A stretch of 64,000 bases of DNA from Methanospirillum stamsii (GTDB lineage: Archaea; Halobacteriota; Methanomicrobia; Methanomicrobiales; Methanospirillaceae). Made by a program: the position numbers and the translations under genes. Each line of letters begins with the position of its first letter. Position 1 is the first letter of the stretch. Positions 1 to 64,000 of the stretch are shown here, piece after piece. Under the pieces are notes generated by a model. The model was given only the letters and a program-made list of their open reading frames with translations, made no database searches and had not been told where the DNA came from. The stretch lies in NCBI RefSeq assembly GCF_003173335.1, contig NZ_QGMZ01000038.1, positions 1 to 64,000 on the forward strand, in the 5' to 3' direction.

Positions 1-10
1 TTAATGTGCA

Positions 11-34
11 TGTAAGTTATAATTATAACTTACA
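11..34. repeat. Perfect 24-bp palindrome
   Basis: The sequence reads identically on both strands from 11 to 34, with arms beginning TGTAAGTTATAA. It lies in the A+T-rich non-coding left edge, downstream of the thioredoxin gene. It could be a terminator hairpin or a dyad operator for a gene to the left of the window. The remainder of 1-147 shows no gene. Confidence 0.7.
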
Positions 35-147
35 ATTAGATAAGCCTTTCGCTTGAAAATTGCGAATCGTTTAAAAAATAGAGAATTCTAAACTAATTTT
101 TTCAGATCACGCTATGCAAAATGAGATATAAATTCATAAATTCAGGT

Positions 148-555
148 TTATGAAAACCCGTATAAAGATCGTATTACTGATTCAAGTTGTTCCTTCGGAA
201 GTGCTCCGGAAAGAGTATGGATAACAGCCCCGTTCTTATAGAAAAAAAGGGAGGGTATTGCAGATATTCCATATTGATATGCAATCTGTTGATTTTCATC
301 AGTGTTGCACTTTGCAAACCATATCCCTTGGGAAAATATGTGCGCAAGTTCTTCAATTACCGGGGTCAGCATTCTGCATGGTCCACACCATGGTGCCCAG
401 AAATCAATGACTAAATTTGGATGTTCCCTGATAATACGGTCATAATTTTCCTGGTTAATGGTGATAATCCCAGCATGCCCTGATTGTGAAACCAATATGC
501 GCTGTTTGATCTCCTCCATTCTTTTCGCTCGTATATGTTCAAGTTCATCATCCAT
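148..555 (-). CDS. Thioredoxin with N-terminal helical extension
   Basis: A thiol-disulfide reductant of the cytoplasm. The protein has about 135 residues from the ATG at 555, with the active site WCGPC (Cys57, Cys60) and the later conserved IPSL segment holding the cis-proline. About 35 charged residues (beginning MDDELEHIRAKRMEEIKQR) precede the thioredoxin fold, longer than in minimal thioredoxins. An upstream in-frame ATG at 594 exists, but a TATA-like box at about 609-617 would start transcription near 586, inside that extension, so 555 is preferred. It is transcribed away from the tRNA-Met gene. No reductase gene lies nearby, so the electron donor cannot be inferred. Confidence 0.9.
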   Translation of the reverse strand: MDDELEHIRAKRMEEIKQRILVSQSGHAGIITINQENYDRIIREHPNLVIDFWAPWCGPCRMLTPVIEELAHIFSQGIWFAKCNTDENQQIAYQYGISAIPSLFFYKNGAVIHTLSGALPKEQLESVIRSLYGFS

Positions 556-608
556 ACCGGATGTTTTGTTCAAGTTATGGATAAGAATTCTCATCGAAAA
601 AACAAAAG

Positions 609-617
609 TTATATATG
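609..617. promoter_or_regulatory. TATA box shared by trx and tRNA-Met
   Basis: TTATATATG reads as a TATA element on both strands. Its centre is about 35 bases before the tRNA-Met 5' end and about 58 bases before the thioredoxin ATG at 555. Both distances suit archaeal transcription starting roughly 25 bases downstream of the TATA centre. Confidence 0.5.
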
Positions 618-647
618 CTCATCAGTCAGACATTCATATCCACTTTC

Positions 648-722
648 AGCGAGGTGGGGTAGTCAGGATATCCCGACGGGCTCATAACCCGTAGACCGAT
701 GGTTCAAATCCATCCCTCGCTA
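648..722 (+). tRNA. Initiator tRNA-Met (CAT)
   Basis: A full cloverleaf can be drawn. The acceptor arm AGCGAGG pairs with CCTCGCT, the anticodon loop is CTCATAA, and the T arm contains GGTTCAAATCC. The first pair A1-U72 and three consecutive G-C pairs in the anticodon stem (GGG/CCC) are the archaeal initiator hallmarks, so this is the start tRNA rather than an elongator. The CCA end is not encoded. Confidence 0.93.
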
Positions 723-741
723 TACTTTTTTCAGGGTTTTC

Positions 742-2973
742 ATGAATTCTGATAATCAATCTGTTATTTCTGATTATCTTTTAAAAACTCTTGGAATCCA
801 TAATGACCCATACACAATAAAAAAGGCGGCTTTTACTATTTCTATCCATGAAAATTCGGTTTTCATGGATCTGATAACTCTTTCCTCCATGCACCAAATT
901 CTGATATGGACGGTAAGTGACCAGATAATAGAAGATACTCTCGTGAGAGAAAGACTAGAGTTTTATCTTCACGCAACCGGGGCTATCTGTGGTGTTATCT
1001 GCTCTGAATCAACAAAAATTCAGATAATTAACACACCAATAAGACCAGGATGGAGAAGTGAGATAATTCCGGTCCAGGAGATAATCTCTGATACAGTTAT
1101 CATAGAGCACCCTGTTTTTTCTGAAGTTCTTGATCAATACCTGGATACAATTTGGAAAACAGTATCACGGGTTTATTTCCAGTCATATGGTGAGAATGAA
1201 AAAAAATTGCGAAGACTTGCCATTCTCTCTGCCGTATTAGAGATCCTCTTACGAAGAATAGGCGGAAAAATAACCAGTGATTCAGATGATATCTTAGAAA
1301 ATTCCTTATTTTTTTATCTGGTTCAATTTGGTTCAACCATTCCTTATTATTCTCAACAACAGGTGAATACCTCAGTCTTTGACAAGGAAGTACGAAGGAA
1401 AATGATTCAATCTGGTTTATCTCTCCCTATTCCACAAAGACTTGCAATACCCTGTATTGATCCTATCCTGCTGGTCAGGGGAATCCACCGCCTCCTATCT
1501 CGAATTAAAACCAAAGAAAATAAAAAAAAGATAGAAAAGGTATCGGACTGCGATCCTGATTCTTATCTCTTATCTCCGGTTTTTTCTTCAATATTTCATG
1601 ACATTATCAGCAGGAATCCATCAATTGATGCAATTTTCGACCCATTTTCAGGTAGAGGAGAGATTGTCCTTCTGTTTGCCAGATTTTTAGGGCTAAAATG
1701 TAATGAATTGAATAAAAGACTAAAAAATCTCTCATCTGCAGTTTATTGTTCGGATAACTCAATATCATCGATTCTTATAACCAGATTCGGACTGGCCCTT
1801 ACCATCATCGGGGGAGATTTTTCCACTCCGGAGCTGGTAAAACCGGCTCACAATGAGAGTATATCACAACTTATCAAACATACAAGAATTGGCTCTTGTT
1901 TTTTTTCTCCCGAAGTAACAGACGAATTTTTGTCTGAAAATGAAAAGAGAACTGCAGAATTAACCTACAGACCCCTTTTTACAGGATGGCCAGATATTCC
2001 ACCAAAAACTTCTGTCCTCGTGATAACTGCTCCATCGGGACATGTAGATCTGAAAATTCCTGAAATCAGGCAGTTTCTCTGCAAAAAATACAATTCGTAC
2101 TCAACAGAACCTTCTTTTTCTACTATTGCTGCTGAAAACATCCTTTTGACCATACCATACCCGGCATTTATCTTTATCCGGAGAACATGGTTGTCTGAAA
2201 GCACTTCAGAACCTTTCCGTAGATGGGTGAGAAAAAACAGAATAAGCAAAATCGTTATTGATGACAGTACAAAGAATCCAAATGACGAATTATGGACATG
2301 CCTGATCGCTGATTCCATATCACCTGATATAGAAATCATCCGGACCAACAAAAACGGGAAAACAAAATCATTCAGGATTGAAAAGAGAGAACTCTCTCTA
2401 CATGGCGGATGGAGCCTTACAGATCCTTCTTCTTCATTAATTCTTGATTTAATCAGGGATGATTCAATACCACTATCTGAATACTGTCTTGGTGCTTTGT
2501 ATCTTCATGATGAAATCAAAGAGTTTTTTGAGGATGATTTCTGGATCTCCTGTATTGCAAGAGAAGATGTTCTTATAATTAAGTCAGGCAATAAACCAGA
2601 CCCTGAATCAGCAATCATCATGAAAGGAACTGATAATTTTCTAGAGGGAGTTCTAACCTCCTCGGTTCTTCAGTATTACTGGAAACATACCCAGGATGTG
2701 GGAGATGGTAAAAATCCCCCAGTTGCTATTTCATTACTCCCGATATGCCGTCCTGACTGGTATGACGAGGAAGAACAGACCCTCGTTCATGAAATAAGCA
2801 ATTGTATGAAGAAACGATCATTTCTTTTGCAAAAACTGAAATATTCACAATCTTACCATGACACCCTTCGAATCCAGAAAAAAATTACCGATTTAGAGAG
2901 GAATCGCGATAAAATGGTAAGTATACTCTATAAAATTCCGGAGAACATTTCATTGAAATACCTCATTTACTGA
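742..2973 (+). CDS. Degenerate N6-adenine DNA methyltransferase-like protein
   Basis: A 743-residue protein resembling type I/IIG restriction-modification methylases. Near residues 75-95 it has a segment like the N-terminal part of such enzymes (FYLHATGAICGVI). At about residue 300 it has a SAM-binding motif I (DPFSGRG). Around residues 425-520 it has the methylase core pattern, followed by a C-terminal part with a closing coiled-coil-like stretch. The catalytic NPPY motif IV is not recognisable: the expected position reads TAPSG (residues 429-433), so activity is doubtful. The gene starts 19 bases after tRNA-Met, has no clear ribosome-binding site and looks more A+T-rich than its neighbours. 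No specificity or endonuclease gene accompanies it. It may be a pseudo-methylase or a solitary defence relic. Confidence 0.6.
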   Translation: MNSDNQSVISDYLLKTLGIHNDPYTIKKAAFTISIHENSVFMDLITLSSMHQILIWTVSDQIIEDTLVRERLEFYLHATGAICGVICSESTKIQIINTPIRPGWRSEIIPVQEIISDTVIIEHPVFSEVLDQYLDTIWKTVSRVYFQSYGENEKKLRRLAILSAVLEILLRRIGGKITSDSDDILENSLFFYLVQFGSTIPYYSQQQVNTSVFDKEVRRKMIQSGLSLPIPQRLAIPCIDPILLVRGIHRLLSRIKTKENKKKIEKVSDCDPDSYLLSPVFSSIFHDIISRNPSIDAIFDPFSGRGEIVLLFARFLGLKCNELNKRLKNLSSAVYCSDNSISSILITRFGLALTIIGGDFSTPELVKPAHNESISQLIKHTRIGSCFFSPEVTDEFLSENEKRTAELTYRPLFTGWPDIPPKTSVLVITAPSGHVDLKIPEIRQFLCKKYNSYSTEPSFSTIAAENILLTIPYPAFIFIRRTWLSESTSEPFRRWVRKNRISKIVIDDSTKNPNDELWTCLIADSISPDIEIIRTNKNGKTKSFRIEKRELSLHGGWSLTDPSSSLILDLIRDDSIPLSEYCLGALYLHDEIKEFFEDDFWISCIAREDVLIIKSGNKPDPESAIIMKGTDNFLEGVLTSSVLQYYWKHTQDVGDGKNPPVAISLLPICRPDWYDEEEQTLVHEISNCMKKRSFLLQKLKYSQSYHDTLRIQKKITDLERNRDKMVSILYKIPENISLKYLIY

Positions 2974-3017
2974 AGGAAAGAATTCATTTCCTTGCAGGTT
3001 GATCAAAGTGAAGTGAT

Positions 3018-4394
3018 ATGATAATCAGGCAGTTTTTCATCCCTGGTCTTGCACATAATTCGTACCTTCTTGGCGGAATATCATCCTGTTTTATAATCGA
3101 TCCTGCCAGGGACCCGGAACCGTACCTTCGTGCTGCAGAAGAGGAAAATTTCAAGATAACCGGCATTCTTGAGACACACCTCCATGCCGATTTCATCTCT
3201 GGTCATCTTGACCTTCATGAACTGACAAATGCCCCAATTTATGCCCCTAAATCGGGAAACTGTACCTTTCTTCATACACCAGTTCAGGAGGGAAACAAAA
3301 TCACTCTTGATGACTGCTCCATCAATGTTTTGGAAACTCCTGGTCATACCCCTGAACATGTGAGTTACACGGTCACGCACCTTAGCAGAGGAGATGAACC
3401 GGTTGCTCTCTTTTCCGGAGATACTCTCTTTGTTGGTGATGTCGGAAGACCTGACCTCTTTCCTGGTCGTGCACGGGAACTGGCATCAGCCTTATATACA
3501 TCTCTTCACGAGAAAATTCTGAAACTTCCGGATTTTTGTGAGGTATATCCGGCCCATGGCGCCGGATCATTTTGTGGAAGATCATTATCCTCAAAGAGAT
3601 CAACCACTATCGGCTATGAGCGGAGATATAACTCCGCGCTTCATATTCCGGACTGTGAATCGTTTGTCAGGGAACTGACAGAAAATATGCCTCCATCCCC
3701 TGACCACTTCCGCAGATGTTCGGACATTAACCGGAAAGGGCCCGTATTATTATCAGAACTTCCAAAAATTCGTGAATTAAGTCCCCGGAAAGTCCGGGAG
3801 ATACTAAATGAGGATACCTGTGATATCCTGGATATCCGAAGATATGATGCCTTCGGGTCCGCACACATTTCCAACAGTTTAAACATCGATGGTGAAGTGA
3901 ATTTTTCCACATTTGCCGGCTGGATTGTCCCACCTGACCGTGATATTGTAATATCAGCTCACAAACCAGAGGATATCCCCGAAATCATAACAAAACTCCG
4001 GAGAGTGGGTCTTGACAGAACAATAGGGTACATTCAGGGAGGAATTTTCGCCTGGGCTCTGGCTGGGTATGACCTGAATCATGTGCGCACAATATCAGTC
4101 CATGAATTGGACCGGCTCATATCAGAAAATGATAAACTCCAGATCCTTGATGTCAGAACTCCAGGAGAATTTTCAGGATCTCATATTAAAGGGTCTGTCA
4201 ATATCCATTGGCCGGATCTCAGGATACGACATAATGAACTTAGAAAACAGGATCTTCTTGCGGTTATGTGCGGAACAGGTTCCCGATCAGGAATCGCCTG
4301 CAGCATCCTGAAAAGAAATGGTTTTTCAAATATCCTGAATGTTGCCGGAGGATATACCGGGTGGGTTGCAGCCGGACTTGAAAAGAAAAATTAA
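3018..4394 (+). CDS. CstB-like MBL hydrolase fused to two rhodanese domains
   Basis: A 458-residue protein in three parts. Residues 1-240 are a metallo-beta-lactamase fold with the metal motif THLHADFISGH (His54, His56, Asp58, His63). Residues about 255-350 are a rhodanese-like domain without an active-site Cys. Residues about 360-455 are a second rhodanese with a Cys loop, CGTGSR (Cys418). This order matches the CstB family, in which persulfide is oxidised by the MBL domain and sulfur is transferred by the rhodanese. The known reaction uses oxygen, which is odd in a strict anaerobe, so the role here may be persulfide handling or oxygen-stress repair. It begins 44 bases after the methylase-like gene and may be co-transcribed with it. 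Confidence 0.85.
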   Translation: MIIRQFFIPGLAHNSYLLGGISSCFIIDPARDPEPYLRAAEEENFKITGILETHLHADFISGHLDLHELTNAPIYAPKSGNCTFLHTPVQEGNKITLDDCSINVLETPGHTPEHVSYTVTHLSRGDEPVALFSGDTLFVGDVGRPDLFPGRARELASALYTSLHEKILKLPDFCEVYPAHGAGSFCGRSLSSKRSTTIGYERRYNSALHIPDCESFVRELTENMPPSPDHFRRCSDINRKGPVLLSELPKIRELSPRKVREILNEDTCDILDIRRYDAFGSAHISNSLNIDGEVNFSTFAGWIVPPDRDIVISAHKPEDIPEIITKLRRVGLDRTIGYIQGGIFAWALAGYDLNHVRTISVHELDRLISENDKLQILDVRTPGEFSGSHIKGSVNIHWPDLRIRHNELRKQDLLAVMCGTGSRSGIACSILKRNGFSNILNVAGGYTGWVAAGLEKKN

Positions 4395-4425
4395 CCATCT
4401 CTTGTTCTTGATGAATTTATCAATT

Positions 4426-4445
4426 ATCCAGTTTTTCTTTTTTAT
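4426..4445 (+). terminator. T-rich terminator after the MBL-rhodanese gene
   Basis: A pyrimidine tract (tttttcttttttat) lies about 35 bases after the stop codon at 4394. It precedes the oppositely oriented tRNA-His gene. T-tracts of this kind terminate archaeal transcripts. Confidence 0.4.
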
Positions 4446-4520
4446 CTTCAGAAAAGATAACAAATGTTATGAGAAAAACAGTGAACCCTGTCAGATAAAA
4501 AGTAAAAACCTAATTTTTCA

Positions 4521-4592
4521 GGCCTGGACCGGGAATTGAACCCAGATCGAGGGAACCACAATCCCTTAGGATAGCCATTACCCCACCCAGGC
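4521..4592 (-). tRNA. tRNA-His (GTG)
   Basis: On the minus strand GCCTGGG pairs with TCCAGGC, the anticodon loop is TTGTGGT with anticodon GTG, and the T arm reads GGGTTCAATTCCC. The discriminator base is C, as expected for histidine tRNA. The extra 5' G at position -1 is not encoded (the base there is T), so it would be added after transcription. Confidence 0.93.
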
Positions 4593-4652
4593 AGGTTGCA
4601 CCATATATGTTACACAAACTATCACTTGAATGTATCCACTCACTCTAGCCCT

Positions 4653-4661
4653 GATATAAAC
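4653..4661 (-). promoter_or_regulatory. TATA box for tRNA-His
   Basis: On the minus strand the sequence is GTTTATATC, close to the archaeal TATA consensus. It predicts a start near 4630, giving a 5' leader of about 40 bases before the tRNA. The rest of 4593-4819, which precedes the aIF5B gene, shows no gene. Confidence 0.5.
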
Positions 4662-4846
4662 TATCCAGTCATTCGATCATCACATCATCAGAGTAGATGA
4701 TAGCGATATCCCCATCTTTGTTGTGAATGATTATTAGCCGTGACCGCTGATGTATACCACATTATCAGATCCAATCCCCGGTAGGATTTCTCCTGTTTTC
4801 TAATATTTCCGGGACTGGATTGCAAAATACATGCGGTGGTGCAAAG

Positions 4847-6661
4847 GTGGGTAAAAAGGCAGTAAAAACAAGTAAAAAAGGAGGAGAGACACCCCATATC
4901 AGAACTCCCATTGTCTGCGTACTTGGACATGTGGATCATGGAAAAACATCTCTGCTCGACCGCATTCGTGGTTCTTCTGTTGTGTCAGGTGAGGCAGGGG
5001 CAATCACCCAGCACATAGGTGCTACCATTGTTCCAATTGATTCGATAACGAGTATGAGCGGAGCAATGAAAAACCTGAATGTCAGCATTCCAGGTCTTCT
5101 TTTTATTGACACTCCCGGACACCATGCTTTCACGACCCTGCGGGCAAGGGGTGGGGCTCTTGCTGATATGGCCATTGTTGTTGTTGACATTACAGAAGGT
5201 TTTCAACCACAGACAATAGAAGCCATTCAGATTCTTCGAAATTGTAAAACTCCTTTTGTTGTCGCGGCAACGAAACTGGACCGGATCCCGGGATGGAGAA
5301 AAACAGAAAAATCTCCATTTCTGAAAAGTTTTGCAGGACAAAATGAACGGGTAATACTTCTTGTTGAGACGAAGGTATATGATATCGTTGCAACTCTTGC
5401 AGAACATGGATTTTCATCCGAGAGATTTGACAGAGTTACAGATTTTGCAAGGAATCTCGCCATAGTTCCGGTTAGTGCCCACACCGGAGAAGGAATATCA
5501 GATCTTCTAATGGTTCTCATCGGCCTTTCCCAACGATACATGGAAGAATCCCTTGCCCTCACCGTTGACGGACCTGGTTCAGGAACGGTCCTTGAAGTAA
5601 AAGAGGAGAAGGGCCTGGGTGCTACGATTGATGTCATCCTTTTTGACGGGACTATCTGTGTTGGAGATGAAATTGCAATTGCAACAACCACCGGAGTTCA
5701 GACAACGAAAGTCAGATCTCTGCTCCAGCCAAGACCGATGAAAGAGATATTAATTGAAGACCGATTTTTACGGGTAAAAGAGGTCGCAGCTGCTGCCGGA
5801 GTAAAGGTAAGTGCTCCGGGTCTTGACCAGGTTATTGCAGGTTCACCTATCAAGGTCATAGGAGATGACCCTGAAGAGATTAAGACCAGTATTGCTCGGG
5901 AGATGACAGAAATAAATGTCACACTCTCCCCGGAAGGTCTTATCATTAAGGCAGATACCATCGGTGCACTCGAAGCACTGTGTAAGGAACTAACCGCGCA
6001 TGAAATCCCGGTAATGAGAGCAGAAGTGGGACAGGTCAGCAGGCATGATGTTATCGAGGCCGAAACCATTAAAAATCCCCTTTATCGGGTTTTAATGGCA
6101 TTTAACACTCCGGTACTTCCTGACGCACAGGACCTGCTTCATGAACCTTCGTATGCTGAAATGGTTCAGTTCTTCACTGGAAATGTTATTTACCATATTC
6201 TTGAGGATTATCTTGAATGGAGAAACAATCTCAAGAGAGATATGGACCAGAAACGGTTTGAAAAGATTATTTTCCCGGCAAAAATTGTTATTCTGCCAGG
6301 ATGTGTATTCAGACAGAATAACCCGGCAGTTGTCGGGGTCAGAATATTATCCGGAACACTGCGTACCGGTGTTAATCTTATTAGAAGGGACGGAAAAAAA
6401 GCAGGAAGCCTGAAATCAATGCAACTTCGAAAGGAGAATATCCAGGAAGCCCACGCTGGAGATGAGGTTGCAATTTCTATTGAAGGTGCAACAGTTGGAA
6501 GACAATTTGACGTTGAAGATGAACTTATCGTGGGAATTCCTGAACGGCACGTTAAAGTGCTGGAAACCGAGATGCTCTCTCATTTAAGTGAAGATGCAAA
6601 GGAAGTCCTTGAAGAATACACCAGACTGTTTCGACGTGAAAACCCCTTCTGGGGAAAGTAG
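4847..6661 (+). CDS. infB: Translation initiation factor aIF5B (IF-2 family)
   Basis: A GTPase that promotes ribosomal subunit joining. The G1 motif GHVDHGKTSLL, G3 DTPGHH and G4 TKLD are all visible in the N-terminal third. Beta-barrel domains II to IV follow, ending at about 600 residues, the normal archaeal length. The start is uncertain. A GTG at 4847 follows a GGTGGT ribosome-binding site at about 4832-4837, whereas a TTG at 4820 lacks one, so GTG is chosen; no ATG is available upstream of the G1 motif. No intein is seen in the G domain. S6e follows 127 bases downstream on the same strand. Confidence 0.93.
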   Translation: MGKKAVKTSKKGGETPHIRTPIVCVLGHVDHGKTSLLDRIRGSSVVSGEAGAITQHIGATIVPIDSITSMSGAMKNLNVSIPGLLFIDTPGHHAFTTLRARGGALADMAIVVVDITEGFQPQTIEAIQILRNCKTPFVVAATKLDRIPGWRKTEKSPFLKSFAGQNERVILLVETKVYDIVATLAEHGFSSERFDRVTDFARNLAIVPVSAHTGEGISDLLMVLIGLSQRYMEESLALTVDGPGSGTVLEVKEEKGLGATIDVILFDGTICVGDEIAIATTTGVQTTKVRSLLQPRPMKEILIEDRFLRVKEVAAAAGVKVSAPGLDQVIAGSPIKVIGDDPEEIKTSIAREMTEINVTLSPEGLIIKADTIGALEALCKELTAHEIPVMRAEVGQVSRHDVIEAETIKNPLYRVLMAFNTPVLPDAQDLLHEPSYAEMVQFFTGNVIYHILEDYLEWRNNLKRDMDQKRFEKIIFPAKIVILPGCVFRQNNPAVVGVRILSGTLRTGVNLIRRDGKKAGSLKSMQLRKENIQEAHAGDEVAISIEGATVGRQFDVEDELIVGIPERHVKVLETEMLSHLSEDAKEVLEEYTRLFRRENPFWGK

Positions 6662-6736
6662 CATTAATAGGGTACCCCGCTAATATGTGTGGAGACTTCT
6701 CAGCTAAACCTGAGTGATGGGTTCATCGGATCGGAC

Positions 6737-6749
6737 GATATTTAAAAAC
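6737..6749 (+). promoter_or_regulatory. TATA box for rps6e
   Basis: GATATTTAAAAAC is an A+T-rich TATA-like element 40-50 bases before the S6e start. A GGTGA ribosome-binding site sits at 6778-6782. Hence S6e probably has its own promoter although it follows infB. Confidence 0.45.
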
Positions 6750-6788
6750 AGTAAGAAGCGATCGTTGAATTGAAATTGGTGAAAAAAT

Positions 6789-7196
6789 ATGGTAGATTTT
6801 AAAGTAGTTCTATCTGATCCTGCAACCGGAAAGGCATACAATATCGATGCCAGCGGTGCAGGTGCAGGAGCATTTATTGGAAAGCGTATCGGAGATGAAA
6901 TCGACGGATCAGGTCTTGGATTTGACGGGTACAAAATAAAAATTACCGGAGCCTCAGACCGTAATGGAACTCCGGCAAGAAAGACCCTTCCAATTGCTGG
7001 GAGACGTAAGGTCCTGATGGCAGGCGGGGTCGGATTCCACCCGGTAACTGATGGAGAGCGGAGAAGAAAAATGGTCCGTGGAGCAGAAATCACCCAGGAC
7101 TTTGTCCAGATAAATGTAATCGTCTCTAAAGCCGGTGCAAAAAGCCTTGCAGAATACTTTGCACCACCAGCGCAGGATGCTCCGGCTGCAGAATAA
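6789..7196 (+). CDS. rps6e: 30S ribosomal protein S6e
   Basis: A 135-residue small-subunit ribosomal protein. Recognisable S6e segments are VVLSDPATGKAY at the N terminus, GKRIGDEIDGSGLGFDGYK around residues 31-50, and the basic stretch GERRRKMVRG in the C-terminal half. The C-terminal tail is short, as in archaea, without the phosphorylated extension of eukaryotes. A GGTGA site precedes the ATG by six bases. It converges with the DUF2240 gene, ending five bases from it. Confidence 0.96.
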   Translation: MVDFKVVLSDPATGKAYNIDASGAGAGAFIGKRIGDEIDGSGLGFDGYKIKITGASDRNGTPARKTLPIAGRRKVLMAGGVGFHPVTDGERRRKMVRGAEITQDFVQINVIVSKAGAKSLAEYFAPPAQDAPAAE

Positions 7197-7201
7197 ATTT
7201 T

Positions 7202-7666
7202 TTACTCTTTTTTAAGAATTGCCTGTTTCAGGGATTGTAACAGGTCTAAAGCCTCTATCCCATCCTGTTTAGCGATGATGACCAGGGCAGCTTCCGGTTT
7301 CAGGTTTCCGTCAAATTCATCTTTCATGATCTCGTTCATTCGGGCAATGATTTCTTCAGGCTCCTTACCAGTGATGCTCGTGATACGACCAAGCAATTCC
7401 TCAAAGGGATCATGGGCATCAAAAAAAGAAGATGATGGTTTATATCCGATAGGAATCTGAACATCTGCAAGATCAAAGAGGGGATAATACATATCGTCAT
7501 CTATTCCCAGCAGGTTCTGTTCTATCCCCCGTTGAATCAGAAGATCCACCTCATCACGGGTCATCCACCGCCGGTCAAAAGCATAATAATAAATGAGTTC
7601 ACTTTTTCCCAGTTTTTGAACCCTGCTGTGGTAAAACGGTGCCGCTAATGCTGTTTTCAGAGTCAT
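7202..7666 (-). CDS. DUF2240 family archaeal protein
   Basis: About 154 residues from the ATG at 7666; homologues begin with a similar MTLKTALAAPFYH segment, so the longer open frame up to 7756 is not used. It matches, from memory of the family, an uncharacterised archaeal protein family (DUF2240). The N-terminal 60 residues look like a helical domain, followed by a proline-rich link and a C-terminal helical part. The last residues are lysine-rich. Function is unknown. It lies downstream of rps8e on the same strand with a 126-base gap containing a T-rich terminator. Confidence 0.75.
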   Translation of the reverse strand: MTLKTALAAPFYHSRVQKLGKSELIYYYAFDRRWMTRDEVDLLIQRGIEQNLLGIDDDMYYPLFDLADVQIPIGYKPSSSFFDAHDPFEELLGRITSITGKEPEEIIARMNEIMKDEFDGNLKPEAALVIIAKQDGIEALDLLQSLKQAILKKE

Positions 7667-7771
7667 GTCAGAATACCAGGAGTCGCCATTAGTGTGTAAC
7701 CTTAGGATAGAGAATAGTTTTCTTTTTATCTTAAACTGGAAGTTACAGGATGTCAATGAAAAATAATCAAA

Positions 7772-7790
7772 GTGAAAAAAACAGATAAAA
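7772..7790 (-). terminator. T-rich terminator after rps8e
   Basis: On the minus strand two T runs (tttttt, then ttttttt) follow within about 20 bases of the S8e stop. This probably separates the S8e transcript from the DUF2240 gene. Confidence 0.4.
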
Positions 7791-7792
7791 AA

Positions 7793-8170
7793 TTATTCAA
7801 TCAGGATAGCATTGATAACGCCATGCTGACCAGGTCTGCTGGTAATGCGTGCACGGCCCATCTCGGTCCTGATAATTGCACCACGAGTAAGGAGGTTACG
7901 CCGGACATAGTTCGGGTTTGCAGTGTTCTCCTCTACCGTCTCAATCTTAACTTTCTTTGTTTCACCGGTTTTCGTGTTGCTTATTACTGCAAACTCACAC
8001 CGAAGTGCCCGGACTTTATTATTTCCACCATAGGTTCTGGAAATTTTTCTCCGGTCTATACCAATATGGGTTTCAGCGGGTGCTGACCCAATTTCCCTGC
8101 GCTTTTTTCCACGGGACGGACAATACCTGCCCCCGGTGGATTTTCGAACAGAACGTCCATGCCATTGCAT
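7793..8170 (-). CDS. rps8e: 30S ribosomal protein S8e
   Basis: A 125-residue small-subunit ribosomal protein. The S8e signatures are the N-terminal MQWHGRSVRKSTGGR, the basic KKRREIG, and the C-terminal NLLTRGAIIRTEMGRARITSRPGQ. The start ATG follows a GAGGATGA ribosome-binding site. The leader between this gene and hypB contains two perfect inverted repeats (8193-8220 and 8224-8266). Upstream on the same strand is hypB, 97 bases away. Confidence 0.96.
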   Translation of the reverse strand: MQWHGRSVRKSTGGRYCPSRGKKRREIGSAPAETHIGIDRRKISRTYGGNNKVRALRCEFAVISNTKTGETKKVKIETVEENTANPNYVRRNLLTRGAIIRTEMGRARITSRPGQHGVINAILIE

Positions 8171-8192
8171 ATTATCTCATCCTCAAGTATCA

Positions 8193-8220
8193 TTTACCCG
8201 GAGTGGGAGAACCGGGTAAA
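8193..8220 (-). promoter_or_regulatory. Hairpin in rps8e leader
   Basis: A perfect 9-bp inverted repeat (8193-8201 with 8212-8220, arms TTTACCCGG and CCGGGTAAA) has a 10-base loop. It ends about 20 bases before the S8e start, where it could affect translation. Confidence 0.5.
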
Positions 8221-8223
8221 CCA

Positions 8224-8266
8224 CGGAGTCTTATACATGTCTCCCGCATCAGTATATAAGACTCCG
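8224..8266. repeat. 12-bp perfect inverted repeat between hypB and rps8e
   Basis: Arms 8224-8235 (CGGAGTCTTATA) and 8255-8266 pair completely across a 19-base loop. The left end of hypB is two bases away. On the minus strand the first arm met contains a TATA-like TTATATA, so the repeat may be a hypB terminator, an operator over the rps8e promoter, or both. Confidence 0.55.
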
Positions 8267-8267
8267 C

Positions 8268-8915
8268 TCAGGACAGGATCTCCTCCACAAGTGAATCAAC
8301 TCCCTCCCCTGTCTTCATATTTGTTCTGAATATTTTCATGGACGGATTATACCGCAGCATATCACGTTCCATCCGGTTCAGATCGGCTCCCACGGCATCC
8401 GCAAGATCAATCTTGTTCAAAACCGCAATTGAACACCCACGAAACATCATCGGGTGTTTATTCACAACGTCATCACCTTCTGTTGATGAAACAACAACAA
8501 TCCTCTTTTCAGCACCAAGTTCAAAATCAGTCGGACAGACCATATTTCCGACATTTTCTATAAACAGGATATCAACGTCCTGAAGAGGAAGATGATCCAG
8601 GGCATGTTCTATCATGTGCGCATCCAGATGGCATTCTTTTCCGGTATTCACATTTTCAGCAGCTATCCCAAGAGCAACAATGCGTTGAAAATCATCATCA
8701 CCGTACACATCCCCTGCAATAGCAGCAGCTGTAAGACCCCTGCTTTTTAATTTTGGAACCACTTTTTCGATAAGCGCTGTTTTTCCTGAACCAATGCCAC
8801 CGAGCAGATCAAAACCCCTTACTTTGTGAGACTTCAGGTGCGCGGCATTCGCTTCGGCCAGTTTTTTGTTGGCTGAAAAAATATCTTTCTCTATTGAAAT
8901 ATCGATGTGATGCAT
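8268..8915 (-). CDS. hypB: Hydrogenase nickel incorporation GTPase HypB
   Basis: A 215-residue GTPase that delivers nickel to [NiFe] hydrogenases together with HypA. The P-loop GGIGSGKT sits at about residues 39-46. The metal-binding KECHLDAH and ENVGNMVCP segments follow, and the guanine-specificity motif NKIDLAD is near residue 165. There is no histidine-rich N-terminal extension. The length is normal for archaeal HypB. No other hyp gene is adjacent. It diverges from srp19 across a 55-base intergenic region. Confidence 0.94.
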   Translation of the reverse strand: MHHIDISIEKDIFSANKKLAEANAAHLKSHKVRGFDLLGGIGSGKTALIEKVVPKLKSRGLTAAAIAGDVYGDDDFQRIVALGIAAENVNTGKECHLDAHMIEHALDHLPLQDVDILFIENVGNMVCPTDFELGAEKRIVVVSSTEGDDVVNKHPMMFRGCSIAVLNKIDLADAVGADLNRMERDMLRYNPSMKIFRTNMKTGEGVDSLVEEILS

Positions 8916-8970
8916 AACATACCATCATTCCCGCTGGTACTTAATAGGTTTAGATTTCAGATCATTAAGA

Positions 8971-9243
8971 ATGGACAAGGGAGTAATACTTTATCCCTGT
9001 TACTTTGATAGCGACCTGACACGAACAGAGGGGCGCAGAGTTCCACGTTCAAAAGGCGTCCAGAATCCTGAACCAGTAGCTATTGAACGAATTCTCAAAA
9101 AGCAGAAGATACCATATAACCGGGAACAAAAATCTCATCCTTCATACTGGTGGAAAGGACAGGGACGATTCGTAGCAGAATTCACCGGAACAAAGGGAGA
9201 ACTCATAAATATTGTAAGTATGGGCTTAAAAAGTCCGGAATAA
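8971..9243 (+). CDS. srp19: Signal recognition particle protein SRP19
   Basis: A 90-residue RNA-binding protein that stabilises 7S RNA for assembly with SRP54. The N-terminal LYPCYFDSDLTRTEGRR is the family signature, and the YWWKGQGRF segment near residue 60 is typical. It has the short archaeal length. The PHP gene starts seven bases downstream, so the two are probably one transcript. Confidence 0.94.
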   Translation: MDKGVILYPCYFDSDLTRTEGRRVPRSKGVQNPEPVAIERILKKQKIPYNREQKSHPSYWWKGQGRFVAEFTGTKGELINIVSMGLKSPE

Positions 9244-9250
9244 ACCTGAT

Positions 9251-9901
9251 ATGTACGATTTTCATACCCACACCCTGCTTTCGGATGGTGAGCTCTTACC
9301 AACTGAATTACTCAGACGGATGCAAATTCTGGGTTATTCTGTTGTTGGAATTACTGATCATGTCGATTACAGTAACATATCTGAAACAATCAGAGCGGTA
9401 AAAAAAGTCTCCCCTTCTGCATCCAGAATGGGTATCAAGCTTCTTTCAGGGGTTGAAATCACTCATGTTCCCCCTGAGGAAATTCCACTACTGGCTGAAC
9501 TTGCAAAAAGTGAGGGTGCAGATATTGTGGTTGTACATGGAGAAACTCCGGTGGAACCGGTTGCACCTGGAACAAATCATGCCGCAGTCAGTTGTAAATA
9601 TGTCGATATTCTGGCTCATCCCGGACTGATAAGTATTGAAGATGCTGTTCTGGCTGCAAAAAACCATGTCGCTCTTGAAATCACCGCACGAGGGGGTCAT
9701 AACCGGACAAATGGTCATGTAGCCAGGATTGCAGAAAAAACCGGATGTCTTCTGACAGTGGATTCAGATACCCATGATCCTGGTGATATCATGTCCCCAC
9801 GAGATAGAGTCCTCATCGGCAGTGGTGCCGGTATTCCGGATGAAAAGCTGGAATCAGTACTCTCCATACACGGAAATGAATTTTACAAGCGGTTTACGTA
9901 A
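9251..9901 (+). CDS. PHP-domain metal-dependent phosphoesterase
   Basis: A 216-residue PHP-fold protein. The metal-binding motif DFHTHTLLSDGE begins at residue 3, with GITDHVDY near residue 36, DILAHPG in the middle and DSDTHD near the C terminus. Proteins of this group are often annotated as histidinol-phosphatase-like. The substrate cannot be read from the sequence. It follows srp19 closely in an apparent two-gene operon, with no histidine genes nearby. Confidence 0.85.
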   Translation: MYDFHTHTLLSDGELLPTELLRRMQILGYSVVGITDHVDYSNISETIRAVKKVSPSASRMGIKLLSGVEITHVPPEEIPLLAELAKSEGADIVVVHGETPVEPVAPGTNHAAVSCKYVDILAHPGLISIEDAVLAAKNHVALEITARGGHNRTNGHVARIAEKTGCLLTVDSDTHDPGDIMSPRDRVLIGSGAGIPDEKLESVLSIHGNEFYKRFT

Positions 9902-9942
9902 TACTTAATAATTGCCATAATACATAAATACTACTTATCGAC

Positions 9943-9953
9943 ACATATATAGG
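9943..9953 (+). promoter_or_regulatory. Candidate TATA box for gar1-tfb
   Basis: ACATATATAGG lies about 60 bases before the Gar1 start. A second A+T-rich element, TACATAAATAC, lies at about 9921-9931. Either could drive gar1-tfb. Confidence 0.4.
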
Positions 9954-9960
9954 TTGCTTA

Positions 9961-9985
9961 TCGTATCTCCGGTGGGGTGATACGA
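9961..9985 (+). promoter_or_regulatory. Hairpin in gar1-tfb leader
   Basis: TCGTATC (9961-9967) and GATACGA (9979-9985) form a perfect 7-bp stem with an 11-base G-rich loop containing GGTGGGG. It lies 20 bases before the first gene of the operon. Confidence 0.45.
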
Positions 9986-10005
9986 GCATTTTTGGGGGCG
10001 ATGTA

Positions 10006-10236
10006 TTGGTACGGGCTATTGGAAGAGTTAAAAGTAATTTTGGTCATCGTATTCTGATCGTGGAATGTGATGCTGCGAAACTCCCCCGCCTGTATAGTAA
10101 AGTTCTTGATAAAAGATGGAAACCTGTGGGGAAACTTATCGATATTTTCGGTAATGTCACATCGCCGTATGCAGCGGTATTGACCGATATCGAAGAGCCT
10201 TCACGCCTCATTGGCGAACGGCTCTTTATTAAATAG
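10006..10236 (+). CDS. gar1: H/ACA RNP protein Gar1-like
   Basis: A 76-residue protein matching the archaeal Gar1 core, a beta-barrel partner of the Cbf5 pseudouridine synthase in H/ACA guide RNPs. Visible features are the GRVKSN start, the central [20 protein letters not shown], and the final LIGERLFIK. The start is TTG at 10006 after a G-rich stretch (GGGGGCGAT); no ATG or GTG is available in this frame. The tfb gene follows after eight bases. The gar1-tfb pair is common in methanogen genomes. Confidence 0.88.
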
Positions 10237-10244
10237 AGGAAAGA

Positions 10245-11258
10245 ATGTCAGAAGAGATAGAAAAACTCCGGACCCTTCAGAAAGAGCGGGAAGCCCTGAA
10301 AAACAGACTGACCGGAAAGGTAGTTGAGAAACAGAAAAAAATAGAAAACCAGACCGAATCTCAATGTCCTGAGTGTGGGAGCAGACAACTTGTTCATGAT
10401 TATGAACGGGCAGAACTTGTCTGTCAGCAGTGTGGTCTGGTTATTGACGCCGAATTTATCGACAGAGGTCCTGAGTGGCGTGCTTTTGATCATGACCAGC
10501 GGATGAAACGGTCACGTGTTGGAGCTCCGATGACCTTTACCATCCATGATAAGGGTCTCTCTACCATGATTGACTGGAGAAACCGGGACAGTTATGGAAG
10601 AGCGATATCATCAAAAAACCGTGCACAACTCTACCGTCTGCGTAAATGGCAGCGTCGTATCAGGGTAAGTAATGCAACCGAACGAAACCTTGCATTTGCA
10701 TTATCTGAACTTGACCGGATGGCTTCTGCACTGGGTCTTCCCAGAAATGTTCGTGAAACAGCTGCAGTGGTATATCGTGATGCGGTCGATAAAAACCTCA
10801 TCCGTGGTAGAAGTATAGAGGGAGTAGCAGCAGCTGCATTATATGCAGCATGTCGTCAATGTAGTGTTCCAAGAACCCTTGACGAGATAGCGGAAGTATC
10901 ACGGGTTTCAAGAAAGGAAATTGGCAGAACATACCGGTTTATATCCCGTGAACTTGGATTGAAACTTCTCCCGACCTCCCCAATCGACTATGTTCCCCGG
11001 TTCTGTTCCGGACTGCAACTCAAAGGTGAAGTGCAGAGCAGAGCTGTTGAAATTCTGAGACAGGCAGGTGAGCGTGAACTTACTTCAGGAAGGGGGCCAA
11101 CCGGAGTTGCTGCAGCTGCAATCTATATCTCTTCAATACTCGGTGGTGAGCGAAGAACACAGCGTGAAGTAGCTGAAGTTGCGGGCGTTACCGAAGTTAC
11201 CATTAGAAACCGGTATAAGGAACTGGCAGAAAAACTGGATATAGAAATAATTCTCTGA
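10245..11258 (+). CDS. tfb: Transcription initiation factor TFB
   Basis: A 337-residue archaeal homologue of TFIIB that bridges TBP and RNA polymerase. After a charged, coiled N-terminal stretch of about 35 residues comes the zinc ribbon, CPECG then CQQCG (four Cys). The B-reader region with [10 protein letters not shown] follows, then two cyclin-fold repeats from about residue 130 to the end. The C-terminal [13 protein letters not shown] is the BRE-recognising helix pair. The length is normal. It is co-transcribed with gar1, and tRNA-Ala starts 12 bases after its stop. Confidence 0.96.
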
Positions 11259-11269
11259 TCTTCTTTTTT

Positions 11270-11341
11270 GGGCTCGTAGATCAGTGGGAGATCGCTGTGT
11301 TCGCAACGCAGAGGCCGCGGGTTCAAATCCCGCCGGGTCCA
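11270..11341 (+). tRNA. tRNA-Ala (CGC)
   Basis: GGGCTCG pairs with CGGGTCC in the acceptor, including the G3-U70 wobble that identifies alanine tRNA. The anticodon loop is TTCGCAA (CGC) and the T arm is GCGGGTTCAAATCCCGC. The discriminator is A. No CCA is encoded. It may be processed from the tfb transcript. Confidence 0.93.
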
Positions 11342-11347
11342 TAAAAA

Positions 11348-12490
11348 TTAAACCAGTACTGCAGATCTTTCCAGGCAATCGGGGTTGATAATGCTTCGGA
11401 GTATTCCAGGAAGCCCCTGGTTTTGCATTCCTTCGATTCCCATTACAGAAAAGTACAGGTAAAAAGTCTCATCTTCTGTAATAACCTCCGGATCCATCAG
11501 CCATACTCCGGGTTCAATTGATTCAAGAATCTGAACAGGCCTGTATCTGGAGAAATCAAGGCCATCTTCTGAAAGCGAATAAAAGATTCTCTGGCCCTTT
11601 GATTTCGGAGTGGTATCTACATAAACAATACCGGTTCTTCCATCCGGCAATAAAATCAGGGTTGGATCAGTTCCATTCTTAATACGGACACCCTCTTCGG
11701 ATTTCCAGGAAATACCCATGTCATCAGATATGGCACTTTTAATACCGACACCGGATATATGGTAATAAATCCTGACTGTCCCGTCAGCATACACAATTCC
11801 CGAAGGAACAGCAGGACTTGCAGAGATGAATCCCTCTTCGTCTCCGGAAATGATTATCTTTTCTTCTCCGGTAAACCGGATTCCATCAGGAGAAGTTGCT
11901 GAGTACAGGGAATGATCATTTCCTACCGTTTTACTAAAAATCATCCGGTAACTGCCGTCAGGTAAAAGGAATACCCAAGGATCATTTCGAAACTCCGGTT
12001 CATTTGTTATCCCTTCAAGGCATGAATCCGGCATTTTGTCCCATGATATCCCATCTGATGAGGCCATACACTGAATACCTTCATTCCTTCCACTAAAATA
12101 TGCCATCAGAGTATCATCAGAAATCCGGTGTAGATCAAATGCTGTTCCATCAAGGTCAGAAGATTCGGGAGTTCCGACACAATCACCTATTCGAACCATG
12201 GCAGGAATCTGGTAATCAGATAAAAGAAAAATAAAGGATATTGGAGATAATTCTCCTGAATTAACTGAAATGTTCCGGGTCTGTTGGAATAATCCTTCAG
12301 GGGATGCTTTTACCAGGTGATATCCCGGTTCAATATCCGTAACTGTAAGAGGGGTTACTCCGGCAAATGTATTATCAATATAAATTGGAACAGAATCTAT
12401 GTCAGAGGAGATCTCAAGTGAACCTGAATCTGCTGTGATAGGAACCATGATAAAAAGAAGGGAAGTTACTATCAGCAGCACATATTTCAT
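11348..12490 (-). CDS. Exported PEGA-domain protein with glycosidase-like beta-propeller
   Basis: A 380-residue secreted protein. Residues 1-20 form a signal peptide (MKYVLLIVTSLLFIMVPITA). Residues about 23-90 form a PEGA-type beta-sandwich (IDSVPIYIDNTFAGVTPLTV). The rest carries repeated blades such as YFSGRNEGIQCM, FLLPDGSYRMIFSK and LLPDGRTGIVYVD. This is the pattern of five-bladed propellers of sialidase or GH43/GH32-like proteins. Catalytic residues cannot be assigned, so binding rather than cleavage is possible. It diverges from the subtilase gene across 211 bases. Confidence 0.7.
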   Translation of the reverse strand: MKYVLLIVTSLLFIMVPITADSGSLEISSDIDSVPIYIDNTFAGVTPLTVTDIEPGYHLVKASPEGLFQQTRNISVNSGELSPISFIFLLSDYQIPAMVRIGDCVGTPESSDLDGTAFDLHRISDDTLMAYFSGRNEGIQCMASSDGISWDKMPDSCLEGITNEPEFRNDPWVFLLPDGSYRMIFSKTVGNDHSLYSATSPDGIRFTGEEKIIISGDEEGFISASPAVPSGIVYADGTVRIYYHISGVGIKSAISDDMGISWKSEEGVRIKNGTDPTLILLPDGRTGIVYVDTTPKSKGQRIFYSLSEDGLDFSRYRPVQILESIEPGVWLMDPEVITEDETFYLYFSVMGIEGMQNQGLPGILRSIINPDCLERSAVLV

Positions 12491-12652
12491 AGGATGAGAT
12501 CTGTCAGACAGGGATATCTATTTTGGGTTCATCTTTCTCTTTAATCATACAAAACCTCTCTGGTGTCTTCTATTTAAAAATTAAAATGCTGACTTCGCAT
12601 AATCCGGAAACATGTCAGATGAAAATCAATGAATTCAGGTATGAAACATCAG

Positions 12653-12663
12653 TTACATATAAG
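12653..12663 (+). promoter_or_regulatory. TATA box for the subtilase gene
   Basis: TTACATATAAG lies about 45 bases before the ATG at 12702, with a GGTGG ribosome-binding site at 12688-12692. The predicted leader is about 20 bases. Confidence 0.5.
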
Positions 12664-12701
12664 GCGCCGCATAATCTCCTAATATCAGGTGGTTCTATTT
12701 C

Positions 12702-14990
12702 ATGAATGAAAAAATCCTACTGACCGGTATGAGAATAATTCTCATATGCGGGATAATCGCACTCTTCACTATCCCGGTTACCGTTGCCATGCCTGCTCTT
12801 CCCCCCGGAATACCGTCTTCAGAACAGGAAGAGGGAACAGGATATATGCCAGGATTCCTTCTTATAAAATCATCGAATTCAGGAATAAATCAAAACTCTG
12901 ATGCCCTTACCTCTGCACATGCAACCATCAATGCAGAAATAGTTAGGGATTTTTCAGCGGAAGGCGTAAAAGGCTTACAACTTGTCGCTTTGCCGGATAC
13001 CATCTCTGTTGAAGAGGCTGTCAGTTACTACCAGAATATTCCAGGAGTTTTGTATGCCGAACCTGATTATTATCGGGAATCATCTCTGGTCCCGAATGAT
13101 CCGGATTTTTGGAGACAGTGGGGTCTTTCAAATACCGGACAGGTATTCAAAGAGGATACTGCTTCTGGTATTGCCGGGGCAGACATTGATGCACCAATTG
13201 CATGGAATACCAGCACAAACTCCAAAGAAATAGTTGCAGTACTTGATTCTGGTATTGATTATCTTCATCCGGACCTATCTTCTAATATCTGGACAGACCC
13301 ATCAACATGGACCCATGGATATGACGCCATTACCGGAACACTGGAACCAATGGACCTTGCCTCACATGGAACCCATTGCGCCGGAATCATCGGAGGAGTT
13401 GGCAACAATAGTATTGGCATTACCGGTGTAAACTGGAATACAACGATTCTTCCAGTCAGGTTCCTGAATAGTTTTGGCACCGGAACGGTATCAGATGAGA
13501 TTGAGGCTATTCTCTGGGCTGCACGAAATGGTGCAACCATTTATTCATGTTCATATGGAGGATCTGATCCCAGTCAGGCAGAATATGAAGTGATGGCCGG
13601 AACAGCAGGTCTTTTTATTTGTGCTGCAGGAAATAGTGGACTCGATAACGATGCAATTCCCCATTACCCGACATCTTATGACCTTGAAAATATCATATCA
13701 GTCGCAGCAACAAATGCCCAGGATAACCTGGCATCTTTCTCAAATTATGGAAAAACCTCTGTGGACATTGCAGCTCCGGGAGAGGATATTTACTCAGCCA
13801 AACACAATCTCTATAGTCCCGAACCCCTTTGGTATGACAGTTTTGATACCTTGTCCAACTGGACAACCCATGGAAACTGGACACTCAATACAGAATACTA
13901 TACTTCACCACCCTCCAGTGCTCAGGGAACAGTGAATAATACCGGAAATTACACAGAAATTCCTGCAATTCTGACACTCAAAGAACCTCTCAGGATAGAA
14001 AACCTGACAAATCCGATAATCTCGTATGATCTCCAGCTGATTGGGGCGAATTACACCTTTTCTATCGAGGGATCAAACGATAATATCTCCTGGACAAAAC
14101 TGGAGTATGATCGGAAATCATTCGTACTGATGCCTTTTACCCATCGTGAATGTAAAATCACCACAGATTTATTAAAAAATCCCCTGTATCTGCGATTCAT
14201 TGGAGATGGAACATTCATAACCTGTTTCCTTGACAATGTTACTCTTTCTGAGGGATACGGCACTCTGACGGAAACCAGGTATGGATATATGTCCGGAACC
14301 TCGATGGCAGCTCCTTTTGTCAGTGGAATGAGTGCTAATCTGAAAACATACGCTCCTGACGCCTCATACTCTATGATAAAAGAGGCTATTATGAAAAGCA
14401 GCGATCCTCTCGCGGACCTTCAGAATAAAACGGTAACCGGAGGAAGAGTAAATCTCTCTGCAGCAATGGTCTATCTGAAAAATCCTGATACTGATAAAAT
14501 CCGCTTGTATCCGGGATGGAACCATGTTTCTGTGGCCAAAAGACTGATGAGTGGAAATGATACTGCCTCTGATGTATTTGGAAAAGTGACCAATACATCG
14601 GGTCACTCGGTTCTGAAATACTTCAATACCACCTGGATTACAGTCCAGGGAGATGAAATAATCAGTCCACTTTCATCATACTGGATATGGACCGGTGATA
14701 CTCAGAATATCACGGTAAAACCAGATGAAAACCAAAGTGGTGTTTATTTAAAAGAACTTCTGACCGGATGGAATGGATTTGGAGTATACGGAACAGTAAC
14801 TCTCCCGGCTAAAGATACATTACTGCAGATCGGAGATAACTGGACATATGTTGTCGGATATGATGCAAAAACAGGACAATATGAAGAACCAATCATCAGA
14901 AATTCCACAAGTGACAGCCTCATACTCCTGCCATGGCAGGGATACTGGCTGTATGTAACAGATAATGTAACCTACCAGGTTACCAACTAA
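12702..14990 (+). CDS. Secreted subtilisin-family protease with GWN/YW C-terminal module
   Basis: A 762-residue S8 serine protease. A signal peptide spans about residues 1-29, followed by a propeptide-like region to about 125. The catalytic triad is Asp182 (VLDSGIDY), His222 (SHGTHCAG) and Ser534 (SGTSMAAP), with CAAGNSG as the oxyanion segment. About 150 residues (roughly 370-520) that look like a beta-sandwich are inserted just before the catalytic Ser, rich in N-glycosylation sequons. The C-terminal 160 residues (from LYPGWNHVSVAKRL) form a duplicated module shared with the three giant surface proteins at 46-56 kb. All key residues are present, so it should be active outside the cell. Confidence 0.93.
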   Translation: MNEKILLTGMRIILICGIIALFTIPVTVAMPALPPGIPSSEQEEGTGYMPGFLLIKSSNSGINQNSDALTSAHATINAEIVRDFSAEGVKGLQLVALPDTISVEEAVSYYQNIPGVLYAEPDYYRESSLVPNDPDFWRQWGLSNTGQVFKEDTASGIAGADIDAPIAWNTSTNSKEIVAVLDSGIDYLHPDLSSNIWTDPSTWTHGYDAITGTLEPMDLASHGTHCAGIIGGVGNNSIGITGVNWNTTILPVRFLNSFGTGTVSDEIEAILWAARNGATIYSCSYGGSDPSQAEYEVMAGTAGLFICAAGNSGLDNDAIPHYPTSYDLENIISVAATNAQDNLASFSNYGKTSVDIAAPGEDIYSAKHNLYSPEPLWYDSFDTLSNWTTHGNWTLNTEYYTSPPSSAQGTVNNTGNYTEIPAILTLKEPLRIENLTNPIISYDLQLIGANYTFSIEGSNDNISWTKLEYDRKSFVLMPFTHRECKITTDLLKNPLYLRFIGDGTFITCFLDNVTLSEGYGTLTETRYGYMSGTSMAAPFVSGMSANLKTYAPDASYSMIKEAIMKSSDPLADLQNKTVTGGRVNLSAAMVYLKNPDTDKIRLYPGWNHVSVAKRLMSGNDTASDVFGKVTNTSGHSVLKYFNTTWITVQGDEIISPLSSYWIWTGDTQNITVKPDENQSGVYLKELLTGWNGFGVYGTVTLPAKDTLLQIGDNWTYVVGYDAKTGQYEEPIIRNSTSDSLILLPWQGYWLYVTDNVTYQVTN

Positions 14991-15005
14991 TCTTTTTTAA
15001 AAAAA
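14991..15005. terminator. Bidirectional T/A terminator
   Basis: TCTTTTTTAAAAAAA lies between the convergent subtilase and aminotransferase stops. It provides a T-run to transcripts from either side. Confidence 0.5.
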
Positions 15006-16139
15006 TCAGAGGACAGAAGAGATCCTTTTCATCGCCTCTTCGAGCCGCTCCATGGATGCAGCATAACTAATCCGTATCCAGCCCGGATGGTTAAATGCAG
15101 TTCCATGAGTTACGGCAACATGAGCCTCTTCAAGCCAGCGGGATGCAACTTCTGTATCATTTCCATTGACACGGACATACGCATAGAACGCACCGTCAGC
15201 CGGTGCATAAGAAAGCCCCATATCATCCATGCTCCGGAGAACAAATGCTCTCCTCTTCTCAAACTCAGATCTCATGTCCTCAATACACTGCTGGGGTCCC
15301 TTGAGAGCAGCAACCCCTCCGTACATTGCAAAGGTAGTCGGATGGGATATGGTATGCTGCTGTACCCGGTTCATGTAACCGATGATCTCTTTTGACGAGA
15401 CCGCATACCCAAGTCTCCACCCGGTCATGGCATATGCTTTGGAAAAACCGTTTACCGTTATTGTCCGCTCTGCCATTCCGGGTAATGAACCAAGAGACAG
15501 ATGAGTCTTTCCATACGTCAGTTTTTCATAAATCTCATCAGAAATCGCAATGAGATCATGGTCATGACAGATATCAGCCACAAGATCTAACGATTCTCTG
15601 TTCAGGATCGCTCCTGAAGGGTTGGACGGAGTATTGATAATGACAAGCCTTGTCTTATTCGTAACTTTTTCCAAGAGGGTGTCATCCACCTGGAAATTTT
15701 TGGGATTGAGCGGATGATGAACAGGAACTCCTCCGGCAATCTGAACAAAGGGCTCATAACTTACCCAGGAGGGATCCAATATGATAGCCTCGTCACCCGG
15801 ACTGAGAACTGCTTCACATGCTTCGTAAATGGAATCTTTTGCCCCACACCCGACCATAACCTGATCAGGTGTACAGGGAATATTATTTTCCTGCTCAATT
15901 TTTTCTGCTATTGCAGAGAGAAGTGCAGGAATTCCTTTTCCTGGCGCATAGTGAGTCTCACCCCGACGAAGAGCATCAATACAGGCATCGGTAATGTGTT
16001 CCGGAGTTGGAAAATCAGGCTCACCTATTGAGAGACTGATAACATCCATCCCGGCTGCCTGCATCTTCCTGGCTTTCTCCGTTATCTCGATCGTTGCTGA
16101 AGGAGCAATTGCAGCAATTTTTGTCGAGAGAGGCCTCAT
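15006..16139 (-). CDS. Class I/II PLP aminotransferase (aspartate aminotransferase-like)
   Basis: A 377-residue fold-type I PLP enzyme. The N-terminal [10 protein letters not shown], the NTPSNPSGA segment and the PLP-lysine motif [13 protein letters not shown] are visible. The length is standard. Aspartate or an aromatic amino acid are plausible substrates, but the sequence alone does not decide. Its start overlaps ribH by four bases, so it is the last gene of the riboflavin operon. A paralogue of similar architecture lies at 18628-19839. Confidence 0.9.
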
Positions 16140-16564
16140 GCTAACCGCTGTACCAGTTTTATCGCAGATTCAACTGCACGTTTTGCATAATCAATACGTT
16201 CAGTCGCTTCAAGTCGTGTCATTCCCGGCCCGGATATTCCAAGGGTAACCGGTTTTTCAAATTCAAGAGAGAGATCAATAATTTTCCTGGCTGCATGCTG
16301 GACCACTATCTCATCATGCTGGGTTGCCCCTTCGATGACACACCCAATGGTCACTACAGCATCAACCTTGTTCTCTCTCAGCATCTTCTTAATTGCGAGC
16401 GGCATGTCATATGCACCTGGAACATAGAGACGCTCCGTCACCTCCGCACCAAGGAATTTTGCATGTTCTTCAGCTTCAATTTCCATCATGTAGGTAATGT
16501 CACGATTAAATTCCGCAACAACAAAACCCAGTCTGATTCCTGAATCGGCTTTTTTTTGTGCCAT
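16136..16564 (-). CDS. ribH: 6,7-dimethyl-8-ribityllumazine synthase
   Basis: A 142-residue enzyme catalysing the penultimate step of riboflavin synthesis. Family features are the N-terminal FNRDIT, the [10 protein letters not shown] segment, [12 protein letters not shown] with its catalytic His, and the C-terminal arginine region. It starts 14 bases after the ribC stop and overlaps the downstream aminotransferase by four bases. The flavin demand of a methanogen also includes FO/F420. Confidence 0.95.
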
Positions 16565-16578
16565 ATTTTCGACCTCAA

Positions 16579-18167
<1,589 letters not shown>

Positions 18168-18205
18168 AAAAATCGAGTACACTATTACTCTTCCTGACTG
18201 ATTAT

Positions 18206-18619
18206 ATGCGTGGAAAGACCATGCCGCATGTGAGTATACTTTGTGGTTCAGTATCAGACGAAGAGATCGCAAAAAAAGCCTGGGAAGTTCTGAAACAACA
18301 TAATATCACTTATGATTACCAGGTAATCTCTGCCCACCGTGATCCTGATAAACTGGATGAATACATACAAAAATCAGATGCAAGTATTTTTATTTGCATT
18401 GCAGGGCTTTCTGCAGCCCTTCCGGGTGTAGTTGCTTCAAAAACAAAAAAGCCGGTTATCGGAGTCCCGGTATCAGGAAAACTGATGGGAGGACTTGATG
18501 CTCTTCTCTCAATTGTACAAATGCCAAAAGGTGTTCCCGTAGCTTGTGTAGGTGTGGATAATGGTGATAACGCAGCTCATCTCGCAATCCGTATCCTCAC
18601 ACTTACCGGTTTTTTATAA
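18206..18619 (+). CDS. purE: PurE, N5-CAIR mutase / AIR carboxylase
   Basis: About 135 residues, acting at the carboxylation step of purine synthesis. The family signature is [13 protein letters not shown] near the N terminus, then ISAHRDPD and the [14 protein letters not shown] loop. Start choice is open between 18206 and an ATG at 18221 preceded by GGAAAG. No purK is next to it. It converges with the 18628 aminotransferase, leaving eight bases. Confidence 0.92.
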
Positions 18620-18627
18620 TGGAAAAA

Positions 18628-19839
18628 TCAGGGTAATGACCTGATAAATTCATCCATTCTTCGAATTGCTTCTGATAATTCCTGCCTTGAAACGGCATAG
18701 GAACACCGGATGTGCCCGACTCCTCCGGATCCAAAGACACTACCCGGAACTACTGCAACTCCGGCTTCGGTAATCAATCGCTCAGCAAACTCGTAATCGG
18801 TCAGGCCGGTTCCTTTTACTGATGGGAAGGCATAAAATGCTCCTTCAGGTGTGTGACAGGTCAGACCAATCCGGTTTAATCCATCAACAAAAAGGTTCCT
18901 CCGGAGATGGTACTCCCGAATCATCTCCCGCATTGCATCCTCACCATGCTTAAGTGCTTCAAGTGCTGCGTACTGACTCATGGTCGGAGAGGAAAGCATG
19001 ACGTACTGGTGAATTTTTAATGTTGCTGCGGTTATTTCAGGTGGAGCGCATACGTACCCAAGTCTCCAGCCGGTCATCGCAAATGCTTTTGAAAAACCTG
19101 ATAACGTAACGGTACGTTCCCAAAGCCCTTCAATTGAAGCAGTGGCAGTATGTTTGCCTTCGTATGTCAGTTCTGCATATACTTCATCAGAAAGGATCAG
19201 AAGATCATGATCTATTGCCACATCTGCAATTCCTTCAAGATCCTCACGACGCATAACTCCCCCGGTCGGATTATTGGGGAAGTTAAGAACCAGAACTTTT
19301 GACTGTGGAGTGATGTGCTCCATGAGGACATCCGGCGTCAGACGGAACCGGTCTTTCTCCGTACAAGGTAATGGAACCGGAATTCCTCCTGCCATGGTTA
19401 CACAGGGAGAATAACTGACATAAGAAGGGTCAACAACAAGTACTTCATCGCCAGGATTTACAATAGCCCGAATGACAATATCAAGACCCTCCGATACCCC
19501 GGTGGTAATGATCATCTCATTCACCGGGTTGTATTCAACCTGATAATGGTCCTGTAAAAACCGGCTTAATTCACACCTGAGGGATTCCATCCCGGCGTTT
19601 GAAGTATATGCGGTATGCCCCTGCTCAATTGATGTTATTGCAGCATCACAGATATGCCAGGGTGTGGAATAATCAGGTTCTCCCACTCCGAGAGAGATAA
19701 CATTTTCCATCTGGCTGGCAAGGTCAAAAAAACGCCTGATTCCCGAAGGAGGAATAATTTTCGCCCGTTCTGAGACGAAATCGCGTTTCTTTTGATCAGA
19801 ATGAGAATGGCAATCGTTGTCCGTCTTCACGCTCAACAT
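18628..19839 (-). CDS. Class I/II PLP aminotransferase, Lrp-linked
   Basis: A protein of about 400 residues. Family motifs are VGEPDYSTPWHI, NFPNNPTGGV and the lysine motif [13 protein letters not shown]. The start overlaps the end of the Lrp-like gene by 44 bases, with no later start codon before the conserved SERAKIIPPSGIRRFF segment. The long overlap points to translational coupling, and the Lrp protein is the obvious candidate regulator. It is a clear paralogue of the enzyme at 15006-16139. Substrate unknown. Confidence 0.9.
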   Translation of the reverse strand: MLSVKTDNDCHSHSDQKKRDFVSERAKIIPPSGIRRFFDLASQMENVISLGVGEPDYSTPWHICDAAITSIEQGHTAYTSNAGMESLRCELSRFLQDHYQVEYNPVNEMIITTGVSEGLDIVIRAIVNPGDEVLVVDPSYVSYSPCVTMAGGIPVPLPCTEKDRFRLTPDVLMEHITPQSKVLVLNFPNNPTGGVMRREDLEGIADVAIDHDLLILSDEVYAELTYEGKHTATASIEGLWERTVTLSGFSKAFAMTGWRLGYVCAPPEITAATLKIHQYVMLSSPTMSQYAALEALKHGEDAMREMIREYHLRRNLFVDGLNRIGLTCHTPEGAFYAFPSVKGTGLTDYEFAERLITEAGVAVVPGSVFGSGGVGHIRCSYAVSRQELSEAIRRMDEFIRSLP

Positions 19840-20287
19840 AGAGCACTCCGTTTTCTTTGTATGTCTTCATGATGATATGTGTAGCAGTCTCCCTGATCCG
19901 TTCCATGGGAGCAATATGTTCAGAAACAAACCGTGCAATCTCCTGCATACTTTTTCCTGTAACCAGAAGTTGAAGGTCATGCGTCCCGGTTCGAAGCCGT
20001 AACGACCGGACATTTGCAAATCTGGAAATCCGGCTTGCAATCCGATCATACCCATGATCACGCTCCGGAGCTACTTTCAGTTCGATAATTGCGTACACTG
20101 CACCTTTATCCACCTGCTCCCAGTTGATAACCGCAGAGTACCGACGGATGATTCCATCTTCCTCGAGTTGTTTTTTTCTACCTGCAACCTCTTCCTCATT
20201 ACACCCGAGCATAACTGCAAGATTATGTAGAGGGATTGTGCAATCCTCTTCCAGAAGGGAGAGTAGTGACCGGTCAATATCATCCAT
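19796..20287 (-). CDS. Lrp/AsnC-family transcriptional regulator
   Basis: 163 residues. The N-terminal winged helix (MDDIDRSLLSLLEEDCTIPLHNLA) is the standard Lrp start. A C-terminal RAM-like alpha/beta domain follows (YAIIELKVAPERDHGY and TGTHDLQLLVTGKSM). Such proteins sense amino acids and regulate nearby amino acid genes. The 44-base overlap with the downstream aminotransferase suggests that gene is a target, but this is inference. Confidence 0.9.
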   Translation of the reverse strand: MDDIDRSLLSLLEEDCTIPLHNLAVMLGCNEEEVAGRKKQLEEDGIIRRYSAVINWEQVDKGAVYAIIELKVAPERDHGYDRIASRISRFANVRSLRLRTGTHDLQLLVTGKSMQEIARFVSEHIAPMERIRETATHIIMKTYKENGVLYVEREDGQRLPFSF

Positions 20288-20312
20288 CTGATTTCAGTCC
20301 CGTAAATATATA

Positions 20313-21587
20313 CTATCGTAGTATCTGGATTACTATTTGTTCATCTACCTGTGCAAGCCGGCCTTCAGACTCATCCATGATAACTTCCCAGATTTTATCT
20401 GTATTGGTATCAAACCACATCTCTTTTGTCCTTCCATGTCTTCCCCGGTTAACCAGCCTCGTGTTTATTACTCCAAGCATATTCAGTTCAGAAATAAGAT
20501 CAGAAATCCTCCGGGAAGTCAGGACATCTATCTCAAGAAAAGGAGTGAGTTCTTTATAGATTCGGGTAACATCACCTGAAATAAAAATTTTCTGACCAGC
20601 CCGGTGAAGAAGAAGCATACAATACAGAACAATTTTACTCTGGGTTGGAAGTGTCCTGATACACTCAACCATACTGTCTGTTTCAATTTTTGCCTGTGCC
20701 TTTTTTACATGGGCAACAGTCACTTTTACATTATTCTCCCGATCAGCCAGTTCTCCAGATATCCGGAGTAAATCAAGTGCTCTCCGGGCATCTCCGTGTT
20801 CCTGGGCTGCAAGGGCTGAGCAAAGAGGAATTACTTCATCCTCCAGAGCATTTTCTGCAAACCCAATAACTGCACGCTGCTGAAGAATATCACAGAGTTG
20901 AGGAGCGTTATATGGAGGAAAAACAAGTTCTTCTTCTGAAAGTGACGATAACACACGGGGATCGAGAAATGTTTTAAAACCAAGATCATTTGAGATTCCA
21001 ATAATGGAAACCTTGGATCGGTGAAGATCTGTATTGATCCTGGTAAGGTTATAGAGTGTATCATCACCGCTCTTTTTTACCAGTTTATCAATTTCATCAA
21101 GTATTATTATGAAAACTCCGGAACTATTGTCTATCTGATTTTTTAATTCACTGTATACCTGATCAGTAGGCCAGCCGGTCATTGGAATGTGAGTTCTGGT
21201 TTTATCACTTGGAGTTTCATCTTCTCCAAGAATGAGTTTGGATATCTGGGCTAAAACCCTGTATTGAGTATCAATTACTTCACAATTAAGATGAATAACC
21301 CGGCAGATGGTCCCTCTCCGGGAACTAACTGCTTCAAGCTCAGTTCCAACATATCTGACTGAGGCTGTTTTTCCTGTTCCTGTTTTTCCGTAGATAAGGA
21401 TATTGGAGGGTGTTTCCATCTGGAGAGCAGGGGCTAATATCGAAGCTATCTGATCAATCTGTGGTTTTCTATGAGGAAGAATATGAGGCCGGTATGAGTG
21501 TCTGAGTACTTCACGATCCCGGAAAATTCGATTTTCTGAAAGAAATTTGTCAAAAAGGCCGGGAGCTTCCTGTGTATCATCAGTCAT
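20313..21587 (-). CDS. orc1: Orc1/Cdc6 replication initiator
   Basis: About 424 residues from the ATG at 21587. It is an AAA+ ATPase: Walker A GKTGTGKTAS near residue 68, Walker B IIILDEIDKL, and a sensor segment IIGISNDLGF. A C-terminal winged helix binds origin DNA (LTSRRISDLISELNMLGV). The protein loads MCM at the origin. It is transcribed away from the adjacent ORB-flanked region (21661-21901), the usual arrangement in archaea. The longer frame to 21626 lacks family similarity. Confidence 0.95.
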   Translation of the reverse strand: MTDDTQEAPGLFDKFLSENRIFRDREVLRHSYRPHILPHRKPQIDQIASILAPALQMETPSNILIYGKTGTGKTASVRYVGTELEAVSSRRGTICRVIHLNCEVIDTQYRVLAQISKLILGEDETPSDKTRTHIPMTGWPTDQVYSELKNQIDNSSGVFIIILDEIDKLVKKSGDDTLYNLTRINTDLHRSKVSIIGISNDLGFKTFLDPRVLSSLSEEELVFPPYNAPQLCDILQQRAVIGFAENALEDEVIPLCSALAAQEHGDARRALDLLRISGELADRENNVKVTVAHVKKAQAKIETDSMVECIRTLPTQSKIVLYCMLLLHRAGQKIFISGDVTRIYKELTPFLEIDVLTSRRISDLISELNMLGVINTRLVNRGRHGRTKEMWFDTNTDKIWEVIMDESEGRLAQVDEQIVIQILR

Positions 21588-21660
21588 GAAATAAGTAATC
21601 CTTCTATGGTTAGATGGATATTCCAATAATACTACTGGACTCAGAAGACAAAAATATGGT

Positions 21661-21901
21661 GTACCCCCACCCCTTAGTTTCCACTGGAACTGATTTTTTC
21701 CTTACCTTGGGATAAAAAATGAAAAAAAGAATATTTCCTTGTTGTAAAGGTCAGTGTTTGTACATATATAATTTTCTAAACTTTTTACTTCATATTATGC
21801 ATTTTTTCAATTCTTTTACTTTAAAGAAAATACAAAAAAACTGTTCAAAAGAATAATGAGTTACAACCTAATGTGTTTCCAATGGAAACTAAGGGGTGGG
21901 G
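21661..21901. other. Replication origin: two inverted ORB elements around an A+T-rich core
   Basis: Left element 21661-21690 and right element 21875-21901 are inverted copies. Both contain a dyad of the type TTCCANTGGAA joined to CTAAGGGGTGGGG. Eighteen consecutive bases (CCCACCCCTTAGTTTCCA on the top strand at the left) match between them. The intervening 180 bases are very A+T-rich with no gene, as expected of a duplex-unwinding element. The G-string orientation points outward on both sides. orc1/cdc6 lies directly to the left. Confidence 0.88.
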
Positions 21902-21947
21902 CTTAGTACATAAAAGACTATATCTTACAAAAATCTGACAACTGTGT

Positions 21948-22436
21948 ATGGATCCATCGCATGTTCAGGATGTAGCTGTACACGTTGCAGTTATGGTTAT
22001 ATCTTCATCCAGAACTGAAAAGGAAGATACAGCCGGGAAAAAAATCCAGTCTCTTTGTAAGGATGCTTCAATTCCTGTTGATCATTATGTAGTTATTCCG
22101 GATAATATTGAAAAAATCAGAGGCGAATTACAAGTTGCTCTGAAAAAAGCAAATTGTGTAATTATTACCGGAGGAACAGGAATAACTCATGATGACTGTA
22201 CCATTGAAGCAGTAGAACCTCTTTTGCAGAAATGTCTTACCGGATTTGGAGAGCTTTTCAGATCAAAAAGTTTTGAAGAAATTGGAACAAGAATGGTTCT
22301 TAGCAGGGCTACTGCCGGTATCATCGATGGAAAAGCAGTCTTTTGTATACCAGGTTCGAAAAATGCAGCAGAACTGGCTACCCGGGATATTATTCTTCCG
22401 GAAATCAGTCATATCCTTACTCATGCTAACCGATAA
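21948..22436 (+). CDS. moaB: MoaB/Mog-family molybdopterin protein
   Basis: A 162-residue protein that adenylylates molybdopterin or otherwise serves tungsten/molybdenum cofactor synthesis. Motifs are VMVISSSRT near residue 15, ITGGTGITHDDCTIEA around residue 77, and the final CIPGSKNAAELA. Methanogens need this cofactor for formylmethanofuran dehydrogenase and formate dehydrogenase. It is immediately right of the origin and transcribed away from it. Confidence 0.92.
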   Translation: MDPSHVQDVAVHVAVMVISSSRTEKEDTAGKKIQSLCKDASIPVDHYVVIPDNIEKIRGELQVALKKANCVIITGGTGITHDDCTIEAVEPLLQKCLTGFGELFRSKSFEEIGTRMVLSRATAGIIDGKAVFCIPGSKNAAELATRDIILPEISHILTHANR

Positions 22437-22573
22437 AAATCGTAAAAATCCTTTTTTGGTTAATTGCCACCCAGGTTTATAGGGATATTCGTAATTTCAT
22501 AAAAAGGAGAGGAATTTTTCAAAATAAAATCCATATCATTATTAAATCAGGTGCAAAAAGGGTATAAATTATA

Positions 22574-23110
22574 TCAATGGTTTACCGTGAGAAGAGCTGA
22601 CCGCTCACAAACCAATTCTGCAATTTTTTCTTCTCCGGTCACACTGAGTTCTTCTGGAGTTATTCCAAAAAAGTTGGATAGTCTTTTTATTTTTTCTTCA
22701 TCCAGATCATTCCAGTCTTCATCTAAGATCTCTTTCATCCGGGTTAAAAGAACGGTAACTACTTTTTCTGAAGGAGGAATGATACAGAGATAACAGGAGT
22801 TTTCCCCTTTATCCGGACCAAATGGTCCTATCTGACCGGTCTGTCTGGTACCTCCGGCATACAATAGAACTTCTATCTCAAGACTGCGGGCTATCTGTTT
22901 TCCTTCTTTCCATGATCTGATGGCGTGAACAAGGGTTGTCTCAACATGACTAAACCCTGCCATCATATTCCGGTTCAGGCATACAATTGAAACTCCATAC
23001 TGTTCTCCGGTTTCCCGGAGAAATGAAAGGAATGAAGTTCTGTCATCCATGGTAAACCTGACCGGAATGATGCAATAATCATCAGTGAAAATTCTTCTAT
23101 TAGTCAACAT
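22574..23110 (-). CDS. cgi121: KEOPS complex subunit Cgi121
   Basis: 178 residues. The segment LVHAIRSWKEGKQIARSLEIEVLLYAGGTRQTGQI is the Cgi121 core, which binds the tRNA CCA end within KEOPS during t6A formation. The C-terminal half is less conserved. Its start overlaps the hel308 stop by seven bases, a recurrent neighbourhood in euryarchaea, which supports the call. A convergent T-rich region separates it from moaB. Confidence 0.82.
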   Translation of the reverse strand: MLTNRRIFTDDYCIIPVRFTMDDRTSFLSFLRETGEQYGVSIVCLNRNMMAGFSHVETTLVHAIRSWKEGKQIARSLEIEVLLYAGGTRQTGQIGPFGPDKGENSCYLCIIPPSEKVVTVLLTRMKEILDEDWNDLDEEKIKRLSNFFGITPEELSVTGEEKIAELVCERSALLTVNH

Positions 23111-25509
23111 CCAAAATCCTCCCAGGATGACTGTCCGGTAATCTTCTGTTCACGTAAAGGGGATTCATTTCTTTCAGCTTTTATTCCCGTTTCAGGGGTA
23201 AGCTCTGATAGGATTGCAAGAATTTTTTCAGTTCTGGCTGAACCTAAAATGTTAGACAAGGAGACCTTGTCTGCGGTCAAAAGATCTGATATGGTATTTA
23301 TTCCTTCATTTTGTAATTTTTGAGCTATTTTTGGGCCGATGCCAGGAATATCAGTCAGTTTTTGTGGTTTATATTCCGGTTTATTTTCTGCTTCAAAACC
23401 AGATTTTCCTGATTTTTTTACTCCGGAAATTTCTTCAATGACCTGTCGTGCTATTCCCTCTCCTATTAACCGTGCAATCCTTGAAACACCTGCTTTTGCT
23501 ACTGATTCCGGATCCGGATATCCTGCATTGAAAAGAGTTCGAGCTCTTACCCGGCCGATATTTCTGAGGGTAATGAGTGGCAGGAGTTCTGCTTTTATCC
23601 CGTGATGGACCCTTGTTGCAAGGGTTGCAATTGTTTTACCCAATTCAGGAATATGGGTGGATACCAATCGCTCAGTAGCATGTAAGAGCCATTTACCTGA
23701 ATCGACGATGTTATACAGATCACCAGCCCCGATACCATATCGTTCTTCTATCTGTTTTTCCGATATCTCATCAGCCCAATCACCTAATACAAGGGCAGTT
23801 TTCAATCCTGAAAGCCACAATTCCTCCTCTTCCTGTTCAAATGGAAGTGGAAGGATCAGGTCATCATTGTGTTTGAAAAGAAATGTCCGGAGCATCTGTG
23901 TATCGGCAGATTTCAGGTATAACCGCTGCATGTCCGGAGATACACAGATGACATGCAAAAGTCCGATGAGGGTGAGAGTTTTTCCAGGTTTAAGGTTTTC
24001 AAGGATGAGTCTAGCAGTACAGGGATTCAGATAGAGACGTGAGACCAGGTTTCCAAGGGAGGTAGCTGATAATGTCTGCTCTGACTGGTGGATCATCTCT
24101 GCCTGTGTAAGAAACCGGATTGCATCGGATATTATCCTTGGAAGAGAGCGGGTTTTCGGATGTTGGTGCACATAAAAAGTCCGGTTCATAAATTCAGTGA
24201 GAGCCTGCTCATCTGATGCAAATCCGGTGGCAATCAGTGAAAGAATATGAGCACATAGTGAGTTGTCATCAACACATTGTGAATCAATTCGCTCTGTTTC
24301 TGCATCGATAAAGGTATCAAAAAGTCTTTCTACAGTCGGGGCATCTTTTGCAATAAGAACCGCTTCACCATAGGGGTCCAGGTGTGGTCTTCCTGCTCTG
24401 CCGGCCATCTGGTGGTATTCACCAACCGGGATGGGAACCATCCCAAGTCCTGAAGAAAACCGTGAATAATCCCTGATGATGACTCTTCGTGCTGGAAGAT
24501 TGAGGCCTGCTGCCAGGGTGGGAGTAGCAGAGATAACCTCGATGAATCCATTTCTGAATCCTTCTTCAATTATCGCACGCTCCTGTCTGAGAAGACCTGC
24601 ATGGTGAAAGGCGGCTCCCTTTTCCACACAATCAGCGAGAAGGTTTCCTTCGTCCCTGTCCCGGAGTTTCCTGATTTGCCGTCCCAGTTCCCGTGTGTCA
24701 GGGGTTCCGGCTTTGAGTGCTCCGGCTGCTTTTTTTGCAAATCCTTCCGCATTTCTCCTGGATGAGACAAAGACCAGGCACTGACCTCCTTCTTCGATGG
24801 TATCCAGGCAGAGATTTAAGTCGTCATGTTTTGTCTTTGCATGGACTGGTCGTTCTGATCCGGCAAACCTGATCTTCCCGTCATAATAAACTCCCTGTTT
24901 CAGGTCCACCGGACGCCATGAACTTGTAACAAGTTTCGCATCAAGCCACTCTGCAAGCTGGCCGGGATTTCCAATGGTTGCAGAAAGACCGATAACCTGC
25001 AAACCAGGGTTTGTGTACCTAAGCTTGGTAATTACCATCTCCAGGGTTGCACCCCGGTTTTCTGATCCAATCAGATGAACTTCGTCCAGGATGATGCAGG
25101 TTATCCGGGAGAGCCAGGGAGTTTTGTTCCTGAGCAGAGAATCGGTCTTCTCACTGGTTGCAACAATGATATCATTATCTCCAAGATACGAATCAGTCCG
25201 ATCAAAGTCACCAGTTGCAATACCTACCCTGATTACTCCTTTCTTTGAAAACTCATCGTACTTCTCCGCTGCCAGTGCCCGGAGGGGTACAATATACAGG
25301 CACTTTCCCCCTGCTCCAATCCGTGACCACATGGCCATTTCTGCAAGAAGAGTCTTTCCACTTGCTGTCGGAATAGAAATAAGGAGATTTTTTCCTTCCA
25401 GGAGGCCATTATGAACGCATTCAGCCTGGGGTGGATACAAGGATGTAATTCCCTTGTTCTTGCATGCACGAATAAAAGGTTCAGGGAGAGGAAGAGACTG
25501 GATATCCAT
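23104..25509 (-). CDS. hel308: ATP-dependent DNA helicase Hel308
   Basis: An 801-residue Ski2-family helicase acting at stalled replication forks. Motif I (PTASGKT) is near residue 50, the DEVH box (ILDEVHLIG) near 145, motif III (LSATIGN), and motif VI (HQMAGRAGR) near residue 370. The winged-helix and ratchet domains follow, and a C-terminal helix-hairpin-helix segment (LTDIPGIGPKIAQKL) is near residue 730. The length is somewhat greater than the usual 700-750 because of the C-terminal HhH tail. It is coupled to cgi121. Confidence 0.95.
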   Translation of the reverse strand: MDIQSLPLPEPFIRACKNKGITSLYPPQAECVHNGLLEGKNLLISIPTASGKTLLAEMAMWSRIGAGGKCLYIVPLRALAAEKYDEFSKKGVIRVGIATGDFDRTDSYLGDNDIIVATSEKTDSLLRNKTPWLSRITCIILDEVHLIGSENRGATLEMVITKLRYTNPGLQVIGLSATIGNPGQLAEWLDAKLVTSSWRPVDLKQGVYYDGKIRFAGSERPVHAKTKHDDLNLCLDTIEEGGQCLVFVSSRRNAEGFAKKAAGALKAGTPDTRELGRQIRKLRDRDEGNLLADCVEKGAAFHHAGLLRQERAIIEEGFRNGFIEVISATPTLAAGLNLPARRVIIRDYSRFSSGLGMVPIPVGEYHQMAGRAGRPHLDPYGEAVLIAKDAPTVERLFDTFIDAETERIDSQCVDDNSLCAHILSLIATGFASDEQALTEFMNRTFYVHQHPKTRSLPRIISDAIRFLTQAEMIHQSEQTLSATSLGNLVSRLYLNPCTARLILENLKPGKTLTLIGLLHVICVSPDMQRLYLKSADTQMLRTFLFKHNDDLILPLPFEQEEEELWLSGLKTALVLGDWADEISEKQIEERYGIGAGDLYNIVDSGKWLLHATERLVSTHIPELGKTIATLATRVHHGIKAELLPLITLRNIGRVRARTLFNAGYPDPESVAKAGVSRIARLIGEGIARQVIEEISGVKKSGKSGFEAENKPEYKPQKLTDIPGIGPKIAQKLQNEGINTISDLLTADKVSLSNILGSARTEKILAILSELTPETGIKAERNESPLREQKITGQSSWEDFGC

Positions 25510-25559
25510 TCACATCACCAGTATGGAATGGTGAGAAAGAGGATCATGATGCTGTCAGG

Positions 25560-26099
25560 TTAGTAGTAGTAACTGATCATATCCTGTTTTAATTCACGTT
25601 TTTTCTTTTCAAGGAACGAAAACACCGACTCATGGGAGACACCCTTGATGAGCATCTCTACTGCTTCACGGGCAACCTTACTCTGTTCTACCGTTCCGAT
25701 GATCGCTATAGTCTTCCCGTATACCGATATCTCAGTAGCCGTCATGTCTTCTATCTGCGACCTCGACCTCCCGTCCCGTCCGATGATCCTTCCACGGATT
25801 CGCTCAATTTTCGAATCACTGCCGGCAAACTCGTTAAGTTCAATGATTTCAAGGTAGAGGTCCGGATCATCAAGAAGAATTGATGCCCGTTCAGGTGAAA
25901 ATCCCCGTGCAATTGCTTTTACCGTTTCTACAGCCTGGACAAACCCGTCAGCATCTTCACCCTCAATCACAACGAGGCCTTCCTCGCTGTCAACCTGGAT
26001 CCGGGTCTTTGTTTTTTCTTCAATATCCCGCTTTGTCTGTCCCTTCTTCCCGATAAGAACGCCAATGCGTTCCTGGGTTATTCGCGTTTCCTGTTGCAT
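25560..26099 (-). CDS. KH-domain RNA-binding protein (Dim2/Pno1-like)
   Basis: About 179 residues with two KH domains. The first begins RIGVLIGKKGQTKRDIEE and the second RGRIIGRDGRSRSQIEDM, each with the GXXG loop. Archaeal proteins of this type correspond to Dim2/Pno1, which help mature the 3' end of 16S rRNA. The ATG at 26099 is preferred over a GTG at 26138 that would overlap rio1. The adjacency to Rio1, another late 30S factor, supports the role. Confidence 0.88.
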   Translation of the reverse strand: MQQETRITQERIGVLIGKKGQTKRDIEEKTKTRIQVDSEEGLVVIEGEDADGFVQAVETVKAIARGFSPERASILLDDPDLYLEIIELNEFAGSDSKIERIRGRIIGRDGRSRSQIEDMTATEISVYGKTIAIIGTVEQSKVAREAVEMLIKGVSHESVFSFLEKKKRELKQDMISYYY

Positions 26100-26118
26100 A
26101 AATCTTCTATCTCTCTTC

Positions 26119-26889
26119 TCATTGTGGTGAAGTTCCACATAATTCTTCTAGTAATCCAGGTACATCCCTGACAGTGCACCGTTCGGAAAAAAACCTGTTT
26201 AATTGTTCAAGATCCCGCTTTAAAAAACCGGGAGCATTCAGGTGGTCCAGGGTAACTGCCTGGCCCATATCAATGAGATACGGGTGTCCTTCTCCATACA
26301 GAATATTGTATTCGGAAAGGTCTCCATGGACAAGTTTTGCAGTCTTCCAGAGGTTTTTTACCACCTCGATTAACTCGTCGTAAACCCTCTGAAAATTATC
26401 AGGTTCAGCCAGCCGGAGTTGTGGAAATGCCCTGCTCTCATCTCCGAGATATTCCATGACCAGAACATTCCGGTCAAACACCAGTGGTTCAGGGACTCTG
26501 ATTCCTGCTTCTTTTGCCCTTTTAAGGTTTGAATACTCTTTCCGCGTCCAGGCAAAGATTACATCTCTCCGGCTTTTCCCGATGTTTATAAACCTCCGGT
26601 CACCGGCGATGTAGTCCAGCATTTTTTTAAAATTGGCAGTTCTTGTGAGGTATATCTTCACCGCCACGGGAGTTCCATTCCGGTCGGCAAGATAGACATT
26701 TGCCTCCTTTCCGGTGGATATCGGACCTCCCATTGCACTGATCCAGCCCTTTGTGAGGAGCTTATAAAGTCCAAGGAGGGTGTATTCATCAAATACATCA
26801 TCCCTCACTTTTAACTGGTCCAGGCCCTTGATTTTTGTCCTGAGTTCATCGACCTGTTTGTCAAATTTATCTGTGTGTCGATCTCTCAC
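26119..26889 (-). CDS. rio1: RIO1-type atypical protein kinase
   Basis: A 256-residue kinase/ATPase used in 30S maturation. Visible are the nucleotide loop STGKEANVYLA, the lysine VAVKIY, the catalytic segment HGDLSEYNILY (Asp and Asn) and the metal-binding LIDMGQAV. The N-terminal helix with DVFDEYTLLGLYKLL is RIO1-typical. It lies between tyrS upstream (13 bases) and the KH gene downstream (19 bases), a compact translation-related operon. Confidence 0.95.
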   Translation of the reverse strand: MRDRHTDKFDKQVDELRTKIKGLDQLKVRDDVFDEYTLLGLYKLLTKGWISAMGGPISTGKEANVYLADRNGTPVAVKIYLTRTANFKKMLDYIAGDRRFINIGKSRRDVIFAWTRKEYSNLKRAKEAGIRVPEPLVFDRNVLVMEYLGDESRAFPQLRLAEPDNFQRVYDELIEVVKNLWKTAKLVHGDLSEYNILYGEGHPYLIDMGQAVTLDHLNAPGFLKRDLEQLNRFFSERCTVRDVPGLLEELCGTSPQ

Positions 26890-26902
26890 GGATTCACCTG
26901 GG

Positions 26903-27844
26903 TTATTTTAGATATTCACGGACCGGTGCAAGAATTGTTACAAGACCCTCTGCAACAGCAGCTTTCAGGTCGGCCGGATGGATCTCTCCTTTTGCATATG
27001 CCTGTTCCATCTCCTCGTATGATCCAAAAGAACGGTTACCTCCGAACTTTTCCGGACGCTCAACGGTCACGGTTTCAAGCCGTGGGAAGATATGATGCTG
27101 CAAGACCTGAAGGACCGGATTATCCTCAAGTTCAGGCGGGCAAAATGCTTTTTTCATCTTTTTTCTGATATCATCCTCTGACTCTGCGACGGAGATATAA
27201 TTCCCCTGAGAGGATGACATCTTCTTTCCGTCAAGTCCATGGAGAATAGGCACATGAATGCAGACCGGAGATGGATAATTTTTCGCCGGAAGGTATTCCC
27301 GTGCCAGCATGTGGATCTTCCGCTGGTCAATTCCACCGAGTGCTGCATCAACACCAAGGAGTGCAATGTCAGCCATCTGCATAATAGGATAGACCATCTG
27401 AGAGACTGTCGGGTTATCCATCTGTCTGCCTACTTCGTCCATGCTCCGCTTGGCCCGGTTCAGGGTAATCGCCTGGGAGAGTTCGTGTACCAGAAGCTGA
27501 TATTCGGGGGAGAGCTGGAAGCTGGATCCCAGAACATATTTGACATCAGTAAGGCCCAGACCTTCAAAACAACGGCGGTTATACTCTGCCAGTTTTCGAA
27601 CCTCCTCCATGGTCCCTTTCCGGTTCAGAAAAGCATGGAGGTCAGCAAGAAGAACAGTTACTTCAAAACCTGCTTCTTTCAGGTCGATCAGTTTATTGAT
27701 GGTAACAAGATGCCCAAGATGGATCTCTCCACTTGGTTCGTATCCTGCGTACACCTTTTTGACCGGACGGTCAAGGATGGAACGCAGTTCCTCGTCAGTA
27801 ACAACCTCGACCGTGTTCCGTATTACACGGGCGTATGTATCCAT
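26903..27844 (-). CDS. tyrS: Tyrosyl-tRNA synthetase
   Basis: About 313 residues, a class I synthetase of the archaeal/eukaryotic type. It has a HIGH-like motif (SGEIHLGHL) near residue 38, a KMSSS motif (GKKMSSSQGN) near 205, and the tyrosine-binding region around YPIMQMADIALLGVD. It lacks the bacterial C-terminal S4 domain, as usual in archaea. The ATG at 27844 is used; a TTG six bases upstream is possible. Confidence 0.95.
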   Translation of the reverse strand: MDTYARVIRNTVEVVTDEELRSILDRPVKKVYAGYEPSGEIHLGHLVTINKLIDLKEAGFEVTVLLADLHAFLNRKGTMEEVRKLAEYNRRCFEGLGLTDVKYVLGSSFQLSPEYQLLVHELSQAITLNRAKRSMDEVGRQMDNPTVSQMVYPIMQMADIALLGVDAALGGIDQRKIHMLAREYLPAKNYPSPVCIHVPILHGLDGKKMSSSQGNYISVAESEDDIRKKMKKAFCPPELEDNPVLQVLQHHIFPRLETVTVERPEKFGGNRSFGSYEEMEQAYAKGEIHPADLKAAVAEGLVTILAPVREYLK

Positions 27845-27886
27845 TCTCAAGAGGTTTGTGCTATACCGTGATAATAGGATGAGTGG

Positions 27887-28906
27887 TTAGAGGGCAGTAA
27901 ACTGCAAAGCCTCATTCGTCATCCTTATGGATGTCTCCGGGTCTTTTACTTCACCCATCATCGCGCGGATTGCATCCACGTTCTCGATGACAACATCTGC
28001 TTCCTGGTGAATGGCCTGGAAGAAGAAGAGCTCTTTTCCAACCATATTGACTGAAGCTTCAAAAACCCCGTTTTCCCAGAGGTCAGACCTGGGTCTCCCC
28101 ATATCCATAACATATTCTTTTAGTTCTGCAGTGCTCTTGATGGCAGTCTTTGGCTGTATTAGTCCGATACGATTATGTTTTCTCATGATTGCAAGTATTT
28201 CATCACGGGACGCATCTTTTTTCAGCTCCATGGTGATGGCATGCATATGCATCTGTGTCGTAGGCACAATCATGGCCATAGTGACGATATTGATATGAGG
28301 AAGTACTGTGTTTAAATCCGGCCCATGGTGGCTGGGGATGGTGGGCGGGTCGAGGACTACAGCATCTATCGGGCCTTTCTTCACAACATGGGGATCTGCG
28401 CCCCGCCTGACCATGACTGCTCTAACTTTTACAACTCCAAAAGCATCATCTACCACCTTAATTACCCGGCAGAGACCGGTGGTGTTGCAGGAGACAACCC
28501 TGACAAACTGCCTTCCGATAGCGTCTTTGTAATTTGCATGTGCATTAAAAGAAAATCCGGCAACTTCATGGTCTTCTCCCCCCTGCCAGATGGCTTTGAC
28601 TCCTGCTTTTTCATAGAGTTTCTTGTTCGTTTCTCCCACCCCTCCGGGAGTCCCGTCCACAATTACATCTGCCTTTTTCAGCATCTCTTCCACTGAACCG
28701 GCCACGGGAATTCCTGCCTTTTCGAATGCGTCCTTTTTACTGAGATCTGCAATATAAATCGGGTATCCTCTCTGGACTGCAATCAGGGCTTCAGATGAAG
28801 GTTTTGTTTTGGAGACACCGATAATCTCCATGTCTTTTTGAGCTGCCACAGCATCTGCAACCCGCTTTCCAATGGTTCCATATCCGTTCACTGCAACTTT
28901 AATCAT
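27887..28906 (-). CDS. gap: Type II glyceraldehyde-3-phosphate dehydrogenase
   Basis: About 339 residues from the ATG at 28906, which follows a GAGGT ribosome-binding site at about six bases. The Rossmann motif VNGYGTIGKRVADAV starts at residue 4, and the catalytic Cys is in VVSCNTTGLCR near residue 140. This is the archaeal type II enzyme, used in gluconeogenesis in methanogens. The frame extends upstream, but the preceding residues are not family-like. Confidence 0.95.
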   Translation of the reverse strand: MIKVAVNGYGTIGKRVADAVAAQKDMEIIGVSKTKPSSEALIAVQRGYPIYIADLSKKDAFEKAGIPVAGSVEEMLKKADVIVDGTPGGVGETNKKLYEKAGVKAIWQGGEDHEVAGFSFNAHANYKDAIGRQFVRVVSCNTTGLCRVIKVVDDAFGVVKVRAVMVRRGADPHVVKKGPIDAVVLDPPTIPSHHGPDLNTVLPHINIVTMAMIVPTTQMHMHAITMELKKDASRDEILAIMRKHNRIGLIQPKTAIKSTAELKEYVMDMGRPRSDLWENGVFEASVNMVGKELFFFQAIHQEADVVIENVDAIRAMMGEVKDPETSIRMTNEALQFTAL

Positions 28907-28959
28907 CATAGGACCTCTGTTTAAAAGTGGCTGTGTGGAGGTATCTGATCCCTGTATAA

Positions 28960-29436
28960 TTATACTATTCCCTTCCCTGGAAGGATCTCCCGGGATAGTA
29001 TGGTACAAGGATCTGCTTCGGTCTTGTATTGTCCTGATATTTCATTCAGTGATGCGAGCAGGTTTTTATGCGGGTTGTCAGGGAAGTAAAAAAGATGACT
29101 TTTACATGAACAATCAGATGAACCAAAATGAGGGATTTCTTCTCCTTCTATTCCCGCTGCAACAACGCATTCGAGCCTTTTGTCAGTAATAATACAGTAC
29201 ACGTTTTTCACAGAGCATAGTGGGGAAAGGAGGAGGTAATCGATATGCCATCTGGGGTTTTTGTCTTTGTTCCTGTTTAGATTGAGATGTCTTTGTACCC
29301 TGGCAAACCCTCCGGTTCCAAGAGCCGATCCGACATAAGCGTGCCATCCCTGCCGGATAAAAACTGAACCAAGAGAGCCGGCCTTAATAGTACAGGCCTT
29401 CGTCTCTATGAGGAGTACATATACGCCCTTATCCAT
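28960..29436 (-). CDS. DUF123 / GIY-YIG-like protein
   Basis: A 158-residue protein of the DUF123 family. Conserved segments are GVYVLLIE at the start, WHAYVGSALGTGGFARVQRHL near residues 31-51, WHIDYLL near 63, and FGSSDCSCKSHLFYF near 104-118. The YVGSA segment resembles GIY-YIG nucleases; in some archaea the domain is fused to endonuclease III. The biochemical function is unknown to me. Its start overlaps the MBL gene end by eight bases. Confidence 0.8.
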   Translation of the reverse strand: MDKGVYVLLIETKACTIKAGSLGSVFIRQGWHAYVGSALGTGGFARVQRHLNLNRNKDKNPRWHIDYLLLSPLCSVKNVYCIITDKRLECVVAAGIEGEEIPHFGSSDCSCKSHLFYFPDNPHKNLLASLNEISGQYKTEADPCTILSREILPGKGIV

Positions 29437-30034
29437 AAGTGGAATGAATCAGGGTCGCCGCAGCCCTGATGAAACGTTCTCCATTTTCCCGTGTCGGAAT
29501 ACCATGACCAGGATAAAGTCCCCCGACTTTCAGGGTGGTCAGTTTTTCAAGCGATTGTGCCAGGGTGCTTTTGCTCCCACCGGGAAAATCGTATCTGCCG
29601 AATGCTCCATCTGAAAAGACCGTGTCACCTGATATCAGGTCTCTAGATTCTGCATCATACAGACAGATGCTTCCGGGGGTGTGCCCGGGTGTGTGGATTA
29701 TTTTATACCCCTCAATGATATCTCCGTCCTGAAGGATAATATCTGGAATAATTCCGGGAGAATGAGCACCAAAATGCATTGAAAGACTTAAGTTGTCATT
29801 CCGGAGTCCTTCTGCATCTGCTTCATGTATGCATACCTTTGCACCTGTCATCTTCTGAATTACCGGAAGATATGCAATATGGTCAAAATGGCAATGAGTC
29901 AGGATGATATGGGTGATTGAGTCCCGATGCGCCTCAATAGCCATGGGTGTCACTCCCGCATCAACGAGGACTGTTTCCCGTGCAACATAGGCATTTGCGT
30001 ACATACCCCCTCCAGGGATGAATTTCACAGCCAT
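29429..30034 (-). CDS. MBL-fold metallohydrolase (glyoxalase II-like)
   Basis: About 201 residues from the ATG at 30034. It carries the metal motif THCHFDHIAYLP, HTPGHTPGSICLYD with the third metal site, SGDTVF, and a final PGHG. The fold is complete, but there is no glyoxalase II C-terminal domain, so the substrate is open. It diverges from thiC, whose start is 37 bases away, so the promoters overlap. Confidence 0.85.
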   Translation of the reverse strand: MAVKFIPGGGMYANAYVARETVLVDAGVTPMAIEAHRDSITHIILTHCHFDHIAYLPVIQKMTGAKVCIHEADAEGLRNDNLSLSMHFGAHSPGIIPDIILQDGDIIEGYKIIHTPGHTPGSICLYDAESRDLISGDTVFSDGAFGRYDFPGGSKSTLAQSLEKLTTLKVGGLYPGHGIPTRENGERFIRAAATLIHSTYG

Positions 30035-30071
30035 GTGACTATCATATTCCCTTGCATACAACATGTAAGAT

Positions 30072-31352
30072 ATGGTGAATACCCGGGATTACCTACCTGA
30101 CCAGTCAGTCCTTCGTACCATTGCTCAAACAGAATCAATCGAGGAAGACCGGTTATTGCGATTGATAGAGCAGGGAAGGGTGGTAATTCCTCATAATACA
30201 ATCAGGGAGCATCCACCTCTTGCAATTGGTGAAGCAACAAAGGTTAAAGTAAATGTCAATGTGGGGACCTCGCAGGATCTCTGCAGCCCTGATCTGGAGC
30301 GTGAAAAGGCACAATCGGCACTATCAGAAGGCGCTCACACCTTAATGGATCTCTCTACGGGAGGGGATCTGACAGCAATCCGCCGGATGATATTGTCATT
30401 TCCTGTTCCGGTCGGAACGGTCCCGGTGTATGAAGCAGTCCGGAGAGCAGGCAATGCAGTAGATGTGGATGCTGACCTCCTTTTCCGGGTTATCAGGGAT
30501 CAGTGTAAGGAGGGAGTAGATTTTCTTACCCTTCATTGTGGGGTGAACCAGGAAGTATTCTCTTCGCTTTGCGAAGATCCCCGAAGGATGGGCGTTGTGT
30601 CAAGGGGAGGAGCCTTTCATGTCGCAATGATGGCGGCAAGAGAAGAAGATAATCCCCTTTGGACTGAGTTTGATTATCTTTGTGAAATTCTCTCTGAATA
30701 TGGGGTTGTTGCAAGCCTGGGAGATGGCATGCGGCCTGGTTGTTATGAAGACGCAGTACGGGAAGCAAAGACCGTCGAATATCTAAACCTCGGTCGTCTT
30801 GCCAGAAGATCACATGATTTAGGTGTTCCCCGGATGATAGAAGGTCCGGGTCATATGCCCCTCGAACAGATTGGGTACAATGTCAGGATGATAAAGGAAC
30901 TGACCAGAAATGCTCCCCTCTACCTGCTCGGCCCCCTGGTTACCGACATCGCTGCCGGATATGACCATGTTGCCGGAGCTATCGGCGGGGCTATTGCCTG
31001 TAAATACGGGGCAAATTTCCTCTGTATGGTCTCACCCAGTGAGCACCTTGCCCTGCCACGGGTACATGACATTGCTGAGGGTACTCGGGCTGCGGTACTT
31101 GCAGCACATGTTGGTGACCTGCTATCTGGAAGACCTGATGCATGTAACCGGGAGAGGTTAATGGGAGAGGCACGCCAGAAACTGGATTGGGAAAAACAAT
31201 TCAGTCTCGCATTATTTCCAAAAACTGCACGTGAAATCCATGGTCGGGATCCGGAGAATGAGACCTGCTCGATGTGTGGGGATCTTTGTGCGGTGAAAAT
31301 GGTACGGGATCTCTTTAAATCTCCTGATGTTTCTGATAGTGAGAAATACTGA
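30072..31352 (+). CDS. thiC: Phosphomethylpyrimidine synthase ThiC
   Basis: A 426-residue radical SAM enzyme making HMP-P for thiamine from AIR. Conserved segments are VNVNVGTSQDLC near residue 57, MDLSTGGDL near 93, EGPGHMPLEQI near 258, and the C-terminal cluster CSMCGDLC near residue 403 with CX2CX3C spacing. The more familiar bacterial spacing is CX2CX4C, and this shorter form may be an archaeal variant. It diverges from the MBL gene, leaving no room for a TPP riboswitch. Confidence 0.93.
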   Translation: MVNTRDYLPDQSVLRTIAQTESIEEDRLLRLIEQGRVVIPHNTIREHPPLAIGEATKVKVNVNVGTSQDLCSPDLEREKAQSALSEGAHTLMDLSTGGDLTAIRRMILSFPVPVGTVPVYEAVRRAGNAVDVDADLLFRVIRDQCKEGVDFLTLHCGVNQEVFSSLCEDPRRMGVVSRGGAFHVAMMAAREEDNPLWTEFDYLCEILSEYGVVASLGDGMRPGCYEDAVREAKTVEYLNLGRLARRSHDLGVPRMIEGPGHMPLEQIGYNVRMIKELTRNAPLYLLGPLVTDIAAGYDHVAGAIGGAIACKYGANFLCMVSPSEHLALPRVHDIAEGTRAAVLAAHVGDLLSGRPDACNRERLMGEARQKLDWEKQFSLALFPKTAREIHGRDPENETCSMCGDLCAVKMVRDLFKSPDVSDSEKY

Positions 31353-31524
31353 TAAATAAGTGATACCCATTGATACATTGCAGACGCAGTATAGTCCTGA
31401 ATAGTAATGGAACGCTTCCTGCTGGTGGCAGGCTACTTAGTTGCTATGTCCGGCATCATGACACACAGAAAAACAATGTATCTTTGTTGTCATCTGCGTT
31501 ATGCACCGGTATTGTGAGATCCAT
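31353..31524 (+). promoter_or_regulatory. Long structured leader of the RRM gene
   Basis: 172 bases without a gene separate thiC from the RRM protein. A TATA-like GATAAATAAG at about 31351-31360 would give a leader of about 145 bases. It contains a hairpin CCTGC-GCAGG (31418-31432, 5-base loop) and distant complementary segments GATACATTG (31372-31380) and CAATGTATC (31474-31482). Confidence 0.4.
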
Positions 31525-31842
31525 ATGGAAGGAAAGAGACTGTACGTCGGTAATCTGACGTATTCCATAAAAGAAGACCAGCTCAGGGACCTGTTCTCTG
31601 CGTATGGTGAAGTTGTCAGCGTAAAAATCATCGAGCAGAAAGGGTTTGGATTTGTGGAAATGGCCACCAGCGAAGAAGCACAAGCAGCGATGGATGCCCT
31701 TAACCAGACCGTCTTCGAAGGAAGAACAATGAGAATTGATGAAGCCAGACCTATGCAGCCACGACGGGAATTTGACCGTGGTGGATCCGGAGGTGGCGGG
31801 TACAACCGTGGCGGTGGATACGGCGGAGGCCGTAGATACTAA
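31525..31842 (+). CDS. Glycine-rich RRM RNA-binding protein
   Basis: About 105 residues from the ATG at 31525. One RNA-recognition motif occupies residues 1-78, with RNP2 LYVGNL and RNP1 KGFGFVEM. It is followed by a basic linker and a Gly/Arg/Tyr-rich tail of about 25 residues. This architecture is common in bacterial and plant cold-response proteins and unusual in archaea. The long leader may be part of temperature control, by analogy only. It may have been acquired by transfer. Confidence 0.92.
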   Translation: MEGKRLYVGNLTYSIKEDQLRDLFSAYGEVVSVKIIEQKGFGFVEMATSEEAQAAMDALNQTVFEGRTMRIDEARPMQPRREFDRGGSGGGGYNRGGGYGGGRRY

Positions 31843-31858
31843 TTCTCATTTTCAAGGT

Positions 31859-33268
31859 TTAGATTATCGTAACAACTTTTTTGTATGGTCTTCCAAAGGT
31901 GGTTGAGACACCCTGCCCCATCCGGATTGCCTGGTATTGCAGTTCATATGTTCCTGGTTCATCTGGTGTCTGTATCGGGAAACTTATGGTACAGGATTTT
32001 TTTGAGGGTACATCTGAAGGAACAGGCATCCACTCCGGTCCCCAAATAGCCGCATCTTTGTAAGCCTTAATTCCGATAGCATGCATCTGGAGCCAGTCAT
32101 CAGATCCGTCATTGACCATTATTAGTCCGGCCTCATACCTGGTGTTAGTTTTCATCTCGGCAGGAATTGTATCTCCTGAAATGGCAGCATGAATTCCGGT
32201 AATTATTGACATAGGAGTGGAAACTGGTTCAGGGGTTATAGCCGGCATTACTTCCGGAATATCCTGAATAACTTTGTTATCGGGAGAAAAACCAGTTCCT
32301 GATGGAATAAGAGGGTAATAATCTGTCAGATCCTTATCCGTAATAAAGGGAGAATCACCGATTCCGTCCAAATTCTCATCACTTATCTGGTGGGATTTAT
32401 AAACCGGTGTTCCTGCCTGGGACCAGAGATTTCCTCCGGTAACTGGTCCGTTTATTATATTGGTCTGGTTTATCAAAGTCGTGTTCAGGATTACGTCTTT
32501 GCTATTTAAACTTTCAATATTTTGATAATTATCAAGAATATTGTTCCATATCCGGACTTCGGATACATTTTCCAGGACAATCCCAGCTTTGGTGTTCCCC
32601 TCTATTTTACATCCGGAAATTTCTCCCCCGGAGGTTTCTTGAATGGTAATTCCTGATACTGAATTGTTTGTTATCACAAGATCCTTTATCTCAGGAGAAC
32701 CTCCGGATACTATGAGTCCTTTTTCATTATTCCTGATATCTGATTGGAAAATTGCCGGTTTACCAGAATCATATACTCCAATTCCGTTTCTGCATCCGGT
32801 TACCCGCACATTGGTAAACTTTACATCCCTGTTTGAGAAACTTTCATGAATATTATCCTCAATCGTTCTGCTTCCCCAGGGAAATTCTGATGAATCTGCA
32901 CCCTCGACATAGATACCTGTTACCTCATCTTCAATATTACAGTTCAGAACCCGTACACCAGTTACCGGATTTCCTTCGCTATCTGTTCGGCTTATCCAAA
33001 TACCCACCACAGGTTCTCCCGTTTTTGCAGGACTGATGTATCTATCCTGTCCATCAAGAATTACTGATGAAGAGGTGATGATTACCCCGACCGGGTAAGA
33101 ATGAGTGACATTTTCTTCAAGGGTATACCGTCCGGGTTCATTGATGAATACATAATCGCCGGTATACGGCCCCTGTTCAGGAGGGAACACAATATTTGCT
33201 GCAGAACCCTGAATCAGGAATACCACTAAAAAAATAAAAATTATCCCTTTCATGATGAAACAAATTCT
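31859..33268 (-). CDS. Exported NosD-like beta-helix protein with NBR1-like Ig domain
   Basis: About 469 residues. A signal peptide is present (KGIIFIFLVVFLIQGSAA). Residues about 40-280 form a right-handed parallel beta-helix of the NosD/PbH1 type, with repeated blades such as GIWISRTDSEGNPVTGVRVLNC and GIYVEGADSS. A proline-rich linker (PEVMPAITPEPVSTP) leads to a C-terminal domain of about 110 residues resembling the Ig-like central domain of NBR1 (GLIMVNDGSDDW to PDEPGTYELQYQAI). Such proteins bind or modify surface polysaccharides. Starts at 33298 and 33250 are also possible. Confidence 0.75.
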   Translation of the reverse strand, partial: RICFIMKGIIFIFLVVFLIQGSAANIVFPPEQGPYTGDYVFINEPGRYTLEENVTHSYPVGVIITSSSVILDGQDRYISPAKTGEPVVGIWISRTDSEGNPVTGVRVLNCNIEDEVTGIYVEGADSSEFPWGSRTIEDNIHESFSNRDVKFTNVRVTGCRNGIGVYDSGKPAIFQSDIRNNEKGLIVSGGSPEIKDLVITNNSVSGITIQETSGGEISGCKIEGNTKAGIVLENVSEVRIWNNILDNYQNIESLNSKDVILNTTLINQTNIINGPVTGGNLWSQAGTPVYKSHQISDENLDGIGDSPFITDKDLTDYYPLIPSGTGFSPDNKVIQDIPEVMPAITPEPVSTPMSIITGIHAAISGDTIPAEMKTNTRYEAGLIMVNDGSDDWLQMHAIGIKAYKDAAIWGPEWMPVPSDVPSKKSCTISFPIQTPDEPGTYELQYQAIRMGQGVSTTFGRPYKKVVTII

Positions 33269-33348
33269 CATATCTTCTCCCTGCCTGAGTTGTCTCATGA
33301 AAGGTGGTTGCCCAATGGTTTATGGCTTGTGTGTTATACAAAACCTGA

Positions 33349-34032
33349 TCATTCGGGTGTTTCCATAACCGTCCGGATTCCTTCCTGAACAAGAATAACG
33401 TCAATATAATCTCCTTCAGGTCGCGCATGATGTTTGATGACCCGGATCCTGCGGACATTATCATTCCTTTCAATTCTCAGTATCACTTTACAAAGATGGT
33501 TCAGACTTGTCCCGCCAAGAGGAGCGAATTCACCCCGGTTTAAATCCATGTAGACCTGGTTCGAGATTAAAACCGGAATATCATATCTTTTTGCATATCC
33601 AAGCAGAACAACCATCTGCCGGTTAAACCGCTGCATGGTTTCCTGCATATGATCCAACTCTGTTCTGTAAAGTCCGGTTGCTGAATCAAGTAAAATAATT
33701 CCTGGATGAGTTTCCTGGATGAGTTTTTCAGATTCATGGATCATCAGGGCCTGCTGGTCAAGGTCTACAGGCTCGAATAAGTAGAGGTTCTCAGCAAGTG
33801 ACTCAGCATTGTCTCCTGCTATCTGGCTGAACCGGTCGACAGAGAAACTCTCCGTGTCAATGTAAATTACCGGTTCTCCTCTCTTTAACGCAGATACTGC
33901 AGCAAGAAGGCATATCGTTGATTTTCCTGTCCCTGGTTCGCCATATACCTGGGTAATCATCTTCCTTGGAAAACCATTCCCCACCAGTACATCAAGATCA
34001 TCATTACCGGAGAGAACACCAGTCCTCATCAT
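33349..34032 (-). CDS. radB: DNA repair and recombination protein RadB
   Basis: A 227-residue RecA-family paralogue of RadA. Walker A is GEPGTGKST near residue 31 and Walker B is IILLDSATGL near residue 110. It lacks the N-terminal HhH domain of RadA, typical of RadB. The start overlaps larC by four bases. RadB is thought to assist RadA-mediated recombination. Confidence 0.94.
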   Translation of the reverse strand: MMRTGVLSGNDDLDVLVGNGFPRKMITQVYGEPGTGKSTICLLAAVSALKRGEPVIYIDTESFSVDRFSQIAGDNAESLAENLYLFEPVDLDQQALMIHESEKLIQETHPGIILLDSATGLYRTELDHMQETMQRFNRQMVVLLGYAKRYDIPVLISNQVYMDLNRGEFAPLGGTSLNHLCKVILRIERNDNVRRIRVIKHHARPEGDYIDVILVQEGIRTVMETPE

Positions 34033-35216
34033 TCCTGATCACCATTCTGGACATAATTTTTACCTGCTTCTTCTGCAAGATGGAGGATATCACGAACAGG
34101 AATCCGATGTTTTTTTGCATATGTCTCTGCAAAATCAAACTCTGGTTTGACCAGGTAACAACAGCCCCCAAGATATCCGAATTTTATTGGAAAAGAAATG
34201 GTGTTTCCATTAATTGTAACCGGGATCTCACGAATCTCCCGGTCAGCAATGAACCGGTGCACTGCCGGAGTGACTCTCACTCCGAGAGTTCCAAGTTCTT
34301 TTGCCATAATTTCTGCCAGATCTCCGGAAAGATGAGAAGGTGTTATCACCCGGATCAGAAAACCTGGCCTTCCCTTTTTCATTAACAGGGGGATGGCTAC
34401 AGCATCACGCGCTCCTTTATCCATAATGTCGGTAATAAAGGATCCTAAAATTTCTCCGGGTACATCGTCCACGTTCGTTTCGAGAATATCAATAGTATCT
34501 TTATGAAATCCTGAACATTCCATGAGAAGTGACCGGAGAACATTCGGCGATCTGGGATCGTCACGACTTCCTGCTCCATAGCCTGTTGCCAGAATTTTTC
34601 CCACTGGAAGGGCAGTCACTCCCTCTTCACAAAACTCAGCAAGTAATGCAGCTCCGGTGGGGGTCAGTTGCTCACCCTCCTGCTCTCCTGATTTGACCAG
34701 CAGGTTCGTTTTGGCAATAATGGCTGCTGTCGCCGGAGCAGGAACCGGAATAATTCCATGAGTGCAACTGATTGTTCCAAATCCTAACGCAACCGGCAGG
34801 GAGATCACGTTCTCTGGTGCAAGCAGATGCAGGGCCATACAGGACCCGATAACGTCAGCAATGGCATCATCAGCGCCCACTTCGTGAAAATGAACATGAT
34901 GATCTCCATGAACTGACTCTTCAGCAGCTGCAATCCGGAAAAAAATCCTTTCCGCACTCTCAATTACCTGGTGTGGAGCATCAGCTCCCCGGACAATTTC
35001 AAGAACCTCATCGAGCGTTCTATGGGCTGGCCCGGCCAGGGTATGGATTTTTAGTGCAGAAATCCCGCATCTGCTAACCGTTTCTATCCGTGGTGTCCGG
35101 ACTACAGAACTCATTGCCTGTATTACCGGCATTTCGGGTGCTCCAAGGCTGAGCAGGGAACCACAGATCATATCCCCTGCAGCGCCGTGAAAAGGGTCAA
35201 ATGCGAGAAGACGCAT
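34029..35216 (-). CDS. larC: LarC-type nickel-pincer cofactor protein
   Basis: A 395-residue protein of the LarC (formerly DUF111) family, which inserts nickel into the pincer cofactor of lactate racemase-like enzymes. The N-terminal FDPFHGAAGDMICGSLLSLG and HFHEVGADDAIADVIGSC segments are diagnostic. No larB, larE or larA is nearby, so the target enzyme is unknown. It is coupled to radB by a four-base overlap and diverges from the Cdc48 gene by 43 bases. Confidence 0.9.
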   Translation of the reverse strand: MRLLAFDPFHGAAGDMICGSLLSLGAPEMPVIQAMSSVVRTPRIETVSRCGISALKIHTLAGPAHRTLDEVLEIVRGADAPHQVIESAERIFFRIAAAEESVHGDHHVHFHEVGADDAIADVIGSCMALHLLAPENVISLPVALGFGTISCTHGIIPVPAPATAAIIAKTNLLVKSGEQEGEQLTPTGAALLAEFCEEGVTALPVGKILATGYGAGSRDDPRSPNVLRSLLMECSGFHKDTIDILETNVDDVPGEILGSFITDIMDKGARDAVAIPLLMKKGRPGFLIRVITPSHLSGDLAEIMAKELGTLGVRVTPAVHRFIADREIREIPVTINGNTISFPIKFGYLGGCCYLVKPEFDFAETYAKKHRIPVRDILHLAEEAGKNYVQNGDQE

Positions 35217-35259
35217 GGTTCCTATACTTTTAAGTCCCGGCGTATATGATGGTTAGGTA

Positions 35260-37674
35260 ATGGAATTGTATCTCAGGGTAGACAGTGCTTATCCCGGAGA
35301 CCAGGGAGGAGGCAAAGCCCGCCTGGATCCGGAAACCATGCTGCAGCTGCGGCTTTCTCCAGGTGACATCATCCGGATATCCGGAAGAGACACAACGGTT
35401 GCAAAAGTCTGGCGTGCCCAGCTGGCAGACTGGAATCAGCAGAAGGTACGAATTGATAATTTCACCCGGATGAATGCAAATGTCTCTATTGGTGATACGG
35501 TAAAAATCACCAGGGTTGAAGATACCATGGCAGCCGGGACGGTGGTCCTTGCCCCTCCTGAAGACCTTCCGAAGAATATTCCGATGGCTGACTCTTCAGT
35601 CATCCTTCAGAACCTGATTGACTTTCCTGTTTCAATGGGAGATTCAGTTCCGATACCCATCGGGATGCCGTTTGTACAGCCACAGATGGTAGCATACAAG
35701 GTTATTGAGTTGGATCCTCCCGAAGCGGTCATCATCACCCAGCAGACGGAGATTATTATCTCCGATAAACCAATCAGCGGATTTGAGGGAATCAGTCAGA
35801 TAACCTATGAGGATATCGGTGGTCTCCGTGATGAACTGCAGCGCCTCAGGGAAACCATCGAACTTCCCATGCGCCACCCTGAACTATTCAGACACCTTGG
35901 GATTGAACCGCCGAAAGGTGTTCTCCTCTTTGGCCCGCCGGGCACCGGAAAAACTCTGATTGCAAAAGCAGTAGCGAATGAATCAGGTGCACATTTTATT
36001 CCTATCGCCGGCCCTGAAGTAATTTCTAAGTATTATGGGGAGAGCGAGCAGCGTCTTCGTGAAGTTTTCGAAGAAGCAGCGGAAAATGCCCCGGCTATCA
36101 TCTTCATAGACGAACTTGATTCAATAACACCGAAACGTGAGGAAGTGACCGGTGAAGTTGAACGGCGTGTGGTTGCCCAGCTGCTGACAATGATGGATGG
36201 TCTTGAGGAACGCGGTCAGGTTGTAGTTATCGGTGCAACGAACCGGCTGGATGCCATTGACCCGGCTCTCAGGCGTCCGGGAAGATTTGATCGGGAGATA
36301 GAGATAGGCGTTCCGTCGAATCCTGATCGGGTGGAAATTCTAAAAATCCATACCAGGGGAATGCCTCTCTTTGATGATGTCAGACTTGAAGAGCTGGCAG
36401 AGCGGACCCATGGTTACACGGGTGCTGACATTGCAGCACTCTCCCGTGAGGCAGCAATCAGAGCTCTCCGGAGATATCTTCCTCAAATCAACCTTGATGA
36501 AGATGAGATTCCTGAAGAAATACTGAATACTATGGTGGTCACCGCCAAGGATTTCAGGCAGGCTCTCCGGGAGATTACTCCGTCAGGGATGCGTGAGGTC
36601 ATGCTTGAAGTATCAAACATCAGATGGCATGATGTAGGCGGTCTTTCAGATCCGATTGAAGAGATAAGGGAGGCAGTAGAATATCCGCTTACGAAAAGAG
36701 AGCGGTATGATGACTTAGGGATTCATTCTCCCCGTGGTGTCCTTTTATACGGCCCTCCGGGAACCGGAAAAACCTTGCTTGCAAAGGCGGTTGCAAATGA
36801 ATCTGGAGCAAATTTCATTGCAGTACGAGGGCCCCAGCTGCTGTCAAAGTGGGTAGGTGAATCAGAGCGGGCAGTCCGGGAGATATTTAAAAAAGCACGC
36901 CAGGTTTCACCGGCTATCATCTTTTTTGATGAACTTGATGCTCTTACCCCGGCAAGAGGGACAGCAGGTGACAGCCATACCATGGAAAGTGTTCTCAACC
37001 AGTTCCTGACTGAAATGGATGGTCTTGTTGATCTCAGGGATGTTGTCGTGATGGGAGCTACGAACAGGCCTGACATCGTGGATCCTGCACTGCTTCGTTC
37101 CGGCAGGTTTGATCGGCTTATCTATATCGGAGAGCCTGGTTTAAATGACCGGGAAGAAATCCTGAAGATCCATGCCAGGCTAATTCCAATTGAAGGCTCA
37201 GTGCTTGAATCACTGGTTGACCTGACCCAGAACTTTACAGAAGAGGATTTTGAGATTCTTGCCGGTTCCCTGACCCAGGAAGTTCATGTATCCGGGCCTG
37301 AACTTGAGGAGCGGATACGGGCAATCTCCCCGTCACAGGGAATTTTGTCCAGACTGGCCAGGAGAAAGATGCTGGTTGAAGTCTTTGAAAAACTCAGAAT
37401 TACCATCGATGATCCGGTAATTCACCGATTGTTCAATGATATTTCCCAGAGAACTGAAGGGTATGTTGGAGCTGATCTTGAAGGTCTCTGTCGTGAAGCC
37501 GGAATTTTTGCCATGCGGGAGCAGCTCCATTACATAAGAAAAGAACATTTTGAGCGTGCTCTTGAAAAAGTGCATCCTACGATGAACTCCCGGCTTAAAG
37601 AAGCATATGATAGGGTGAAAGTTCACTTCAAAGGTGGAATCCCAAAGCAGGCAGAGCCTCCTGAGTACCAGTAA
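35260..37674 (+). CDS. cdc48: Cdc48/VAT-type AAA+ ATPase with insertion in D2
   Basis: An 804-residue unfoldase. The N domain (about 1-185) has the double-psi barrel. D1 has Walker A GPPGTGKT near residue 226 and Walker B FIDELD; D2 has Walker A near 500 and Walker B FFDELD. The D2 lid is unusual: between IHARLIP (about 637) and TEGYVGAD (about 732) there are about 95 residues where the family usually has about 25. The extra segment is largely helical and charged. The protein threads substrates towards the proteasome. Its own promoter region is shared with larC. Confidence 0.95.
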
Positions 37675-37683
37675 TCAGAACAA

Positions 37684-37697
37684 CCCCTTTTTTTCGA
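37684..37697 (+). terminator. T-rich terminator after cdc48
   Basis: CCCCTTTTTTTCG follows the stop at 37674 by about 12 bases. The rest of the gap to 37772 shows no gene. Confidence 0.4.
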
Positions 37698-37771
37698 AGA
37701 CATATTGTAACATGTTATGGCTCCTTGGCACATACATGTACAGATTAGTACAGGAGTGACGATTCCGGTTT

Positions 37772-39301
37772 ATGTTTAATATTGCCACCTTTCTTGACAC
37801 CTGCATGATGAGAGACTCCACTAAAACGGCCTTAATCCATCCAAAATCCGGCCGGAGTTATAGTTTTACTGATTTATACAGGATGGGCGGTTCACTTGCT
37901 GCCAGCCTTCCCGGAATGGGCCTTGCTCCGGGAGACCGGGTTGTCATCTATCTTGACAGTTCACCTGAATATCTCATCAGTTATTTTGCAATATGGCGTG
38001 CTGGAATGGTGGTAGTCCCGACAAATATTGTGTACCGGAGTGAAGAACTGGCCTATGTAATCCGGGATTCAGGAGCAAAACTGCTCATCAGTTCAGTGTC
38101 TACCCGGAATATCACCGATTGCATGCATGACCTGTGTCCCTGTCTTGATAATATCATCGAGGTTGGAGGGGAAGGCAGGGTTTCCTGGGAACATCTTACA
38201 TCAGTCTGTGCCCCTCTCCGTCCGGTTCCAAAAAAATCAGAGGACATCTGTCAGATTCAGTATACCTCCGGAACCACTGGCTCTCCGAAAGGGGCAATGC
38301 TTACTCACGGAGGCTGGATTGCGGCATTGCAGGCCGAAGCAGAAGCACTTGACCTGGTCAGTTCTGATATATACCTTGGGATTTATCCGATGGCCCATGT
38401 TGGTATTTCCTGGGGTCTTTCGGTCCTCCGGAGTGGTGGCACCTATGTTATCATGGAACGGTACCACCCGGATGAATACATAAAACTTACCGAGGATTAC
38501 GGGATTACCATCCTTGCCGGAATGCCTCCGGTAATTCATGCCCTGAGTGAGACAGCTGCCGGAACTGAACGTTCATTTTCCACGGTTCGCCGCATCATCA
38601 GTGGTGGTGGTCCGATGCACTCTCCAACCTGGAAAAAATTTAACGAACGGTTCCATATTCCGGTCATCAATGCATACGGTCTATCCGAGACAATTGTTCT
38701 TGGTACGGGTACGGTTATCCGACCGGAGGATTACCCGACTGCTGATGAATATAACAGTGTTGGAAAACCCATCGGGTATACCGAGGTAAAGGTTGTTGAT
38801 ATCTCTGACCCGGCGAAGGAACTATTGTCTCCGGAAGCTGGAGAGATTGCACTCCGTGGGCCGGCTGTAGCGTTAGGATACTGGAACCGTCCTGAAGAGA
38901 CCAGGGAAGTGTTCCTGGAAGACGGATGGTTTTTAACCGGAGATATCGGGTTTATTGATTCCCGTGGTATGCTGGTAATTACTGACCGGAAAAAGGATAT
39001 GATAATCATGTCCGGATGGAAGGTATACCCGACTGAAGTTGAAACGGTTCTTATCCGTCACCCGAAAATAGCCGATATTGCAATCTTTGGTTGTCCGGAT
39101 GAAGAAAAGGGTGAGATCCCGGCTGCTGCTGTTGTCCTCCGGAATAAAGAAGAGTCATTAACTCTTGAGGAGTTGGCATCCTGGTCCCGTGAGTACCTTG
39201 CCGGATACAAAATCCCGAGAAAACTTATCCTGATGGATCAGTTACCCCGGGTTGCCGGGTGGAAACTTCTCAGAAGAGAACTCAGGGAACTGTCGTGTTA
39301 G
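37772..39301 (+). CDS. AMP-forming acyl-CoA synthetase / ligase
   Basis: A 509-residue member of the ANL adenylating family. The AMP-binding signature YTSGTTGSPKGAMLT is near residue 170, NAYGLSETIV near 300, GDIGFIDSRGMLVITDRKKDMI near 395-415, and a C-terminal lysine segment GYKIPRKLI near 480. It resembles long-chain acyl-CoA synthetases, but substrate cannot be decided. A weak ribosome-binding site precedes the ATG. The last 20 bases overlap the end of the convergent small gene. Confidence 0.88.
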   Translation: MFNIATFLDTCMMRDSTKTALIHPKSGRSYSFTDLYRMGGSLAASLPGMGLAPGDRVVIYLDSSPEYLISYFAIWRAGMVVVPTNIVYRSEELAYVIRDSGAKLLISSVSTRNITDCMHDLCPCLDNIIEVGGEGRVSWEHLTSVCAPLRPVPKKSEDICQIQYTSGTTGSPKGAMLTHGGWIAALQAEAEALDLVSSDIYLGIYPMAHVGISWGLSVLRSGGTYVIMERYHPDEYIKLTEDYGITILAGMPPVIHALSETAAGTERSFSTVRRIISGGGPMHSPTWKKFNERFHIPVINAYGLSETIVLGTGTVIRPEDYPTADEYNSVGKPIGYTEVKVVDISDPAKELLSPEAGEIALRGPAVALGYWNRPEETREVFLEDGWFLTGDIGFIDSRGMLVITDRKKDMIIMSGWKVYPTEVETVLIRHPKIADIAIFGCPDEEKGEIPAAAVVLRNKEESLTLEELASWSREYLAGYKIPRKLILMDQLPRVAGWKLLRRELRELSC

Positions 39302-39614
39302 AACTCTTAGGCAGGGTGAGGGGCTGTTTCGGACTTAAAACCCCTTGTGATTCCTGTGCCGGGTTGTCACGGATATTGAGAATGTCATTAAAACTGACAA
39401 CGATGCCGGAATCACCGATCATGTAGGTCTGATTGGCATATGATGCGTTTTTTCCGGCCATTGACTGCATTATCAGGTAATTTTCAAGAAGTGAACTCTC
39501 CTGCCTGACCGGTGTATGAATTCCCATGAGAAAATTTGCACTGATTGAGAGGAACAGTCCGCAAAAAAGGAGAGCAATAAGGAGTATTACCCGGTTATTC
39601 TGCATTTTTTTCAC
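39282..39614 (-). CDS. Small exported/anchored protein
   Basis: A 110-residue protein with an N-terminal hydrophobic helix (VILLIALLFCGLFLSISANFLMG) and a soluble remainder with sequons (NASYANQT) and a proline-rich end. I do not recognise a family. It starts with a four-base overlap after the membrane regulator and probably shares its transcript, so it may be a partner of that regulator. Confidence 0.65.
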   Translation of the reverse strand: MKKMQNNRVILLIALLFCGLFLSISANFLMGIHTPVRQESSLLENYLIMQSMAGKNASYANQTYMIGDSGIVVSFNDILNIRDNPAQESQGVLSPKQPLTLPKSSNTTVP

Positions 39615-40165
39615 TTCAGAAGGATGAGATTTCCCATTCCTCTTCTTCTTTTCTCTATAAGCCCCATGCTCTCCAGCATATCCAGTGATCTGCTGACATT
39701 GGACTTTGAAAGCTGGGTCTTTTCAACGATATCACTCTGGGGAATGATTCCATCAGCATCAAGGATGGTCTGATAGATGAGCTGCTGATCTTCTTTTAAT
39801 GTAGGAAGAACAGTCTCCCATTTTCTTTTCCGCTCTTCAAGAGGTGACAATGCCGGAGTATTTTCCTGCACCGGATAGTGGGAAGGGGGAGTCGGAGAAG
39901 TCAAAGCAGGGTGTATCTGTTCGTATAACAGGAGATAGAGTCCGCTTGCACATATGATTAGTGACGCTGCGATGAGTACGATGACATCGGTTGAGGTATA
40001 TACGTCTCCTATCTGCTCGGTCTGAATGATATAATCCTCTCCGGTGTACCATATTACAAGAGGAGTCGGGTTCATCAGTTTAAGTCCGAGGATAAATACT
40101 GATGAAATGAAAATTACTATCGCGAAGAGTTCTTTCCCATTCATTGAAGAGATACCAAATGCCAT
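39611..40165 (-). CDS. Membrane-anchored winged-helix regulator
   Basis: A 184-residue protein. Two transmembrane segments (ELFAIVIFISSVFILGLKLM and VIVLIAASLIICASGLYLLL) flank a short loop. A Pro-rich linker leads to a C-terminal MarR-like winged helix (IIPQSDIVEKTQLSKSNVSRSLDMLESMGLIEKRRRG). Placing a DNA-binding domain at the membrane suggests signal sensing on the outside or in the bilayer. The downstream 110-residue gene overlaps by four bases. Confidence 0.75.
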   Translation of the reverse strand: MAFGISSMNGKELFAIVIFISSVFILGLKLMNPTPLVIWYTGEDYIIQTEQIGDVYTSTDVIVLIAASLIICASGLYLLLYEQIHPALTSPTPPSHYPVQENTPALSPLEERKRKWETVLPTLKEDQQLIYQTILDADGIIPQSDIVEKTQLSKSNVSRSLDMLESMGLIEKRRRGMGNLILLK

Positions 40166-40202
40166 CTGGGGTACCTTAACTGTGTGTTTTCCAAGTCCTT
40201 CA

Positions 40203-41117
40203 TTATTTTCCTGTATCCAGTTCTTTTCGAACCTCAGAAACAGCAGCAGTAAGACGGGTCAATTTTGCGTAAGCGCTTTCAGGTGTATGCATTCTGAGTC
40301 CACAGTCGGGATCAGGTAGTATCCGTTCCGGACCAAGGATATCAATTCCTTTCCACAATCGTTTTACTACTTCATCCTGTGATTCCAGAACAGGCGAAGA
40401 TGAATCAACAATGCCGTATCCGATATACTTGTCTTTCAGGTCTTTTCCAGAGAAAGAAGACAGGTTATCCGGGTTTTGAGTGCCTTCAAAGTCCAGAATC
40501 CGGATGGGAAGATCAAGAAGATCGTCCAGGATATGGGCAATGTTTCCACAGGCATGCAAGCAGACCGGTATGGATACTGACTCTGCAATCATCCTGATGG
40601 CTTCTTTTCCGGTCTCGAGTGATGCTGCACCGGTAGAGAATATTGGTTCATCTATCTGGAGCATGACAGCTCCGGTCTTCGTAAGTCCCCGGGCTTCTAC
40701 CATAAGAGCTGATGCAATGTCAGGGATGAGTTCATCCCTGTTTCGGTATTGTTTTGTGCTGATGTGAAGCCCATGAGCAAGGGTTGAAGGACCGGTGATA
40801 ATTGCCTTCACGTAAGGGTGCTGACTCACTGCGTACAGGGTATCATGGATGGTAATTGCCTGGTCCGGAGGCATCACTTTTCCGATTACATCATTACCCC
40901 TGACCCCGGGAAGCTTAGACGCAAAGACTCCTATCATGTCTCCCCTGACCTGTCCGTCAGAGATGATAGTAATTCCTGCTTTTTTCTGGCTTTCAACCGC
41001 TGTGATAACCGCTCCGTGCAATGGATCAAAAAGACTTTTCAGGCTTCGCTGAGGCTGTGCCGGGAAGCTTCCGACAACCGTTGTCGGCAGAACTGTGTCA
41101 GGAATAAATGACTGCAT
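40203..41117 (-). CDS. metE: Cobalamin-independent methionine synthase, C-terminal domain type
   Basis: A 304-residue archaeal MetE-like protein corresponding to the catalytic C-terminal half of bacterial MetE. Zinc-binding residues are visible in CLHACGN (His, Cys) and DPDCGL (Cys). It starts with TVVGSFP, as in the family. In methanogens the methyl donor is likely a corrinoid protein rather than folate. The length is normal for this class. aspS ends two bases upstream. Confidence 0.9.
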   Translation of the reverse strand: MQSFIPDTVLPTTVVGSFPAQPQRSLKSLFDPLHGAVITAVESQKKAGITIISDGQVRGDMIGVFASKLPGVRGNDVIGKVMPPDQAITIHDTLYAVSQHPYVKAIITGPSTLAHGLHISTKQYRNRDELIPDIASALMVEARGLTKTGAVMLQIDEPIFSTGAASLETGKEAIRMIAESVSIPVCLHACGNIAHILDDLLDLPIRILDFEGTQNPDNLSSFSGKDLKDKYIGYGIVDSSSPVLESQDEVVKRLWKGIDILGPERILPDPDCGLRMHTPESAYAKLTRLTAAVSEVRKELDTGK

Positions 41118-41119
41118 GG

Positions 41120-42412
41120 TTAAGGTACTACCCGGTGACGGTCACGGGGGAACAGGACTGCTTCACGGACATTGGGAAGACCGAGCATTGTCGTTACCAT
41201 CCTTTCTGCTCCAAGTCCCCAGCCTGCATGTGGTGGCATACCAAACCGGAACGGGTTTAGATAGAACTCAAAGTTCTCAGGATTTAATCCTTTCTTTGCA
41301 ATCTGATCAACCAGGAGATCGTACTGGTGGACACGTTGTGCTCCGGAAGAGAGTTCCATTCTCGGGTGCATCATGTCAAAAGCCTTGCAGATTTCCGGAT
41401 CATTTTCATAGGGCATGGCATAATACGGCCTGATGGATGACGGCCAGTCAACAATGAAATACATCCGTCCCATCTCTTCTCCAATTGCCTTTTCTGCTGC
41501 TGTTCCGATATCGTCACCATAAGTGATATCTTCCTCGCACTTTGACGCTGCGATTTCGATCGCTTCAGCATAGGGCAGGCGGGGAAATCCTTTTTCAGGA
41601 ACTGCAAATGTGTCAAGATCCATATCGGCTATTGCATCACTGCAAGTTTTATCAACGAACTGGTAGATGTCCCTGACCAGGTCTTCCAGAATCTGCATCA
41701 CACCGATATGGTCGGTAAAGGATACTTCGATATCTATTGAAGTTGCCTCATTGAGATGTTTCGTGGTGTTATGTTCTTCTGCACGGAATATTGGGCCTAT
41801 TTCGTAGACCTTTTCAAATCCGGCAGCCATCATCATCTGTTTATAGAGCTGAGGGCTCTGATTGAGGAAGGCTTCCTTTTCAAAGTACGCGATTGGAAAG
41901 AGCTCAGTACCTCCTTCTGTTGCTGCAGCGACAATTTTTGAGGTATTTATCTCGATAAACCCGTTATCAAAGAAGAAGTTTCGGGTTGCATGCTGAACTG
42001 CATTCCGAATCTTAAATATTGCTGATACACGCGGTCTGCGTGCATCCAGGAACCGGTTATCAAGCCTCGTATCCAGTTCTGCCGGGACTTTTTCTGCTAC
42101 ATCGAGAGGAAGGGGGCTTGCAGAAAGACTGACTATTTCGATAAGGTCAGGAATCAACTCTCTGCCTCCCGGAGCTTTTCCTTCTGGTTTTATTATCCCC
42201 CGAACCCTGACAACCGACTCACGGGAAATGGCACGGATTGTTTCAGCGATCTCAGGTGCTACTTTCTTTTTTGGAATTGTTACCTGGAGAATCCCGGTCC
42301 TGTCCCTGATTAAGAGAAAGGCAAGTCCGCCAAGGTCACGGATTTCATGGGCCCATCCGATAACTTCGGCTGATGGTGTATCCGGAGTAATGGTATTGAT
42401 TGAAACTCGCAT
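41120..42412 (-). CDS. aspS: Aspartyl-tRNA synthetase
   Basis: A 430-residue class II synthetase. An N-terminal OB-fold ([22 protein letters not shown]) is followed by motif 2 ([24 protein letters not shown]) and the C-terminal motif 3 ([28 protein letters not shown]). It is the short archaeal type without the bacterial GAD insertion. Whether it also charges tRNA-Asn cannot be read here. It is followed by metE. Confidence 0.95.
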
Positions 42413-42513
42413 ATTATACCCTTACTTAATGAGCGGGGACGCTGAAAACCCTTTGTGGAGATGGTCGTACCATCAGGTTTAATAGGGCTGTCCGGAGACA
42501 GTACCCTATAATC

Positions 42514-43860
42514 ATGAGTAAACAGCCAGATACAACATCAGTAAAGGATTTGGAATTATATACAAAAACCCGGTCAACCCTGATTACCGGAACACTCCTC
42601 CCGGATAAAAGGAAGGTAGATATCTGGTATGATGAGACCGGAACAATCCGGGAAATCGGTCCTGATATCAGTCATGCACACAAGGGTGATGCAGATATTA
42701 TTATTGACGGGTCAGGAACGCTTGCAATACCCGGCTTATATAATACTCATACGCATGCAGCGATGACCCTGCTCCGGGGGTATGCCGATGATATGCATCT
42801 GCAGCAATGGTTGTCAGAAAAAATCTGGCCGCTCGAAGCGCATTTAACCGGAGATCATGTCTACTGGGGTACAAAACTTGCCTGTCTGGAAATGATCCGA
42901 TCCGGAACCGTGGCAATGAATGATATGTATTTTTTTATGAAGGATACCGCACGGGCAGTGGAAGAGGCAGGAATACGCGCAGTTCTCTGTCATGGAATCA
43001 TCACGTTTGGAGATGAGGCAAAATTAGAACAGGAGATGAAAGCCACGGAAGATCTGGTCAGACATATCCGCTCACAAAATAATCCACTCATCAGACCTGC
43101 AATCGGACCCCATGCTCCCTATACAGTCCCTCCCCAGCATCTGGAAGTCTGTGCGGAATACAGCCGGAATGAAGATATTATCCTCCATACTCACCTTGCA
43201 GAAACAAAACAGGAGGTTGATGATTGTCAGAAAACCAATGGCATGTCACCTGCCGCACTTCTGGATAAAACCGGCTGTCTTTCTTCACGAACGGTTGCAG
43301 CCCACGGATGCTGGCTTACTGAAGATGACTGCAGGCTTCTTGGAGAACGGGGTGCTCATATTGCTCACAATCCGGTCAGTAATATGAAACTGGCAACAGG
43401 TCGGGCCATGCCGTACCACCACTTATCAGAAAAGAAGGTAAATGTCAGTCTCGGAACTGACGGATGCTCTTCGAACAACAACCTTGACATGTTTGAAGAG
43501 ATGAAGACCGCTGCAATATGCCAGAAGTTTTTCTGGAATTCTGATACCCTATTACCTGCAGGAGAAGTGCTTTCCATGGCAACATCATCAGGAGCAAGGG
43601 CTCTTGGGTATAGCGCCGGAGAAATTAAGCCCGGACTTTCTGCAGATATATGTCTGCTCTCTCTTAACCACCCGTCCATGGTCCCTCTGCACAATCCGGT
43701 ATCAAATGTCGCGTATTCAGCACTTGGATGTACTGTTCAAACAGTAATTTGTAATGGAAAAATTCTGATGTACGAGGGTTATATCCCACAGGAACAGGAG
43801 ATTATTACCGGAGCCTCTAGTAGCGCAACAGATCTTCTGGATCGTGCAGCCCGGCAATGA
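42514..43860 (+). CDS. Amidohydrolase: 5'-deoxyadenosine/MTA/SAH deaminase
   Basis: A 448-residue metal-dependent amidohydrolase. The ligands are visible in NTHTHAAMTLLRGYADDM (HxH), HLAETKQEV, AAHGCWL and GTDGCSSNN (Asp). It matches the MtaD/DadD group that deaminates 5'-deoxyadenosine, methylthioadenosine and S-adenosylhomocysteine in methanogens lacking SAH hydrolase salvage in the usual form. The start ATG has no obvious strong ribosome-binding site. A small exported protein follows. Confidence 0.9.
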   Translation: MSKQPDTTSVKDLELYTKTRSTLITGTLLPDKRKVDIWYDETGTIREIGPDISHAHKGDADIIIDGSGTLAIPGLYNTHTHAAMTLLRGYADDMHLQQWLSEKIWPLEAHLTGDHVYWGTKLACLEMIRSGTVAMNDMYFFMKDTARAVEEAGIRAVLCHGIITFGDEAKLEQEMKATEDLVRHIRSQNNPLIRPAIGPHAPYTVPPQHLEVCAEYSRNEDIILHTHLAETKQEVDDCQKTNGMSPAALLDKTGCLSSRTVAAHGCWLTEDDCRLLGERGAHIAHNPVSNMKLATGRAMPYHHLSEKKVNVSLGTDGCSSNNNLDMFEEMKTAAICQKFFWNSDTLLPAGEVLSMATSSGARALGYSAGEIKPGLSADICLLSLNHPSMVPLHNPVSNVAYSALGCTVQTVICNGKILMYEGYIPQEQEIITGASSSATDLLDRAARQ

Positions 43861-43894
43861 TAAGGTAGATTATTGTATAGGTTAATATCACTGT

Positions 43895-44152
43895 ATGCGG
43901 TCTATTCGTGGCATTACAGCCATTATTTTTTGTTTTGTATTCCTTTGTATTGCCTCTCTGACAGGCGCTGAGGAAACAGATTACTCAGAGTATACTGATC
44001 TTTCTTCGGTGAGTGAGGATTGGGGTGAGCAGGAATACGGGATGAGTGATAATTTTGATCTTGAGGATCTTCTTGGTGAAGAACTGATATCAAATATCAT
44101 CCAGTTCCTTTTAAGGCTCTTTCTCTCATTATTCAGCGGATCAATGTACTGA
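43895..44152 (+). CDS. Small exported acidic protein
   Basis: An 85-residue protein with a signal peptide (ITAIIFCFVFLCIASLTGAEE), an acidic middle (DYSEYTDLSSVSEDWGEQEYG), and a hydrophobic C-terminal helix (NIIQFLLRLFLSLFSG). No family is recognised. It may be a membrane-associated peptide. It overlaps the end of the convergent cofD by 12 bases. Confidence 0.55.
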   Translation: MRSIRGITAIIFCFVFLCIASLTGAEETDYSEYTDLSSVSEDWGEQEYGMSDNFDLEDLLGEELISNIIQFLLRLFLSLFSGSMY

Positions 44153-45043
44153 TATAAGGGAGAGAATCTCTCTCATTAGATCCTCTGCAATTTTTGGTGA
44201 TTTCATGAGCGTGTCATAGTGAAGTGCATCCGGAACAATAATGGAATCTCGTATGTCCTGGATAAAATGGTCAATTAGGTCGCCGTAAATCTCCCTCACC
44301 CCTCTTGAATCAGCAGAATAACCCGTTCTCTGCATGAGTCCGGCAGCAGGACCGGATACCGGACTATCACCAATAAACGGACTGATTGCGATGACTTTTT
44401 TCTTTTTGAGTTCTTCCCTTACTCCGGTGCAGGAAAGTATGGGGAGAATACTTGTTACCGGATTACTCGGTCCGATGATAACCGCATCAGCTTTATGAAT
44501 TGCATCCAGTACTTCCGAAGTTGCCAAAGGAGGCGTTGGTGGTTTATGAATTATCTCTAAAATTTCACATGTTCCCCGGTGTTTAACCCAATATTCCTGA
44601 AAGTGCATCTCCCCGTCTGAAGTTCTGATATACGTCGTCCACGGAACATTAGACATCGGGAGAATATTTCCTTTCGCCTCAAAAAAACCGCATAGGTTTT
44701 TTGTGATATCTGTCAGGGTCATTCCTTTTTCCAGGAGTTCAGCTCGTAAAATGTGCACCGCACGATCCTTATCTCCAATTGAGATATAGTAGTCCGGATA
44801 CGCCCTCATGAGAATCTCGTTGGTGATAAACGTGTCACTTTTTAACCCCCACCAGGTATCGGTATTCAGAATACCTGCAAACAGGTACATGACCGTATCC
44901 ACATCAGGGGAGATATGACCCCCCTGGTACCAGATATCCTCGCCGGTATTTACGATAACAGAAATATCAGCATCATCAAGAATATTTCGTGCTCCCTGTA
45001 ATAATTTCGGAGTCCCTGTTCCGCCGGATAGAAACGTGATCAT
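44141..45043 (-). CDS. cofD: 2-phospho-L-lactate transferase CofD
   Basis: A 300-residue enzyme of coenzyme F420 synthesis that joins FO to the lactyl phosphate moiety. The N-terminal FLSGGTGTPKLLQG, NTGEDIWYQGGHISPDVDTVMY and the segment IIGPSNPVTSILPIL are diagnostic. It diverges from the HD-protein gene by 46 bases. F420 is central to methanogenesis, which supports the host assignment. Confidence 0.95.
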   Translation of the reverse strand: MITFLSGGTGTPKLLQGARNILDDADISVIVNTGEDIWYQGGHISPDVDTVMYLFAGILNTDTWWGLKSDTFITNEILMRAYPDYYISIGDKDRAVHILRAELLEKGMTLTDITKNLCGFFEAKGNILPMSNVPWTTYIRTSDGEMHFQEYWVKHRGTCEILEIIHKPPTPPLATSEVLDAIHKADAVIIGPSNPVTSILPILSCTGVREELKKKKVIAISPFIGDSPVSGPAAGLMQRTGYSADSRGVREIYGDLIDHFIQDIRDSIIVPDALHYDTLMKSPKIAEDLMREILSLISVH

Positions 45044-45089
45044 CCTTTTCTATGTTACCTTCCTGATCATAACTCATGCGGGGACCGAA

Positions 45090-46292
45090 GTGAAGTCAAT
45101 TAAGGATCCGGTCCATGGGTATATCCAGGTTGATTCTTCTTTTCTTCCTCTTCTGGATACACCACAGGTGCAGCGTCTTCGGTATATCAGGCAGCTGGGT
45201 TTTTCTTTTCTGGTTTATCCTGGCGCACATCATACCCGGTTTGAGCACTCACTTGGAACCATGCACCTTGCGAATGCCCTGGCACAACGTCTGGAAATCT
45301 CCAGAGAAGACGAGAGGCATGTAACAGCAGCAGGTCTTTTGCATGATATCGGTCATGGGCCGTTTTCTCATGCTATCGAGGGATTATCTGTAGAGTTTCT
45401 TGGAAGAGAACACACTGATATTCTGGATTGTCTGAAAGGAGATTTTCTAGCCGAAGCCCTTTCGGCTGCTGACCTTGATCCGGACAGTATTTACCAGTTA
45501 ATCAATGGAACCCATCCGTGCTCCGGAATCATTCATGGAGATCTTGATGTTGACCGGATGGACTACCTGCTCCGTGATGCACATTACACCGGTGTTCCCT
45601 ATGGTACCGTGGATGCAATGCGGCTTATTCGGGCCATGCGACTATCTGACTCCAGAATTATTCTGGAAGAGTCCGGAGTCCAGGCAGCTGAGTCACTTCT
45701 GATAGCCAGAACTCTCATGCGTCCGGCGGTGTACTATCATCATGTGAGCAGGATTGCCGAGAAGATGTTTACGATGGCGGTTTACCAGTTCATCAAATCT
45801 TCTCCTCATACGCTCCTTCCGGCTATGATACAAGCAGATGACGGGGGCTGTATGCAACAGTTGCTTCATGCTGAGGATCCTTTTGTTGCATCACTTGCAC
45901 AGGATTTGTATAAACGTCACCTCTATAAGCGGGCAGTATACATTGGAAAAGACAATGTCCGGGAAGCTCACCGGCTTACCTCAGAATCATTTCTTCATGA
46001 GCGTACCCTTGCAGAAAAAGTTGCAGAAGAAGCAGGTGTAGATCCTGAACAGGTTCTGGTTGATATTCCCGCTTTTCCCCGTGATATCTGGATGGAAGTA
46101 GAAGTCCAGGACAGGAACTCCCTGTATCCCCTTGAGGAAGTATCTCCTCTTGTCACGACTTTGAATGAAACCCGGCGGAGTCAATGGAGACTTGGGGTCT
46201 ATGCTCCTGAAGGCCTTACTGATGTAGTATCAGAAGCTGCACGTTCTGTGCTGAGTATTAAGCCCTTTACAAAACAGGAACGACTAATTTAA
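45090..46292 (+). CDS. HD-domain phosphohydrolase (SAMHD1/dNTPase-like)
   Basis: About 400 residues from a GTG at 45090, which follows GCGGGGA and gives the conserved start VKSIKDPVHGYI; an upstream GTG at 45036 would overlap cofD. HD metal motifs are HHTRFEHSLGTMHLA, LLHDIGHGPFSHAIE and DLDVDRMDYLLRDA. Such enzymes hydrolyse dNTPs or other nucleotides. The C-terminal 130 residues are less conserved. It converges with the PKD gene, ending nine bases from it. Confidence 0.88.
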   Translation: MKSIKDPVHGYIQVDSSFLPLLDTPQVQRLRYIRQLGFSFLVYPGAHHTRFEHSLGTMHLANALAQRLEISREDERHVTAAGLLHDIGHGPFSHAIEGLSVEFLGREHTDILDCLKGDFLAEALSAADLDPDSIYQLINGTHPCSGIIHGDLDVDRMDYLLRDAHYTGVPYGTVDAMRLIRAMRLSDSRIILEESGVQAAESLLIARTLMRPAVYYHHVSRIAEKMFTMAVYQFIKSSPHTLLPAMIQADDGGCMQQLLHAEDPFVASLAQDLYKRHLYKRAVYIGKDNVREAHRLTSESFLHERTLAEKVAEEAGVDPEQVLVDIPAFPRDIWMEVEVQDRNSLYPLEEVSPLVTTLNETRRSQWRLGVYAPEGLTDVVSEAARSVLSIKPFTKQERLI

Positions 46293-46301
46293 AAAAAAGT
46301 G

Positions 46302-49300
46302 TTATGCAGCGTTTGCTGCCAGTACTCCGTCTGAGGTCATGTATAACCAATATCCACGGTAGGGGTACATCAGGGTTGCATCATTGCTGCCCTTGATTAT
46401 CATCGGATCATACTGCTGGGCTGGTGCATTAAATCCTGCACAGTTTACCCACTTATCCTGAACGGAGAGGAGAGTAAACTTCGCCTCAATCGGAGTTTTT
46501 CCGGTAAATCCGATGCCATTCCATCCTTTCTTGAGGTAGGCTGTCGGAGGAGTCTGGACAGGGTTTTTATCATATTTCAGTGGGACCGATGAGGTTCCCT
46601 GTGAATAAATCCAGAATCCTTCGAGCGGTTTAACCGGAGTTGTCGGATCCATTACATACCACAGGTGTTCGCCGGTATTGTACTGGAACATGCTGTGCCC
46701 TGCTGAGTCCACGCAATTAAAGATTGAAGCGGTATCAAATCCGGGAGCCAGTTTTTTCGGGACTGATATGAAGTTCCATCCTCCTGAAATCGGAATATTA
46801 TCATCATACGGTGTTGCCACGGTGATGAATTCAGACTTTGATATGGTGTCTGATCCGTATTTACTGGATGCAGTAAGAGTGACGGTATATTTTCCCTCTT
46901 TTGTGTAGGTATGCACCGGATTTGCCACCATATCTGTGGAGCCGTCACCAAAGTTCCAGTTCCACATGGTCGGGTTTCCTGTTGAGAGATCCGTAAAGGT
47001 TACGGTAAGAGGTGCTTCCCCTGTTCTTGGGACTGCATTAAAGTCAGCTTTTACCGGCGGGCAACTTTCAACAGTAATGAAATTCTGTTTGGTTACCGTT
47101 CCGGTTGCACCGAACTGGTTTGAAGCTGTCAGGGTAACGGTGTATGTTCCCGGAACTGTGTAGGTATGCTTCGGGTTTCCCCAGCTGTATGGTGGCGGAC
47201 ATTTTCCACCTTTACATTCCGTTTGAACTTCAGAATCATTTTCAGATGCCGGAACAATGTTTCCGTCTCCGAAATCCCAGTTCCACATGGTTGGTGAGTC
47301 TGAAGACATATCTGTGAACTGAACGGTAAGCGGGGCACATCCGGATTTTGGATTACCATCAAAGTCTGCTATGATGGCTTTTGCTGAAACGGTAATGTAT
47401 GCCTGTTTAGTTTCAGTATCTGTTGTCCCATACTGGTTTGAAACAGTCAGGGTAACGGTGTATGTTCCCGGATACCGGTATGTGTGTTTTGGATTTGCGA
47501 CATTGTTTTGTGGTGGTGGACATGTTCCTCCTACACAATTCGTATCAACATCGGATTCATTTTCAGAAGCCGGAATAATATTTCCATCCCCGAAATCCCA
47601 GTTCCACATGGTTGGGTTTCCTGTTGAGAGATCTGTAAACTGAACGGTCAGTGGAGCATATCCGGTTGTTGGTGTTCCGATGAAATCAGCATCAATGGAT
47701 GCATCGTTTACCGTAACTAACTGGGTCTTCGTGACGGTATCTGAAGTATACTGGTTTGAAGCGGTAAGAGTTACGGAATAGGTACCTGGAACTGTATACA
47801 AATGGGTCGGATTTGCCACCATGTCAGTAGATCCGTCACCAAAGTCCCATGCCCACATGGTTGGATTTCCTGTGGAAAGATCGGTAAACCGGACGGAAAG
47901 CGGGGCATTCCCTACTCTTGGGTCCGCAGAGAAATCTGCAACGATTGCCTTTGGTGAAACGGTCACAAATTCAGTTTTTGTAACGGTATCCGATGTATAC
48001 TGGTTTGATGCCGTCAGTGTAACTGCATATGTTCCGGGATACCGGTAAGTGTGTCTTGGATTTGCTAAATTATTCTGTGGTGGCGGACATATTCCTCCAT
48101 GACAATCCATGTCAACTTCGGATTCATTTTCAGACGCTGGAATAATATTTCCATCCCCGAAATCCCAGTTCCACATGGTCGGATTTCCAATTGAGAGGTC
48201 TGTAAACTGAACAGTCAGCGGAGCTTCACCAGTTCTTGGGTCTGCGGAGAAATCTGCAACGATTGCCTTTGGCGAAACGGTCACAAATTCAGTTTTTGTA
48301 ACGGTATCCGATGTATACTGGTTTGATGCCGTCAGTGTAACTGCATATGTTCCGGGATACCGGTAAGTGTGTCTTGGATTTGCCACATTATTCTGTGGTG
48401 GCGGACATATTCCTCCATGACAATCCATGTCAACTTCGGATTCATTTTCAGACGCTGGAATAATATTTCCATCCCCGAAATCCCAGTTCCACATGGTCGG
48501 ATTTCCAATTGAGAGGTCTGTAAACTGAACGGTCAGTGGAGCTTCACCTGTTCTTGGAACGGCAGAGAAATCTGCAACGATTGCCTTTGGTGAAACGGTT
48601 ACGTATTCAGTTTTTGTAACGGTATCCGACGTATACTGGTTTGATGCCGTCAGTGTAACTGCATATGTTCCGGGATACCTGTAGGTGTGTCTTGGATTTG
48701 CCACATTATTCTGTGGTGGCGGACACTTTCCTCCATGACAGTCCATGCCAACTTCGGATTCGTTTTCAGACGCCGGAATTATGTTTCCATCTCCGAAATC
48801 CCAGTTCCACATGGTCGGGTTTCCGGTAGAGAGGTCTGTAAACTGAACGGTCAGCGGAGCTTCCCCAGTTCTTGGTTCAGCTAAGAAATCAGCTTTGATT
48901 GCCTTTGGAGTAACTCTTATCGTTGTTTCACTGATTCCAGATTCACAAGTCTGACTGGAAGCTGTCAGGCGAACCTGATAAGTTCCCGGACTCGTGTACG
49001 TATGAACCGGATTTGCTACCATATCGGTGGTTCCATCCCCAAAGTCCCACGCCCACATGGTTGGCCCTCCGGTTGAAAGATCAGTAAACCTCACGGTTAA
49101 GGGAACTTCACCTGATGAAGGTTCAGCGTTAAACCGTGCTTCGATGACACAGGTTCCTTCTACAATGATGTACTTTTCTTTCACCTTTGTACTGGTCCCT
49201 GCTGTCGGGCTGCTGACTGTTAATGTTACCGTGTATTTTCCCGGTTTCTGATACACATGAGTCGGGTTCTGTTCATATGCTGTACCGCCATCTCCAAAGT

Positions 49301-49799
49301 CCCATTTCCACTCCTTTACAGCACCTTTTGAACAGTCAGTAAACTGGACAAGGAGAGGAGCTTTTCCATAGGTCGGGTTTGCGAGGAAGTCTGCAACCAA
49401 AGCATTCTTGTCCCTCACAATGATGTATTCCTGCCTGATCTTTGTGCTACTCGCTCCGCTAATGCTGGTAGCAGTCAGGGTCACGGTATAAATACCTGGT
49501 TCCTCGTAGATATGAACCGGGTTTGCAGGCCCTGCTTCAGTAGTACCGTCTCCAAAGTCCCAAGTCCACATTGCCGGATATCCGGTTGATGAATCAAGGA
49601 ACTGGACCTTCAGAGGAGCAACTCCGTCAGTCGGGCTCCCGATAAAATCAGCAATAATACAAGCGCCGCCAGGACCATCGCAAATGGCCTCCCCGGCACC
49701 GTTTGTTACAGCCTGCTCTAATCCTCCTGCAGATACTACACCCGATGCCGCAAGGATGAGCATGAGGAATAGAGCCAGCGTATACACTATTTTTGTCAT
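46302..49799 (-). CDS. Secreted ten-PKD surface protein with GWN/YW module
   Basis: About 1165 residues from the ATG at 49799, which follows a GGTGG ribosome-binding site; an upstream GTG at 49811 is possible. After the signal peptide (LALFLMLILAASGVVSA), ten PKD beta-sandwich domains fill residues about 45-1000, each with WxWDFGDG or the like. Five have an insertion of about 20-25 residues with paired cysteines before NPRHTY or NPKHTY. The last 165 residues (from ISGGWNFISVPKK to VLAANAA) are the duplicated module shared with the neighbouring proteins and the subtilase. It is probably a cell-envelope or sheath component. Three domains show nearly identical DNA. Confidence 0.9.
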   Translation of the reverse strand: MTKIVYTLALFLMLILAASGVVSAGGLEQAVTNGAGEAICDGPGGACIIADFIGSPTDGVAPLKVQFLDSSTGYPAMWTWDFGDGTTEAGPANPVHIYEEPGIYTVTLTATSISGASSTKIRQEYIIVRDKNALVADFLANPTYGKAPLLVQFTDCSKGAVKEWKWDFGDGGTAYEQNPTHVYQKPGKYTVTLTVSSPTAGTSTKVKEKYIIVEGTCVIEARFNAEPSSGEVPLTVRFTDLSTGGPTMWAWDFGDGTTDMVANPVHTYTSPGTYQVRLTASSQTCESGISETTIRVTPKAIKADFLAEPRTGEAPLTVQFTDLSTGNPTMWNWDFGDGNIIPASENESEVGMDCHGGKCPPPQNNVANPRHTYRYPGTYAVTLTASNQYTSDTVTKTEYVTVSPKAIVADFSAVPRTGEAPLTVQFTDLSIGNPTMWNWDFGDGNIIPASENESEVDMDCHGGICPPPQNNVANPRHTYRYPGTYAVTLTASNQYTSDTVTKTEFVTVSPKAIVADFSADPRTGEAPLTVQFTDLSIGNPTMWNWDFGDGNIIPASENESEVDMDCHGGICPPPQNNLANPRHTYRYPGTYAVTLTASNQYTSDTVTKTEFVTVSPKAIVADFSADPRVGNAPLSVRFTDLSTGNPTMWAWDFGDGSTDMVANPTHLYTVPGTYSVTLTASNQYTSDTVTKTQLVTVNDASIDADFIGTPTTGYAPLTVQFTDLSTGNPTMWNWDFGDGNIIPASENESDVDTNCVGGTCPPPQNNVANPKHTYRYPGTYTVTLTVSNQYGTTDTETKQAYITVSAKAIIADFDGNPKSGCAPLTVQFTDMSSDSPTMWNWDFGDGNIVPASENDSEVQTECKGGKCPPPYSWGNPKHTYTVPGTYTVTLTASNQFGATGTVTKQNFITVESCPPVKADFNAVPRTGEAPLTVTFTDLSTGNPTMWNWNFGDGSTDMVANPVHTYTKEGKYTVTLTASSKYGSDTISKSEFITVATPYDDNIPISGGWNFISVPKKLAPGFDTASIFNCVDSAGHSMFQYNTGEHLWYVMDPTTPVKPLEGFWIYSQGTSSVPLKYDKNPVQTPPTAYLKKGWNGIGFTGKTPIEAKFTLLSVQDKWVNCAGFNAPAQQYDPMIIKGSNDATLMYPYRGYWLYMTSDGVLAANAA
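48057..49010. repeat. 318-bp tandem repeat within the PKD gene
   Basis: Three units with period 318 bp (106 codons), beginning near 48057, 48375 and 48693. The first two differ at only a couple of positions over their first 150 bases. They encode PKD domains carrying the Cys-containing insertion. This points to recent duplication or gene conversion. Confidence 0.85.
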
Positions 49800-49943
49800 T
49801 CTTCCCACCACCAGTTATTGCGAAATGTGTTCCAGACACACCTCTGCAAATCGTAAGTTACCTCATGTCGACTTAATGATATCCATCTGTTTTCTACATC
49901 TTTTTGCATCCCATAATCCCCCCATTTCTACACCAAAAAAAAA

Positions 49944-52900
49944 TTATGCTGAAATAGCAGCCAGTGTCCCTACATCAGACATAAACAGCCAGTACCCGTT
50001 GAATGGGTAGAGTCGTGCATCGTCATTTCGACCCTTAATAATCATCTCATCATACTGCTGTTTTTCTTCACTAAAGCCAAGACAGTTGATCCACTTATCC
50101 TGCACCGAAAGAAGCGTGAATTTAGCTTCAAGTGATTCAAGACCTGTAAATCCAATCGCATTCCAACCTTTCCGGAGTTCTTTTGTCGGAGGTGTTGTGA
50201 GCGGATCAGTATCATAGGTTAAAGGCACAGAATTTGCAGTCCGTGAATAAATCCATACAGCATCGAGCGGTTTTAGCTGGCTGGATGCACTAAGGGTCAT
50301 CCATTGTCCGGTTCCTGCATCGTACTGGAAAATGCTGTGTCCATCAACCTGTATATGGCTGAAAATTGCTGCAGTGTCTTTTCCAGGTGCAAGTTTCTTT
50401 GGAACAGAGACAAAGTTCCATCCTGGATAAATCGGTATTGAATCAGATGGTATTGGACTACTGCCAACGGAAATATAACCTGATTTTGTTTCAGTGTCAG
50501 ATCCGAACTGGTTTGATGCAGTAAGAGTGACTGTGTATGTTCCATCTTTTACATAGGTGTGTCTTGGATTTGCAATGTTAATGCAGTCCCCGTTAACACA
50601 TGAAGCATTTGCATCAGCCGGAATGATTCCCCCGTCTCCGAAGTTCCAGTACCACATGGTCGGGTTTCCGGTTGATAGGTCGGTGAACTGCACAGCGAGT
50701 GGCACTGCTCCACTCTTTGGTGATGCCGTAAAGTCAGCATTGATGGTCGGGGTTACCTGTCCGACGGTAATGAATGCCTGCTTGGTTTCGGTATCAGATC
50801 CGTAACTGTTTGATGCAGTAAGAGTAACGGTGTATGTTCCCTCTTTTGCATAGGTGTGTCTTGGATTTGCAATGTTAATGCAGTCCCCGTCTACACATGA
50901 TGCATTTGCATCAGCCGGAATGATTCCCCCGTCTCCGAAATTCCAGTACCACATGGTTGGATTTCCGGTTGAGAGGTCGGTAAACTGCACGGTGAGTGGT
51001 GCTACTCCACTCCTTGGTGCTGCTGTGAAGTCTGCGTTTATGGTAGGAGTTACCTGTCCGACTGTAATAAACGCCTGTTTAGTTTCGGTATCAGATCCGA
51101 ACTGGCTTGATGCAGTAAGAGTAACAGTGTATGTCCCCTCTTTTGCATAGGTGTGTCTTGGATTTGCAATATTAATGCAGTCCCCGTCTACACATGATGC
51201 ATTTGCATCAGCCGGAATGATGCCTCCATCCCCGAAGTCCCAGTTCCACATAGTTGGGTTTCCGGTTGAGAGGTCGGTAAACTGCACGGTCAGCGGAGCT
51301 GGTCCGCTCCTTGGTGAAGCAGTGAAATCTGCGTTGATAAATTGTGGGGAAGAGGAGAAATAAAGGTCTTTCCTGAGAATTCTCTCTCCTCCACGGGTGA
51401 TTACCTGGTTTGTTCCTGCCTGCAGGGTGCCCATCCAGAATGATATGGTCTTTCCTGCATCAGCTTCAGTGACCGGAACTATCAGGCGGGGATCATCAGG
51501 ATTCTGACCTGGAGCTCCATATGATCCTGAATACCGGGTTACATAGGTTGTTACGGTCTTACCATCGATTTTCGCTTCGATTACTGTACCGATTGGGGCA
51601 GATTGTCCTTCAATCTGCACATACCCATAAAATTCGTATGGGTTCATCGGTGGAATTGTGGTAATGGTAAGATCCTGCTGGAACCTTCCTCCACTGGTTA
51701 TCTGGAAAGTCTGGTCAGCGGTGTATTCACCCTCCATGAAGGTGACATGTTTTCCTACATCGTTCACGGTAATTGGAACAGTCAGGGCCGGATCGGTATC
51801 ATACTGGCCACCGTACTGACCACTCTGGGTTATTTCGTATGAACCCCTGACAACCCCGTCAATGACCGCTTTCAGAACGGTTCCTTTTGCTGCAGGCTGA
51901 CCGTCAATACTAACCGCTCCATAGAAATACAGGTTACCGAGGGGCTGGGCATATACAAAGTTGAGTGGCTGTTCCAGCATGGAACCGTCTCCAGTGACGG
52001 TAATTGATGGTGAACCCTGAATGCCTTCACTCCAGAATGTAATCTGTCTTCCAATGTCTGCCTGGAGGATATCTACCGTGAGCTGGTCAGCCATACTGCC
52101 TTCTCCACCATAGTATCCTTCCTGGGTGGTAGTTATCGAGTCTTTTGTCACCCCATCAATTTTTGCAATGATGTTTGTCCCGATTGGTGCCGGCAGGTAA
52201 TTGAACGTAACCGGTCCATAGAACTGATATGGAGTAAATGGTGTTGTAGGTTCCAGAGTATACAGGAAGATATCCCAGTTTCCAAACCGGTCATCCTGCC
52301 ATACAATCTTGTCAACACTGATATCCGGACGAATCTGATTTCCAGGGCCTACGCAGACTGCATAGGTCTTCGGGATAGAAAGATCGACCATGTAGATATC
52401 GCTATTCTGTTCCTGGTCATATCTTGTCCATACTATCTTGGATCCTGAAACTGCGGGTTCAACATCATCATAATCATCAAAGGTCACGGCGGTAGTCATG
52501 TCCTTTTTGATGTTATACATGAAGATATCCCATTTGCCGTTCCGGTTATCTTCCCAGACTACGTAATCTTCAGAAATCCGGGGGTTCTGCTGAATATTGA
52601 TATCACGGGTTACCTGAATGGTCTTTTGAGTATCGTAATTGTAGAGATAAATATTCCAGTCATTATTGTTGTCATCAAGCTGCTGATAGACAATCCATTC
52701 CCCTTCAATGTCCGGGTTGGCTTTATCTTTGTCATTTGCATTGATGTAAGCCGGAGTTCCGGTTGATCCAATTTTGGTAAAAGCGATATCTCTGATATCA
52801 TCGTTTCCAAAATCTTCGTAAACGACCATGTCATGTGAGATTGCAGGCCTGAATTTATTCGTTGTATCTACACAAACCGGATCTTCCTTATGCATCTCAA

Positions 52901-53273
52901 TGTTGTAGTAGTAGATATCCGAATTTCCATGCCGGTTATCGTCCCAGACTATTATTCCATCCGAAACGTCCGGGTTGTTCTGGTCGCTTAAAATATTGGC
53001 AACCATCCCTCTGTTTCCAGATTTCATGTCATAGAACCAGACCTTGCCCTGGCCCTCATACTGGGTCCATGTGATATACTGTCCATCTACCCGGGGATCC
53101 CAGTCATACACCGAATCAAAACACATCTGTTCTTCAATACCCGGTGCCTGTGCTATCAGTTCTTCTGCTGAAAAACTTACAACCGGTTCGAAATCCACTC
53201 CCTCATCATCTGCCAGACAAGGCACCAGCAGCAGGAGGAGAAGAACCGCCATTGATTGTATTGCGAATCTCAT
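49944..53273 (-). CDS. Secreted TolB-propeller/PKD protein with GWN/YW module
   Basis: 1109 residues, starting after a GGAGGTTG site. A signal peptide (SMAVLLLLLLVPCLA) leads to seven propeller blades (residues about 45-350), each with a signature like NPRISEDYVVWEDNRNGKWDIFMYNI in pieces. Three tandem beta-sandwich-like repeats of about 95 residues follow (about 350-645; FYGYVQIEGQSAPIGTVIEAK). Three PKD domains (about 645-945), each with ADANASCVDGDC or a near variant inserted, and the C-terminal GWN/YW module (945-1109) complete it. The protein is a plausible large adhesin or envelope protein. Confidence 0.9.
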   Translation of the reverse strand: MRFAIQSMAVLLLLLLVPCLADDEGVDFEPVVSFSAEELIAQAPGIEEQMCFDSVYDWDPRVDGQYITWTQYEGQGKVWFYDMKSGNRGMVANILSDQNNPDVSDGIIVWDDNRHGNSDIYYYNIEMHKEDPVCVDTTNKFRPAISHDMVVYEDFGNDDIRDIAFTKIGSTGTPAYINANDKDKANPDIEGEWIVYQQLDDNNNDWNIYLYNYDTQKTIQVTRDINIQQNPRISEDYVVWEDNRNGKWDIFMYNIKKDMTTAVTFDDYDDVEPAVSGSKIVWTRYDQEQNSDIYMVDLSIPKTYAVCVGPGNQIRPDISVDKIVWQDDRFGNWDIFLYTLEPTTPFTPYQFYGPVTFNYLPAPIGTNIIAKIDGVTKDSITTTQEGYYGGEGSMADQLTVDILQADIGRQITFWSEGIQGSPSITVTGDGSMLEQPLNFVYAQPLGNLYFYGAVSIDGQPAAKGTVLKAVIDGVVRGSYEITQSGQYGGQYDTDPALTVPITVNDVGKHVTFMEGEYTADQTFQITSGGRFQQDLTITTIPPMNPYEFYGYVQIEGQSAPIGTVIEAKIDGKTVTTYVTRYSGSYGAPGQNPDDPRLIVPVTEADAGKTISFWMGTLQAGTNQVITRGGERILRKDLYFSSSPQFINADFTASPRSGPAPLTVQFTDLSTGNPTMWNWDFGDGGIIPADANASCVDGDCINIANPRHTYAKEGTYTVTLTASSQFGSDTETKQAFITVGQVTPTINADFTAAPRSGVAPLTVQFTDLSTGNPTMWYWNFGDGGIIPADANASCVDGDCINIANPRHTYAKEGTYTVTLTASNSYGSDTETKQAFITVGQVTPTINADFTASPKSGAVPLAVQFTDLSTGNPTMWYWNFGDGGIIPADANASCVNGDCINIANPRHTYVKDGTYTVTLTASNQFGSDTETKSGYISVGSSPIPSDSIPIYPGWNFVSVPKKLAPGKDTAAIFSHIQVDGHSIFQYDAGTGQWMTLSASSQLKPLDAVWIYSRTANSVPLTYDTDPLTTPPTKELRKGWNAIGFTGLESLEAKFTLLSVQDKWINCLGFSEEKQQYDEMIIKGRNDDARLYPFNGYWLFMSDVGTLAAISA

Positions 53274-53299
53274 CTCTTTTCAACCTCCGTAATTCCCGT

Positions 53300-56200
53300 T
53301 TATATCCCAATTGCAGCGAGATCTCCATCCTCGTTCATGTAGATCCAATATCCGTACCCCGGATACAGGGAGTTTGTATTGCTTTCCGGTACGTTCATTA
53401 TCGTACCCTGATACCGCTGAATTGAAGAATCAAATCCAATAATGTAAATCCACTGGTCTTTTACTGAGAGCAGGGCGTTATTTGCCGGAACTGTATTCAG
53501 GCTGGTAACTCCGAAAGTGTTCCATCCCTTTACAAGTTTTCTTGTCGGTGGAATCTGTAAGGCATCCTGGGCAAAGTAGAGGTATACTGCATCTTTCTTG
53601 GTTGAATAAATCCAGACTGCATCGAGTGGATTGATAACAGTGCCTGCACTCACCGTGTTCCAGGTCTTGCTTCTTGGATTATATGTGAAAATGCTGTGAC
53701 CTCCGACATCCACATGCCCGAACAGTGATTTTGCGGTATTCTGGCCGTCTACAAGCATTTTTGGAACAGAAATAAAGTTCCAACCCTGGTTCAGACTGAC
53801 CTGGGCTTCAGGCGGACTTACAATACCTGCGGTTATCATGTTCTGCTTGACTGATGTCTTTGTCTGTCCGTTCCAGAGTGTTGTCATCAGGCCGACTGAA
53901 TACACACCGTTCTTTGTATAGACATGTGTCGGGCTTCTTTCAGTGGAAGTAGTTCCATCACCAAAGTCCCAGTACCATGACTTTGGATTACCTGATGATT
54001 TATCTGTGAACTTGACAGTTAATGGAGTATTTCCCTGTGTCGGGATTGCGGAGAAATCAGCTGAACCTGATGATTTGGAATTGAAATTGATATTTTTCTG
54101 AACCTTCATTCCGCTGACAACAAGCTGGCTCTGGTCTCCCTCAGCTCCTGAAGCAGTCTGGAATTTGATGGTTTTTCCAATATCTGCATTGGTTACCGGA
54201 ACATCAAGGTACGGTCCGTAATCAGATCCATATGAACCTGAAGAAAGGGTGGATATCTGTCCTCTGATCTGGTTATCAATCAGAGCATAGATGGTGGTCC
54301 CTGCAGGTAACGGGGATCCGTCCTGGCTGGCCCTGCCCCAGAATGAATATTTTGTCTGGGCGGAAACGGTAAAGGTAAGATCAAGTTTCTTTTGAATTGC
54401 TGCACTTTCTGTGGAGACATCTGCAGATGCGATGATGATATCTCCCTGCTTTGTTGAAAGTGTCACCTGCTGTCCGGCAGTATATGTTGCTCCGTTCCAC
54501 TGGGCAGTAAAGGAGAGATATTTCCCATTGTCGCTCTGGTATACGGGAACATTCAGGTTGCTGTATTGTCCGGCACTTGTTATGGTGACCTGTCCCCTGA
54601 CCTGGTTGTCAACGAGTGCAGAAATTACGGTTCCAGCACTTGCATACTGTCCGTCAAGTAATGCAGTACCACTAAAGATGTATGTTGTCTGAACTGGGTT
54701 TGTTCCAAAGGTCAGATCAAACCATCCGCCTATCTGCTGACCGACGGTGATTGTCTGTGCTGCCTGGAGGTATGAGCCACCAGAATTTATGGTAAATATG
54801 ATGGTTTTTCCAACATCATTCTGATTTACCGGAATATTTAGATTTGAATAGGAACCGGTACTGGTTACGGTTACCTGTCCTCTTACCTGCGAGTCAATGG
54901 ATGCCGAAATAATTGTTCCGACAGGAGCCTGCAGATTATTTACCAGAACATTTCCAGAGAGGGTGTAGGTCTGAATTGGAGTGGAATAGGGAGCACTCAG
55001 GTCAAGTTTTGCAACTCCTCCTGTTCCAACGGTTACCACCTGGTCAGCCTGGTATTCATTCAGTTTAAATGAAATTGTTTTTCCTGCATCTGCTGAACTA
55101 ATCGGAATTTCAAGATATGGGCCATATGAAGAACCATATTGTCCTGATTGCTGGACGGTATATGTTCCTCTGACAATCCCATCAATTAATGCGGTAATTT
55201 TTGTTCCTACCGGAGCTGCAGATCCACCAAGCAGGGCAGATCCATAGAGCTGATATTTACCTGCTGAACTCTGGGAAGAGAAGGTGTAGAGGAAAATATT
55301 TGCAGTTCCTGTACGATAATCCTGCCATACAAGATAATTTCCGTAAATTGACGGGTTCTTCTGATCTCCCTGGTTTGTGGTAATCTGGTAGATTTTTCCG
55401 GTGATAAGGTCGATGAGGAAGATGTCGGCATTACCGTACCGGTATTCTTCCCAGACAACCAGTGGACCGGAGACATCCGGATTTACTGCCTTGAATTTTG
55501 CATCTGTTATCTGATATTCCTGGAATGTATCAAGTGTCATTGCGAAGACATCAGAAATACCGTTACGGTCATCCTCCCAGACGATTATCTTTCCACTGAT
55601 ACGTGGATTTCTCTGGTTATTCGGATCGTTTGTCAGCTGGTACTCCTTTTCTGCAACGATATCATACAGATAGATGTCGGCATTGCCGTTTCTCCAGTCT
55701 TCCCAAATGATGTAATTTCCTGATATGTCCGGGTTTTTCTGTTCGGCGAGATCCTTGGTTACATAATCGCTGGTACCTGAATTCAGGTCTGCCATATAAA
55801 TATCAGCATTCCCTTTTCTCCAGTCTACCCAGGCAATATACCGTCCGGAAATTACCGGCTGGTTCTGGTTTGAAGTTGAAGATGAAATTGTTGCAGCTGT
55901 ATCTGTCTGCAGGTCATATCCGGCAATATTGGTAATAGGATTAGATGTCGGTCCGGCCTGTTCATATACCACGATTCTTCCAGAAATGTCAGGATTACTC
56001 TGCTGAAGTTTTCCTGGATAGACCGGATACAGACTCGCAGACTCAATGTCATAAAGTCCGACAGCTGAAACCCCGGCGCTCCACTCCTCAAAAACCACTC
56101 TTCCATCACAAACCCGTGGATTTACATGATTGAGGTTACCGAACGTGATCTGCTTCTCAGATCCCCCACATGACTCTGAGGAGAAATCAAATATTGAGGT

Positions 56201-56425
56201 ATCAACAGTAACCACATTGGAAACTGTATACTCATCCGGATTTTGTGAAACCGCCAGGATTTCAATACCGCTGCCTGTACTTTGCGGGGTGGTGAACGTG
56301 ATGTCCCCCGCCTGAATTTCCTCTTCTGATACCCCTGACGGAGTAAACACAATCTCCTCTGCAGTGACCGCACCACATAGAAGAATGAGCAGAATAATTG
56401 GCACATATTTCCATATCTTCATCAT
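53300..56425 (-). CDS. Secreted TolB-propeller repeat protein with one PKD and GWN/YW module
   Basis: About 1041 residues from the ATG at 56425, with GGGAGGCG just upstream; an ATG three bases later is equally possible. After the signal peptide (VPIILLILLCGAVTA) come seven propeller blades to about residue 385. Four copies of the same sandwich-like repeat as in the next protein follow (about 388-785; for example SFWGRASQDGSPLPAGTTIY). A single PKD (about 787-870) and the final module from LNQGWNFISVPKML to the end complete the protein. It heads the three-gene cluster. Confidence 0.9.
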   Translation of the reverse strand: MMKIWKYVPIILLILLCGAVTAEEIVFTPSGVSEEEIQAGDITFTTPQSTGSGIEILAVSQNPDEYTVSNVVTVDTSIFDFSSESCGGSEKQITFGNLNHVNPRVCDGRVVFEEWSAGVSAVGLYDIESASLYPVYPGKLQQSNPDISGRIVVYEQAGPTSNPITNIAGYDLQTDTAATISSSTSNQNQPVISGRYIAWVDWRKGNADIYMADLNSGTSDYVTKDLAEQKNPDISGNYIIWEDWRNGNADIYLYDIVAEKEYQLTNDPNNQRNPRISGKIIVWEDDRNGISDVFAMTLDTFQEYQITDAKFKAVNPDVSGPLVVWEEYRYGNADIFLIDLITGKIYQITTNQGDQKNPSIYGNYLVWQDYRTGTANIFLYTFSSQSSAGKYQLYGSALLGGSAAPVGTKITALIDGIVRGTYTVQQSGQYGSSYGPYLEIPISSADAGKTISFKLNEYQADQVVTVGTGGVAKLDLSAPYSTPIQTYTLSGNVLVNNLQAPVGTIISASIDSQVRGQVTVTSTGSYSNLNIPVNQNDVGKTIIFTINSGGSYLQAAQTITVGQQIGGWFDLTFGTNPVQTTYIFSGTALLDGQYASAGTVISALVDNQVRGQVTITSAGQYSNLNVPVYQSDNGKYLSFTAQWNGATYTAGQQVTLSTKQGDIIIASADVSTESAAIQKKLDLTFTVSAQTKYSFWGRASQDGSPLPAGTTIYALIDNQIRGQISTLSSGSYGSDYGPYLDVPVTNADIGKTIKFQTASGAEGDQSQLVVSGMKVQKNINFNSKSSGSADFSAIPTQGNTPLTVKFTDKSSGNPKSWYWDFGDGTTSTERSPTHVYTKNGVYSVGLMTTLWNGQTKTSVKQNMITAGIVSPPEAQVSLNQGWNFISVPKMLVDGQNTAKSLFGHVDVGGHSIFTYNPRSKTWNTVSAGTVINPLDAVWIYSTKKDAVYLYFAQDALQIPPTRKLVKGWNTFGVTSLNTVPANNALLSVKDQWIYIIGFDSSIQRYQGTIMNVPESNTNSLYPGYGYWIYMNEDGDLAAIGI

Positions 56426-56427
56426 TA

Positions 56428-56435
56428 CGCCTCCC
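56428..56435 (-). promoter_or_regulatory. Ribosome-binding site of the 53300 gene
   Basis: On the minus strand GGGAGGCG lies a few bases before the tandem ATGs at 56425 and 56422. It fixes the start and excludes the GTG-like upstream frame. Confidence 0.5.
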
Positions 56436-56462
56436 ATCCGCAGGTCCTCCTGGTAGAATCAG

Positions 56463-56487
56463 GTGAACCGTTCACATGATATATGTG
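56463..56487 (-). promoter_or_regulatory. TATA box with adjacent dyad operator
   Basis: On the minus strand CACATATATCATG (56475-56487) is a TATA element. Just downstream lies a dyad GTGAAC-C-GTTCAC (56463-56475). Its position between TATA box and predicted start suits a repressor site controlling the giant surface-protein cluster. Confidence 0.45.
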
Positions 56488-56809
56488 CTAATCTGTACGC
56501 TTAGCTCTATTAAATACTATCATTTCCAATCAAGGCTTCGAATATCGTCCTGACCGGAAAACAGGGCATAATTTTCATATTAATGGTTTACCTCAATATA
56601 TTGGATCCGATAAATCCTTAGCGCGCTGTATTTGTTATGCCCTGTCATAATTATCTTCTATGCGCGAAAAATGATCCCTCTTATCCCCTTCTCATGCAGA
56701 TGAAATACTCATATTGATGTAGAGAAAGATACCTGCAGGAGTATGTGGAGAGAATGTTCAATCTCTCCTGTGTGAAAACTGCAGAATGAGGAACATTCAG
56801 GAGTAATAT
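56488..56809 (+). promoter_or_regulatory. Non-coding leader/promoter region of ubiX
   Basis: A stretch of about 320 bases with no gene. It holds an 11-bp inverted repeat (56561-56571 with 56635-56645; ACAGGGCATAA and TTATGCCCTGT). A hairpin GGAGAGA/TCTCTCC lies at 56747-56768 with an 8-base loop. A GGAG site precedes the ubiX ATG. No clear RNA gene was recognised. Confidence 0.45.
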
Positions 56810-57361
56810 ATGAGTCCAAAGATTGTCGTTGGGATTTCCGGTGCCTCGGGTATGCTGTATGCAAAGCGGCTTTTATTTTACCTATCAGGAAAAGCTGAAG
56901 TCCATGTCATCATTACCCCTGTTGCTCAGGATATTGCTCGGCATGAAGGAGTAATATTTGATGAGCCGGATCTTATTCTTCACTCGCCGGATAATCTCGC
57001 ATCCCCTGTAGCAAGCGGTTCTTTTCGTCATGATGGTATGGTCATTGCTCCCTGCAGTATGAAAACCCTGTCATCAGTATCCCACGGATTTACCCCAAAT
57101 CTATTGACAAGAGCTGCTGATGTAACTCTCAAAGAGCGAAGACCGTGTATTCTTCTCTTGAGAGAAAATCCTCTTTCCCGGATTCACATGGAAAATATGC
57201 TAAAGGCACATGATGCCGGTGCCCTGATCATGACCGCAAGTCCTCCATTTTATCACCGTCCGAATGATATCACGGAACTTGTTGACGCAGTGGTTGCCCG
57301 GATACTTGATCACCTGAATATTGAACACACGATAGGCGGCAGATGGAGTGGTTTTACATGA
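56810..57361 (+). CDS. ubiX: UbiX-family flavin prenyltransferase
   Basis: A 183-residue enzyme making prenylated FMN for UbiD decarboxylases. The N-terminal VGISGASGMLYAKRLL and APCSMKTLSSVSHGF segments are family-typical, and RENPLSRIHMENML is the helix that binds the prenyl donor. Its stop overlaps the ubiD start (ATGA). The genomic triad ubiX-ubiD-acnX is the archaeal mevalonate-branch set. Confidence 0.94.
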   Translation: MSPKIVVGISGASGMLYAKRLLFYLSGKAEVHVIITPVAQDIARHEGVIFDEPDLILHSPDNLASPVASGSFRHDGMVIAPCSMKTLSSVSHGFTPNLLTRAADVTLKERRPCILLLRENPLSRIHMENMLKAHDAGALIMTASPPFYHRPNDITELVDAVVARILDHLNIEHTIGGRWSGFT

Positions 57362-58602
57362 GAACATTTATTGAACAAATGAGAGCGAGGGGTCTTGTAA
57401 CTGACATACATGAACCTGTTTCATCACGATTTGAAGCACCAAAAATTGCCTTTAACACAGATAAACTGGTGTTTTTTCACAATCTTGACGGTAAGAAAGC
57501 GGTTATGAATCTTGTTGCAAGCAGGGAAGCGATTTCTGTAGCTCTTGATGTAACTCCGGATTCACTTGTTCCAACACTTGCAAAATGCCGGTATGACGGT
57601 AAAGTAAAGGATGCCGGAACACTTCCTCTTCGTCCGGTAAACCTTGATGAAATACCCATCATGGAAAATTATCCGGGGGAAGCAGGGAGGTACCTCAATT
57701 CAGGAGTTGTCTTTTCCAGGTACGATGGAGTTGAGAATGCATCTGTTCACCGGATGCTTAAATGCGGAAAAGACCGTCTTGTTGCACGACTGGTTGAAGG
57801 CCGACATACTCATACCCTGCATAAAAGAGCACTCGCAAATGGCGAGCGACTTCCGGTTGCCGTTGTTATCGGTATGCACCCGCTGGTGCTCTTTGCAAGC
57901 TGTAGCAGGGTTCCGGAGAATATGGAACTTTTGTACGCTGCAGAATTGCTCGGGGGTGAGATTCCTGTGTATACCCTTCCGAACGGAGTCCGGGTTCCGG
58001 AGGCAGAGATTATCCTTGAAGGGTATATCGGCACTGAAACCTCCGTTGAAGGTCCATACGTTGACATCACCCGGACCTATGATCCGGAGCGTATCCAGCC
58101 GGTCATAGAACTTACCGGGATGTATACAAAACCTGATTTTATCTACCATGGTCTTGTGAATGCCGGAGATGAGCACAAAGTACTCATGGGTTCTCCCTAC
58201 GAGCCCCTTATTTACCGTTCTGTTGCCGGAGTGACCGGAGTTACGGATGTGGTTCTGACAAAAGGTGGATGCGGATACCTTCATGGTGTGGTCCAGATAA
58301 AAAAACGGACTGAAGGTGATGGAAAAAATGCTATCATGGCAGCATTTGCAGCACACACTTCTCTAAAGCATGTTGTTATCGTAGATACTGATATTAACCC
58401 GGCAAATCCTTCCGATGTAGAATTTGCCATCGCAACCAGGGTCCGGGCTGACCGGGATACCCTGATTATTCCCGGAGTCAGGGGTTCTTCTCTTGATCCT
58501 TCCCGGATCGGGGACGGTCTCAATGTGAAAATGGGTATTGATGCAACCATGGAACTTGGAAAAGAGACTGAATTTGTCCGTGCAGTTTGGGAGGACTGTT
58601 AA
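57358..58602 (+). CDS. UbiD-family decarboxylase (anhydromevalonate phosphate type)
   Basis: A 414-residue UbiD-family enzyme from the ATG at 57358. Visible segments are VPTLAKCRYDGKVK, GEAGRYLNSGVVFSR, PEAEIILEGYI near residue 220, GPYVDITRTYD, and VTDVVLTKGGCGYLH. The neighbours ubiX and acnX suggest decarboxylation of trans-anhydromevalonate 5-phosphate to isopentenyl phosphate, a route established in archaea. The TAATG junction with the next gene indicates coupling. Confidence 0.88.
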   Translation: MRTFIEQMRARGLVTDIHEPVSSRFEAPKIAFNTDKLVFFHNLDGKKAVMNLVASREAISVALDVTPDSLVPTLAKCRYDGKVKDAGTLPLRPVNLDEIPIMENYPGEAGRYLNSGVVFSRYDGVENASVHRMLKCGKDRLVARLVEGRHTHTLHKRALANGERLPVAVVIGMHPLVLFASCSRVPENMELLYAAELLGGEIPVYTLPNGVRVPEAEIILEGYIGTETSVEGPYVDITRTYDPERIQPVIELTGMYTKPDFIYHGLVNAGDEHKVLMGSPYEPLIYRSVAGVTGVTDVVLTKGGCGYLHGVVQIKKRTEGDGKNAIMAAFAAHTSLKHVVIVDTDINPANPSDVEFAIATRVRADRDTLIIPGVRGSSLDPSRIGDGLNVKMGIDATMELGKETEFVRAVWEDC

Positions 58603-59768
58603 TGTATCTGACTCCTGAAGAAGAGGCCATTTTAAATGGTGAAGAAGGAGAGACAAGGCAGCAGCTCATGGAGATCCTTGTCGGGGTCGGGAAGGTATTC
58701 GGTGCAGATGAAATGGTTCCTGTCAGGAGTGCACAGGTTTCAGGTGCCTCTTACAAGACAATCGGAGAATGGGGTCTTGAATGGCTTAGGGGACTACATG
58801 CAAGGGCGAGTGTCCCTGCGGTGTTAAATCCGGTGGGAATGGATAGGATCCGATGGGAAGAGATGAAAATTGAGCCGGAGTTTGCCAAAAAACAACTGGA
58901 AGTTATTCGTTCATATGAGGCACTTGGCATCAGGCTTGAATGTACCTGCACTCCTTATTACCTGTATATCACCGAATATGGGGATCATCTCGCCTGGTCT
59001 GAATCGTCGGCAGTAAGTTATGCAAATTCGGTCATCGGGGCTAGAACAAACCGTGAGGGCGGACCTTCAGCCCTTGCAGCTGCAATTATTGGTAAAACAC
59101 CAAAATATGGTCTTCACCTGGTAGAAAACCGAAACCCGCAGCTCCATATCAGGGTCCTTGATGAACCGGATAATCCTGATGCATCATGGTACGGGGCTCT
59201 CGGATTTCTTGCGGGAAAGATATCAGGGAACCGGATACCCCTGTTCTCTGGGATTCGTCCAGGACGTGACCAGCTTAAAAACCTCGGGGCTGCGATGGCA
59301 GCTACCGGAGCAGTTGCTCTCTATCATGTGCAGGGAATCACTCCCGAGGCCAGGGTCTTCAATTATGCATCTGCGGGACTTGAAGAATTTGTCATCGAGG
59401 CAAAAGAAGTTGAAAAGTTATTCATCAATGAAATCCCCGATGCTGTAGCAATTGGTTGTCCGCACTGCTCTCCTGAAGAACTGGATTATATAGCCGGGCT
59501 TTTGGAGGGTTGCATGGTAAAAAGACCATTATACATCTTTTCTTCACGTGATGTCATAAATAGACAATCTGATAGCGTTCGGAAAATTGAACAATCCGGC
59601 GCCAGGGTATATGCTGATACCTGTATGGTGGTATCGCCAGCTCTTGAACGGTATGGAAAAATTATGGTAAATAGTGGAAAGGCTCTTTCATATGTTCCTA
59701 CGATGTGCGGGGCCGGGGCGGTAATCGGAACTACCAAAGCGTGTATTGATGCAGCCTGTACTCCCTGA
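58602..59768 (+). CDS. Aconitase X: phosphomevalonate dehydratase large subunit
   Basis: A 388-residue aconitase X catalytic-domain protein. Conserved features are the NTERM MYLTPEEEAIL, CTCTPYYLY near residue 112, GARTNREGGPSALAAAIIGKTP near 145, GCPHCSPEEL, and a C-terminal YVPTMCGAGAVIGT. Paired with UbiX/UbiD it should dehydrate 5-phosphomevalonate. The small subunit (acnX-S) is not adjacent in this window. It starts one base inside the ubiD stop. Confidence 0.88.
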   Translation: MYLTPEEEAILNGEEGETRQQLMEILVGVGKVFGADEMVPVRSAQVSGASYKTIGEWGLEWLRGLHARASVPAVLNPVGMDRIRWEEMKIEPEFAKKQLEVIRSYEALGIRLECTCTPYYLYITEYGDHLAWSESSAVSYANSVIGARTNREGGPSALAAAIIGKTPKYGLHLVENRNPQLHIRVLDEPDNPDASWYGALGFLAGKISGNRIPLFSGIRPGRDQLKNLGAAMAATGAVALYHVQGITPEARVFNYASAGLEEFVIEAKEVEKLFINEIPDAVAIGCPHCSPEELDYIAGLLEGCMVKRPLYIFSSRDVINRQSDSVRKIEQSGARVYADTCMVVSPALERYGKIMVNSGKALSYVPTMCGAGAVIGTTKACIDAACTP

Positions 59769-59833
59769 TCATCTTCCTTTTTTATTGACAGGATAGTTTA
59801 ACGTAGTAGTATCCTGATACTGAGAAGCAGCTG

Positions 59834-60718
59834 ATGCCTGAACCCGGTGAGTCATATTACGAAGTTCTGAACGTAAAAAGAGATGCATCTCCTGAAGATA
59901 TCACGGCATCTTACCGAAAACTGGCAAAGGTTCTACACCCTGATGTGTGTGGCAGCCCTGAAGCTGAAGAACTTTTTAAGGTAGTAAACGAAGCATACCA
60001 GGTTTTAAAAGATCCAAAAAAAAGGGAAGCATATGATCTCTCCCTCCTTGAGGCTGATGAGTCAGATTATGGGAGATATTACACTGGCGACAGGAGATAT
60101 CGCGATCCCAGAACCTGGTATTATTCACACATCCATCAGTCATATCGTCCTCCAAAAGATCCGTATGGGACCGGATATACGAAAAGCGAGGTAAAAAAAT
60201 CTAACATTCCCCGGATTTTACAGGTTGTCCTTTTTTATGTCACCCTTTTTATGGCCATCATCATTCTTGTCCAGCTCTTTGTAATGCCGTGGATGGGCGG
60301 TCTTACAGCCAGGGATGCCAGGAGTATGTTTGAAGAAGGAAACCGGTGGATGAATGAAGAGGAATATCAGAAGGCTATCGAGAGTTTCGGGAATGCAGTC
60401 GAGAAACTCCCTGGCTTTGCTGAAGGATGGCGTGCTAAAGGGCTTGCGGAACTAAAAAAGGCGGATGAACTTGCTGAAAGGGGAATGAATTCTCAGGCAG
60501 AGTTATATTACCGTTCTGCGGAAAAGTCCCTGGAAACAGCATATCCATCATTCCAGGAAGATATCCCGCTTCTTTTAGGACTTTCATATTCACTTCAGGC
60601 TCTTGACAAACCTGAAGAAGCGGTATATTATCTGAAAAAGGCACAGGATGTGGAGCCGGAAAATTCTGAAATCAGGATTAACCTGGATAAGGCAATCCGT
60701 AGGAATGTAATGCAGTAA
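59834..60718 (+). CDS. Membrane J-domain protein with TPR repeats
   Basis: 294 residues. Residues about 8-72 form a J domain with the HPD motif ([10 protein letters not shown]) that stimulates DnaK/Hsp70 ATPase. One transmembrane helix ([21 protein letters not shown]) lies near residues 128-150. Three TPR-like repeats follow to the end (for example [20 protein letters not shown]). The J domain precedes the helix and TPR part, so one of the two faces the outside or both are cytoplasmic by looping. No partner is nearby. Confidence 0.85.
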
Positions 60719-60764
60719 TCTTCCTTTTGAATATTAATCGTTGTAAATCTGAATAATCAATATT

Positions 60765-63700
60765 ATGGCTGATATTTCACCCCGAATGCAGAGTTATTAT
60801 GACCGGCTCAATTCCGGTCTGGCACAGGTCATGGAGACTGCACAGGCATGCCGGAAAACCGGAATAGATCCTGAAACCACCGTGGAAATTCCCATCGCAA
60901 ATGATCTAGCAGACCGGGTTGAGGCGCAGGTGGGGATTAAGGGAGTAGCCCAGATGATCCGTGAACTGGAGGCGGTCATGTCCAGAGAGGAAGCCAGTCT
61001 GCACATTGGTGACTATTTTGCCGAACGAAAGTATGGAGAAACCAATAATGAGGAGATCCTGGACCATGCTATCCGGACAGCCATGGCACTGCTCACTGAA
61101 GGTGTCGTTTCTGCTCCGATAGAAGGAATTGCCAAGGTTGCTGTAAAGAAAAACGACGATGGGACTGATTACCTTGCAATTTATTATGCCGGTCCTATTC
61201 GGAGTGCAGGAGGAACGGCTCAGGCACTCTCGGTTCTTGTCGGTGATTATGTCCGGAGAATCCTTGGCCTCTCCCGGTATATGCCGAGAGAGGAAGAGAT
61301 TGAACGGTATCTCGAGGAGATTAGGCAGTACAATTCCATCATGAGTCTACAGTATCTCCCGTCTGAATACGAGATACGTCTTATTATTAGCAACTGTCCG
61401 GTCTGCATTGATGGTGAGCCCACTGAAAAAGAAGAGGTATCAGGACACCGGAACCTCGAACGGGTTGAGACCAATACTGTCCGGGGTGGGATGGCCCTTG
61501 TTATTGCCGAAGGTCTAGCCCTGAAAGCTCCAAAAGTGCTGAAAAATGTCAAAAAGATGAAGATGGACGGGTGGGACTGGCTCGAGGAGATGATCCAGCA
61601 TACCGCCGGAGGCTCTTCATCTGAAGAAAAAGAGGTTGGAATTCATCCTAAGGATAAGTTCCTCAGGGATCTCATCGGGGGAAGACCGGTCTTTTCATAC
61701 CCGATGAGGGAAGGGGGTTTCAGGCTGGTATACGGGCGGTCACGAAACACCGGTCTTGCAGCAGCTGGTCTCCATCCTGCAACTCTTCATATCCTCGGGG
61801 ATTTTCTTGCTGTCGGAACCCAGATGAAGATTGAGCGTCCGGGAAAAGCTGCAGGAATCTCACCGGTTGACAGTATCCAGGGACCAACGGTCAGACTCAT
61901 CAATGGAGATGTGGTCAGGGTTCGTGATGCAAAACAGGCCAGGGAATTATCCCCCCAAGTGAGTTACATCATTGATGTTGGTGAGATTCTCATCAGTTAT
62001 GGAGAATTCATGGAGAATAACCATGTTCTTGTTCCTTCTGCATACTGTCAGTCATGGTGGCGGCTTGAAGGCGGCACAACCTCCCCTGCTGATGAAAATG
62101 AGGCCATTGCCCAGTGTGAAGCAGGACTCTATCTTCATCCTGAATTCCTGTATCTCTGGGATGACCTTTCATGTACGAAGGTAAGAGAACTGGCTGATTT
62201 TATCCATGAAAATGGTAGCATTCAGGATGAAGTGCTCATTCTCCCGTATGATGCCCGGATTAAAGAACTCCTTGAACAGGTTTTGTGTGAGCACCAGGTC
62301 AGGGATGAGAAGATTAGGATCAAGCCTTTTCGAATATTTATCCGCTGCCTTGGTCTTGATGACACTCTTTCCTTAATTTCTGTCTGGGAGGGTGAACTCC
62401 CTGAAAACTCCCTTGACCTGGCGATCTTTCTTTCCGGTATGAAGATGAGATCAAAGGCAGGAACCCGGATTGGGGGCCGGATGGGAAGACCGGGAAAGTC
62501 TAAGCCCCGTGAAATGAAACCGGCACCTCATCTTCTCTTTCCGGTCGGAGAAGCAGGTGGTTCAAGACGCTCGGTGCAGGAAGCTGGAAAAACCACGTAC
62601 AAGGCAAATACCGACGGAGGGTACCTCCAACTTGAGATGGGAGTCAGAAGATGTCCTTCATGCGGCACAGAAGGGTATACAAACGTATGCATCTGCGGGA
62701 CTCACACAATTCCGGTTCTTTCCTGTCCCCGGTGTAATATTGAAGTTCAGGGCCTTATCTGCCCACAATGTGGGATGGAACCGGTTTCAGTACGGGAATA
62801 TACCGTAAACATAAAACAACTCTTTCAGAAGGCGGTTTCTGATCTTGGTATCCGGGAACGGGATCTCGAACTCGTAAAAGGAGTAAAAGGTCTTGTTTCC
62901 AGAAATAAACCGGTTGAACCGATTGAGAAAGGAGTTCTCAGATCACTCCATAAACTCTTTGTTTTTAAAGATGGCACCATCCGGTTTGATATCATTGACA
63001 TGCCTCTGACTCATTTCAGACCACGGGAAGTGGGGGTTAGTGTTGAGCGGCTGAGGGAACTTTGGTATGAAAAGGATATTTATGGAGTTCCCCTGGAAAA
63101 TCCAGACCAGATCCTGGAGCTTCCACCCCAGGATATCCTGGTTCCTGAGGGTTGTGCGGATTACCTCTTTTCATGCACGAAATACCTGGATGACCTTCTT
63201 GAAAAGGTATATGGTCAGCCTCCGTTTTATCGCCTGGAAAAAAGAACCGATCTTGTTGGCCATCTGGTTATCGGTCTTGCTCCGCATACCAGTGCAGGTG
63301 TTCTGGCACGTATTGTAGGATTTTCAAAGGCAAATGTCGGATATGGCCATCCGTTCTTTCATGCTGCAAAACGAAGGAACTGTTTTCACGGTGACACTCT
63401 CATCGAGGTATACGAGGACGGAATCCTAAAAGAAATTCCGATAAAGCGTTTCGTCCTGGAACACCTGGATCTTTCACAGGCAGGAGTGGACTCTATCGGG
63501 ACATTTTATGCTGACCCTGTTCGTCCTGCCCATGTCAGAAGTGTTGACACCGGAGGTATTCCGCATCTGCGGAAGGTTACATCGGTATCAGTACACAAGG
63601 CTCCTGCAAATCTTATCAGGTTTGAAACCGGACGGGGAAAGACGCTTGATGTTACACCAGACCATGCCATGCTGGTCTGGGATATTACCTACCTTCGTAA

Positions 63701-64000
63701 GATAAGAGCTCTTGAGCTCTCCGTCGGTGACGCAGTTCCGGTTTTTGAAGGAGGAGTGATAATCAGTGATAGGATTATTTCCATTGATTATATTCCCTGC
63801 CCTGACGAGCGGGTATACTGTCTCACGGTTGACCAGGACCATAATGTTCTGGCAAACGGAATCTTCACCGGACAGTGTGATGGTGATGAAGACTGTGTCA
63901 TGCTGCTTCTTGACGGCCTGCTGAACTTTTCTCGTTCTTTTCTTCCGGTGACCAGGGGCGGTTCCATGGATGCACCACTGGTCCTGACCAGCCGGATTGA
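60765..64000 (+). CDS. polC: DNA polymerase II large subunit DP2, partial, with mini-intein
   Basis: Over 1078 codons, open at the right edge. The archaeal family-D polymerase large subunit is recognised by [19 protein letters not shown] near residue 145, the zinc-finger clusters ([16 protein letters not shown] and CPRCN...CPQCG) near residues 635-670, and [12 protein letters not shown]. The conserved [20 protein letters not shown] follows. An intein of 165 residues (63381-63875) splits RRN from CDGDEDC. Without it the extein reads continuously. It should replicate DNA with DP1, absent from this window. Confidence 0.95.
63381..63875 (+). other. Mini-intein in polC, Gln-terminated
   Basis: A 495-base in-frame insertion. 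Block A begins [10 protein letters not shown] with the splice-site Cys; block B is TPDHAMLVW; block F is [16 protein letters not shown]. The C-terminal end is IFTGQ just before the +1 Cys of CDGDEDC. The terminal residue is Gln rather than Asn, and Gly replaces the penultimate His. No homing endonuclease domain is present. Confidence 0.92.

Follow-up and report, generated by a model that had tools for sequence, protein, structure and literature searches.

The minimal oriC1 of Haloarcula hispanica has an A+T-rich region between inverted ORBs and essential outer G-strings, and mutagenesis has shown that both ORBs are needed (PMC3936714); the same haloarchaeal paper regards the extended G-string as specific to halophiles (PMC3936714). 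At Sulfolobus oriC1, ORB2 and ORB3 each bind a monomer of Orc1-1, flank the duplex unwinding element (DUE) and are both needed (PMC12141716). For Methanomicrobia, the published ORB motif reads TCCA[GC]T[GT]GAAA[CT][AG]A[AT]GGGGT (PMC4164010).

The locus described here, which lies within a 64-kb window (the whole stretch of DNA that was analysed), is almost certainly the chromosomal replication origin, of the oriC1 type and probably the only one, of a Methanospirillum species. The marks of such an origin are found together: a pair of inverted ORBs, each having a dyad and a G-string, an A+T-rich unwinding region between them, an intact and adjoining orc1/cdc6 gene of the initiator group, an orthologous position that is conserved in relatives, and a compositional strand switch (the last with coding correction only, in the window and in the relatives G001 and, for AT3, G008, and not in G003). 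This type of origin is ordinary and well understood, and the present one is a further example of it. A search of one collection of papers did not find this origin in Methanospirillum described, and databases such as DoriC may list it. What is gained is that the origin and the likely replichore layout of Methanospirillum are fixed from sequence alone.

The ORB pair and its surroundings

In both ORBs a G-string, GGGGTGGGG, comes after a TCCA-N-TGGA dyad, and both are oriented with the dyad inward, to the A+T-rich spacer, and the doubled G-string outward (Table 1). They form an inverted pair of 25-nt sequences (21665-21689 and 21877-21901), complementary at 24/25 positions and separated by 187 nt. 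An earlier note on this DNA had described two inverted copies of a dyad plus G-string element, flanking A+T-rich DNA and lying beside orc1/cdc6; that description stands in each of these parts, and only its count of ‘18 identical bases’ proves slightly low (the first 19 are identical and contiguous).

No other inverted pair of 25-mers that match at 21 or more of 25 positions, with a spacing of 60-300 bp, occurs in the window; the same search in eight dinucleotide shuffles of the window returned best values of 0, 0, 0, 0, 0, 0, 0 and 21. Throughout the 3.74-Mb genome, the full 26-mer is found with up to three mismatches at these two sites only, and its reversed control gave no matches at the same threshold. 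When a profile was built from the ORBs of relatives only (the scores of the two sites are given in Table 1), the next site in the 64 kb reached 0.8 bits. Measured against the published methanomicrobial motif, the left ORB departs from it once (T for [AG] before AAGGGGT) and the right ORB twice (T for [AG] and A for [GC]). Among all 187-bp stretches of the window, the one with the highest A+T content starts at 21691; the spacer comes within 0.5% of that maximum and is likely to be the duplex unwinding element.

The adjoining initiator gene is taken to start with the ATG at 21587 in preference to the TTG at 21626, which would give a longer open reading frame. Its product is intact (Walker A, GKTGTGKT; Walker B, LDEID; wing, NRGRHGRTKE), the closest solved structures are those of Aeropyrum ORC1 (2v1u, E 1e-100) and Sulfolobus Orc1-1 (2qby_A, E 4e-95), and relatives of the gene were present in all 41 genomes searched. 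The conserved block just upstream of the gene, which across the genus takes the form TCCA-N11-12-GGA around its ATAATACT core, is probably the core promoter of orc1; other genera have in its place a third ORB, with a TATA-like stretch directly adjoining its G-string. As for the far side, same-genus loci carry minus-strand genes of similar size after moaB, as cgi121 and hel308 follow it in the window.

Table 1. Features of the origin region, with positions in the window
Feature	Position	Strand	Remarks
orc1/cdc6 initiator gene	20316..21587	minus	424 aa; NCBIfam PRK00411, E 5e-173
TCCA-ATAATACT-TGGA block	21617..21639	minus	genus-conserved, just upstream of orc1
left ORB	21665..21690	minus	GTTCCAGTGGAAACTAAGGGGTGGGG; 40.6 bits, relatives-only matrix
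A+T-rich spacer	21690..21876	no strand	187 bp; 76.5% A+T
conserved spacer element	21735..21772	plus	genus variant at 21739-21766; order-wide motif search
right ORB	21876..21901	plus	TTTCCAATGGAAACTAAGGGGTGGGG; 37.2 bits, relatives-only matrix
moaB/mogA-like molybdopterin protein	21948..22436	plus	far-side neighbour in most Methanomicrobiales
KEOPS subunit Cgi121	22574..23110	minus	neighbour
Hel308-type helicase	23104..25509	minus	neighbour

Conservation among relatives

The pair that adjoins orc1 recurs throughout the genus (close loci carry the name Methanospirillum) and at the majority of the order's loci. Nine same-genus intergenic regions could be aligned, and in these the ORBs stand out as the main conserved blocks in a sequence that has otherwise mostly drifted; the spacing of the pair is 187-208 bp in all nine of the aligned species and, outside the genus, 216-219 bp in four loci. 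A long-motif search of twelve genus genomes found an inverted pair, one per genome, in ten; all seven near-complete genomes are among these, and the two that lack it are incomplete assemblies.

The order-wide comparative set also allows spacer-facing ORBs, which often carry a doubled G-string (GGGGT-N-GGG), to be told apart from promoter-proximal ones. When ORBs upstream of orc1 were counted in the window and in the loci of relatives, the doubling was present in 26/44 left and 17/35 right spacer-facing ORBs and in 0/36 of those proximal to orc1 (Fisher 1e-9 and 4e-7, values that are inflated by the relatedness of the sequences). Judged from these sequences, a comparable extension of the G-string marks the origin pair of methanogens and is not limited to halophiles.

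Compositional skew

The earlier note had placed a skew inversion at 21.7 kb. Raw GC and AT skew have no clear switch at the ORB site in the window, nor have they one in 20-kb samples of three complete relatives, probably because coding-strand bias exceeds replication bias. The inversion does appear when third codon positions are used and plus- and minus-strand genes are centred separately (49 ORFs in the window): the best unconstrained combined change-point falls between the ORFs that end at 21626 and start at 21948, the gap that holds the ORBs. At this gap GC3 changes by +0.13 and AT3 by -0.09 (permutation p 0.001 and 0.002, respectively), and the combined statistic was reached by 0/2000 permutations.

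Genome-wide, the corrected skew, averaged as in the window over genes of both strands, was followed in forty 20-kb samples for each complete relative (G001, G003 and G008) and at twenty places in G015, which belongs to another genus. G001 switches (combined and AT3) at -0.002 genome from the orthologous site and for a second time at +0.473. G008 switches in AT3 at +0.029 and -0.496 genome from that site, its GC3 and combined change-points lying 0.10 of the genome off. G003 has no corrected switch at the origin and has one about 0.24 genome away, a departure that possibly follows a rearrangement. For G015, the right-left comparison gave p 0.012 in GC3 and p 0.043 in AT3. The agreement of the window with two relatives is a stronger argument than these p-values, all of which ignore autocorrelation along the chromosome, and weak archaeal skew is readable once coding bias has been corrected. 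The reversal agrees with bidirectional firing and lends it support. Given the ORB motif match, the conserved pair, the A+T-rich spacer and the corrected skew switch, the original reading of the locus as a replication origin is supported.

An explanation in which the ORBs serve chiefly as operators, letting Orc1 regulate moaB and its own gene while replication starts elsewhere, has very little probability left to it. Both ORBs do lie between two divergent promoters, the third ORB of other genera does stand against the TATA-like stretch of orc1, and solitary ORBs do occur away from the origin; but an operator does not call for an inverted pair that encloses the window's most A+T-rich spacer, the pair is retained where the neighbouring gene differs, and the skew switches at the ORB locus itself.

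Solitary ORBs and the second orc gene

Most genomes of the genus also have solitary core ORBs, as a rule between one and three, and a reversed control found none in the same genomes. In the genome of the window, one perfect core copy (L257, ~1501-1520; G000:C5:28598-28617) lies ~430 bp upstream of a grpE-like gene. A weaker one (L258, G000:C8:39031) is located beside lysE-like and RNase H-like genes, and a solitary ORB-like site of G001 (L096, at 2903) has the same neighbourhood, so that this position is apparently conserved between the two genomes. In one subclade a solitary core ORB, possibly a titration site, is found on the orc1 side of the origin pair at a distance of ~6.8 kb (G008:C1:2196763, G004:C7:379048 and G002:C349:7118); those elsewhere may be initiator titration or regulatory sites.

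The genome also encodes a second, divergent Orc/Cdc6 paralogue (L005, 1357-2481; G000:C44), 24% identical, beside a phosphoglycerate-mutase-like gene. It was considered as the seat of a further origin and set aside, with no ORB in the flank examined. It is unlikely that the locus, though truly an origin, has companions in the genome that are marked by this paralogue or by the solitary ORBs. The presence of both, together with a skew in G003 that is not two-armed around the ORB locus, speaks for such an arrangement; but the best score in the searched flank of the second gene was -5.9 bits, no inverted partner lies near the solitary ORBs, almost all of which also lack the doubled G-string, and the two switches of G001 are separated by about half a genome, as expected of a single origin. 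Taken together, the evidence supports a single bidirectional origin of the oriC1 type.

What the sequence itself shows is the set of conserved elements, an initiator gene that is intact and a switch in skew; from these a course of initiation can be proposed by analogy with the oriC1 of Sulfolobus and of H. hispanica. ATP-bound Orc1 from the adjoining gene would bind as one monomer per ORB, contacting the TCCA-TGGA dyad through its winged-helix domain and the G-string through its AAA+/ISM part; the resulting pair of inverted complexes would direct MCM onto the 187-bp A+T-rich spacer, the spacer DNA would melt, and two forks would depart in opposite directions.

A conserved element within the spacer

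The spacer itself contains a further element, which is conserved across Methanomicrobiales and, less strongly, in Methanosarcinales; the literature search found no description of it. A rigid 38-bp pattern, AA.A..caTtT.taa.T.T...atTaaTa.TATATAAA, is common to forty non-redundant spacers; its distance inward from the left ORB has a median of 44 bp (IQR 42-51). The log-likelihood of this model is 708, compared with 448-463 in shuffles; shorter spacer motifs of 12-14 bp, for which the alignments were weak or mixed, were rejected in favour of this far stronger model. A left-out profile placed the site of the element first in 27/29 loci outside the genus, a count that is favoured by having drawn its instances from the same motif search.

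The copy in the window is divergent and is absent from the top hits of the order-wide profile, so that its membership rests on the genus variant. The local form is TTGTTGTA-N13-GTACATA, followed by a TATA-like TATATAA that reads rightward, toward moaB. This form or a close variant is found in 7/7 members of the window's subclade and is absent in that form from the three members of the other genus subclade; the pattern also turns up by chance, on a given strand, in ~4% of 200-bp stretches of similar A+T-richness.

The element may be a site for a ucm-like protein, or it may be promoter-like. That it is a plain moaB promoter with an upstream activator site, and has no replication role, is a serious contender, if somewhat short of an even chance. 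Its TATA-like end does point toward moaB, the gene found on that flank in most Methanomicrobiales; but its position relative to the left ORB is fixed, a different gene follows it in Methanosarcinales, moaB is ~1 kb away from it at locus L209, and at locus L206 a strong copy (left-out score 30.4 bits) is followed by no rightward gene of at least 90 aa in the 2.4 kb of sequence covered beyond it. L204 and L209 both carry moaB, so that the case against a plain promoter rests mainly on L206.

It is tentatively proposed, as an idea that is rather less probable than an even bet, that methanomicrobial origins combine ORBs with a conserved, oriented element of ~38 bp, which lies within the unwinding region and keeps a constant distance to the ORB on the orc1 side, and that this element would either be bound by an auxiliary factor (a euryarchaeal counterpart of ucm/UBP) or act as a promoter whose transcription helps to open the origin, while the solitary core ORBs may be titration or regulatory sites. 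One guess, by analogy with ucm in Sulfolobus, is that the element might aid melting or helicase release. It is a candidate for mutational analysis of the sort by which the part played by ucm came to light.

Comparison with described origins

Within the Methanomicrobia, the locus shares with the ORB cluster recorded by DoriC and Ori-Finder 2 (PMC4164010) the core TCCA-T-GAAA--AAGGGGT and a place in the intergenic region adjacent to orc1; unlike that cluster, it has T for [AG] in both copies, A for [GC] in the right copy, and a G-string that is doubled to GGGGTGGGG. The likeness to H. hispanica oriC1 (PMC3936714) is one of arrangement, with dyads inward and extended G-strings at the outer ends, whereas the host here is a methanogen and the neighbouring genes differ. 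As at Sulfolobus oriC1 (PMC12141716), two inverted ORBs enclose an A+T-rich DUE that carries a further short conserved motif, although the unit from ORB through spacer to ORB spans ~237 bp here as opposed to 130 bp there; in its position, the spacer element can be likened to the crenarchaeal ucm.
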